Shown piece after piece: positions 1 to 37,965 of a stretch of DNA of 37,965 bases. The position numbers were made by a program, and so were the translations under genes. The notes under the pieces are model-generated. The model saw only the letters and a program-made list of their open reading frames with translations. It did no database searches and was not told the DNA's origin. The stretch's first letter is position 1, and the number at the start of each line of letters is the position of its first letter. The DNA lies in contig WQXS01000018.1 of the NCBI GenBank assembly GCA_009784725.1, forward strand, positions 1 through 37,965. The letters run 5' to 3'. This DNA comes from Oscillospiraceae bacterium. GTDB lineage: Bacteria; Bacillota; Clostridia; Oscillospirales; Oscillospiraceae.

Positions 1-39
1 TTAATTCCTTAGAATTAAGAGTTGTCATTTGTTCAACTT

Positions 40-106
<67 letters not shown>

Positions 107-116
<10 letters not shown>

Positions 117-214
117 ATATATCGTCTCGCTTGCGAGACATTAAGAGAATGCAAGCATTCTCCGTTTCTATGTACAAGCCCGTTTAAGCTCAGCATGATG
201 GGACTACGGGCGCA
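107..214. repeat. Insertion-like segment in the tRNA-Arg leader, bounded by an 11-bp direct repeat
   Basis: CTACGGGCGCA occurs at 107-117, where it is the 5' end of the tRNA gene, and again at 204-214 in the leader. The 86 bases between hold two perfect palindromes (124-139 and 146-161) and a GCCCGT/ACGGGC inverted repeat (178-183 and 206-211). The duplicated tRNA end flanking a hairpin-rich segment looks like a target duplication left by insertion at the tRNA 5' end. This is an inference. A partial tandem tRNA duplication is the alternative. Confidence 0.5.
124..161. repeat. Dispersed double-hairpin repeat, family A copy 1
   Basis: Two adjacent palindromes: GTCTCGC/GCGAGAC around TT (124-139) and AGAATG/CATTCT around CAAG (146-161), separated by acattaag. 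The same arrangement recurs at 32542-32585 with different stem bases. In this copy the element lies inside the predicted 5' leader of tRNA-Arg. Confidence 0.65.
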
Positions 215-224
215 CATTCTAGTG

Positions 225-254
225 ATTATACAATGGGGCTTTATTTGTTGTCAA
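225..254 (-). promoter_or_regulatory. Sigma-A-type promoter for tRNA-Arg
   Basis: On the minus strand there is a perfect TTGACA (254-249), an 18-bp spacer and a perfect TATAAT (230-225). Predicted transcription start is near 218, giving about 100 nt of leader before the mature tRNA 5' end at 116. That leader holds a family A repeat and a partial copy of the tRNA 5' end. Confidence 0.8.
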
Positions 255-266
255 GCAGGATATATC

Positions 267-296
267 TTGACAATGTGTGCTGTGATATTGTAAGAT
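267..296 (+). promoter_or_regulatory. Probable promoter for the hybrid sensor kinase
   Basis: TTGACA at 267-272, an 18-bp spacer and TAAGAT at 291-296. Predicted start is near 303, which leaves a short leader carrying the GAAGGGA ribosome site (314-320) before the TTG start at 328. It is back-to-back with the tRNA-Arg promoter. Confidence 0.5.
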
Positions 297-327
297 TCGT
301 AATTAAACAGAGTGAAGGGACGCTGGT

Positions 328-3267
328 TTGATTATTAAAAGTAAGAAGTCGTTCGTATCGTTTGTTGGATTAATTTTATTAACGGTAATTATAACAGGTC
401 TTATTGCGGGATGTACAAGTACACCTGTGAATCAGGCTGCCGATAGTGCTTCAATCAACACATTTTATGATATACCCGGAATTACGGAAGAGGAAACTCG
501 AGCAATTGAAATATTGCTTCAAAGCAAAGACAGCTTTTCCTTCGGAGCACTACTGTCCACATATGCGTTTGTTTTGCCGGACGGTTCAAAAGCCGGCTTT
601 TTTTCATTACTTGCAGAGCTGCTTGAGGAACTGTTCGGAGTCCCGTTTAATATAGAGTTTTATGACTGGGATGTTTTGAACGAGAATCTGAACGACTTTA
701 CTATTGATTTTACCGCAGAGCTTACGCCGACACCCGAGCGGCGTCTTCGGTATTTTATGACAGAAGCAATTGCGGAGCTTTCATTATCTGCTTTTATTAA
801 TGTAGATACAACAGAACTCACTACGGCAGAAAGCTTAAACGGATTAAAAGTAGGCTTTTGGAGCGAGAGCATAACCGAAGGTTATATACTCATGGCATAT
901 CCGGATTTGGTTTTTGAATCGGTTGCTATGGACACGGATGCCGAGGTTGCGGAAAAACTATTCACGGGTGAAATTGATGCTTTTGTAACTCCAACGGTTG
1001 ATGCATATGTTTTTAAGGATTTCCCTTTTATTGTAAACAGGGAAATCTTTCCGTTTGTTTATGCCGTATCCTCCATGACAACCTTAAATCCGGAGCTTGC
1101 ACCGATTATCACGGCTATAGATAAATATATGTCGGCAGGTGAAGGGTTTTACAGGATACATGATTTACACGTTGAAGGCAGACGAGCATTTTCCGCATAT
1201 AGTCTTGCTCTTTCTTTAACTGATTATGAAAAAGATTATCTCGGCAATCTGCTCGGAAGCGGGGGAAAAGTACCGATACTGATGGAATCATCACTATATC
1301 CCGTTACATTTTATAATGAAGCAGATGATGAATATCAGGGAATAGCTCAGGATATCCTGCATGAAGTAAGCTTATTAACCGGAATAGAGTTTGAAGTAAA
1401 AAATGATATACATGCATCATGGCAGGATTTACTTGACATGCTATCGGATGGAGAGGCTGCAATGATTGCGGATTTATGGCATTCCGATGAGCAGCAGGAC
1501 AGGTTTTTATTATCCGAAGTGCCGTATCTGAAATCAAATTATGCTTTCATTTCAAAAATTGATACGCCGTACACGGATTTTCTCATTCCGATTTTACGCA
1601 CGGGTGTTGTAAAAGGAACCGTATTTGAAACGGTTTATCACAGGTTATTTCCCGACGGAGGTAATCTTTATCTTTACGATTCAAACAGTGATGCACTCAA
1701 CGCACTTGAATCGGATGATATTGACCTGCTTCTGACAACCGATTTTTTACTTCTTTTTCAGACAAACTACAGAGAGAAGTCCGGTTATAAAATAAATATT
1801 CTCTTAAATTACCTTACCGGTGAATCCTTTTTTGGGTTTAACAGTGAAATGGAGCATTTAAACTCAATAATAAGCAAAGCACAGCGTTTTATTGATACCG
1901 AAAGAATTGCCTTGAGCTGGACGGGACGGGTGTTTGACTTTGAAAGAAGACTTGCAGATGAACGTGCCGACAATGCAAACATTCTTGCAATAATATTAGC
2001 CTTATCCATTGGAGGGCTCTTGGTATTACTGACTATTCTTGCAATGCTGCTCAGGAAAAACAGGGTCATGATATATAAGCTTCGCTCTACATCGGGTAAG
2101 CTTGAAGAGGCTCTTGTGGAAACAAATGCCGCAAGTAAAGCAAAAAGTGATTTTCTGTCAAACATGAGCCACGAAATACGCACACCGTTAAATGCTATTG
2201 TCGGTATGACAACCATTGGAAAAAAAGCAGATAATATGGACGATAAAGACAGGGCAATGAAAGAGATTGAAAACGCATCATCCCATTTACTCGGAGTTAT
2301 AAACGATGTTCTCGACATGGCAAAAATTGAGGCAGGAAAGCTTGAAATAATACCGGTAAGCTTTATGTTTGAAAAAATGCTTCAAAAGGTTTTAAGTACA
2401 ATCTATTACAAAGCAAATGAAAAAGAGCACAATGTAATAATTAATGTCGACGATGAAATTCCGCGCTTCATTACCGCTGATGAACAGCGTCTGTCACAAG
2501 TGATAATTAACCTTCTGACGAATGCTGTTAAGTTTACGCCGGACGGAGGAACAATAAATTTTGATGCTTCCGTTTCGGAGAAAACAGATGATTACCTTAT
2601 TCTTCGCATAGAAGTCGCTGACAGCGGTATAGGAATATCAAAAGATCAACAGGAAAAACTTTTTGATGCCTTTGAACAGGCAAATACCGGAACGACACGC
2701 GAATACGGCGGTACGGGGCTCGGACTTGCAATTGTCAAACGTATTGTCGAAATGATGGGCGGGGAGATTTGGGTTGAGTCCGATCTCGGAAGAGGCGCTG
2801 TATTTATATTCACTGCACAGGTCACATACGGTTATGATGATGAAAGTTTATCGGAAAATAAAAAACCGGAAAGTTCCGGCGCATTCGAAGGTAAATATAT
2901 GCTTGTTGTAGAAGATGTTGAGCTTAACAGCAGAATTCTTGCCGCACTGCTCGAGGATACCGGTCTTATACTAAAATGCGTTGAAAACGGACTTGAGGCA
3001 ATCGAAGAGGTGGAAGCATATCCTGATAAGTATGATATTATTTTCATGGACCTTCAAATGCCTAAAATGAACGGCCTTGAAGCGACCCGCCATATCCGTA
3101 AAATGCCCGGGCATAGCCGTGATAAGCTTCCGATTGTTGCAATGACTGCAAATGTATTTAAAGATGATATTGATAACTGTATTGATGCGGGAATGGATGA
3201 CCATCTCAGCAAACCGCTTGATATTGAAGTGGTAATGCAAAAACTTCACAAATATCTTGATAAATAA
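328..3267 (+). CDS. Hybrid sensor histidine kinase with two periplasmic solute-binding domains
   Basis: 979-residue membrane sensor kinase in the architecture of the BvgS/EvgS group. It starts at TTG with GAAGGGA seven bases upstream. The N-terminus is a signal peptide with lipobox-like IAGC (Cys29). Two type-3 solute-binding-protein domains follow (about residues 40-280 and 305-535), then a transmembrane helix (about 551-575). The histidine kinase core has His615 in NMSHEIRTPLN, an N-box near Asn732, and glycine boxes DSGIGIS and GGTGLGLAI. A C-terminal receiver domain has phospho-acceptor Asp908 in IFMDLQMPKMNG and Lys962 in LSKPLD. All catalytic residues are present, so it should autophosphorylate and pass phosphate to its own receiver. 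No separate response regulator or phosphotransfer protein lies nearby, so the output is unknown. The ligand is unknown; this domain type usually binds amino acids or other small polar solutes. Confidence 0.93.
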   Translation: MIIKSKKSFVSFVGLILLTVIITGLIAGCTSTPVNQAADSASINTFYDIPGITEEETRAIEILLQSKDSFSFGALLSTYAFVLPDGSKAGFFSLLAELLEELFGVPFNIEFYDWDVLNENLNDFTIDFTAELTPTPERRLRYFMTEAIAELSLSAFINVDTTELTTAESLNGLKVGFWSESITEGYILMAYPDLVFESVAMDTDAEVAEKLFTGEIDAFVTPTVDAYVFKDFPFIVNREIFPFVYAVSSMTTLNPELAPIITAIDKYMSAGEGFYRIHDLHVEGRRAFSAYSLALSLTDYEKDYLGNLLGSGGKVPILMESSLYPVTFYNEADDEYQGIAQDILHEVSLLTGIEFEVKNDIHASWQDLLDMLSDGEAAMIADLWHSDEQQDRFLLSEVPYLKSNYAFISKIDTPYTDFLIPILRTGVVKGTVFETVYHRLFPDGGNLYLYDSNSDALNALESDDIDLLLTTDFLLLFQTNYREKSGYKINILLNYLTGESFFGFNSEMEHLNSIISKAQRFIDTERIALSWTGRVFDFERRLADERADNANILAIILALSIGGLLVLLTILAMLLRKNRVMIYKLRSTSGKLEEALVETNAASKAKSDFLSNMSHEIRTPLNAIVGMTTIGKKADNMDDKDRAMKEIENASSHLLGVINDVLDMAKIEAGKLEIIPVSFMFEKMLQKVLSTIYYKANEKEHNVIINVDDEIPRFITADEQRLSQVIINLLTNAVKFTPDGGTINFDASVSEKTDDYLILRIEVADSGIGISKDQQEKLFDAFEQANTGTTREYGGTGLGLAIVKRIVEMMGGEIWVESDLGRGAVFIFTAQVTYGYDDESLSENKKPESSGAFEGKYMLVVEDVELNSRILAALLEDTGLILKCVENGLEAIEEVEAYPDKYDIIFMDLQMPKMNGLEATRHIRKMPGHSRDKLPIVAMTANVFKDDIDNCIDAGMDDHLSKPLDIEVVMQKLHKYLDK

Positions 3268-3336
3268 AGATATATTAAACGGGTTATATTAATTAAATTA
3301 AGAGTACATAATTATTCACGATTTTTAAATACTGTA

Positions 3337-3423
3337 TTGATTATTCCAATCAAATATGATAAAGTCCATTTTTAGGGACGCAAGTCCAAAAAATGACATA
3401 AATGTCGAGAAGGAGATTAGTAA
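3337..3423 (+). promoter_or_regulatory. Structured leader and weak promoter upstream of aqpZ
   Basis: A weak promoter may be TTGATT (3337-3342), 17 bp, TAAAGT (3360-3365). The leader contains GGAC-GCAA-GTCC (3376-3387), a GNRA-type tetraloop hairpin, and GACA-TAAA-TGTC (3395-3406) ending just before the AAGGAG ribosome site (3410-3415). An upstream GTCC (3364-3367) could pair with the same GGAC, so two folds exclude each other. I cannot assign it to a known riboswitch class. Confidence 0.35.
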
Positions 3424-4143
3424 ATGAAGAAGTACATAGCAGAGATAATCGGCACCATGGTTCTTGTGTTTATGGGGTGCGGAAGCGCAATGGTTCTGGG
3501 ATGCGATCCGGACGGCGGGCATCTTGCGGTAGCCTTTGCATTTGGTCTTTCCATAGTCGCAATGGCATATGTTATCGGGAATGTTTCCGGCTGCCATATC
3601 AATCCGGCAGTTTCTCTCGGAGCATTACTTGACAAACGCATTTCAATCGGCGAATTCTGCGGTTATGTTGTGGCTCAAATAATCGGCGCTGTCATCGGTG
3701 CTGCCAAATTATTTGCAATCGTTAAAATCACAGGCATAACAGATATTACAGGCGGATACGGTTCAAACGGTCTTGCCGGAGTTAACGGCAGCATTTTCGG
3801 CGGTCTTGCCGTTGAGATTATTCTTACATTTATCTTTGTACTCGTAATTCTCGGAGTTACTGCAGATAAATCAAAAGGTTCAGTTGCAGGCATTGTTATC
3901 GGTTTATCATTGGTTTTCGTACACATCGTAGGAATTCCGCTTACAGGAACATCCGTTAACCCCGCCCGCAGCATCGGACCGGCTCTCTTCGCAGGCGGAC
4001 AATCGCTGATCGATCTTTGGGTCTTCATCGTAGGACCGTTTGTCGGAGCAGCTCTTGCAGCACTTGTATATCAAATATTCAAATGCAAATGCGGCAAGGA
4101 TGAATCAGCCAAAGAAGAAACTGCAACCGAAGAAGGGGAATAA
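3424..4143 (+). CDS. aqpZ: Aquaporin (MIP family), water-selective type
   Basis: 239-residue six-helix channel of the inner membrane. Both NPA motifs are present (residues 60-62 in HINPAVS and 179-181 in VNPARS). By alignment to E. coli AqpZ the pore filter residues are Phe40, His167, Thr176 and Arg182. That is the aromatic/arginine signature of water-selective aquaporins rather than glycerol facilitators, so water transport is the likely role. The C-terminus is a short charged tail with CKCGK followed by a Glu-rich end, probably cytoplasmic. The start is well supported by AAGGAG eight bases upstream. The next gene, dxs, begins 20 bases after the stop, so the two are probably cotranscribed although unrelated in function. 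Confidence 0.93.
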   Translation: MKKYIAEIIGTMVLVFMGCGSAMVLGCDPDGGHLAVAFAFGLSIVAMAYVIGNVSGCHINPAVSLGALLDKRISIGEFCGYVVAQIIGAVIGAAKLFAIVKITGITDITGGYGSNGLAGVNGSIFGGLAVEIILTFIFVLVILGVTADKSKGSVAGIVIGLSLVFVHIVGIPLTGTSVNPARSIGPALFAGGQSLIDLWVFIVGPFVGAALAALVYQIFKCKCGKDESAKEETATEEGE

Positions 4144-4162
4144 TCCGTTAAAGTGATTTTTT

Positions 4163-6022
4163 ATGGAGCTTTTAGATAATCTTGGTTCATCCGAAGACAT
4201 AAAAAATAAAAGTATCGCGGATCTTTACAAATTATGTGAAGATCTGCGGTCTTTCCTATTGTCAAATGTATCCAAAACCGGCGGGCATCTTGCATCAAAT
4301 CTTGGTGTTGTGGAGATTACCGTAGCAGTCCATAATGTGTTTGACACATCAAAGGACAGACTGATTTTTGACGTAGGACACCAGTGTTATACGCATAAGA
4401 TTCTGACCGGCAGAAGAGACGGATTTGCGAATCTTCGAAGCACGGGAGGGGTATCCGGGTTTCCGAATCCGCAGGAAAGCGGTCATGATGCATTTATCAG
4501 CGGACATGCTTCGACTTCTGTGTCGGTGGCACTTGGAATGGCAAGAGCGAGAACAGCCTTAAACGGGGATTATTCGGTAATCGCTCTTATAGGTGACGGT
4601 GCACTCACAGGCGGGCTTGCATATGAAGGTTTATCCGATGCAGGTCACAGCGGGGAACCGCTTATTGTCATATTAAACGACAATGAAATGTCAATAACCC
4701 AAAACGTCGGAGGTCTCTCAAGGCATCTTGCACGTCTGCGTGTACGCCCTTATTATCTTAATTTTAAGAAGTTTTACAGGAAAACCGTTAAAAAAATACC
4801 GTTTTTCGGAAAGCGTTTTGATAATTTACTCCGGAGTGTAAAGTCGGGAGTAAAGGATACGCTTCTGCCTTCAAGCATGTTTGAAAACATGGGTTTTATA
4901 TACCTCGGCCCTGCTGACGGTCATAATATCAAAGAGGTCTGCAGGCTTTTAAAGGTGGCAAAGGAAATGTCAAAGCCTGTAATTATCCATCTTACGACAG
5001 TTAAGGGCAAGGGTTATAAATATGCCGAGGAAAGCCCCGAAATATATCATGGTGTATCCGAGTTTAACGTAAAAAACGGGGAGGCTCACTCGGTTCCCGC
5101 CGAAACCTTTGCATCTGCATTCGGAGATACTCTGACGAAGCTTGCCGATGAAGATGAGCGGATATGTGCAATCACCGCTGCAATGCAGTCGGGAACGGGG
5201 CTTGATGATTTTGCGTTAAAGCACAGCTCAAGGTTTTTTGATGTGGGAATTGCAGAAGGCCATGCCGTTACAATGGCAGGGGGACTTGCAAAGCAGGGGA
5301 TGATACCTGTTTGTGCAATTTATTCAACCTTTATCCAACGTGCTTATGACATGATATTTCATGATGTCTGTCTTCCCGGTTTGCATGTTTTGTTTGCGGT
5401 CGACCGTGCGGGATTTGTTTCGGATGACGGACAGACGCATCAGGGGGTTTTGGATGTCGGTATTTTTCTGCAAATGCCGAATATAACTGTTTTATGCCCT
5501 TCTGCAATTTCTGAAATGGAGCATATTTTAAAGTATGCGGCTTATGAAATACCGGGTCCGGTTGCCGTAAGATATCCGCGCGGAGGTTCCGACAGATTTG
5601 CGTCAGACGGGCCGCCGTATGAACCGGTGCTGCTAAAGGGTTCAAACGAAAAAACCGACGTAACACTGATAAGTTACGGCAGAATGGTTGATAATATAAT
5701 GGATGCGGCGGAGCTGCTGGAAAAACGGGGTGTTACCGCAGATGTTATAAAGCTTATAAATATAAGCCATATTTCAACCGACAGGCTGCTCCCGCTTATA
5801 GGTGATTGCACTAACGTATTTATTGTTGAAGAATGTGTTTCCGGCGGTTCTCTTGCATCGAAGCTGATATTTGAACTTGTTTCAGCCGGCTATAAGGGAA
5901 GCCTTTTCGCACTCTATCCCGATACATCCGCCATTCCCTCTGCAAGCGTCGAGGAGCTGATGGAAATGTACAAACTGGACGCCGCAGGCATTGCAGATAC
6001 TGTTATAAATAAAAAGGCCTGA
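4163..6022 (+). CDS. dxs: 1-deoxy-D-xylulose-5-phosphate synthase
   Basis: 619 residues, full length for the family. It catalyses the thiamine-diphosphate-dependent condensation of pyruvate and glyceraldehyde 3-phosphate, the first step of the MEP isoprenoid pathway; the product also feeds thiamine and pyridoxal synthesis. Visible features are DVGHQCYTHKILTGR near the N-terminus, the TPP-binding motif GDGALTGG (from residue 144) with LNDNEMSI downstream, the catalytic Glu365 in VGIAEGHAV, and DRAGFVSDDGQTHQG in the second half. The ribosome site is weak, consistent with translation following aqpZ. The stop codon lies inside the left arm of the terminator at 6012-6041. The last enzyme of the pathway, ispH, is at 33951. 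Confidence 0.97.
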   Translation: MELLDNLGSSEDIKNKSIADLYKLCEDLRSFLLSNVSKTGGHLASNLGVVEITVAVHNVFDTSKDRLIFDVGHQCYTHKILTGRRDGFANLRSTGGVSGFPNPQESGHDAFISGHASTSVSVALGMARARTALNGDYSVIALIGDGALTGGLAYEGLSDAGHSGEPLIVILNDNEMSITQNVGGLSRHLARLRVRPYYLNFKKFYRKTVKKIPFFGKRFDNLLRSVKSGVKDTLLPSSMFENMGFIYLGPADGHNIKEVCRLLKVAKEMSKPVIIHLTTVKGKGYKYAEESPEIYHGVSEFNVKNGEAHSVPAETFASAFGDTLTKLADEDERICAITAAMQSGTGLDDFALKHSSRFFDVGIAEGHAVTMAGGLAKQGMIPVCAIYSTFIQRAYDMIFHDVCLPGLHVLFAVDRAGFVSDDGQTHQGVLDVGIFLQMPNITVLCPSAISEMEHILKYAAYEIPGPVAVRYPRGGSDRFASDGPPYEPVLLKGSNEKTDVTLISYGRMVDNIMDAAELLEKRGVTADVIKLINISHISTDRLLPLIGDCTNVFIVEECVSGGSLASKLIFELVSAGYKGSLFALYPDTSAIPSASVEELMEMYKLDAAGIADTVINKKA

Positions 6023-6041
6023 GTTTTCACTCAGACCTTTT
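6012..6041. terminator. Bidirectional intrinsic terminator between dxs and cheV
   Basis: AAAAGG-CTGAGT pairs with ACTCAG-CCTTTT around a TTTC loop, with one internal C/A mismatch. A-tracts and T-tracts on both sides allow use from either strand. It serves the convergent dxs (+) and cheV (-) genes, and the dxs stop codon is within the stem. Confidence 0.85.
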
Positions 6042-6045
6042 ATTG

Positions 6046-6975
6046 CTATAAAATCCATTCGTCGAGAGTTGATACGAGCTTTCCTATTTGTGGTTTTGAA
6101 AGGTGGGCGCTGACTCCGAGTCTATCGCCGAGTTGTTTTTGTGCGTCATCTATCAGGCTTGAAAATACGACAACGGGTACTTTTACAAGGATTTCATCAG
6201 CTTTTACCAGCTTTGTAAGATGATGCCCGTCCATTCTCGGCATTTCTATATCGGTAATTATTATTGATACATATTTCTCAATCGGGCTGATGTTTGCGTG
6301 AGCCTGACTGCGGCACTTGATAAGATAATCCCATGCATCCTCTCCATTGTCAAATGATGTGATATTTGTATATCCGGCAACCTCGAGTGCTTCAATAAGC
6401 ATTCTTTTAAGGAAAACGGAGTCCTCGACAACCACTATTGGTTTTGTGTTTTGAGCACGTTCACCCATTTTCTGGACTTCGGATATTTGAAGACCCGTTT
6501 CGGGGTTTATATCATAAAGAACCTTTTCGAAGTCTATGATAGTTATTATTTTATCACCGATTTTTGTTGTTCCCGTAATAACACTGTCATTGTTTCCGTA
6601 AACGATTGATGAGGGTTTTTCTACGTTTGCCCAACTGATTTTATGCATATCCTCAACTGTGTGAACAAGGAAAGCCGCATTTACATTGTCAAAGTTCGTC
6701 AGCATAAACATGTCCTTGGAAGGCTCTTCACTTTCCTGAAGCTGCATATATCTCGGAAGATTTATAACGGTTATAAGGTTGCCGCGAGGTTTAAACACTC
6801 CGTCGATGCAAGGATGTGAGAGTGTCATAGGGGTGATTGGTGTATAACGCATGATTTCGGTGACTTTAGCGACATTAATGCCAAAAGAATCACCTGCCAT
6901 CGTAAATTCCATTAATTCAAGCACACTGGTTTCATCCGTAACTCTGGCACCGCTGCTTTTAGGTGTATTTTCCAC
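6046..6975 (-). CDS. cheV: Chemotaxis coupling protein CheV (CheW-receiver fusion)
   Basis: 309 residues. An N-terminal CheW-like coupling domain (about residues 15-165) joins to a C-terminal receiver domain (about 180-305). The receiver has acidic residues in VVVEDS, phospho-acceptor Asp242 in ITDIEMPRMDG and a conserved Lys in LSKPQ. CheV links chemoreceptors to the CheA kinase and adapts when its receiver is phosphorylated. I chose the GTG start at 6975 because GGGAGG (6988-6983) lies seven bases upstream; the longer frame to 7020 has no such site. No other chemotaxis or flagellar gene is in the window, so this copy is isolated. The upstream GCCGATTG (7044-7037) resembles a motility sigma factor -10 element. 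Confidence 0.92.
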   Translation of the reverse strand: MENTPKSSGARVTDETSVLELMEFTMAGDSFGINVAKVTEIMRYTPITPMTLSHPCIDGVFKPRGNLITVINLPRYMQLQESEEPSKDMFMLTNFDNVNAAFLVHTVEDMHKISWANVEKPSSIVYGNNDSVITGTTKIGDKIITIIDFEKVLYDINPETGLQISEVQKMGERAQNTKPIVVVEDSVFLKRMLIEALEVAGYTNITSFDNGEDAWDYLIKCRSQAHANISPIEKYVSIIITDIEMPRMDGHHLTKLVKADEILVKVPVVVFSSLIDDAQKQLGDRLGVSAHLSKPQIGKLVSTLDEWIL

Positions 6976-7130
6976 AACATATCCTCCCGCTATCAAATAA
7001 TTTTTAATACAATTTATCATAAACCAAAAAAATAATCAATCGGCATAACACAGGAAAATGAAAAATCTTTGAAAATGCTTAAAAATTCTAGCAATTTTAC
7101 AGAAATATTGCAAAAATAGTACCGGGAAAA

Positions 7131-7159
7131 TTGACCAAGAGGGGAAAAAATGGTATAAT
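7131..7159 (+). promoter_or_regulatory. Sigma-A promoter with extended -10 for the glycoside-hydrolase-like gene
   Basis: TTGACC (7131-7136), a 17-bp spacer and a perfect TATAAT (7154-7159), preceded by TGG to give an extended -10. The predicted start near 7166 leaves about 25 nt of leader, including GAAAGGGA before the ATG at 7191. Confidence 0.8.
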
Positions 7160-7190
7160 ATCAGCCCGTAATTAATGAAAGGGAAAATCT

Positions 7191-8465
7191 ATGCCGGAAT
7201 TATCGAAAAAAAGAAAATATTCCGCAGCGGGTAAGCGTAAGCGTTTGCCTGTGTTTTCCATTTTGCTTGTGATTTGCTATATAGCTGTCGCAGCATTTAT
7301 TATTTCATATGCTTTAGGCGGTATAAGACCTTCCGAGGATTCGCACGAAGTTATGTCGTTTGATTTTTCAGCGGTCCGTGATGAAATTCTAAGTATGGCT
7401 TCCGAGCCCGATTCCGCAGAGCCGATACCCCTGCCGCCGCCTGTTCAGGTAAAAGGCGTTTGGCTCGGTGCATGGTGGATTGCCGAGGATGATACGCTGA
7501 TTGACAGGTTTATTGAGATTTGTGAAACTACGGAGTTAAACTCACTTGTAATAGATATAAAAGAAGAGTACGGATATGTTGTAATGCCGCTCGATGACGA
7601 AAGATATCCGCAAAATGAAAATATCGTAATTGAAGACCTTGCCGAAGTAATAGAGGATTTAAACGACAGAGGTATTTATACAATTGCCAGAATCGTTTGT
7701 TTTAAGGACCCGAGATGGGGGTCGAAAAATCCTCATCTTGCTCTTCGCGATAAAGACGGAAACCGCTGGAGAGACAGAGGCGGTGTAGGATGGCTTAATC
7801 CGTATGAAAGAGAAAACTGGGAGTATATTGCAGAGCTTTGTCTCGAAGCAGCGAAGTTTGGTTTTAAGGAAATTCAGCTTGATTATGTCCGTTTTCCCGC
7901 TGACGGCAAGCTGAGTGAAATTGACTTCGGTGCAGCAGGGGAGGCTCAGACTAAGGCTGAGGTAATAGCCGAGTTTATGTCCTTTATCCGTGATACCATG
8001 CTAAAGGTCGGTGTAAGGACCTCTGCCGATGTTTTCGGGATTATAGCACTAAGTGACAATGACGCACAAATCATAGGACAGGACCCGAAGCTGCTCTTTC
8101 ATTCGCTTCATTACATAAGCCCGATGATTTATCCGTCACACTTTTCAAACATAAACCAAAACGGGGTCGGTCAGTTTATTAACAGTGTTTTATTTGAAAC
8201 TCCCGATACCGAGCCGCACGGAGTGGTTTATCATACATTACAGCACTTTTTACGCCTTCGGGATGCGGACAACCCGGACAAGGCGATTATAAGGCCGTAT
8301 CTTCAAAGCTTCACGGCAGGTTATCTCGGCGAGGGTATGTTTATAAATTACGGCACCGACGAAATTAGAGCCCAAATCCGGGCAGTCTACGACGCAGGCC
8401 TCGAAGAATGGATCCTCTGGAGCAACCACAGCCGCTACAACCCGGAATATTTCTTAAGTGAATAA
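7191..8465 (+). CDS. Membrane-anchored putative glycoside hydrolase (DUF4015-like)
   Basis: 424 residues. A basic N-terminus (KKRKYSAAGKRKR) precedes one transmembrane helix (about residues 21-42), then a linker rich in acidic residues and proline, then a TIM-barrel-like domain from about residue 80 to the end. Motifs include VKGVWLGAWW, VIDIKEEYGYV, ARIVCFKDPRWG and EIQLDYVRFP with Asp231. These match proteins annotated as putative glycoside hydrolases of the DUF4015 family, whose substrate is not established. The orientation implies a domain outside the membrane, perhaps acting on cell-wall or exopolysaccharide glycans. It is monocistronic, with its own strong promoter. A family B repeat follows directly and fills the gap to the convergent gene. 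Confidence 0.85.
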   Translation: MPELSKKRKYSAAGKRKRLPVFSILLVICYIAVAAFIISYALGGIRPSEDSHEVMSFDFSAVRDEILSMASEPDSAEPIPLPPPVQVKGVWLGAWWIAEDDTLIDRFIEICETTELNSLVIDIKEEYGYVVMPLDDERYPQNENIVIEDLAEVIEDLNDRGIYTIARIVCFKDPRWGSKNPHLALRDKDGNRWRDRGGVGWLNPYERENWEYIAELCLEAAKFGFKEIQLDYVRFPADGKLSEIDFGAAGEAQTKAEVIAEFMSFIRDTMLKVGVRTSADVFGIIALSDNDAQIIGQDPKLLFHSLHYISPMIYPSHFSNINQNGVGQFINSVLFETPDTEPHGVVYHTLQHFLRLRDADNPDKAIIRPYLQSFTAGYLGEGMFINYGTDEIRAQIRAVYDAGLEEWILWSNHSRYNPEYFLSE

Positions 8466-8485
8466 AGTATATATTTTGCGACTCA

Positions 8486-8588
8486 GAGTCATTATATATA
8501 CTTCTTTTTCGTTCGAAGAAACGTCCGTGTTTATACTCACGCACCTCCCCGTCCATGGGTCGGCTGACAGAAGTATATCTAATGACTC
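8486..8588 (+). repeat. Dispersed long-inverted-repeat element, family B copy 1
   Basis: Arms GAGTCATTATATATACTTCT (8486-8505) and the matching right arm (8569-8588) are complementary at 19 of 20 positions. The 63-base loop carries a core also found in copy 2 (20887-20997, opposite strand): CGAAGAAACGTCC, then GTTTATACTC, then CCCCGTCCATGGGT. It lies between convergent genes. Downstream (8589-8640) the unit ccrAGCCGC...TAAGATT occurs twice, about 27 bp apart, and once beside copy 2. Confidence 0.75.
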
Positions 8589-8635
8589 CGAGCCGCTGAT
8601 AAGATTTACTACCTCCAAGCCGCATGTAAGATTAT

Positions 8636-11600
8636 CTATATCCCCAGCTTTTTCAGCAGCTTCTTTGTAGGGATGCCGTTTTCGTCCCAGCGTCTTATTT
8701 TGTAGTATTTTTTCAGCATCGGTTTTAGTTGGACGGTGCTTTTTTGTTCTTTTTGGGGGTCGTCGGTCAGTCTTTTTGGCAGGGAGTCGCCGGAAAGGCC
8801 TTGGTTTATGTTGATGATGCGTTCGAGGTTGTAGATTCGTTCGCCTGTGCGGACGAATTTGCCCAAGTTCATTTTATTGCCTGTTATCTGCATATAAACA
8901 TATGGATAGGGAACCATTGCGGGTAAATTGAAGTCGAGAAGCCCGGGGTGCTTGTGCAGAAATGATACGATACCTCCGAAGCTTGGTATAAGGCTGTTTA
9001 CGGCTCTGACAATTTGATTTTTCGGTTTGGTGATTGCAGGTGCGGGGAATACTGCATATGTTGTGAACAGGCAGCTTCCAAGAGCGGACGCAGCTTCCAT
9101 CAAGTCCTGGAAGAAGATGGTAAACGCTGGTTTGCCTCTTGTGGTTGCACCTTTGACTTTTAAACCGAGTCCTTCGAGAACAACCATATAACCGCCGTTT
9201 AAGTGGCAGCCGCCTCTGTTTGCTGTTGCGTAGCCGAGTCCCATACCCTGTGCCGAGTGCGGGTCGTAGGCCGCAAGCTCGAGACCCTTGCTGTGTACGG
9301 CAAATTCTTTTCCGCCATATTTTTCCGACATTGCTTTTACGCCGTTTGCGAGGTCTGCTCCGATACCCTCACGGGTTGCAGTCATTTTAACAAGCTCTTC
9401 AAGCTTTTCACAGGCTCCGAACTGTAAGCCGTTATCCCATAAACCCTTTTCGGAAAGCTCCATTGCAAAGCCTACAGAGCCTCCAAATGACATTGTGTCC
9501 AAGCCGTATTCATCACATAAATAATTAACGGCAATTATTCTCTCGAGATTGTCATGGAGCAGGTTTGGACCTAAAAGACCGATTGTTTCAAGCTCGGGTC
9601 CTTTGACTTCTTTACCTTCATAGCTCACAACACGGCCGCATTGAATAGGACAGGTTATGCAGCCTTTGTTTTTAATCAGATATTTATCGCGAAGTGTCTC
9701 ACCGCTGACATTGTCATAATTGTCAAATGTACCGCCCTGGAAGTTCTTGGTTGCAAGAAGATTTCTTTCCTGCATTTGCCGTACGAGTGCTGCGGTTCCG
9801 AGCTCCGGAAGCTGTTTTCCGGTCAGGGGATGTTTTTTAAGGATTGAAACCCATTTCTTACTGAAGTTTTTCAGTTTTTCACTGTTTGCGATGCTTATCG
9901 GATTTGCCGAGCCGTCTGCTACAATTGCTTTTAAATTCTTAAAACCGAATACGGCTCCTGCTCCACCGCGGCCTGCGACCCGCTCACGGTTTACGACACA
10001 GGCGTAACTGACCAGATTTTCACCGGCTGCACCGATAACAAGCTTACCGCCGGAGCCAAGCAGCTCCATTGCTTCGCCTGTTGCTTTACCCCATAAATCA
10101 CCGGCATCGGTAAGTTTTATCCCGTCACTGTCAATTTTAATATATGTTTTACCCTGTGCTTTACCGAGTATTAGCAAACCGTCGTAACCGGACTCTTTAA
10201 GCTTCAGACCGAAATCACCGCCGCAGTTGGAAGACATCAGAAGACCTGTAAGCGGTGATATTGTTGATATGTTAAAGCGTGAAGAACTTGGAACACCCGA
10301 TTTATTAAACGGCGATGTTGTAATGATGATCGGGTTTTCCTCGGAAAATGCTTCTATCTTACTATTTTCATTATTGACAGCATTTTTTTTTATCATAACC
10401 GAATAGTCATAAAAAATCTTTGCAGCAAGACCTTTTCCGCCTACGTAAGCAGCAAGGTCATCTTTTTGCGGCATAAATTCTTTAACATCACCGGTCGTCA
10501 GATTGATTTTTGCCATTTTTCCGGCATATCCCGTGCTGCCCGATTTTCCGAGCAGACGCATGTACAGGCTTTTAAAATCGTTTCGGGAGAAAATGCGGGG
10601 GACAGGATATGTTGGGTTTGCTTCATTGTATGAATGGTTCGATAAATATGGGATATCATCTTCGACGAGTTTATCGATTACCGTCGGGATTCCCATCTTT
10701 GCATTTAATTCTCTGATTGCGGAAATAAATGCTTTTGCTTTGATTTCATCTGTATCGCCTTGGATTTTTACAAGGGTTGCAAGCTCGGCAAGCTGTTTGT
10801 ATATACTTTTGCCGTAATCATCGAGGACGTAGGGGAGGATAACAGCGTTTGCAAGCCCGTGTGCAACGCCGTATAAACCGCCGAGTGCGTGAGCTGTTGC
10901 GTGTACATTTCCGACATACGCCCTTGTAAATGCAACTCCACCGAAAAAAGCGGCTTTCAGCATGTTTGCTCTTGCGTTTACGTTGCTGCCGTCTTCGTAT
11001 GCTGTATATAGATTGTCAAAAACCAGAATCGTTGCCATTTTTGCCATTTCAAGGGTCTGCTTTGTATTACTTCCGCCTATGTATGCTTCTATTGCATGGG
11101 TAAGTGCGTCCATTCCCGTAGTTGCGGTGACAAACGGCGGGAGCTTTAAGGTTAAAAGCGGGTCGAGAACCGCAACCCTCGGAATTAAAGCAGGGTCCAT
11201 GATTGCGTATTTTTCTTTTGTATTACTGTCGACAACAACGGCAGCGACCGTTGTTTCACTTCCTGTACCTGCTGTTGTCGGTACAGCATATAAAAGCGGC
11301 AGAGGTACGAGTACTTTTAACAGTCCTCTCATGCGGCGTATATTTGTACGGGGGCGTGCAACCCGGACGCCGACACCTTTGGCACAATCCATAGGTGAAC
11401 CGCCGCCGAATGCAATAATTCCCTTACAGTTATTTTCTTTATAAAGAGTATATGCCTCTTCGATATTATCAAGTGTAGGGTTTGGAACGGTTTTATCGTA
11501 TATTGCCGTTTTAATATCTGCGCTTCGGAGGGCTTCCTGTAAGCTGTCTGTTAATCCGAGTGACATTATCATGCTGTCGGTGACAAGCAGTATACTGTCT

Positions 11601-11737
11601 ATACCTTTTGACTTAATCAGCTCGGGTAATCTTGTGACCGAACCTTCTCCCTCAAGAAGCTCCGGCTTCCGCCAGGGCAGGCAGTATGCCGCATATCTGA
11701 ATATGAACTGATAAATTCTGCAAAAAATCTTAAACAT
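8636..11737 (-). CDS. Fusion of iron-type alcohol dehydrogenase and tungsten aldehyde:ferredoxin oxidoreductase
   Basis: 1,033 residues from ATG at 11737, chosen because AAGGAG lies six bases upstream. Residues about 20-395 form a group III iron-dependent alcohol dehydrogenase: GGGSPMDCAKG (from 111) for NAD(P), and metal ligands Asp210, His214, His283 and His293. Residues about 403-1010 form an aldehyde:ferredoxin oxidoreductase. It begins at YAGKMAKINLTTG, and has GRGGAGAVFGFKNLKAI, cluster cysteines CITCPIQC (693, 696, 700), the pterin motif DEYGLD (742-747) and a fourth cysteine at 889. The second pterin motif, DXXGLC in the characterised enzyme, reads SALGSC here. Expected activities are reversible acid/aldehyde conversion with ferredoxin and aldehyde/alcohol conversion with NAD(P)H. 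No membrane segment is obvious. It starts 24 bases after ilvN and shares its operon. The direction and substrate are not shown by sequence. Confidence 0.93.
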   Translation of the reverse strand: MFKIFCRIYQFIFRYAAYCLPWRKPELLEGEGSVTRLPELIKSKGIDSILLVTDSMIMSLGLTDSLQEALRSADIKTAIYDKTVPNPTLDNIEEAYTLYKENNCKGIIAFGGGSPMDCAKGVGVRVARPRTNIRRMRGLLKVLVPLPLLYAVPTTAGTGSETTVAAVVVDSNTKEKYAIMDPALIPRVAVLDPLLTLKLPPFVTATTGMDALTHAIEAYIGGSNTKQTLEMAKMATILVFDNLYTAYEDGSNVNARANMLKAAFFGGVAFTRAYVGNVHATAHALGGLYGVAHGLANAVILPYVLDDYGKSIYKQLAELATLVKIQGDTDEIKAKAFISAIRELNAKMGIPTVIDKLVEDDIPYLSNHSYNEANPTYPVPRIFSRNDFKSLYMRLLGKSGSTGYAGKMAKINLTTGDVKEFMPQKDDLAAYVGGKGLAAKIFYDYSVMIKKNAVNNENSKIEAFSEENPIIITTSPFNKSGVPSSSRFNISTISPLTGLLMSSNCGGDFGLKLKESGYDGLLILGKAQGKTYIKIDSDGIKLTDAGDLWGKATGEAMELLGSGGKLVIGAAGENLVSYACVVNRERVAGRGGAGAVFGFKNLKAIVADGSANPISIANSEKLKNFSKKWVSILKKHPLTGKQLPELGTAALVRQMQERNLLATKNFQGGTFDNYDNVSGETLRDKYLIKNKGCITCPIQCGRVVSYEGKEVKGPELETIGLLGPNLLHDNLERIIAVNYLCDEYGLDTMSFGGSVGFAMELSEKGLWDNGLQFGACEKLEELVKMTATREGIGADLANGVKAMSEKYGGKEFAVHSKGLELAAYDPHSAQGMGLGYATANRGGCHLNGGYMVVLEGLGLKVKGATTRGKPAFTIFFQDLMEAASALGSCLFTTYAVFPAPAITKPKNQIVRAVNSLIPSFGGIVSFLHKHPGLLDFNLPAMVPYPYVYMQITGNKMNLGKFVRTGERIYNLERIININQGLSGDSLPKRLTDDPQKEQKSTVQLKPMLKKYYKIRRWDENGIPTKKLLKKLGI

Positions 11738-11761
11738 AACCACTCCTTTACTCCGCAATAT

Positions 11762-12265
11762 TCAGTCTGCGGAAAAGACACTGTCAGAGCCTTGAAGCAT
11801 TGCTATAAGTCCCGAACGGCAAACTTCAAGGATTCCTATTTCTCCGGCTGCTTCAATGAATCTTTCGATTTTTTCGGAGCTTCCCGAAATTTCCGCTGTA
11901 ATAAAATCGGCACCGAAGTCCATGACATTTCCGCCGTAATCATTAATAAGATCGCTGATTGCGGCTTTCCCTTCATTTCCGAGCTTAAGCTTAATCAGCA
12001 TATGCTCAATTGAAACGGAACTGTCATTATTTAATAATGCAACCATTTTAACATCGCTAAGTTTTTCCAATTGTCTGAGAACCTGGTTTTTCATATACTC
12101 GTCACCGGTTGAAACGATTGTCATTCTTGAATATTCGGGGTTTTCGGTTTCCCCGACCGCAAGGCTGTCAATATTATAGCCGCGCTTTGCATAAAGACCT
12201 GCAACACGGTTCAACACGCCAAAATGATTGGAAACAATGATTCCGACAATAAATTTCTCGCTCAT
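11762..12265 (-). CDS. ilvN: Acetolactate synthase small (regulatory) subunit
   Basis: 167 residues, the normal size for the short form of the family. An N-terminal ACT domain (about residues 4-75; GVLNRVAGLYAKRGYNIDSL) binds valine for feedback control of the large subunit, and a C-terminal domain completes the activating region. The ATG start is supported by AGGAGG nine bases upstream. It follows ilvB with 21 bases between, and the dehydrogenase-oxidoreductase fusion starts 24 bases downstream, so the three genes read as one operon. Confidence 0.95.
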   Translation of the reverse strand: MSEKFIVGIIVSNHFGVLNRVAGLYAKRGYNIDSLAVGETENPEYSRMTIVSTGDEYMKNQVLRQLEKLSDVKMVALLNNDSSVSIEHMLIKLKLGNEGKAAISDLINDYGGNVMDFGADFITAEISGSSEKIERFIEAAGEIGILEVCRSGLIAMLQGSDSVFSAD

Positions 12266-12286
12266 AAATAGTCCTCCTGTCTCCTG

Positions 12287-13957
12287 TCACTCTAAAATTA
12301 CATCATTTATAGTGCCGCCGGCAGGTATCATCGGAAGCACTTTTTCATCTATATCGATTTTACATTCTATAAGAAATGGTAAGTTACCGGATGCTTTTTC
12401 CAAAGCTTCAGAGAGTTCGGTAATATTTTCTGCGATAAGTCCTTCAGCTCCGAACGCTTTGGCAAGTGCAGGGAAATCTGTTTTCCGGTTTATTGTTGTA
12501 TTTGAGTAACGTTTATCAAAAAAGAGTGTTTGCAGCTGCCTTACCATTCCGAGTGAGCCGTTATTTAACAAAATAATCGTAATAGGAAGCTCCATAGTAA
12601 CCGCAGTTGCAAGCTCGGCAAGGTTCATGCCAAAACTTCCGTCTCCCGTTATAAGAACGGTTCTTTTACGATTGCCGGCTATGCAGGCACCAACTGCTGC
12701 ACCCATACCATATCCCATTGCACCGAGGCCGCCCGATGAAATAAGTTTTCGCGGTTTTTCAAATCCGTAATACTCTGCAACCCACATCTGATGCTGTCCG
12801 ACATCGGTGGCAACAACGGTATCATCACCGTAATAGCTGTTTACGCAATTGATAATATTTGACGGTGTGAATTCGCCGGATGGAATAATCCGGTCTTTTT
12901 CTTTTAATTTTCTGACATGCTCCACCCATTCGGTGTTGGTTTTCGTTTTTACTTTATCGACAAGAATCGGAAGAACATCATTTAAATCGGCGCAAATGCC
13001 TACAGTTGGTCTTATGTTTTTTCCAAGCTCGGCTGCGTCAATATCAATGTGGATCACTTCGGTGTTTTTGGCGTAATCGCCTGCTTTGCCTGTTGCACGG
13101 TCAGAAAATCTAACGCCGAGAGCGATTATAAGGTCTGCTTCCGACTTTGCCGTTATTGATGCCAATCGTCCGTGCATTCCGCTCATACCGAGATTTAAAG
13201 CAAAGGAAGCGGGAACAGAGCCTATCCCCATCAGCGACATACCGATAGGAGCACCGATTTTACCTGACAGCTCCATTACAAGCTTACCTGTATCGGTTGC
13301 CGAAACACCGCCACCGCAATAGATATAAGGGCGTTTACTGTTTTGAATCAAGCTGACGGCATCGTTTATATCCGCGGAGTCTTTATCATAGGATGGATGT
13401 ATTACTCCCTTTTTATCGGACGGTAGTTTGAACGAGGGGTTATATTCTGCAGCTTCAATTTGGATATTTTTAGGAATATCAATGTGTACGGGACCTTTTC
13501 TGCCTTTTTCCGCAAGCGAAAACGCTTCGTTAATAATAAACTGCAGGTCGTTAATTTTCCTGACGACATAGCTGTGTTTTACAATCGGCAATGTAACTCC
13601 GACAATATCGATATCCTGAAACGAGTCTTGGCCAAGCATTGGAACGGCAACGTTTCCGGTGATGAAAACAACAGGAACCGAGTCGAGGTATGCATTTGCA
13701 ATTCCTGTGATTAAATTCGTCGCTCCCGGTCCGCCCGTTGCGATAACAACACCGGTCTTGCCGCATACCCTTGCATAAGCGTCGGCAGCATGTGCGCCGC
13801 CTTGTTCATGAGCAGGCAGAATATGGCTGATAAACTCTTTTTGCTTATAAAGCTCATCATAAATATTAATAACATATCCGCCCGGGTAGCCAAACACTGT
13901 TGTTGTACCCAAACGGATCAGCTCTTTAACTAAAATTTCAGCACCTGTAAGTTTCAT
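12287..13957 (-). CDS. ilvB: Acetolactate synthase large (catalytic) subunit
   Basis: 556 residues, full length. A thiamine-diphosphate and FAD enzyme that joins two pyruvates to acetolactate, or pyruvate and 2-ketobutyrate to acetohydroxybutyrate, at the start of branched-chain amino acid synthesis. Seen are GYPGG, the catalytic Glu51 in LPAHEQGGAHAADAYAR, GPGATNLITGIANAYLDSVP, and the TPP motif GDGSFGMN followed by LLNNGSLGMVRQ. It is the first gene of a minus-strand operon with ilvN and the oxidoreductase fusion. No Shine-Dalgarno sequence precedes the ATG, and the best promoter puts the transcription start at the ATG itself, so the message may be leaderless. I see no T-box or attenuator leader. 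Confidence 0.97.
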   Translation of the reverse strand: MKLTGAEILVKELIRLGTTTVFGYPGGYVINIYDELYKQKEFISHILPAHEQGGAHAADAYARVCGKTGVVIATGGPGATNLITGIANAYLDSVPVVFITGNVAVPMLGQDSFQDIDIVGVTLPIVKHSYVVRKINDLQFIINEAFSLAEKGRKGPVHIDIPKNIQIEAAEYNPSFKLPSDKKGVIHPSYDKDSADINDAVSLIQNSKRPYIYCGGGVSATDTGKLVMELSGKIGAPIGMSLMGIGSVPASFALNLGMSGMHGRLASITAKSEADLIIALGVRFSDRATGKAGDYAKNTEVIHIDIDAAELGKNIRPTVGICADLNDVLPILVDKVKTKTNTEWVEHVRKLKEKDRIIPSGEFTPSNIINCVNSYYGDDTVVATDVGQHQMWVAEYYGFEKPRKLISSGGLGAMGYGMGAAVGACIAGNRKRTVLITGDGSFGMNLAELATAVTMELPITIILLNNGSLGMVRQLQTLFFDKRYSNTTINRKTDFPALAKAFGAEGLIAENITELSEALEKASGNLPFLIECKIDIDEKVLPMIPAGGTINDVILE

Positions 13958-13964
13958 AATGTTC

Positions 13965-13993
13965 AGAGTAGCACAGTAAAATCATCATGTCAA
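13965..13993 (-). promoter_or_regulatory. Promoter for ilvB, predicted leaderless transcript
   Basis: Minus strand: perfect TTGACA (13993-13988), a 17-bp spacer and TACTCT (13970-13965), which keeps the key T, A and final T of a -10 box. Transcription would start at about 13957, the A of the ilvB ATG. The moderate -10 suggests possible activation by a regulator. Confidence 0.5.
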
Positions 13994-14007
13994 TGAGAGT
14001 GTATTTA

Positions 14008-14016
14008 TGGTATAAT
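14008..14016 (+). promoter_or_regulatory. Extended -10 promoter for the phosphopantetheinyl transferase gene
   Basis: TGGTATAAT is a full extended -10 with no good -35. The -10 box ends at 14016 and the ATG is at 14026, so the leader would be about 0-3 nt. It lies back-to-back with the ilvB promoter; the -35 of ilvB occupies the place where this promoter's -35 would be. Confidence 0.6.
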
Positions 14017-14025
14017 CCTTAAGTC

Positions 14026-14640
14026 ATGTTATTAATTTTTGATAATTTAAATAATTTGGAAGATGATTTTTGCAGCGATTTCAAATCCTTGCTTTCCGTG
14101 CAAAGAATCACTAAAATAAACGGGATAAAATCACAGGCAGGCAAAAATGCTTCAGCAGCCGTATATCTCTTATTGCGCTTAGGTTTATTAAGAATGTACG
14201 GTATAAATAAAGCGGTTGATTTTGAGTTTGTAAATCACAAAAAACCGATATTACCGGAGTTTCCGGGTATTTTCTTTAATTTGAGCCACACAAAAAATAC
14301 TGCTGCATGTGCGATTTCGTATACAGATGTCGGGGTTGATGTTGAATATGTCAGACCCGTGTCGGATAAGCTTGCAAAGCGTGTCCTTACAAAAAATGAA
14401 TACAAGGATTTTATCGCATCAAGCAATAAGGATGAGTATTTTTGTAAAATCTGGACCATAAAAGAGAGCTTTTTGAAAAAAACGGGAGACGGGATTACTA
14501 AGGAATTATCAGATATATCGGCAGCAGAGCTTGAGGAAATTCAAACATATAAGGGCGATGATTATTTTTGTTCGGTCTGCGGGCTGAAAATGGAGATTTT
14601 ACACATCGGGAGGGAAGATTTTGAAGAGTTACGAAGCTGA
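14026..14640 (+). CDS. 4'-phosphopantetheinyl transferase (Sfp-type)
   Basis: 204 residues. It transfers phosphopantetheine from coenzyme A to a serine of an acyl- or peptidyl-carrier protein. The family signature is clear: VGVDVEYV with metal-binding Asp105 and Glu107, and WTIKESFLKK with Trp143, Lys146 and Glu147. NLSHTKN lies in the middle. The size is near the usual Sfp class, about 220 residues, rather than the short AcpS type. No polyketide or peptide synthetase is in the window, so the carrier-protein partner is unknown; coaD, which acts in CoA synthesis, lies four genes downstream. There is no ribosome site, and the promoter predicts a leaderless message. It overlaps the ligase gene by 20 bases. 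Confidence 0.9.
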   Translation: MLLIFDNLNNLEDDFCSDFKSLLSVQRITKINGIKSQAGKNASAAVYLLLRLGLLRMYGINKAVDFEFVNHKKPILPEFPGIFFNLSHTKNTAACAISYTDVGVDVEYVRPVSDKLAKRVLTKNEYKDFIASSNKDEYFCKIWTIKESFLKKTGDGITKELSDISAAELEEIQTYKGDDYFCSVCGLKMEILHIGREDFEELRS

Positions 14641-15922
14641 CAAAAAGGTCAAGGCATTATTTGAGCTTTTGACAGAAACAAGTTCAAGCCTTGCGAAAAG
14701 GGATATCCTTATAATCAATAAAGATAATGAAACCTTTACATCTTATCTTGATTATTTATTGAATCCTTTTTTAGTAACAGGTATTTCCGAAAAGAAAATA
14801 TCTAAAAAGCCGGACAAGGTACCTACATGCTCATTTGAGTCATTTAATGAGCTGATGGAATACATTTTGCAAAATAATACCGGAAGCGATGAGGTTATTG
14901 CAAATATAAGGCAGTTTTTAGATACGCATGAGCCGGATATGAGTGGATTTTATATTTCAATAATAACAAAAGCTGCAAAGCTTGGATGTGATGTTAAATC
15001 CGTAAACAAAGCATTCGAAAAGGAATTTATCCCGCAATGGGAAGTCCAGCAGTCGTATAATATAGAAAAGTCACCGTTAAAGGAAGGTGAGTGGTTTTCA
15101 CTTTCGGAAAAACTGAACGGAGTAAGAGGTACGTTTTTTGAAGGTAAAATGTTCAGCAGGCAGGGTAAGGAAATAACGGGACTTGAACATATAACAGCGG
15201 ATATCTCAAAGCTTTTTGATGATGCGGATTCATGGGTGCTCGACGGGGAGCTTGTAAGGAAAAACACAGACGGGGTCTCCGATAATGAAAATTTCAGAAT
15301 CGGTACAGGCCTGCTCGGACAGGATGATGCGGATAAAAGCTGTATGCAGTTTGTAGTTTTCGACTTTTTACCGAAAGAGGAATTTAAGCATGGTGAGAGT
15401 GTATTATTATATAAAGAAAGATTATCCGCTTTAACAGAGCTTAAAAAGAAAATAACCGACCTTTCTCTGTCTGCACTGACAGTTGTAGAGGTACTCTACA
15501 CCGGCACGGATGCGGGTAAGATTGATTATTTCCTTGACCGCATGGTAAGTGAAGATAAAGAAGGCCTGATGCTTAATAGAGACAGTAAATATTCATGCAA
15601 AAGGCATAACGGTATTTTAAAGGTCAAAAGGTTTTATACGGTCGATCTGAAAATTGTTGAAACAGAAGAAGGCTCGGGGAGAAACTCGGGGAGATTAGGT
15701 GCATTTGTTGTTGAGTATAAAGGGAACTCAGTGAATGTCGGTTCGGGCTTTAGTGATGAGCAAAGAGAAGAATATTGGAAAAACCGTGAAGCCATGCCCG
15801 GGCGTGTTATTGAAGTGAAATACAAGGAAGAAAGCAGTGATAAAAAAACCGGTCAGGTCAGCCTGCAGTTCCCCGTATTTGTGTCCTTAAGAGAAGAAGG
15901 TAAGGAAGAAAGTTATTATTAA
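14621..15922 (+). CDS. ATP-dependent DNA ligase, phage T4-like
   Basis: 433 residues, close to T4 ligase (487) in layout. An alpha-helical N-terminal DNA-binding domain (about 1-150) is followed by the nucleotidyltransferase core. Motif I is EKLNGVRG with nucleophile Lys164, motif III is WVLDGELV, IIIa is FVVFDFLP, IV is EGLMLNRD and V is LKVKRFYTVDLKIVE. A C-terminal OB fold (about 345-433) contains VNVGSGFSDEQREEYW. Motif I has Asn where the consensus KXDG has Asp. It seals nicks with ATP, unlike the NAD-dependent LigA used for bacterial replication. TTG start with GGGAGGGA upstream. No phage genes surround it, so it looks like a domesticated phage-type gene. The UvrC-like nuclease begins 34 bases downstream. 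Confidence 0.9.
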   Translation: MKSYEADKKVKALFELLTETSSSLAKRDILIINKDNETFTSYLDYLLNPFLVTGISEKKISKKPDKVPTCSFESFNELMEYILQNNTGSDEVIANIRQFLDTHEPDMSGFYISIITKAAKLGCDVKSVNKAFEKEFIPQWEVQQSYNIEKSPLKEGEWFSLSEKLNGVRGTFFEGKMFSRQGKEITGLEHITADISKLFDDADSWVLDGELVRKNTDGVSDNENFRIGTGLLGQDDADKSCMQFVVFDFLPKEEFKHGESVLLYKERLSALTELKKKITDLSLSALTVVEVLYTGTDAGKIDYFLDRMVSEDKEGLMLNRDSKYSCKRHNGILKVKRFYTVDLKIVETEEGSGRNSGRLGAFVVEYKGNSVNVGSGFSDEQREEYWKNREAMPGRVIEVKYKEESSDKKTGQVSLQFPVFVSLREEGKEESYY

Positions 15923-15956
15923 TAAAAGTAAAAATTAATTAACCTGAGGTATAAAG

Positions 15957-17345
15957 TTGAGAAATACCAACGTGTTTGAAGAGCTGCGAGAAAAAGCGTC
16001 AAAATTACCGCTGCTCCCCGGGGTTTATCTGATGAAGGATGAGCAGGGGACGGTTATTTATGTCGGTAAAGCGGCACGCCTAAAGAACCGTGTAATTTCT
16101 TATTTTCACAAAAGCCCGGAGCTTCTTTCAAATCACGATATCAAAACCGACTTAATGGTATCGAAAATTGCTGATTTTGATGCAATTATTGTTGAGTCCG
16201 AGTTTGAGGCATTAATTCTGGAAAACTCTTTGATTAAGGAATATATGCCGAAATATAATATAAAACTACGTGATGATAAAGGATATCCGGTTATAAGGGT
16301 AGACGTAAAAACCGAATATCCGGCATTTAAGATTGTATCGATTCCCGCTGATGACGGTGCGCTTTATCTTGGCCCGTATGGAGGCAGGCAGGATACACGA
16401 AAAGCCCTTGCAGCTGTCAGCAAAGCGCTTCTCGTGCCGACATGCGGGAAAAATATCAAACAGATTCTTGGTAAACAACGTCCGTGCCTGAATTTTGATT
16501 TAGGTAACTGCAGGGGATACTGTCAAAAAAAAGAACTTGCAGATGATTACAGAAACGCAATTGCTGCGGCAATTGACGTATTTCAGGGAAAAACAGGAAG
16601 CCTTGCAAAGAAACTGACAAAGGATATGGCAACTGCATCGGATAACCTTGATTTTGAAGTTGCGGCAATTTACAGAGACAGAATTAATGCAATAAAAGTT
16701 CTTCAGCAAAAACAGTTTTTCACCGAGGAACCTATAGAAGAACATGCGGCTTTATACAAGGAGAAAATACTGAAAACCCATCAATGGCTCGAAAAGGCCC
16801 TTAAGCTTGATTCTATCCCGAACAGGATTGAAGCTTATGATATATCAAATACCGGCTCTTCAAATATAGTCGGCGGGATGGTAGTGTTTGTAAAAGGCAA
16901 GCCGCTTAAAAAGGATTACAGAAGATTTAAAATCAGAACCAAAAAAGGTCAGGATGATTACGGAAGCATGAAAGAGGTTGTTTCAAGAAGACTAAAGAGA
17001 TTCATCTCGGGAGATGAAAAATTCAAACCTCTTCCCGACATTATATTTATTGACGGCGGAGTAAATCATGCATCTGTAATATCTAACCTCCTAACCGAAA
17101 TGGACATAAAAATACCGGTGTTCGGAATGGTTAAGGACGAAAAACATAAAACAAGGGCTCTTGTAACACCAAGCGGAGAGGAAATAGGCCTTGCGGCAAA
17201 TCCCGCAGTCTATGCACTTATCGGAACAATCCAGGATGAAACCCACCGCTATGCAATTCAATACCACAGGTCACTTCAATCAAAAACAATGCTGAACCGT
17301 AACCCTCGTCTAAAAACCGATGCGAAGGCGAGTAAGGGAGACTAG
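15957..17345 (+). CDS. Compact UvrC-like nuclease
   Basis: 462 residues against about 600 for standard UvrC. Present are a GIY-YIG nuclease domain (GVYLMKDE with Tyr24, VIYVGKAARLKNRV with Tyr35, metal-binding Glu89 in LENSLIKEY), the cysteine cluster RPCLNFDLGNCRGYC, a UvrB-binding UVR motif (about 222-250) and an RNase H-like nuclease domain with Asp295 in EAYDISN, FIDGG and DETHRYAIQYHRS. Missing are roughly 90-100 residues between the UVR motif and the RNase H domain, and the C-terminal helix-hairpin-helix domain. I find no helix-hairpin-helix remnant in any frame between the stop and rsmD, so this looks like a genuine short form, not a fresh frameshift. TTG start with TGAGGT seven bases upstream. 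It may act in nucleotide excision or as an accessory nuclease; a full uvrC elsewhere would favour the latter. Confidence 0.85.
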   Translation: MRNTNVFEELREKASKLPLLPGVYLMKDEQGTVIYVGKAARLKNRVISYFHKSPELLSNHDIKTDLMVSKIADFDAIIVESEFEALILENSLIKEYMPKYNIKLRDDKGYPVIRVDVKTEYPAFKIVSIPADDGALYLGPYGGRQDTRKALAAVSKALLVPTCGKNIKQILGKQRPCLNFDLGNCRGYCQKKELADDYRNAIAAAIDVFQGKTGSLAKKLTKDMATASDNLDFEVAAIYRDRINAIKVLQQKQFFTEEPIEEHAALYKEKILKTHQWLEKALKLDSIPNRIEAYDISNTGSSNIVGGMVVFVKGKPLKKDYRRFKIRTKKGQDDYGSMKEVVSRRLKRFISGDEKFKPLPDIIFIDGGVNHASVISNLLTEMDIKIPVFGMVKDEKHKTRALVTPSGEEIGLAANPAVYALIGTIQDETHRYAIQYHRSLQSKTMLNRNPRLKTDAKASKGD

Positions 17346-17424
17346 CATCGGAAAGGACGAGCAACGTAGTGGAGCGGATAACCATAGAAGATGGATGGAG
17401 CGGAATGGAGTTTGTGAGGACGTA

Positions 17425-17967
17425 ATGAGGATAATTAGCGGAATGGCCCGGGGCAGAAGATTAAAAGAGCCGAACGGGAATAGAATCAGACCAACAAGCG
17501 ACAGGGTAAAGGAATCGGTTTTTACCATAATTCAATTTGATATTGAAGGCAGGCGGGTGCTTGACTTATTTGCGGGTACGGGTCAATACGGTATTGAAGC
17601 ACTCTCTCGAGGTGCAAAGTTTGTAAAGTTTGTTGATTCGTCAAAGGAGTCGGTTAAGCTTGTGTGCGATAATCTCGAAATATGCGGATTTTCCGATTCG
17701 GCAGCCGTTTACGGACGGGATGCACTTAAATATCTTGAAAACGATGAAAAATTTGACCTTATTTTTATAGACCCTCCGTATGAAACAGGGCTTGCAGCCA
17801 AAGCGGTTCAGAAAATTACGGAATTTGACAAACTTAACATTAATGGTATAATAATATGCGAATTAAGCGCTGATTCAAAGCCGCCTCAGACTGAGCTTCC
17901 GTATGTATTGTTTAAAGAGTATAAATACGGAGGCGTGAAAATAGTAAAATACATACGTGAAGAATAA
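17425..17967 (+). CDS. rsmD: 16S rRNA (guanine966-N2)-methyltransferase RsmD
   Basis: 180 residues. An S-adenosylmethionine-dependent methyltransferase acting on G966 of 16S rRNA during 30S assembly. Motifs are the N-terminal MRIISGMARGRRL, the SAM-binding LDLFAGTGQYGIEALSRGA (Asp47) and the catalytic DPPY (116-119). I start it at the ATG at 17425, which begins the conserved family N-terminus and has GAGGA just upstream. The frame extends to 17320, but those 35 codons show no family similarity. RsmD and coaD are neighbours in many bacteria, as here. Confidence 0.95.
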   Translation: MRIISGMARGRRLKEPNGNRIRPTSDRVKESVFTIIQFDIEGRRVLDLFAGTGQYGIEALSRGAKFVKFVDSSKESVKLVCDNLEICGFSDSAAVYGRDALKYLENDEKFDLIFIDPPYETGLAAKAVQKITEFDKLNINGIIICELSADSKPPQTELPYVLFKEYKYGGVKIVKYIREE

Positions 17968-17991
17968 GACCATTTGAAAGAACAGCAAAAA

Positions 17992-18489
17992 ATGAGCATA
18001 GCCGTATACCCCGGAAGCTTTGACCCGATTACTCTCGGACATTTGAATATTATCAGGCGAACCGCATCAGTATTTGACAAGGTATATGTTTGCGTAATGA
18101 TTAACTCGGAAAAAAGTCCGCTCTTCACTCATGAGGAGAGGGTTGAGTTCATCGAGCGGACTGTTGTAAGATATAAAAACGTAATTGTTGAATCATCCGA
18201 TGACCTTCTCGTTAAATATATGGAGCAAAGAAAAGCAAAGGTCATAATTAAAGGGCTTCGTGCCGTATCGGATTTTGACAGAGAGTTTCAAACGGCTCTT
18301 ATAAACAGAAAACTTGACCCGGGTATAGAAACGCTCTTTATGCCTTCAAGTGAAAAGTATACTTATATCAGCTCCTCGGCAGTAAAGGAAATGACACGAT
18401 ACGGTGCAGACCTTAAAACCTTTGTACCTCATGAAATAATAGACGATGTAATCAAAAAAGTTGAATGTGAAGGGATGATGTTCAAATGA
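17992..18489 (+). CDS. coaD: Phosphopantetheine adenylyltransferase
   Basis: 165 residues. Catalyses transfer of an adenylyl group from ATP to 4'-phosphopantetheine, the penultimate step of coenzyme A synthesis. AVYPGSFDPITLGHLNII contains the TxGH nucleotide-binding motif, and ISSSAVKEM is the second conserved motif. The ATG at 17992 matches the normal family N-terminus. A TTG at 17974 in the same frame would add six residues, and neither has a strong ribosome site. The last four bases overlap the next gene (ATGA). Confidence 0.94.
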   Translation: MSIAVYPGSFDPITLGHLNIIRRTASVFDKVYVCVMINSEKSPLFTHEERVEFIERTVVRYKNVIVESSDDLLVKYMEQRKAKVIIKGLRAVSDFDREFQTALINRKLDPGIETLFMPSSEKYTYISSSAVKEMTRYGADLKTFVPHEIIDDVIKKVECEGMMFK

Positions 18490-19034
18490 GCAGCAGGATT
18501 CCGGAAATGCTAAATATGCTTCACGCCATGATTACCGAAGCGTGGGGAGTACCGCTCGGGGCAGAAAAATGTGTTATCGACAGAGATAAGGCTCTGGATA
18601 TACTCGATGAAATAAGAGGACAGTTCCCGACGGAAATCGCCGAAGCAAAAAGACTTCTCGATGCAAGAGCAGATTTTATCAACAATGCAAAAAGGGAAGC
18701 GGATACAATCAAACGTAATGCGGAAGAGCGGGCAAGGCATTTGATTGATGATCAGGAAATTATTAAGATTTCACGAGCAAAAAGCAACGAAATGCTGTCT
18801 CATGCAGAAACATCCTCCACAGAACTTAAAAGGGTTGCAAACGAGTATGTAGATGATGCAATGCAGCGTACCGAGGAGGCTTTGAAATCAGCACTTGACG
18901 AAATAAATCAATCAAGGCAGAGATTCCGTCAGGCGGCTAAAGCAGCTGCCGAGGCTCCGCAGCCGGCACCTCCGACAGGACCGCCGCCACAGCCGTCATC
19001 ATCAATACAGGATTTTGATTTTGATATTGATTAA
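18486..19034 (+). CDS. Coiled-coil protein of unknown function, translationally coupled to coaD
   Basis: 182 residues, not assigned. Residues about 25-150 are a near-continuous charged helix typical of coiled coils (KRLLDARADFINNAKREAD and similar). The tail is Ala/Pro-rich (AAKAAAEAPQPAPPTGPPPQ) and ends in the acidic FDFDID. There is no signal peptide or membrane segment. The overall look recalls DivIVA/SepIVA-type or ATP synthase b-subunit-like helical scaffolds, but I cannot place it in a family. Its ATG overlaps the coaD stop by four bases, so the two are cotranslated. A role in organising division or envelope machinery is a guess from shape only. Confidence 0.85.
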   Translation: MSSRIPEMLNMLHAMITEAWGVPLGAEKCVIDRDKALDILDEIRGQFPTEIAEAKRLLDARADFINNAKREADTIKRNAEERARHLIDDQEIIKISRAKSNEMLSHAETSSTELKRVANEYVDDAMQRTEEALKSALDEINQSRQRFRQAAKAAAEAPQPAPPTGPPPQPSSSIQDFDFDID

Positions 19035-19052
19035 GCGGTATTTGACTGTTTG

Positions 19053-19093
19053 AATATGAGAAATTCTATCATGAGGATTGGATTTCTCGTATT
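19053..19093. terminator. Hairpin after the coiled-coil gene, possible weak terminator
   Basis: AATATGAGAAAT (19053-19064) pairs with ATTTCTCGTATT (19082-19093) over 12 bp with one G-T wobble, around a 17-base loop. The stem is AT-rich and is followed by TTACTT rather than a long T-run, so termination would be weak. It sits between the coaD operon and the ABC exporter promoter. Confidence 0.4.
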
Positions 19094-19097
19094 TTAC

Positions 19098-19125
19098 TTG
19101 AGAGTTGAAATTTAATTTATATTAT
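19098..19125 (+). promoter_or_regulatory. Possible promoter for the ABC exporter
   Basis: TTGAGA (19098-19103), a 16-bp spacer and TATTAT (19120-19125), each one base off consensus. The start near 19132 would leave about 11 nt before the ATG at 19143. Confidence 0.45.
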
Positions 19126-19142
19126 GAAACGGAAATAAAAGT

Positions 19143-20870
19143 ATGAAGAAGTTAATAAGATTATTTAAGTTTGCAGGACCGTGGGCATATCTTCTTGTAA
19201 TTGTAACGCTTGCATTATTTGTTATAACTGCAGTAAATCTGCTTGCCCCGGAAATTACAAGACAGATAATATCGATTATGGAGCACGGAGAGCTGGAAAA
19301 CTCAATAGGCAGGATTACAATGCTTGCTCTTGTTCTGCTTGCATGTTTTGCTCTTCGGGCTGTCTGCCAGTTTATCAACAGCTATCTTTCGCATGTCGCT
19401 TCATGGAACATGGTAAATAAAGTGCGGGGTATTGTATATGACCATTTGCAAAATCTGTCAATGAGTTATTATCACGACAAGCAGACAGGGCAGCTCATGT
19501 CAAGGGTAGTCAATGACACCGGCACCTTCGAAAGCCTCATAGCACATGCATTGCCGGAGGTTACAACAAACCTGCTTACAATTATCGGTGTCCTCGTTAT
19601 TTTATTTATGATGAATCCGCTTCTTGCGCTTCTTGTATGTATTCCGATTCCTTTTATTGCCGTAGTTTCAATGATTCCAAGGTTGATGAGAAAGCATTTC
19701 AAAAGTGCGCAGGAGAAGATTGCAGATTTAAACGCAGTGCTGCAGGATAATTTTTCGGGGATAAAAGAAATCCAGGTATTTAACAAACAGAGTCAGGAAT
19801 CGCAAAGGGTTTTGGCAAAATCGACACAGTATACAAAGGATATCATCAAAGCATTGTTTTATGCGGGGATTTTGCATCCCTCGGTCGCATTTATAACAAC
19901 AATCGGAACAATTATCGTTCTCATTGCAGGTCCGGTAATTGCATTAAATACCGGTCTTGATATAGCGGATGTTGTTGCGTTTTTGCTATATTTGAATCTT
20001 TTCTACGCTCCTATCGCAATGCTGACGAGAATTGTTGAGGATATTCAGCAGGGGCTTGCAGGGACGGAACGTGTTTTTGAGATACTCGATGTAGAGCCCG
20101 ATATCAAAGACAGCCCGGATGCAAAAGCCGTCAGCAGGCTAAGCGGGCAAATTGAGTTCAGGGACGTTACATTTTCATATGAGGATGATATCGAAGTTTT
20201 AAATCATATAAGCTTTGAAGCAAAGGCAGGTCAAATGATTGCAATTGTCGGTCCTACCGGCGTGGGTAAAAGCACGATTTCCGGCCTGATTGCACGGTTT
20301 TATGACCCTACCTCAGGCTCAATACTTATGGACGGAATTGATATAAAGGATATGACGCTGGAAAGTCTGCGAAATCAACTGAGTCTTGTTTTACAGGATG
20401 TTTTTCTGTTTAACGGCACGATTGGCGAAAACATTGCATACGGTACAGATGATGCAACATCGGAAATGATACAGGATGCAGCGAAAATCGCCTGTGTCGA
20501 CGAGTTTATAGAGTCACTCCCGGATAAATATGATACATATATCGGTGAGAGGGGAATCAGGCTCAGCGGCGGGCAAAAGCAACGCCTTTCCATTGCACGC
20601 TCCGTTTTACGCAACTCTCCGATTCTGCTGCTTGATGAAGCAACATCGGCGGTTGATACCGAAACCGAGCGGGAAATCCAAAATGCAATCAGCAAAATTA
20701 TCGGTCACAGAACAATAATCGTCATCGCCCACAGGCTTTCAACCATAAAAAAAGCAAACAAAATAATCGCTCTGCAGGACGGCAAAATAGTCGAATCCGG
20801 CACCCACGACGAGCTAATCGCCAAAGGCGGCGTTTACTCTGCACTGGTCGAGTACCAAAGTTTGAGTTAG
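19143..20870 (+). CDS. ABC exporter, fused permease and ATPase (MsbA/LmrA type half-transporter)
   Basis: 575 residues, typical of a half-transporter. An N-terminal six-helix membrane domain (about 15-320) contains the coupling segment SMSYYHDKQTGQLMSRVVND. The C-terminal ATPase has Walker A GPTGVGKST (from 370), signature LSGGQKQR (from 474), Walker B ILLLDEATSAVD and the His switch in IVIAHRLST. It should work as a homodimer, or with a second half-transporter that is not in the window, exporting lipids, drugs or peptides; the substrate cannot be read from sequence. It stands alone with a weak ribosome site. Its stop is directly followed by a family B repeat on the opposite strand. Confidence 0.92.
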   Translation: MKKLIRLFKFAGPWAYLLVIVTLALFVITAVNLLAPEITRQIISIMEHGELENSIGRITMLALVLLACFALRAVCQFINSYLSHVASWNMVNKVRGIVYDHLQNLSMSYYHDKQTGQLMSRVVNDTGTFESLIAHALPEVTTNLLTIIGVLVILFMMNPLLALLVCIPIPFIAVVSMIPRLMRKHFKSAQEKIADLNAVLQDNFSGIKEIQVFNKQSQESQRVLAKSTQYTKDIIKALFYAGILHPSVAFITTIGTIIVLIAGPVIALNTGLDIADVVAFLLYLNLFYAPIAMLTRIVEDIQQGLAGTERVFEILDVEPDIKDSPDAKAVSRLSGQIEFRDVTFSYEDDIEVLNHISFEAKAGQMIAIVGPTGVGKSTISGLIARFYDPTSGSILMDGIDIKDMTLESLRNQLSLVLQDVFLFNGTIGENIAYGTDDATSEMIQDAAKIACVDEFIESLPDKYDTYIGERGIRLSGGQKQRLSIARSVLRNSPILLLDEATSAVDTETEREIQNAISKIIGHRTIIVIAHRLSTIKKANKIIALQDGKIVESGTHDELIAKGGVYSALVEYQSLS

Positions 20871-20886
20871 TATATCTTATCGGCGG

Positions 20887-20997
20887 CTTGGAGGTAGTAT
20901 ATATATTTCTGATAAGCGTACCCATGGACGGGGGAGCGCGCGAGTATAAACAGGACGTTTCTTCGAGCGGAAAAGAAATATATATACTACCTCCAAG
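20887..20997 (-). repeat. Dispersed long-inverted-repeat element, family B copy 2
   Basis: Perfect 24-bp inverted repeat: left arm 20887-20910 (CTTGGAGGTAGTATATATAT plus TTCT) and right arm 20974-20997. Read on the minus strand, the 63-base loop has the same core as copy 1 at 8486-8588 (CGAAGAAACGTCC, GTTTATACTC, CCCCGTCCATGGGT). The outer stem sequence differs from copy 1 but remains complementary. The flank at 20871-20886 matches the AGCCGC...TAAGAT unit that follows copy 1. Confidence 0.8.
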
Positions 20998-21025
20998 ACG
21001 CTAATAAAACCCTTTTCAAATTATA

Positions 21026-21054
21026 TTGCATTGTTATGGTGTTTTTGATAGAAT
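21026..21054 (+). promoter_or_regulatory. Promoter for tig-clpP
   Basis: TTGCAT (21026-21031), a 17-bp spacer and TAGAAT (21049-21054). Predicted start near 21061, with about 45 nt of leader ending in AGGAGGA before the TTG at 21108. Confidence 0.6.
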
Positions 21055-21107
21055 ACCTTGGTGTGCGTAGATTTATAAATGATACACAATAGTAGGAGGA
21101 AAACAAC

Positions 21108-22520
21108 TTGAAAATAAAGGGTACAAAATTAAAAGATAAAACCGAGGTTGAGCTGATTGTTGAGCTTGAACAGGAAGAGCTTGAGGCATCGGTTAATAAA
21201 GCGTATCATAAAAATAAGGGGCGCATTGCTGTTCCCGGCTTCAGAAAGGGAAAAGCTCCCCGTAAAATGATAGAGAAGATGTACGGGGCGGAGATATTTT
21301 TAAGTGATGCTTTGGATGAGCTTTTACCCGAAGCTCTCCGATTTGCAATGAAAGAAAGCGAATATAATATTGTCGGATATCCGAAAGTATCCGATGTTGA
21401 TTTTAATGAAGATAAGAGCAAAGCGGATGTTGTTCTAATTGCGGCATTATATCCGGATGTAAAGGTCGGGAAATATAAAGGGTTAAAAGCACCAAAAGCG
21501 AAGGTGGAGGTGCTCGACAGTGAAGTTGATAATGAAGTCGAATCCACCCGTTCGAGAAATGCCCGTATAGAAAAAGCCGACCGTGCAGCAAAGGACGGGG
21601 ATATTGCTGTTATTGATTTTGAGGGTTTTGTTGATGATAAAGCCTTCGAAGGCGGAAAAGGCGAAAACTACGAGTTGACACTCGGTTCGGGACAGTTTAT
21701 TCCGGGATTTGAGGATAAGGTTATCGGTATGAAGACCGGTGAAAGCCGTGATTTGGATCTGGTTTTTCCGGAGCAGTATAAAGCAGAGCTTGCAGGAAAA
21801 CCCGTTGTTTTTAAAGTGAAGCTTAATGAAGTCAAGGAAAAAATACTTCCGGACCTCGATGATGAATTTGCAAAGGATGTATCCGAGTTTGATACATTAA
21901 AAGAGTATAAGGCGGACATAAAAAAACGCTTGGTAACCGAAAGACAAAAGGATGTTGATGAAACATTTGAAAATCTTCTCATTGAGCAGGTTGCCGATTC
22001 TCTCGAAGCGGATGTACCCGAAGCAATGATTGAAGAGCAGGTAGAAACTTCGATGGAAGGTATGACCCGCCAGATATCGGCTTACGGAATGCAGCCCGCT
22101 CAGTACATGCAAATGCTCGGAGTCACTCCCGAAGCCTTTAGGGAAAGAATGCGCGAAAACAGCGAAAAGCAAGTAAGAGCATCTCTTGCACTTCAAAAAA
22201 TCGCCGAGCTTGAAAAAATTGAAATCGGCGAAAAGGAAATCGAAGAAGAGTACAAAAATGCCGCAGAGCAGTACAAAATGGAAATAGAAAAGCTTAAAGA
22301 ATCGGTGCCGAAAAAAGATATAATCCGTGACCTTAAGCTCAGAAACGCAGCAAAATATATTGTAGATAATGCAATAGCCGAGGAGTTTAAAGAGCCGAAG
22401 AAGGATAAAGCAGAGGAAAAGACTGCAGATAAAAAAGCGCCTGCAAAAAAGACCCCTGCGAAAAAGCCGGCGGCAAAGAAAACACCTGACGCAAAAAAGA
22501 ATACTGAAGAGGAGAAATAG
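21108..22520 (+). CDS. tig: Trigger factor
   Basis: 470 residues. A ribosome-bound chaperone that meets nascent chains at the exit tunnel. An N-terminal ribosome-binding domain carries the GFRKGKAPRKMIEK signature (about residues 44-57). An FKBP-type prolyl isomerase domain (about 160-245; DGDIAVIDFEGFVD, GSGQFIPGFEDKVIGM) and a helical C-terminal chaperone domain follow. The last 40 residues are a Lys/Ala/Pro-rich tail (KKAPAKKTPAKKPAAKKT) beyond the usual fold, likely disordered and able to bind RNA or ribosomes. TTG start with AGGAGGA eight bases upstream. clpP follows after three bases, so translation is probably coupled. Confidence 0.96.
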   Translation: MKIKGTKLKDKTEVELIVELEQEELEASVNKAYHKNKGRIAVPGFRKGKAPRKMIEKMYGAEIFLSDALDELLPEALRFAMKESEYNIVGYPKVSDVDFNEDKSKADVVLIAALYPDVKVGKYKGLKAPKAKVEVLDSEVDNEVESTRSRNARIEKADRAAKDGDIAVIDFEGFVDDKAFEGGKGENYELTLGSGQFIPGFEDKVIGMKTGESRDLDLVFPEQYKAELAGKPVVFKVKLNEVKEKILPDLDDEFAKDVSEFDTLKEYKADIKKRLVTERQKDVDETFENLLIEQVADSLEADVPEAMIEEQVETSMEGMTRQISAYGMQPAQYMQMLGVTPEAFRERMRENSEKQVRASLALQKIAELEKIEIGEKEIEEEYKNAAEQYKMEIEKLKESVPKKDIIRDLKLRNAAKYIVDNAIAEEFKEPKKDKAEEKTADKKAPAKKTPAKKPAAKKTPDAKKNTEEEK

Positions 22521-22523
22521 AAA

Positions 22524-23105
22524 ATGAGTTTAGTTCCGATGGTAGTTGAGCAAACCTCGCGCGGAGAGCGGTCATATGATATTTTTTCAAGACTGCTCAA
22601 TGACAGAATAGTTATGTTAAGCGAAGAGGTAAACGATGTTACTGCAAGTTTAATAGTCGCACAATTTTTGTATCTTGAAGCACAGGACCCCGATAAGGAC
22701 ATTCAATTTTATATCAATACCCCCGGCGGTTCCGTAACCTCGGGACTTGCAATATACGATACGATGCAGTATATAAAATCGGATGTACAGACGATTTGTA
22801 TCGGAATGGCTGCAAGCATGGGTGCTTTTCTGCTTTCCTCGGGAACAAAAGGAAAACGCATTGCACTTCCGAATGCAGAGGTTATGATACATCAGCCGTC
22901 CGGCGGTTTCAGAGGTCAGGCAACGGACATTCAAATCCATGCCGATAAAATTCAACGCACAAAAGAAAGATTAAACAGGATTCTTTCGGAAAATACCGGG
23001 AAAACCATTGAGGAAATAACACTCGCATCCGACAGGGATAACTACATGACAGCCGAAGAAGCAAAGGATTTCGGCCTTATCGATAATGTGATTTATAAAC
23101 GTTAA
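22524..23105 (+). CDS. clpP: ATP-dependent Clp protease proteolytic subunit
   Basis: 193 residues, standard length. Serine peptidase forming the 14-subunit chamber that works with ClpX, encoded next. The catalytic triad is at the classical positions: Ser98 in AASMGAF, His123 in MIHQPSGG and Asp172 in SDRDNYM. Ribosome site GAGGAGA lies upstream of the ATG. The final codons (DNVIYKR) form the left arm of a 14-bp inverted repeat whose right arm is in the intergenic region. I see no CtsR-like heptad operator upstream; the gene appears to be read from the tig promoter. Confidence 0.97.
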
Positions 23106-23206
23106 ATAATTTAACAGGTTTATAAATCACATCAGTGATATACAAAAGATAAATTAAATCAAATAAATTTTACACGTTTATAAATCACATCGGTGATATA
23201 CAAACG
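23087..23206. repeat. Inverted and direct repeat cluster between clpP and clpX
   Basis: TGTGATTTATAAAC at 23087-23100, inside the end of clpP, and its exact inverse GTTTATAAATCACA at 23118-23131 form a 14-bp stem with a 17-base loop. The right arm with its downstream flank, about 29 bases, is repeated directly at 23176-23204, 58 bases later, with one A/G difference. Each direct copy also holds a small ATCAC-atcr-GTGAT hairpin. AACGTTAAATAA is repeated too (23098-23109 and 23203-23214). The right end lies just before the clpX ribosome site. It could be a processing or attenuation structure or a pair of operators. Confidence 0.65.
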
Positions 23207-23229
23207 TTAAATAAACAGGAGTTGCTTTT

Positions 23230-24531
23230 ATGGCAAAGTATGATGAGAACAAGGGTATACGCTGCAGTTTTTGCGGCAAGCAGCAGGACCAGGTTGACCG
23301 GATAATTGCGGGGCAGGGTGCGTCGTATATCTGTAATGAATGCGTTTTGCTTTGTATCGGGATTCTCGAATATGAATATATTCCGTCAAAGGTCATTACC
23401 ACTGAAAGGTTTAATGATTTCGGGCGTATTCCGAAGCCTGCCGAGATAAAGCAGACACTTGACGATTATGCCATAGGGCAAAATGATGCAAAAATTGCTC
23501 TTTCCGTAGCTGTTTACAATCATTATAAACGTCTTGTTCACCAAAATGATAATGAAGCGGAGCTCCAAAAAAGTAATATTCTGATTATCGGCCCTACAGG
23601 CAGCGGAAAGACACTGTTTGCTCAGACTCTTGCAAGGATTCTTAAGGTTCCGTTTGCAATTGCCGATGCTACAACACTTACAGAAGCCGGGTATGTAGGC
23701 GACGATGTTGAAAATATTTTACTCAGGCTCTTACAGGCAGCGGATTTTGATATCGATGCCACTCAAAGAGGTATAATCTATATTGACGAAATTGATAAGA
23801 TAACAAGAAAAAGCGAAAACACATCGATTACAAGAGATGTTTCGGGTGAGGGTGTTCAGCAGGCGCTCCTCAAAATTCTCGAAGGAACTGTTTCGAATGT
23901 GCCGCCGCAAGGCGGACGGAAGCATCCGCATCAGGAATTTATCAGCATTGATACTACTAATATTCTTTTTATCTGCGGTGGTGCTTTTGAGGGGATAGAT
24001 AAAATAATCGAAAAACGCCTTGATAAAAAAAGCATCGGTTTCGGTGCAGAGATTAAATCAAGCAAAGAGAAGGATATCGGTGAAATCCTCAAGGAAGTTC
24101 AGTCTCATGATTTGCTTAAATTCGGTTTAATACCGGAGCTTGTCGGACGTTTGCCTGTTATTGCTTCGCTTAATGCACTTACAAAAGAGGATATGATCAG
24201 AATCATGCAGGAGCCGAAAAACTCTCTTGTGCGGCAGTATAAAACACTTCTCGGATATGACAAGGTTTCGCTTGATTTTACGGAGGATGCGCTCGGAGCA
24301 ATCGCAGATAAAGCAATAGATATGAAAATCGGGGCCCGCGGCCTTCGCAGTATAATGGAAAAAACAATGCTTCAGACAATGTTTGACATTCCCTCGGAAG
24401 GGGATATAGAAAAGGTGACGATTTCAAAGGAATGCATTGAGGATAACTCACCGCCGATAATCGTTAAGCATAAAAAGCAAAAAACCGGCTCGGAGGCAAG
24501 CTCCGCATCTGAAGCAAGCTCCGCATCGTAA
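23230..24531 (+). CDS. clpX: ATP-dependent Clp protease ATPase subunit ClpX
   Basis: 433 residues. AAA+ unfoldase that feeds substrates to ClpP. An N-terminal C4 zinc domain has CSFCGK and CNEC. The AAA+ core has Walker A GPTGSGKT (121-128) and Walker [11 protein letters not shown]. An RLP-type pore of substrate-binding loops and GARGLR sensor 2 are also present. The [10 protein letters not shown] and IGFGAEI segments are typical of the family; IGFGAEI is the loop that docks ClpP. The C-terminus is a low-complexity tail in which an 18-bp unit is tandemly repeated (24493-24510 and 24511-24528), encoding EASSAS twice. AGGAG precedes the ATG. lon follows after 62 bases. Confidence 0.97.
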
Positions 24532-24593
24532 GCTGCAGGAAGAAAGAAATATAACGGAATGTTCCGGGACAGATAAAATAGGAAATTGGTTTT

Positions 24594-27020
24594 ATGGAAG
24601 AAAATATCAGCATGATAACAGAAAAATTACCTCTGCTTGCACTGCGGGGTTTGTCTGTATTTCCGAATATGCTTTTGAACTTTGATGTCGAGAGAGCAAA
24701 ATCAACGGGTGCTCTTGATGCTGCTTCAAATAGCGACAGACGGGTTTTTCTTATAGCTCAAAAGGATATTTCAAAAGAAGCACCCGGTCAAAACGACTTA
24801 TATAAAATCGGGACTATCTGTTATATAAAACAAGTATTAAAAATCCCCGGCGGCGGAATGAAGGTTCTTGTTGAAGGGAAATGCCGGGCACGTTTAATCT
24901 CAATGAAGGAAGAAACCAAATACTTTACCGTAGAGGTTGAATCGCTGATTGAAGAAACACAGCTGAGACGAACGGCAAAAATCGAGGCTTTAATGCGCAA
25001 GGCAATAAGCCTGTTTGATACATATGCAGCTCTTTCTCCGGGGGTATCAAAGGAAACGGTTCTTAATATGTTTTCTATTTCCGACCCAGGGAAGCTGTCC
25101 GATTTTATTATTCAGAATATCTATGCAAAGCCTGAAAGCAAGCAGTTGATTCTTGAAACAGTCAAGCCTGTTAAACGCCTTGAGGTTTTATGCGACATTA
25201 TCGCACGGGAGATAGAGGTTTTGGGAATTGAACGTCAGATTGATTCAAAGCTCCGTGCCAAGCTCGAAAGCAATCACAGAGACCATGTGCTCAGAGAACA
25301 AATGAGGGTTCTTCAGTCCGAGCTCGGCGATAGTTTTTCGGACGAGGCGGGAGAGCTTTATAATTACAGAAAGCAGATAACAGCACTTAAGCTGAGTGAT
25401 GAAATTGAACTAAAAATCCTGAAGGAAGTCGATAAGCTTGAAAAGCAATCATACGGCTCTGCAGAGTCATCGGTTATAAGAAACTATCTTGATACCTGTC
25501 TTGAGCTTCCGTGGAATAAAACAACCAAAGAACGGATAGACATAGTAAAAGCGAGAAAAATCCTTGATTCCGACCATTTCGGACTTGATAAGGTCAAGCA
25601 GAGAATAATTGAGTTTCTTGCAGTCAGACAGCTTTCTCCGGATATTAAAGGTGCAATAATATGCCTTGTAGGACCACCGGGTGTCGGGAAAACTTCTGTT
25701 GCAATTAGTGTTGCAAGAGCTCTGAACAGAAAGCTCGCCCGTCTTTCACTCGGCGGAGTCCATGACGAGGCCGAGATAAGAGGACACAGAAAAACATATA
25801 TAGGAGCAATGCCCGGAAGGATTATTGCATCACTGAAGCAAGCGGGAAGCAGAAATCCGCTTATGCTTCTTGATGAAATTGATAAACTCGGACGGGACCA
25901 CAGGGGAGACCCCGCTTCCGCACTTTTAGAGGCTCTCGACCCCGAACAAAATGTTACTTTCAGGGATAATTATATGGAAGTACCTTTTGATTTGTCGGAG
26001 GTTATGTTTATAACAACCGCAAATACAACCGATACAATTCCACGACCGCTGCTTGACAGAATGGAGATAATCGAGCTTACAAGCTATACAGATATTGAAA
26101 AACTTGAAATCGCAAAAAAATATCTCATACCAAAACAACGCAAGAAACACGGATTATCAAGCAAACAGCTTTCTATATCCGATGCAACGGTACTTGAAAT
26201 AATATCAACTTATACACGTGAGTCGGGTGTACGCCTGCTTGAGCGCGAAATAGCTTCGGTTTGCAGAAAAACAGCTGCGGCAATAGCATCGGGCGAAGCA
26301 ACCTCCGTTAAACTCAGCATAGATATGCTCGATGAGTTTCTTGGTGTAAGAAAATATAAACCGGAAAAAATTGCTCAGGGTTTTGAGATTGGGATTGCAA
26401 ACGGTCTTGCATGGACAACAACGGGCGGAACAGTTCTTGAGGCGGAAGTAAATATACTGCCGGGGACGGGTAAGCTTGAGCTTACGGGAAATCTCGGCGA
26501 TGTTATGAAGGAATCGGCACAGGCTGCAGTTTCTTATATCAGAAGCAGGGCAGATAAGCTCGGAATATCTTCCGATTTCCACAAAAATCATGATATACAC
26601 ATTCATTTTCCGGAAGGCGCAATACCGAAGGACGGTCCTTCGGCAGGAATAACAATGTGTATCGCCGCCATATCGGCTCTCAGCGGCGCACCTGCCCGCC
26701 GGGATATTGCAATGACCGGTGAAATTACTCTGCGGGGCAGACTTTTACGTATCGGAGGTCTCAAGGAGAAAACTATGGCAGCTTTACGTTCGGGAATCAA
26801 AACAGTTATTATCCCGTCTGAAAATGAACCCGATCTTGATGATATCGACCAGGCCGTCAGAAATGCTTTGAATTTCATCACGGCAGACAGTATTGATGAT
26901 ATATTAAATATAGCTCTCGACTTCTCTGTTGTTGAAAAAAACAATCAACCTGACAGGGATACACCGATTATAACCGACTCAAGCTCAATTGCGGCAACCG
27001 AATCGGTAATAAAGCATTGA
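24594..27020 (+). CDS. lon: ATP-dependent protease Lon
   Basis: 808 residues, a normal LonA length. An N-terminal substrate-binding domain (about 10-200), a coiled linker, the AAA+ module with GPPGVGKT and PLMLLDEIDKLG, and a C-terminal peptidase with the Ser-Lys dyad: Ser683 in PKDGPSAGIT and Lys726 in GGLKEKTMAAL, 43 residues apart as in E. coli Lon. It degrades misfolded and regulatory proteins in the cytosol. The ribosome site (AGGA) is weak and distant. An upstream palindrome, CGGAATGTTCCG (about 24554-24565), might be an operator, but I cannot name its regulator. A last short tail (about 785-808) is Ser/Thr/Asp-rich. Confidence 0.97.
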   Translation: MEENISMITEKLPLLALRGLSVFPNMLLNFDVERAKSTGALDAASNSDRRVFLIAQKDISKEAPGQNDLYKIGTICYIKQVLKIPGGGMKVLVEGKCRARLISMKEETKYFTVEVESLIEETQLRRTAKIEALMRKAISLFDTYAALSPGVSKETVLNMFSISDPGKLSDFIIQNIYAKPESKQLILETVKPVKRLEVLCDIIAREIEVLGIERQIDSKLRAKLESNHRDHVLREQMRVLQSELGDSFSDEAGELYNYRKQITALKLSDEIELKILKEVDKLEKQSYGSAESSVIRNYLDTCLELPWNKTTKERIDIVKARKILDSDHFGLDKVKQRIIEFLAVRQLSPDIKGAIICLVGPPGVGKTSVAISVARALNRKLARLSLGGVHDEAEIRGHRKTYIGAMPGRIIASLKQAGSRNPLMLLDEIDKLGRDHRGDPASALLEALDPEQNVTFRDNYMEVPFDLSEVMFITTANTTDTIPRPLLDRMEIIELTSYTDIEKLEIAKKYLIPKQRKKHGLSSKQLSISDATVLEIISTYTRESGVRLLEREIASVCRKTAAAIASGEATSVKLSIDMLDEFLGVRKYKPEKIAQGFEIGIANGLAWTTTGGTVLEAEVNILPGTGKLELTGNLGDVMKESAQAAVSYIRSRADKLGISSDFHKNHDIHIHFPEGAIPKDGPSAGITMCIAAISALSGAPARRDIAMTGEITLRGRLLRIGGLKEKTMAALRSGIKTVIIPSENEPDLDDIDQAVRNALNFITADSIDDILNIALDFSVVEKNNQPDRDTPIITDSSSIAATESVIKH

Positions 27021-27024
27021 TATT

Positions 27025-27621
27025 ATGAACATTAATAATACAGAATTCATAAAATCAGCGGCAACAGCCAAGGATTTAATTGAAAGCCCGGTGCCGCAGA
27101 TTGTTTTCTCGGGAAAATCAAATGTCGGTAAATCATCGGTAATAAACCGGCTTCTTAACCGCAAGAGCTTTGCACGTGTAAGCTCATCGCCCGGTAAAAC
27201 CATCCATGTTAATTATTTTCTGATTGACGGCAAGGTTTACTTTGTCGATTTACCCGGCTACGGTTATGCAAAGGTGGCAAAAACCGAACGTTCACGCTGG
27301 TCAAAGCTTATGGAAGAATTTTTTCTGCAGCCCGACCATATTACACTTGGTGTAATGATAGTGGATTCAAGACATAAACCGACGGCGGACGACATCACAA
27401 TGGCACACTGGTTTAAGGCCTCGGGATGTGAGTTAACGGTTATCGCAAATAAAATAGACAAGGTTAAAAAAAGTGCCGTTGAAAAGAATATTACCGTAAT
27501 TCGCGAAACACTTGAGCTAAATAACGAGACGGAAATAATTGCGTTTTCTGCAGAGAAAGGCACAAACAGAAATATACTGCTTGATAAAATTGAACAAGCG
27601 GTTACGAATTGGAGTCAGTAA
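27025..27621 (+). CDS. yihA: Ribosome biogenesis GTPase YihA/YsxC/EngB
   Basis: 198 residues. An essential small GTPase for late 50S subunit assembly. G1 is GKSNVGKS (30-37 region), the G2 region follows SSPGKTIHVNYF, G3 is DLPGYGYAKV and G4 is NKIDK. It starts four bases after lon, with no clear ribosome site, so translation probably depends on lon. The tig-clpP-clpX-lon-yihA order is widely conserved in Firmicutes and supports the call. Confidence 0.95.
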   Translation: MNINNTEFIKSAATAKDLIESPVPQIVFSGKSNVGKSSVINRLLNRKSFARVSSSPGKTIHVNYFLIDGKVYFVDLPGYGYAKVAKTERSRWSKLMEEFFLQPDHITLGVMIVDSRHKPTADDITMAHWFKASGCELTVIANKIDKVKKSAVEKNITVIRETLELNNETEIIAFSAEKGTNRNILLDKIEQAVTNWSQ

Positions 27622-27623
27622 CA

Positions 27624-28349
27624 TTGGGTGGGTTATTCGGAAATTTCGGTAATATCGGGGATTTTTTGAATGTTGCGCTTATGAGGATAATTCCCGCTCT
27701 GCTTTGCATAACCGTACATGAGCTCGCTCACGGTTTTACCGCATACAAGCTTGGTGACCGGACAGCAAAGGACCTTGGAAGGCTTACACTTAACCCTATA
27801 AAACATATTGACCCGATCGGACTTCTAATGATGCTGCTTATCGGTTTCGGATGGGCAAAGCCGGTTCCGGTGGATATACGCAACTTCAAGCATCCGAAAT
27901 GGTATATGGCAGTGACCGCTTTTGCCGGCCCGCTTTCCAATATAATCCTTGCAGTAGTCATTATTTTTACACTTGGTCTTTTTACGACATCACTCGGAGT
28001 AATAGTTGATCCGAACACCGGACAGTTGTTTTATACAAGCGAAACAGGTTTGACGATTTATACAATGATCAGCAGTGCCGTATTTTTAAGTGTTGCTCTT
28101 GCAGTATTTAATATGCTTCCGCTGCCTCCGCTGGACGGTTCAAAGGTATTGTTTTCACTTTTTCCCGAGCATATATACTATAAAATCCTACGATACGAGA
28201 GATACGGAATAATTCTTCTTTTAGTATTAATGAACTCCGAGCTTCTTTTCGGTATAGATATTTTCCGCAGAACAATCGGCAGTATGTCGGGATTCATTAT
28301 AAGTAATATTTATGTTTTTTATGATTTTGCATATAATCTTGTAAACTGA
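27624..28349 (+). CDS. Site-2-protease-type membrane metalloprotease (M50, YwhC-like)
   Basis: 241 residues with several membrane helices. The zinc motif HELAH lies in TVHELAHGFTAYKLGD, and the third zinc ligand region is in MLPLPPLDGSKV. This is the short group without a PDZ domain. Such proteases cut within membranes, but the target is unknown. I prefer the TTG at 27624, two bases after the yihA stop and nine after GGAG (27611-27614). The frame extends to a TTG at 27609, which would overlap yihA by 13 bases. Confidence 0.85.
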   Translation: MGGLFGNFGNIGDFLNVALMRIIPALLCITVHELAHGFTAYKLGDRTAKDLGRLTLNPIKHIDPIGLLMMLLIGFGWAKPVPVDIRNFKHPKWYMAVTAFAGPLSNIILAVVIIFTLGLFTTSLGVIVDPNTGQLFYTSETGLTIYTMISSAVFLSVALAVFNMLPLPPLDGSKVLFSLFPEHIYYKILRYERYGIILLLVLMNSELLFGIDIFRRTIGSMSGFIISNIYVFYDFAYNLVN

Positions 28350-28392
28350 TTTTGATATAAAATATTCGGGAAACCGCAGCGGGGACAAAGTA

Positions 28393-29202
28393 ATGGAAAC
28401 TCCTGTTTTTAAGCTTGAGGGAATAGTGAAGGAAAAAGAGGATATGTCGGATTTTGAAGGTCCGCTTACCCTTATTCTTCAATTGCTGAGTAAGGATAAA
28501 ATAGAAATAAGAGATATAAGCATATCTTCGATTCTGGATCAGTATCTTGCGTATCTCGACGAAATGTCAGAGCTTGATTTGGATATAGCAAGTGAGTTTA
28601 TAACAATGGCATCCCACCTTATGTATATCAAAACAAAAATGCTCTTATCCGGCGGTGAGGAAATATCAGAGCTTGAACAGCTTATTTCATCTCTTGAAGA
28701 GCTGCGGCGGGGTGATGTATATGTCCAAATAAAAGAGATTGCGCAAACTCTTTCGGGCATGTACACAAGAGACGGGCTTATGATGGCGGGACCGCCCGAA
28801 TATTTTTCACCGAATACGCAGTATGAATATGTTCATATAAGCACGGAGCTGCTTGAAGCGATATTTAATGTAATCGGAAAAGAAAATATGCGTATCAGCA
28901 GTATTAATAAAAATGACACGATATTACCGAGCCAGGTGGTTTATTCGATTTCCGAAAAAATCGATGAAGTGCTTACAAAGCTTAAACGGAAAAAAGAAAT
29001 GCCCGTTGAAAAATTATTTTTTGAATGTAAAAGCCGTACGGAGCTTATTGCTACTCTTGTAGCCGTACTGGAGCTTTGCAGGGTGGGCAGCGCACAAATA
29101 TCCGGTGACTCAAGTGATATGAAGGTATCATATACAGGAACCGGAAGAGCGGCGGAAGTAACTGATTTTACAACAGAGGAACCGGCATATGATGAGTCTT
29201 GA
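28393..29202 (+). CDS. scpA: Segregation and condensation protein A
   Basis: 269 residues. The kleisin subunit that closes the SMC ring in chromosome condensation. The family signature is FEGPLTLILQLLSKDKIEIRD near the N-terminus, with IASEFITMASHLMYIKTKMLL after it and a winged-helix C-terminus (about 190-250) that meets the SMC head. It overlaps scpB by 14 bases, the usual coupled pair. A final acidic tail follows the fold. Confidence 0.95.
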   Translation: METPVFKLEGIVKEKEDMSDFEGPLTLILQLLSKDKIEIRDISISSILDQYLAYLDEMSELDLDIASEFITMASHLMYIKTKMLLSGGEEISELEQLISSLEELRRGDVYVQIKEIAQTLSGMYTRDGLMMAGPPEYFSPNTQYEYVHISTELLEAIFNVIGKENMRISSINKNDTILPSQVVYSISEKIDEVLTKLKRKKEMPVEKLFFECKSRTELIATLVAVLELCRVGSAQISGDSSDMKVSYTGTGRAAEVTDFTTEEPAYDES

Positions 29203-29926
29203 GCACATGGACAGCCATGAAGTTGAATCTGCAATAGAAGCAATTTTATTTGTTTCGGGAGAACCTGTTAAAATTTCGCGGATTGCGGATGTGCTTGGTG
29301 TTGCCGAAAATGAAGTGGAACTTGCAGGGGACAGGCTTCGCGACCATTACAGTTATGTAAGGCGGGGAATCAGGCTTGTCAGGCTTGAAGATACCTTGCA
29401 GCTTTGCTCTTCACCCGAGTATGCCGATTATATAAGAAGAGCGCTTGAAACAAGAAAACCGCCGCAGCTTTCACAGCCTGCACTTGAGGTGCTCTCAATC
29501 ATAGCGTATTTCGGACCTGTTACAAAGGCTTATATTGAGCAGATAAGAGGTGTTGACAGTTCATATACAGTAAGCCTGCTGCAGGACAGAGAGCTTGTTG
29601 AGCCCTGCGGAAGACTTGCGGCTCCCGGCCGTCCGATGCTTTTTAAGACAACACATGTATTTTTACGGACCTTCGGTCTTGAGTCATTAAAGGAATTACC
29701 CGAGCTGCCGCAGGTTGAAGGAGCCGAGGACGAAAAAGAAGGCATTCAAAATGCAATTATGGAGCTCAAGGCACGAGAAACAGAGCTTGCAGCAGAGCTT
29801 GAGACACCAAAGGAAGCGGATTTTGCAAATGATACAGAACCTCAGGACGGAGATAACGTGACTGATTTAAGTGATGCCGCTTTGACCGGTGATACTGCAG
29901 ATATGCAGGAAATAACGGAGCAGTAA
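29189..29926 (+). CDS. scpB: Segregation and condensation protein B
   Basis: 245 residues. Winged-helix partner of ScpA in the SMC condensin complex. The N-terminal region ESAIEAILFVSGEPVKI and the central ALEVLSIIAYFGPVTKAYIEQIRG are diagnostic. Residues about 185-245 are an acidic tail beyond the fold. Two adjacent ATG codons (29189 and 29192) could start translation; GAGGA lies just upstream. Three bases separate it from the next gene. Confidence 0.95.
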   Translation: MMSLEHMDSHEVESAIEAILFVSGEPVKISRIADVLGVAENEVELAGDRLRDHYSYVRRGIRLVRLEDTLQLCSSPEYADYIRRALETRKPPQLSQPALEVLSIIAYFGPVTKAYIEQIRGVDSSYTVSLLQDRELVEPCGRLAAPGRPMLFKTTHVFLRTFGLESLKELPELPQVEGAEDEKEGIQNAIMELKARETELAAELETPKEADFANDTEPQDGDNVTDLSDAALTGDTADMQEITEQ

Positions 29927-29929
29927 AGT

Positions 29930-30646
29930 ATGTTGGCACTTGCTATAATTATAACTGTACTTGTTTTGATTTCATTCTTGCGCTTTGGTGTAATTGTGGA
30001 GTATAGTAAAGACGGTTTAAGATTATGGGCAAAAGCAGGATTTCTCAGGTTTGAACTGCTGAGAAAGGATAAAAAGAAGAAACAAAAAAAAGAAAAGAAA
30101 AAAGACAGAAAAGTAAATATTAAACCGGGCAGCTTTAAAGATTTTAAGGATATGATAAAAGCCCTGTTTGAAATGATGGGACGCCTTAAACGAAGGCTGC
30201 TGATAAAGGAACTTACGCTGTATTATGTTTCGGGCGGAGACAACCCCGTTAGTACAGCAATCAAATATGGTGCGTCAAATGCAGTTATTGCAGTTCTTGT
30301 TACGCAGATAAAGAAAAGGTTCAGGGTTAAAAAAATTGACTTGAAGTCATGGTTTGATTTTTCATCACCGGAGCAGGGGATTTACGCAAAGGTGATTTTA
30401 TCCATAGCAGTTTGGGAAGTCTTTTATATATTATTTGCACTAAAACCTGTTTTTGCAGGAATGTTCAGAAATGCAGCAAAGCAAGGTGACAAAAAAAGAA
30501 AAAACAACAGCGATATAAACGATGCAAAAGACAACAGTAAGGACAATACAGATAGAAATAGACGAAAGGATGGAAAAGATAATGGAAAAACGCCCGATAA
30601 GCGATTTAATGGAAACGACAATGCAAAAAGTGAGAGAGATGATTGA
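29930..30646 (+). CDS. DUF2953 family membrane protein (YtfI-like)
   Basis: 238 residues. An N-terminal transmembrane helix (about 2-19), a strongly basic stretch (KDKKKKQKKEKKKDRK, about 47-62), and a body ending in a second hydrophobic segment (about 155-178) match the DUF2953 layout. The family commonly sits next to gerW/ytfJ in spore formers, as here, and its function is unknown. The last 60 residues are a Lys/Asp/Asn-rich low-complexity tail, and the final 65 bases overlap the start of gerW in another frame, so the tail may be tolerated overlap rather than a folded domain. Confidence 0.85.
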   Translation: MLALAIIITVLVLISFLRFGVIVEYSKDGLRLWAKAGFLRFELLRKDKKKKQKKEKKKDRKVNIKPGSFKDFKDMIKALFEMMGRLKRRLLIKELTLYYVSGGDNPVSTAIKYGASNAVIAVLVTQIKKRFRVKKIDLKSWFDFSSPEQGIYAKVILSIAVWEVFYILFALKPVFAGMFRNAAKQGDKKRKNNSDINDAKDNSKDNTDRNRRKDGKDNGKTPDKRFNGNDNAKSERDD

Positions 30647-30959
30647 CGCCAATACAATTGTTGGTGATCCGATCATAACGGCAGACGGTATTACATTAAT
30701 TCCGGTATCCAAGGTGTCATTCGGATTTGCCGGAGGCGGTTCTGATTTTTCCGCAAAACAGGAAAGCAAAATCGGATTCGGCGGCGGAACGGGTGCCGGT
30801 GTTCACGTAACACCCGTGGCATTTGTTGTCGTAAAAGGCCCTGATGTCAGCCTTATCTATATAACTCCGCCTGTTATGTCTACGGTTGACAGAATCATTG
30901 ATGCCGTTCCCGGAGTTCTTGACAAGGTCACCGATTATATCGGCGGCGATAAGGAATAA
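30582..30959 (+). CDS. gerW: Sporulation protein GerW (YtfJ)
   Basis: 125 residues. A forespore protein family needed for normal germination in Bacillus; exact biochemistry unknown. The family opens with PISDLMETTMQKVREM...NTIVGDPI and continues with the Gly-rich SFGFAGGGSDF and GFGGGTGAGVHV. I start it at the ATG at 30582 because the conserved region begins there. The same frame is open to 30522, but that part reads as the neighbour's tail. Its presence suggests a spore-forming lineage, though related genes also persist in some non-sporulating relatives. Confidence 0.92.
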   Translation: MEKRPISDLMETTMQKVREMIDANTIVGDPIITADGITLIPVSKVSFGFAGGGSDFSAKQESKIGFGGGTGAGVHVTPVAFVVVKGPDVSLIYITPPVMSTVDRIIDAVPGVLDKVTDYIGGDKE

Positions 30960-30977
30960 CGGGGCGAATTCCGCTTT

Positions 30978-31709
30978 ATGCATCAGAAAAAAGAGCGTCT
31001 TCAAAAAATCATTTCAGCCTGCGGTATAACCTCCCGAAGAGAAGCGGAAAAAATCATAGCGGAGGGCCGTGTTAAAATCAACGGTGTTACCGCAACTCTC
31101 GGGCAAAGCGCACAGCTTGGAACGGATACAATCACTGTCGACGGTACTGTCCTTACAGATACGGGTAAGAGCATCTATATAATGCTTAATAAACCATGCG
31201 GATACATTACCACGGTGAAGGATCAAAGAGGCAGAAAAACAGTGATGGAGCTTGTTTCCGATGCAGAGCAGCGGGTTTTTCCCGTAGGAAGACTGGATTT
31301 GGATTCCGAGGGGCTTCTGCTTTTTACTAATGACGGTGATTTTGCAAACAGGGTAATGCATCCTTCATACAGTATTAATAAAACATATGAGGCAGATGTA
31401 ATCGGTGATGCGGCAAAAGCCGCAAAGCTGATGAAAAAACCGCTTAAAATAGACGGACATACAGTACAGGCACACTCTGTCAGGCAAATAAATGAAACAA
31501 AAACCGGGGGAACACTTGAAATTATAATCGCCGAAGGCCGAAACAGGCAGGTGCGCAAAATGTGTAATATCTGCGGAGTGAAGGTCAGTGTTTTAAGGCG
31601 TATATCCATCGGAACGATTAATCTTGGCGGGCTTAAACCGGGGCACTGGCGCCATCTGACGGATGATGAGGTGAATTCAATTGGAAAGAGACATACTGCA
31701 TGTAATTGA
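30978..31709 (+). CDS. rluB: Ribosomal large subunit pseudouridine synthase B
   Basis: 243 residues. An S4 RNA-binding domain (residues about 4-50; RLQKIISACGITSRREAEKII) is followed by an RsuA/RluB-type catalytic domain with Asp107 in GRLDLDSEGLLLFTNDG. It isomerises uridine to pseudouridine in 23S rRNA; the RsuA (16S) assignment is less likely but not excluded. The gerW-rluB spacing is 18 bases. Its last 29 bases overlap the next gene, and the ribosome site for that gene is within rluB. Confidence 0.92.
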   Translation: MHQKKERLQKIISACGITSRREAEKIIAEGRVKINGVTATLGQSAQLGTDTITVDGTVLTDTGKSIYIMLNKPCGYITTVKDQRGRKTVMELVSDAEQRVFPVGRLDLDSEGLLLFTNDGDFANRVMHPSYSINKTYEADVIGDAAKAAKLMKKPLKIDGHTVQAHSVRQINETKTGGTLEIIIAEGRNRQVRKMCNICGVKVSVLRRISIGTINLGGLKPGHWRHLTDDEVNSIGKRHTACN

Positions 31710-32538
31710 AGCTTTTTCGGGAAGCATGTCAAAATCCCAGAAAAGAATTGCAAAATATATTCTCGATAATATTGATAAAGCTGCTTTTATGACTGCAGTG
31801 AGGCTTGCCCGCTTTGCCGAAGTCAGTGAATCGACCGTTGTCAGATTTGCCATGGAGCTTGGTTATGACGGATATCCCGATATGCGCCGGGCACTACAGG
31901 ATTCAATGCGCGGAAAGCTTACATCCGTTCAACGCATCAAGGTTGCAAAGGACAGACTCGGAACAAAAGATATTCTGACACAGGTTCTTTCATCAGATAT
32001 TGAACAGATTCGTCAAACCATGGAGGAAACAGACAGCGCCCATTTTGATAAAGCGGTCGATGCCATTGTTGATGCAAAGAGCATTTATATTCTTGGGCTT
32101 CGTTCGTCATCATTTCTTGCCAAATTTATGGGTTTTTATTTTGACCTTCTTTTCAGCAACTCAAGGGTAATCAGTGAAAGTCCCGATAGTGAAGTATTTG
32201 AACAGATAATCAGGCTCTCCGAGGGTGATGTTCTTATTGCTATAAGTTTTCCCAGATATTCAAGAAGAACAATCAAAACAATGCAGTATGCGCGCAGTGT
32301 CGGGGCGACAATTGTCGCAATTACGGACGGGCTTGCATCACCGCTGACGGAGCTTGCCGACATCACATTGTGTGCAAGAAGTGATATGATATCGTTTTTA
32401 GATACACTTGTTGCACCGCTCAGCCTTGTAAACGCTCTTGTTGTTGCTGTCAGTGAAAAGGCTCCCGGTGATTTGTACGAAAATTTCGAACGTCTCGAAC
32501 TTATCTGGGATGAGTACGGTGTTTACGAGCAGATTTAA
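31681..32538 (+). CDS. MurR/RpiR family transcriptional regulator
   Basis: 285 residues. An N-terminal helix-turn-helix domain (about 1-78; LARFAEVSESTVVRFAMELGYDGYPD) and a C-terminal SIS sugar-phosphate-binding domain (about 125-250; IYILGLRSSSFLAKFMGFYF). Members sense phosphosugars such as N-acetylmuramate or ribose phosphates and control nearby sugar genes. No sugar operon is adjacent here, so its targets lie elsewhere. TTG start at 31681, seven bases after GAGGTG, overlapping rluB by 29 bases, so it is cotranscribed with an rRNA-modification gene. Confidence 0.9.
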   Translation: MERDILHVIEAFSGSMSKSQKRIAKYILDNIDKAAFMTAVRLARFAEVSESTVVRFAMELGYDGYPDMRRALQDSMRGKLTSVQRIKVAKDRLGTKDILTQVLSSDIEQIRQTMEETDSAHFDKAVDAIVDAKSIYILGLRSSSFLAKFMGFYFDLLFSNSRVISESPDSEVFEQIIRLSEGDVLIAISFPRYSRRTIKTMQYARSVGATIVAITDGLASPLTELADITLCARSDMISFLDTLVAPLSLVNALVVAVSEKAPGDLYENFERLELIWDEYGVYEQI

Positions 32539-32541
32539 ATA

Positions 32542-32585
32542 GTCTTGCAAGCGAGCCATTAGGAAAACGCAAGCGTTTTCTGCCG
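32542..32585. repeat. Dispersed double-hairpin repeat, family A copy 2
   Basis: CTTGC-aa-GCGAG (32544-32555, one G-T pair), then ccattag, then GAAAACGC-aa-GCGTTTTC (32563-32580). The order, spacing and CATTAG/CATTAAG linker match copy 1 at 124-161, while stem bases differ with compensating changes. It fills most of the 85-base gap between the RpiR-type regulator and cmk. No T-run follows, so it is not a standard terminator. Confidence 0.65.
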
Positions 32586-32623
32586 GATGAATTAAACGAG
32601 CCACTGGAATAAAGGAATAAATT

Positions 32624-33304
32624 ATGGAAAATAGAAGCGTTGCGCTTGACGGGCCTGCGGGAGCAGGGAAGAGCACACTTGCAAAAAGAGTATCAGAGCA
32701 CTTTGGTCTTATTTATGTCGATACGGGAGCACTTTACCGCTCTATAGGTTTGTTTGTATTTAGAAATAATGTTGCTTCAAGGGATGCCGAGGGTGTTTTG
32801 AAATTATTGCCGGAAATACGGCTTGATATGAGATATGATGATTCCGGTGTCCAACGGATGATTCTAAACGGTGAGGATGTTACAGAGGATATAAGACTCC
32901 CTGAAATTTCCGTATACGCTTCCGATGTGTCGGCTATGCCGGCGGTCAGGGAGTTTTTGTTGGAAATGCAGCGAAGTATGGCGGTAAAATATAATGTTCT
33001 TATGGATGGCAGGGATATTGGAACTGTTGTATTGCCCGATGCGGGCCTTAAGGTTTTTATTACCGCCGATGCAAGTACACGTGCAAACAGAAGATATCTT
33101 GAGCTGAAAGCAAAAGGTATTGAAACCACCTTTGACGAAGTAAAAGATGCTATGATTAAACGCGATAAAAATGACAGCGAAAGAGAAGCTGCTCCTTTAA
33201 AAGCAGCCGATGATGCTGTTATACTGGATACCTCAGAGTTAAATCTTGATGAAAGTTTTGATGCGCTGTGTAATTTGGTTACAGCAAAATTTGGTGAAAA
33301 ATGA
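32624..33304 (+). CDS. cmk: Cytidylate kinase
   Basis: 226 residues. Phosphorylates CMP and dCMP using ATP. P-loop GPAGAGKST (10-18), the early YVDTGALYRSIGLFVF motif, MDGRDIGTVVLPDA and the family lid region RREL-like (RRYLELKAKG) are present. AAAGGA lies upstream of the ATG. Its stop overlaps the plsC start (ATGA). The order cmk-plsC-ispH/S1 is a common Clostridia cluster. Confidence 0.96.
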   Translation: MENRSVALDGPAGAGKSTLAKRVSEHFGLIYVDTGALYRSIGLFVFRNNVASRDAEGVLKLLPEIRLDMRYDDSGVQRMILNGEDVTEDIRLPEISVYASDVSAMPAVREFLLEMQRSMAVKYNVLMDGRDIGTVVLPDAGLKVFITADASTRANRRYLELKAKGIETTFDEVKDAMIKRDKNDSEREAAPLKAADDAVILDTSELNLDESFDALCNLVTAKFGEK

Positions 33305-33909
33305 AAGTGAAACCAAAAAAAGCAAGCAATAAGTTCTACAGATGGTGCTTTAAATATGCAGGGCCTGTTATCCGTTTTTTCAGGCCGTTTGAGCTCATCG
33401 GTGAAGAAAACAGAATAAGCGGGGCTGCAATGGTTTGCTCAAATCATTCGGCAATGATTGACCCGTTTCATATTGCCCTTGCGTTCGGAATAGATACAAA
33501 TATCCATGTTATTGCAAAAATTGAAATATTCAGAATACCTGTTTTATCAACGATATTATGGAAGCTTGGAATGATATGCGTTGACAGAAGCATAAACGAT
33601 ATCACATCCGTAAAGACTTCTCTTGCGTATCTGAAAAACGGCGAAAAGGTTGTTATTTTCCCCGAAGGGACACGTATGTCCGATTATCACAACGATGCGG
33701 CAAAAAGCGGTGCAATCAAAATGGCGGAGCGTGCAGGCGTGCCGATTATACCGGTATTTTTATCTCGAAAAAAACCATTCTTCAAAAAAAGCAAGGTTAT
33801 ATTCGGCGAGCCGTATACGATAGAAAAAGCAAAAGACAAACGGACGCCGGAGGAATATTCGGCACTTGCGACGGAGCTCATGAATAAAATTCAAGCTTTA
33901 GATCTGTAA
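33301..33909 (+). CDS. plsC: 1-acyl-sn-glycerol-3-phosphate acyltransferase
   Basis: 202 residues. Adds the second acyl chain to make phosphatidic acid for membrane lipids. The catalytic HX4D motif is His49-Asp54 in NHSAMIDP, and FPEGTRM (from 120) is the glycerol-phosphate-binding block. A hydrophobic N-terminal part suggests peripheral membrane attachment. Four-base overlap with cmk indicates coupled translation. Confidence 0.94.
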   Translation: MKVKPKKASNKFYRWCFKYAGPVIRFFRPFELIGEENRISGAAMVCSNHSAMIDPFHIALAFGIDTNIHVIAKIEIFRIPVLSTILWKLGMICVDRSINDITSVKTSLAYLKNGEKVVIFPEGTRMSDYHNDAAKSGAIKMAERAGVPIIPVFLSRKKPFFKKSKVIFGEPYTIEKAKDKRTPEEYSALATELMNKIQALDL

Positions 33910-33950
33910 AAATGTGATTTTTAAGAAAAATAATAAGGAGTTGCCATAAC

Positions 33951-36152
33951 TTGGAAATAATTGTTGCCGAGTCTGCGGGGTTTTGTTACGGAGTTAACAG
34001 AGCGGTTTCAATTTGCAAGGCTGCAGCTGAAAAATACCAAAATTGCGTGACACTCGGACCGATAATTCACAATGAATTTGTAGTACGGGACCTGGAAAGC
34101 AACGGAATCCGCGTTGCTTCGGATATATCCGAAATACCGGAGAACAGCACCGTTATTATAAGCTCTCACGGAGCAGGAAGGGAAACATATGAAACCCTTA
34201 CTGCTCTTAATGTTGAAGTGATTGATGCAACATGCCCGGATGTTAAAAAAATCCACGAAATAGTACATTCGGAATCTTCGGAAAAACGCCTTATTATTAT
34301 TATCGGACACAGACATCATCCCGAGGTTGAAGCTATTACCGGATGGTGTGAAAATTATTTAGTTTTTGAAACTCCCGAAGAGCTGTCCGAGTGGTTAAAT
34401 ATCAAGGAAAATGCAAAATTATGCCTCTCTTTTGTCTTTCAAACGACAAATGCCGAATCAGTATACGCAAAGTGTTGTAAATTAATAAAAAAAGTGTGTA
34501 CAAACCATAAAATCTTTGATACAATATGCAACGCTACGCTTAAGCGTCAGCATGAGGCTGCCGAGATATCCAAAATCGCTGATATGGTAATTGTTGCGGG
34601 CGACAGTAACAGTGCAAACAGTCTCAAGCTGGCGGACATCAGCAGACAGTATTGTAAGAAAGTCTTATTTATTCAAAGCGCAGACGATATTGATACTGCA
34701 ATTGTCCGTCCGGCGGATGTAATCGGCATTACAGCCGGCGCATCCACACCGGCGTTTATCATTAAGGAGGTCACCCGGAAGATGAAAGAGGAAACAATCA
34801 CAGAGGAAACTGAAGTAGAGCAGGAAGTTAAACAAGCTCTTATTGATGAAGATGACTCTATGGATTCCATGGATACCGAGTCATTTGAAGAAATGCTTGA
34901 AAAATCAATAAAAACACTTCGCACAGGTGAAAAGGTTACAGGTATTGTAACATCTATTACCGCAACGGAGGTTTCGGTTGATTTAGGAACCAAGCAATCC
35001 GGCTATATTCCGATAGCCGAGTTTATTGACGATGAAAATGCAAACATTGACGATATAATCAAAGTCGGAGATACAATTGAATCATTTGTAATGCGTGTAA
35101 ACGACGTTGAAGGAATGGTTATGCTCTCCAAGAAACGTCTTGATGCAATAAAGAACTGGGATATTGTTGAAGAGGCAAAGGAAAATAAAACCATTGTTGA
35201 AGGCCTTGTCGTTGAAGAAAATAAAGGCGGAATAGTAGTAAATGTCAAGGGTGTAAGGGTTTTTGTACCTGCATCTCAAACAGGGCTTCCAAAGTCCTCG
35301 CCGATGACAGAGCTTTTGAAGAAAACCGTAAAGCTCCGCATTACCGAAGTCAATCAATCAAGAAGGCGTGTCGTCGGTTCAATACGTCTTGTCCAAAATG
35401 ATGAAAGACGCGAGAAGTCCGATCAGGTTTGGAATGATATCGAAGTCGGCAAAAAATACGAGGGTATCGTCAAATCAATGACAACCTACGGTGTCTTTGT
35501 TGATATCGGCGGTGTTGACGGAATGATTCATATATCCGAGCTCAGCTGGACCCGTATCAAGCAACCGTCTGAGGTGATGTCGGTAGGTGACGAGGTATCT
35601 GTCTATGTCCTTTCATTCGATAAGGAAAGCAGAAAGATTTCACTCGGCTACAAAAAAAGTGAAGACAATCCCTGGACACGTTTTACAAGCCACTATGCAG
35701 TCGGTGATGTAATTAATGTTAAAATAGTTAAAATGATGCCGTTCGGAGCATTTGCAGAGATTTGTCCCGGAGTGGACGGGCTGATTCATATTTCTCAGAT
35801 AACAGACCGCAGAATAGGTTTACCATCAGAGGTCTTAAACGATGGTCAGATGGTCGATGTTAAAATAACAGAGATTGAAAACGAGCGCAAAAAAGTTTCA
35901 CTCAGCATCAGAGCACTTATCGAACCGACATCACAACCTGACGGTGAAGCCGAATCCGGCGAAGATGCATCAGATGACAAGACTCCCGTGATAGTGTACG
36001 ACACCGATTCACCACCACCGCCCGAGGAGCCTGATGATGTTGACGAACCGGCTGCAGAGAAAGCAACTGCAGATGAACCGGCAGAAGAACCGGAAGCTGC
36101 AGAGACAGCAGAGGAACCGGAAGAAGAGCCGGAAGAATCTGCAAAGGATTAA
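33951..36152 (+). CDS. ispH: Bifunctional HMBPP reductase (IspH) / ribosomal protein S1 fusion
   Basis: 733 residues. Residues 1-280 are IspH, which makes IPP and DMAPP in the last MEP step. Its iron-sulfur ligands are Cys12 (GFCYGVNRA), Cys95 (DATCPDVKK) and Cys193 (DTICNATLKRQ). Residues about 320-660 hold four S1 RNA-binding domains, starting near GEKVTGIV, KTIVEGLV, GKKYEGIV and GDVINVKI. The third and fourth carry the classic YGVFVDIGGVDGMIHISE pattern. A Glu/Pro-rich acidic tail (about 680-733) ends the protein. This fusion is known in Clostridia. TTG start ten bases after AAGGAG. It is in the cmk-plsC operon and is followed by a strong terminator. Confidence 0.96.
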   Translation: MEIIVAESAGFCYGVNRAVSICKAAAEKYQNCVTLGPIIHNEFVVRDLESNGIRVASDISEIPENSTVIISSHGAGRETYETLTALNVEVIDATCPDVKKIHEIVHSESSEKRLIIIIGHRHHPEVEAITGWCENYLVFETPEELSEWLNIKENAKLCLSFVFQTTNAESVYAKCCKLIKKVCTNHKIFDTICNATLKRQHEAAEISKIADMVIVAGDSNSANSLKLADISRQYCKKVLFIQSADDIDTAIVRPADVIGITAGASTPAFIIKEVTRKMKEETITEETEVEQEVKQALIDEDDSMDSMDTESFEEMLEKSIKTLRTGEKVTGIVTSITATEVSVDLGTKQSGYIPIAEFIDDENANIDDIIKVGDTIESFVMRVNDVEGMVMLSKKRLDAIKNWDIVEEAKENKTIVEGLVVEENKGGIVVNVKGVRVFVPASQTGLPKSSPMTELLKKTVKLRITEVNQSRRRVVGSIRLVQNDERREKSDQVWNDIEVGKKYEGIVKSMTTYGVFVDIGGVDGMIHISELSWTRIKQPSEVMSVGDEVSVYVLSFDKESRKISLGYKKSEDNPWTRFTSHYAVGDVINVKIVKMMPFGAFAEICPGVDGLIHISQITDRRIGLPSEVLNDGQMVDVKITEIENERKKVSLSIRALIEPTSQPDGEAESGEDASDDKTPVIVYDTDSPPPPEEPDDVDEPAAEKATADEPAEEPEAAETAEEPEEEPEESAKD

Positions 36153-36173
36153 TAAAAGACGAGGGTTATACAC

Positions 36174-36217
36174 AAAAACAGCCGTGGGGAGTTTAAATAC
36201 TCCGACCGGCTGTTTTT
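36174..36217. terminator. Bidirectional intrinsic terminator between ispH-S1 and lipA
   Basis: AAAAACAGCC (36174-36183) pairs exactly with GGCTGTTTTT (36208-36217), with inner GGAGT/ACTCC pairing around TTAAAT. A-tract and T-tract on opposite sides serve both convergent operons. The lipA stop codon begins inside the right arm. Confidence 0.9.
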
Positions 36218-37061
36218 ATATATTAGTTATACCAAGTGCCCGATGAGCGAAATAAGAGCTTCTTACAAGAGGTGCCGATTCGACATGCTTAAAGCCAGTT
36301 TCCAAAGCAGTTTTACCGTATTTTTCAAATTCGGACGGCTCTATGTATTTTAGTACGGGTAAATGATTTTTGCCCGGTGAGAGATATTGCCCGATGGTCA
36401 GAAAATCGCATCCGGCTTTTAATAAATCATCAAAAGCCTCCGATATTTCGTTTTCGCTTTCTCCTAGACCAAGCATTAATCCGGATTTTGTATATATTTT
36501 CGGGTTTTGCTCCTTTATGGTCCGAAGCACTTTCAATGAACGTTTATAATCGGCTCCGGGGCGGACGGTTTCATAAAGTGACTTTACTGTTTCTATATTA
36601 TGACTTATTACAGCAGGGGACTTGGCGGTTATAACCTCAGGTCCGGTCAAATCCGGTATCAGGACTTCAACAGCGGTTTCGGGAGAGCTTTTTCGGATTG
36701 CTTTAATTACTTCGGAAAAATGAAACGCTCCGCCGTCGGGTAAATCATCACGTGTGACAGAGGTTATTACTACATATCTGAGCTGCAGCTTTAAAACTGC
36801 GGCGGCGATTCTCTTTGCTTCATCCTTATCGGGGGTGTCGGGTGTTCCGAAGCGCACATTGCAAAAAGTGCATTTGCGAGTGCAAATATTCCCGAGTATC
36901 ATAAATGTTGCGGTTTTATTTGAAAAACATTCACCGCGGTTCGGACAGCTCGCTTCCGTGCATACGGTATTTAATTTCAGTTCCTTTAACAGCTCAGTTA
37001 CATAGCTGCTGTTTTCGTTATCTGCATAAGGAACTCTTAGCCATTCGGGTTTTGTAGGCAT
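36216..37061 (-). CDS. lipA: Lipoyl synthase
   Basis: 281 residues. A radical SAM enzyme that inserts two sulfurs into octanoyl groups on lipoyl domains. It has both cluster sets: the auxiliary CX4CX5C (Cys34, Cys39, Cys45 in CTEASCPNRGEC) and the radical SAM CX3CX2C (Cys60, Cys64, Cys67 in CTRKCTFC). The C-terminal RSSY serine motif is also present. The ATG at 37061 follows the lplA stop by three bases, so the two are one operon. No octanoyltransferase (lipB/lipM) is in the window. Confidence 0.96.
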   Translation of the reverse strand: MPTKPEWLRVPYADNENSSYVTELLKELKLNTVCTEASCPNRGECFSNKTATFMILGNICTRKCTFCNVRFGTPDTPDKDEAKRIAAAVLKLQLRYVVITSVTRDDLPDGGAFHFSEVIKAIRKSSPETAVEVLIPDLTGPEVITAKSPAVISHNIETVKSLYETVRPGADYKRSLKVLRTIKEQNPKIYTKSGLMLGLGESENEISEAFDDLLKAGCDFLTIGQYLSPGKNHLPVLKYIEPSEFEKYGKTALETGFKHVESAPLVRSSYFAHRALGITNI

Positions 37062-37064
37062 TTT

Positions 37065-37790
37065 TCACATCCTGTAATTCCAGTCGTCATTTTTGTATTT
37101 TTCGTTGTATATCTGTGTGATTTTCTGAATTTCATTATCCGCAAAAATATATTCTTTATGTTCCGTGTTAATGATTAAGTTGCTTTTTAACGCTGCAATA
37201 AACTCACCGGTTGAAAAACCTGCTTTTGTAAATAGTTTTATGTTTGTGACTCTGCTTCTGACGGAGGATATACCTTTCGGGCGAAGCTTTTCTTCATTTG
37301 GTATGAGAACATTTGTAAGAGTCTCAAGGTCTGCATCATATAACAAAGAGCCGTGTGTACAGACATGATTACCCGATGTATATTGAGCGAAGCCCGATAC
37401 TTTTTTATTATCAACCAAAATATCGTTGCGGCCTTTGCGCTCTGCAGGCACTCCCATTTTCCCGAGAGCTTTTATTATTTCCGAGGCAATATTTTCTCTG
37501 TGAAGTGATATATCACCCGATATCGGCTCTATCACTGTATAAAGAACAGTTCCGGGATCGGTGTAAATAGCTCCGCCTCCGCTGGAACGGCGCACAATCA
37601 AAATATCCGATTTTTTTGCATAATCAACATCAATTTCTGCAGAAAGCATCTGATTGCTTCCGAGCATAACCGTTTTTCCTGTCTGCCAAAGCATATATAC
37701 AGCTTCTTTCAATTTTGCATAACGTGCAAAATACTCTTCGGCAGAAAAGTGATAAGCCGCATCATTACTGTCGTTTTGAACAAAAATCAC
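37065..37790 (-). CDS. lplA: Lipoate-protein ligase A family
   Basis: 241 residues. Catalytic domain of the lipoate/octanoate ligase-transferase fold: RRSSGGGAIYTDPGTVLYTVI, GRNDILVDNKKVSGFAQ with the catalytic-type lysine region, and HGSLLYD. The family attaches lipoate to E2 and GcvH proteins through lipoyl-AMP. It is shorter than E. coli LplA (about 337) and lacks most of the C-terminal accessory domain, so a separate partner or a transferase role is possible. I chose the GTG at 37790 because CGAGG lies just upstream; the frame continues to a TTG at 37817 without a site. Confidence 0.88.
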   Translation of the reverse strand: MIFVQNDSNDAAYHFSAEEYFARYAKLKEAVYMLWQTGKTVMLGSNQMLSAEIDVDYAKKSDILIVRRSSGGGAIYTDPGTVLYTVIEPISGDISLHRENIASEIIKALGKMGVPAERKGRNDILVDNKKVSGFAQYTSGNHVCTHGSLLYDADLETLTNVLIPNEEKLRPKGISSVRSRVTNIKLFTKAGFSTGEFIAALKSNLIINTEHKEYIFADNEIQKITQIYNEKYKNDDWNYRM

Positions 37791-37818
37791 ATATAACCTC
37801 GCATGTTTTAATAGCAAT

Positions 37819-37847
37819 AATCTACACTAAAGAGGCAAATATTGCAA
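37819..37847 (-). promoter_or_regulatory. Promoter for lplA-lipA
   Basis: Minus strand: TTGCAA (37847-37842), a 17-bp spacer and TAGATT (37824-37819). The start near 37812 leaves about 20 nt containing the GAGG ribosome site before the GTG at 37790. Confidence 0.5.
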
Positions 37848-37874
37848 TTATTTAATTAATAATTACGTAAACTC

Positions 37875-37904
37875 TTGCATTTACTGGGAAAATGGGTGTA
37901 TAAT
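37875..37904 (+). promoter_or_regulatory. Strong promoter for a gene beyond the right edge
   Basis: TTGCAT (37875-37880), an 18-bp spacer and a perfect TATAAT (37899-37904). A ribosome site GAAAGGA (37951-37957) ends eight bases before the window edge, so a coding sequence should begin immediately outside. Confidence 0.7.
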
Positions 37905-37912
37905 AGAATTTG

Positions 37913-37936
37913 GTGGGGATGATACCGCATCGCCAC
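37913..37936 (+). promoter_or_regulatory. 5' stem-loop in the leader of the off-window gene
   Basis: GTGG-g-GATG pairs with CATC-g-CCAC around loop ATACCG: eight base pairs with one G/G mismatch, beginning close to the predicted transcription start (about 37911). It could stabilise the message or act in regulation. I do not recognise it as a known riboswitch. Confidence 0.4.
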
Positions 37937-37965
37937 GGTTTTTCTGACACGAAAGGACTGCAAAA

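Follow-up and report, generated by a model that had tools for sequence, protein, structure and literature searches.

Two hairpins in an Oscillospiraceae contig as probable copies of a mobile TwoAYGGAY-type intergenic repeat with copy-specific paired arms

Two hairpins in a 37,965-nucleotide stretch of DNA from an Oscillospiraceae bacterium (contig WQXS01000018.1, analysed whole and called the window below) are, judging from sequence, probably copies of an element that has already been catalogued, the TwoAYGGAY type. What is new here is this type of element as a mobile intergenic repeat without target duplications, whose copy-specific arms are 88-98% complementary. We favour, with rather more belief than doubt, an account in which a mobile repeat has its arms kept paired mainly by copying, its GGA strand is constrained and its hairpins likely bind protein, the last being a candidate function.

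Two copies of a TwoAYGGAY-type element in the window

The window contains two hairpin copies on opposite strands, with a common 63-nt core and self-complementary 28-bp arms. Their parts are as follows.

8471..8603, minus strand (the RNA-like strand): copy 1, probable whole TwoAYGGAY-type element; RF01731 38.7 bits (cut-off 43, E 3.7e-5 in a 181-base search), R1 129.3 bits
8478..8505, unstranded: copy 1 outer stem, low-coordinate arm (hairpin scan; 25/28 pairs with the partner arm across 63 nt)
8569..8596, unstranded: copy 1 outer stem, high-coordinate arm (25/28 pairs)
8519..8532, minus strand: copy 1 predicted hairpin P2, loop ACGGAC (read from the minus-strand sequence)
8548..8559, minus strand: copy 1 predicted hairpin P3, loop ATGGAC (read from the minus-strand sequence)
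8608..8623, unstranded: orphan half-arm of 16 nt, adjoining copy 1 and identical to part of a copy 2 arm
20878..21006, plus strand (the RNA-like strand): copy 2, probable whole TwoAYGGAY-type element; RF01731 40.3 bits (cut-off 43, E 1.7e-5 in a 181-base search), R1 144.5 bits
20883..20910, unstranded: copy 2 outer stem, low-coordinate arm (hairpin scan; 27/28 pairs with the partner arm across 63 nt)
20974..21001, unstranded: copy 2 outer stem, high-coordinate arm (27/28 pairs)
20921..20932, plus strand: copy 2 predicted hairpin P3, loop ATGGAC (sequence and Rfam alignment)
20948..20960, plus strand: copy 2 predicted hairpin P2, 5-nt loop AGGAC (sequence and Rfam alignment)

The original prediction of two copies in opposite orientation was thus upheld, the 28-bp arms being recounted at 25/28 (copy 1) and 27/28 (copy 2); the shared blocks are as it had quoted them, whereas its coordinates fell a few bases short on either side. 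With seeds of 10 and loops up to 220, a hairpin scan across the window listed, besides both copies, only one different hairpin (23086-23190). A mechanical open reading frame of 86 codons (8365-8625, minus strand) overlaps copy 1 and was given no weight.

When each copy was searched alone, its top Rfam match was RF01731, TwoAYGGAY RNA, with 40.3 bits for copy 2 and 38.7 bits for copy 1, which is 2.7 and 4.3 bits short of the gathering score of 43 bits. A sibling copy in another species, L061, exceeds this cut-off with 47.2 bits. Hence, the claim of an undescribed element is not supported, RF01731 being the best match of both copies even though below the cut-off, and the sibling passing it. A scan of the window at gathering thresholds returned one tRNA only, and RF01731 surfaced with relaxed thresholds; inside their 3-kb loci (L022 and L028), the window copies gave no Rfam match at E up to 0.5. 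Of 20 loci, 5 matched RF01731 with an E of no more than 5, and one of these passed the cut-off; a second set of 6 loci gave 2 matches (L061 and L052).

On the GGA strand, named after the sequence in its loops and the one that matches RF01731, the modelled fold is a three-way junction, in which a long outer stem (P1) encloses two AYGGAY-type hairpins. The loops are of this type in both hairpins of copy 1 (ATGGAC and ACGGAC), and copy 2 combines ATGGAC with the shorter AGGAC. The likeness to TwoAYGGAY thus lies in two adjacent AYGGAY-type hairpins on the same strand within an outer stem, and the outer stem around both hairpins is weakly conserved in sequence, as it is described for TwoAYGGAY in PMC4333381. 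That family has been recorded from the human gut, gamma-Proteobacteria and Clostridiales, according to PMC2864571. In contrast to the TwoAYGGAY entry, there are here 39 copies in one genome, the stems are long and copy-specific, and the P2 loop is often altered.

Copy number and distribution

The element is repeated and, in the genomes searched, confined to one genus. In the genome that the window comes from (G000), the covariance model R1 gave 49 matches at E up to 1, which correspond to 39 loci after removal of 9 second-strand matches of the same palindromes and one weak 29-nt match. With blastn, copy 1 found 9 places in this genome, itself included, and the loop pattern occurs at 11 exact places, compared to none for the reversed control. 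Matches to the covariance model were present in 9 of the 19 genomes of the genus, this one included, which supports the dispersed family that had been proposed from two copies. Outside the genus, 0 of 41 genomes had a match under stricter filters, with which weak matches are lost. A single match in KSB1 was rejected as a 21-base partial match, and carriage by viruses or plasmids was likewise set aside, the four IMG/VR pattern matches being 25-base partials without the stem in apparently coding DNA. A second pattern had no matches in IMG/VR, and copy 2 had none by blastn against plasmids and phages.

Covariation of the outer stem and copying between its arms

The conserved core and covarying stem originally described were recovered across the family. 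The alignment was fitted to the structure and has 123 rows, among them 17 second-strand matches and 2 duplicates; in it, 93.2% of cells are paired, versus 59.1% (sd 0.6) after shuffling and 34-43% with slid partners, and the covariation score is 0.781 versus 0.185 shuffled. In four groups of copies, the identity between copies is 0.71-0.93 in the core and 0.32-0.84 in the 5' arm (ungapped positions, which lowers arm identity; 5 copies with cores of at least 80 nt left out), and the arms within a copy are 0.88-0.98 complementary over the inner 27 positions. Near-identical cores can carry very different outer arms.

Such covariation is what would be expected if each copy were a functional RNA whose stem selection alone maintains, G-U pairs serving as the intermediates of ordinary compensatory changes. 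However, 64/108, 9/15, 21/46 and 20/39 of the paired double changes in the four groups are of the transversion type, which G-U cannot bridge (nearest-neighbour counts, ungapped, with reciprocal pairs counted twice and 21 double changes with unpaired states set apart). Single changes exceed paired double changes in two of the four groups (42 to 15 and 63 to 46). Moreover, the core is inverted, with both flanks matched, at two sites shared between genomes (L157/L065 and L030/L132), although these inverted pairs could have arisen by independent insertion into a single site; where L057 and its partner share a site, the core is not inverted. At L157/L065, the flanks differ by 12-18% whereas 113 nt of the element are identical, which, together with the strong covariation and the strand bias described below, speaks for selection on an RNA. 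As about half of the double changes bypass G-U, cores are inverted at two shared sites and near-identical cores carry dissimilar arms, we regard selection as the sole cause as improbable.

Template switching has been described in PMC8604942 and PMC8794818 to homogenise the arms of inverted repeats and to invert their spacers. Because roughly one in two paired double changes bypasses G-U and cores are found inverted, the data fit arm copying by DNA template switching. The P1 arms would be kept complementary mainly by one arm being copied from the other, when a polymerase switches template within the hairpin, and the same switching could also invert the core. Covariation cannot by itself be taken as proof of RNA selection here, since arm-to-arm copying explains part of it (inverted cores and double changes, in line with the processes described in PMC8604942 and PMC8794818).

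Strand bias of the stem mismatches

On the GGA strand of 104 elements, the mismatches comprise 115 unique G-U contexts versus 33 A-C contexts, a 3.5-fold excess (p about 8e-12; the contexts are partly dependent, as copies share ancestry), and 112 unique contexts of other kinds. The excess persists at the 15 loci that are antisense to both neighbouring genes (26 G-U to 3 A-C), with gene context taken from the longest open reading frames and available for 56 of the 104 copies. Template switching alone should yield equal numbers of G-U and A-C, and the excess thus counts against it as a full account. This supports the single-strand folding signal claimed originally and suggests that the folded GGA strand is also under single-strand constraint, although a strand-biased mutation process may be an alternative source of the bias. 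In the account that we favour, the GGA strand in its folded state, whether RNA or single-stranded DNA, would itself be constrained, G-U mismatches being far above A-C. An intrinsic terminator was considered and rejected, at least 6 T within the 8 nt past the stem being found in 0/103 and 2/103 copies on the two strands.

More tentatively, the outer-stem covariation in TwoAYGGAY might stem largely from mutational copying. The core would then be selected as a folded single strand, with copying between arms and capture of target palindromes rewriting the stem in each copy, and the copies would be self-spreading hairpins without an enzyme of their own rather than ordinary regulatory RNA genes. If this is true, outer-stem covariation that is usually read as RNA selection would be largely a product of mutational copying.

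Mobility and insertion sites

Ten loci were tried between the sister genomes G007 and G008. Seven sites were resolved (L150, L151 and L155 fall outside these), and the element was missing at five of them (L064, L153, L160, L158 and L152); the site matching L056 holds remnant arms only, and at L057 the element is present in both genomes. At corresponding sites, related species thus differ in whether they have the element, which appears to act as a mobile intergenic repeat. The empty site of L064 retains 11 nt that are also found in an arm of L056, a copy of the same subfamily, and may be a deletion scar.

Repetition, intergenic location, inverted-repeat ends and presence/absence polymorphism would all suit a MITE mobilised through its terminal inverted repeats by a DDE transposase. 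However, none of the 103 testable copies is abutted by a direct repeat of at least 4 bases, nearby direct repeats have about the length obtained after shuffling the flanks (3.34 versus 3.27), and the arms are less conserved than the core. We consider this origin very unlikely, in agreement with the original view that the element is not an ordinary MITE.

Movement as single-stranded DNA by an HUH (Y1/RAYT) transposase, or as RNA by a reverse transcriptase, would accord with the single-strand fold signal and with the location of some copies inside other palindromes, and the genus has both enzyme families (Y1_Tnp in 8/19 genomes, RVT_1 in 7/19). Nevertheless, neither a Y1_Tnp nor an RVT_1 match was obtained in the genome of the window, which is 98% complete and contains 39 copies, G009 lacks RVT_1, and the presence of Y1_Tnp does not track the element, which leaves this mode of movement improbable, if less so than the DDE transposase. 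The recombinase or transposase partner that had been envisaged was accordingly not found in the element's own genome among the two families searched (Y1_Tnp and RVT_1), and mobilisation may occur by another enzyme or by one that has since been lost. Two close element pairs in G009 suggested a composite transposon, which was rejected, as the intervening open reading frames look like host genes by eye.

The outer arms might instead belong to the target, if the element inserts into the loops of existing palindromes and thereby acquires copy-specific paired arms. In one subfamily of G000, inverted flanks that differ from copy to copy continue past the stem in 15 of 19 copies (mean score 17.4 versus 8.9 shuffled), and 18 copies of the remaining genomes lie above shuffling (8.3 versus 5.9, shuffled maximum 6.8). 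The genome also has 13 element-free GGGGACA..TGTCCCC palindromes, 7 of which begin GGGGACAGG like the subfamily flanks, and the position of L153 in G008 is an unoccupied stretch of repeated sequence. Yet the flank signal is seen in 0/33 copies of G009, 0/13 of G002 and 2/20 of the other G000 copies, though their arms are equally copy-specific within the stem, and we doubt that target palindromes are the source of the arms in general. Under the copying account, the element would spread as a small non-autonomous repeat, sometimes inside other palindromes.

Comparison with known repeats

In REPs, the conserved part is the REP sequence itself. Here, unlike in REPs, the core is conserved and not the arms, and the element's own genome has no Y1 transposase match. 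The likeness to REPINs and REP palindromes is that of non-coding intergenic palindromes; in PMC3116915 and PMC3733652, REPs are reported chiefly downstream of genes and REPINs are proposed to pass through a hairpin intermediate; PMC3733652 also gives a GTAG or CGTC tag at the base of the REP hairpin. The stem-loop sequence families that include ERIC are, as presented by Cozzuto (2008, PMC2267715), also repeated intergenic sequences with a common predicted fold; they were grouped there by sequence similarity, whereas here the stem sequence varies strongly among copies. By their description in PMC2674063, the stem-loops of Borrelia plasmids are similar in being repeated and intergenic with many compensatory changes, transversions included, and are interpreted there as conserved RNA structure. 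Template-switched inverted repeats share arms homogenised in tracts and an inverted spacer; the cases in PMC8604942 and PMC8794818 are coding inverted repeats of yeast and RNA genes, whereas here many copies of a single mobile hairpin would undergo the process.

In this way, an orphan Rfam family gains a behaviour, being repeated, mobile and found in one genus among the genomes searched. Its more than 100 natural copies form a data set on the evolution of long, near-perfect stems, in which G-U selection can be set against template switching, and they warn that the copying of stems can inflate covariation scores.

The paired GGA hairpins and CsrA

The two hairpins most likely bind protein, for which CsrA would be the published candidate, as Gardner and Eldai proposed CsrA sequestration for TwoAYGGAY (PMC4333381). 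A closed GGA-type loop is present in P3 of 88 and in P2 of 76 of the 104 elements, and a CsrA gene occurs in 13 of the 19 genomes of the genus, including G000 (G000:C48, 83.1 bits), as a putative sponge in which the paired GGA hairpins sequester CsrA would require. However, CsrA does not clearly track the element, being found in 7/9 positive versus 6/10 negative genomes, and we hold the sponge to be possible rather than probable. Of the 19 copies of the expanding G000 subfamily, 14 have CGA instead of GGA in the P2 loop, which also argues against a sponge; having lost this GGA while expanding, the subfamily offers a natural test of the idea.

The two window copies and their family

Both copies of the element have a hairpin core enclosed by long outer arms; their RNA-like strand, on which the hairpin loops read GGA, is hereafter called the GGA strand.

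8471-8603, RNA-like strand minus: copy 1, 28-bp arms with 25 pairs, 63-nt core
20878-21006, RNA-like strand plus: copy 2, 28-bp arms with 27 pairs, 63-nt core

Copy 1 is flanked by converging ORFs (ends at 8465 and 8636), and copy 2 follows the stop at 20870 of an ORF that we take, from a sequence motif, to encode an ABC transporter. Directly beside copy 1, a 16-nt half-arm (8608-8623) is identical to part of the copy 2 arm and may be left over from a second element.

An Rfam search with relaxed thresholds matched RF01731 (TwoAYGGAY RNA, cut-off 43 bits) to five of 20 loci in one run, over the cut-off in L061 (47.2 bits) and below it in L120 (38.8), L069 (38.3), L123 (36.5) and L070 (28.6), while a separate run gave 30.2 bits for L052. 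The window copies, each searched alone, reached 40.3 (copy 2) and 38.7 bits (copy 1), and RF01731 was not matched in their 3-kb loci at E up to 0.5. Every match falls on the GGA strand. Hence, the element, originally put forward as a candidate undescribed element, most likely belongs to a known RNA family. In the passages that name it, TwoAYGGAY is described as a probable RNA that is not cis-regulatory (PMC2864571), is proposed to bind CsrA and has a poorly conserved external stem (both PMC4333381); it is also mentioned in PMC11701678 and PMC11661157, and the name occurs in PMC7657543. We found no description of it as a mobile repeat in the accessible passages of the first four of these open-licence papers, and related searches of open-licence literature, judged by the entries listed, revealed no apparent paper on such behaviour. 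What is new is the mobile-repeat behaviour, with a stem apparently rewritten from one copy to the next.

Distribution and anatomy

The window's own genome (G000) holds nine places by blastn and 11 by loop pattern. With the covariance model R1, built from nine copies (alignment A1), we counted 39 distinct copies among its 49 matches there (E up to 1). Among 60 genomes (19 of the genus, including its own, and 41 outside), R1 matched in nine, all within the genus. The working set comprised 104 distinct elements from 100 loci (G000, 39; G009, 33; G002, 13; others, 19).

A three-way junction can represent the elements, with the outer stem P1 enclosing hairpins P3 and P2 that carry A(Y)GGAY-type loops on the GGA strand. 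Single-sequence minimum-energy folds agreed on P1 in most copies and frequently drew the interior otherwise. P3 closes an A(Y)GGAY-type loop in 88 of the 104 elements, the P2 loop reads GGA in 76, CGA in 21 and neither in seven, and several complementary versions of both stems exist. In four copies of one G000 subfamily (L106, L107, L108, L110), P3 is replaced by the same longer sequence, without a GGA loop. In one G007 copy (L245, G007:C35), a stretch starting GTCATTCCGCACTTGATGCGGAATCC, which looks like another palindromic repeat, breaks into P2.

Conserved core and apparently rewritten stem

The original prediction of a conserved core and a covarying stem was borne out, and the pattern is real and striking. 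Leaving out five copies with long cores, identity between copies within a genome or subfamily is 71-93% for the core and 32-84% for the 5' arm, where it mostly drops outward, whereas complementarity between the two arms of a single copy is 88-98% in the inner 27 positions. In G002 and G009, near-identical cores stand between quite different outer arms, with pairing kept. Overall, 93.2% of pair counts were paired, and the covariation score was 0.781, compared to 0.185 after shuffling and at most 0.104 after sliding.

Each copy was then compared with its nearest relative (14 of 85 were skipped, having no close one). In four groups, paired double changes unable to pass through G-U made up 64/108, 9/15, 21/46 and 20/39; single changes numbered 41, 42, 63 and 16 in the same groups, and double changes that include an unpaired state 12, 2, 5 and 2. 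The core is inverted between matched flanks at two sites (L157/L065 and L030/L132), unless these are independent insertions; L031/L148 has the same inverted look with one flank matched, and L057 is not inverted relative to its G007 partner. Template switching, as described in PMC8604942 and PMC8794818, homogenises arms and inverts the spacer. Against it being the sole cause stand the mismatches on the GGA strand, which, counted by unique context, were 115 G-U versus 33 A-C (other, 112). This excess suggests that the folded single strand matters as well, unless a strand-biased mutation process lies behind it. An earlier count over 56 loci gave 89 G-U, 23 A-C and 93 other, and by our count there were 26 G-U versus 3 A-C in the 15 loci whose neighbouring genes on either side are antisense to the element. 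The two signals perhaps have two causes.

Sites with and without the element

At least one gene 3' end adjoins 48 of 56 loci, since the gene contexts in GGA orientation are ++ (18), +- (15), -- (15) and -+ (8); random orientation would give about 42. Only 11 cross-genome pairs among 120 elements have a common neighbour gene within 500 bp, so few sites were seen shared, with a flank of only about 0.4 kb at many loci. Between the sister genomes G007 and G008, 10 loci were tried: the element is missing from the matching site for L064, L153, L160, L158 and L152, L056 faces remnant arms, L057 is common to both, and L150, L151 and L155 gave no call. The G009 element L060 likewise has no counterpart in the matching G000 promoter region (L033). 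Opposite the G008 element L152, the G007 site (L243, G007:C97, about 1180-1260) is occupied by another short sequence, one bearing GGACGATGGCAATCGTCC-type palindromes.

Element copies showed no target duplications, and a search of G000 for Y1_Tnp and RVT_1 matched neither. Copy-specific inverted flanks surround 15 of the 19 copies in one G000 subfamily, a signal also above shuffling in the 18 copies from smaller genome sets. These flanks resemble seven of 13 element-free palindromes of G000 (L090-L102), which read GGGGACA...TGTCCCC, with several arm types and small loops.

Other hairpins

The orthologous site of copy 2 holds a different hairpin family in G009, another long hairpin in G004, which is without R1 matches, and neither in G005.

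L164:7304-7444, L166:1024-1162, L168:2075-2215: second long-hairpin family (G009), one copy at the orthologous site of copy 2
L173:1301-1478: other long hairpin (G004), 3' of the same ABC transporter gene

The G009 family has arms around GGAGGGTATCC or CAGAGGGTATCC and a loop CCAATGCACT...GTGTGCTGA, and its outer arms likewise vary among copies. The window itself contains a different hairpin at 23086-23190, with perfect 17-bp arms and an AT-rich 71-nt loop that includes a further partial, inverted arm copy.
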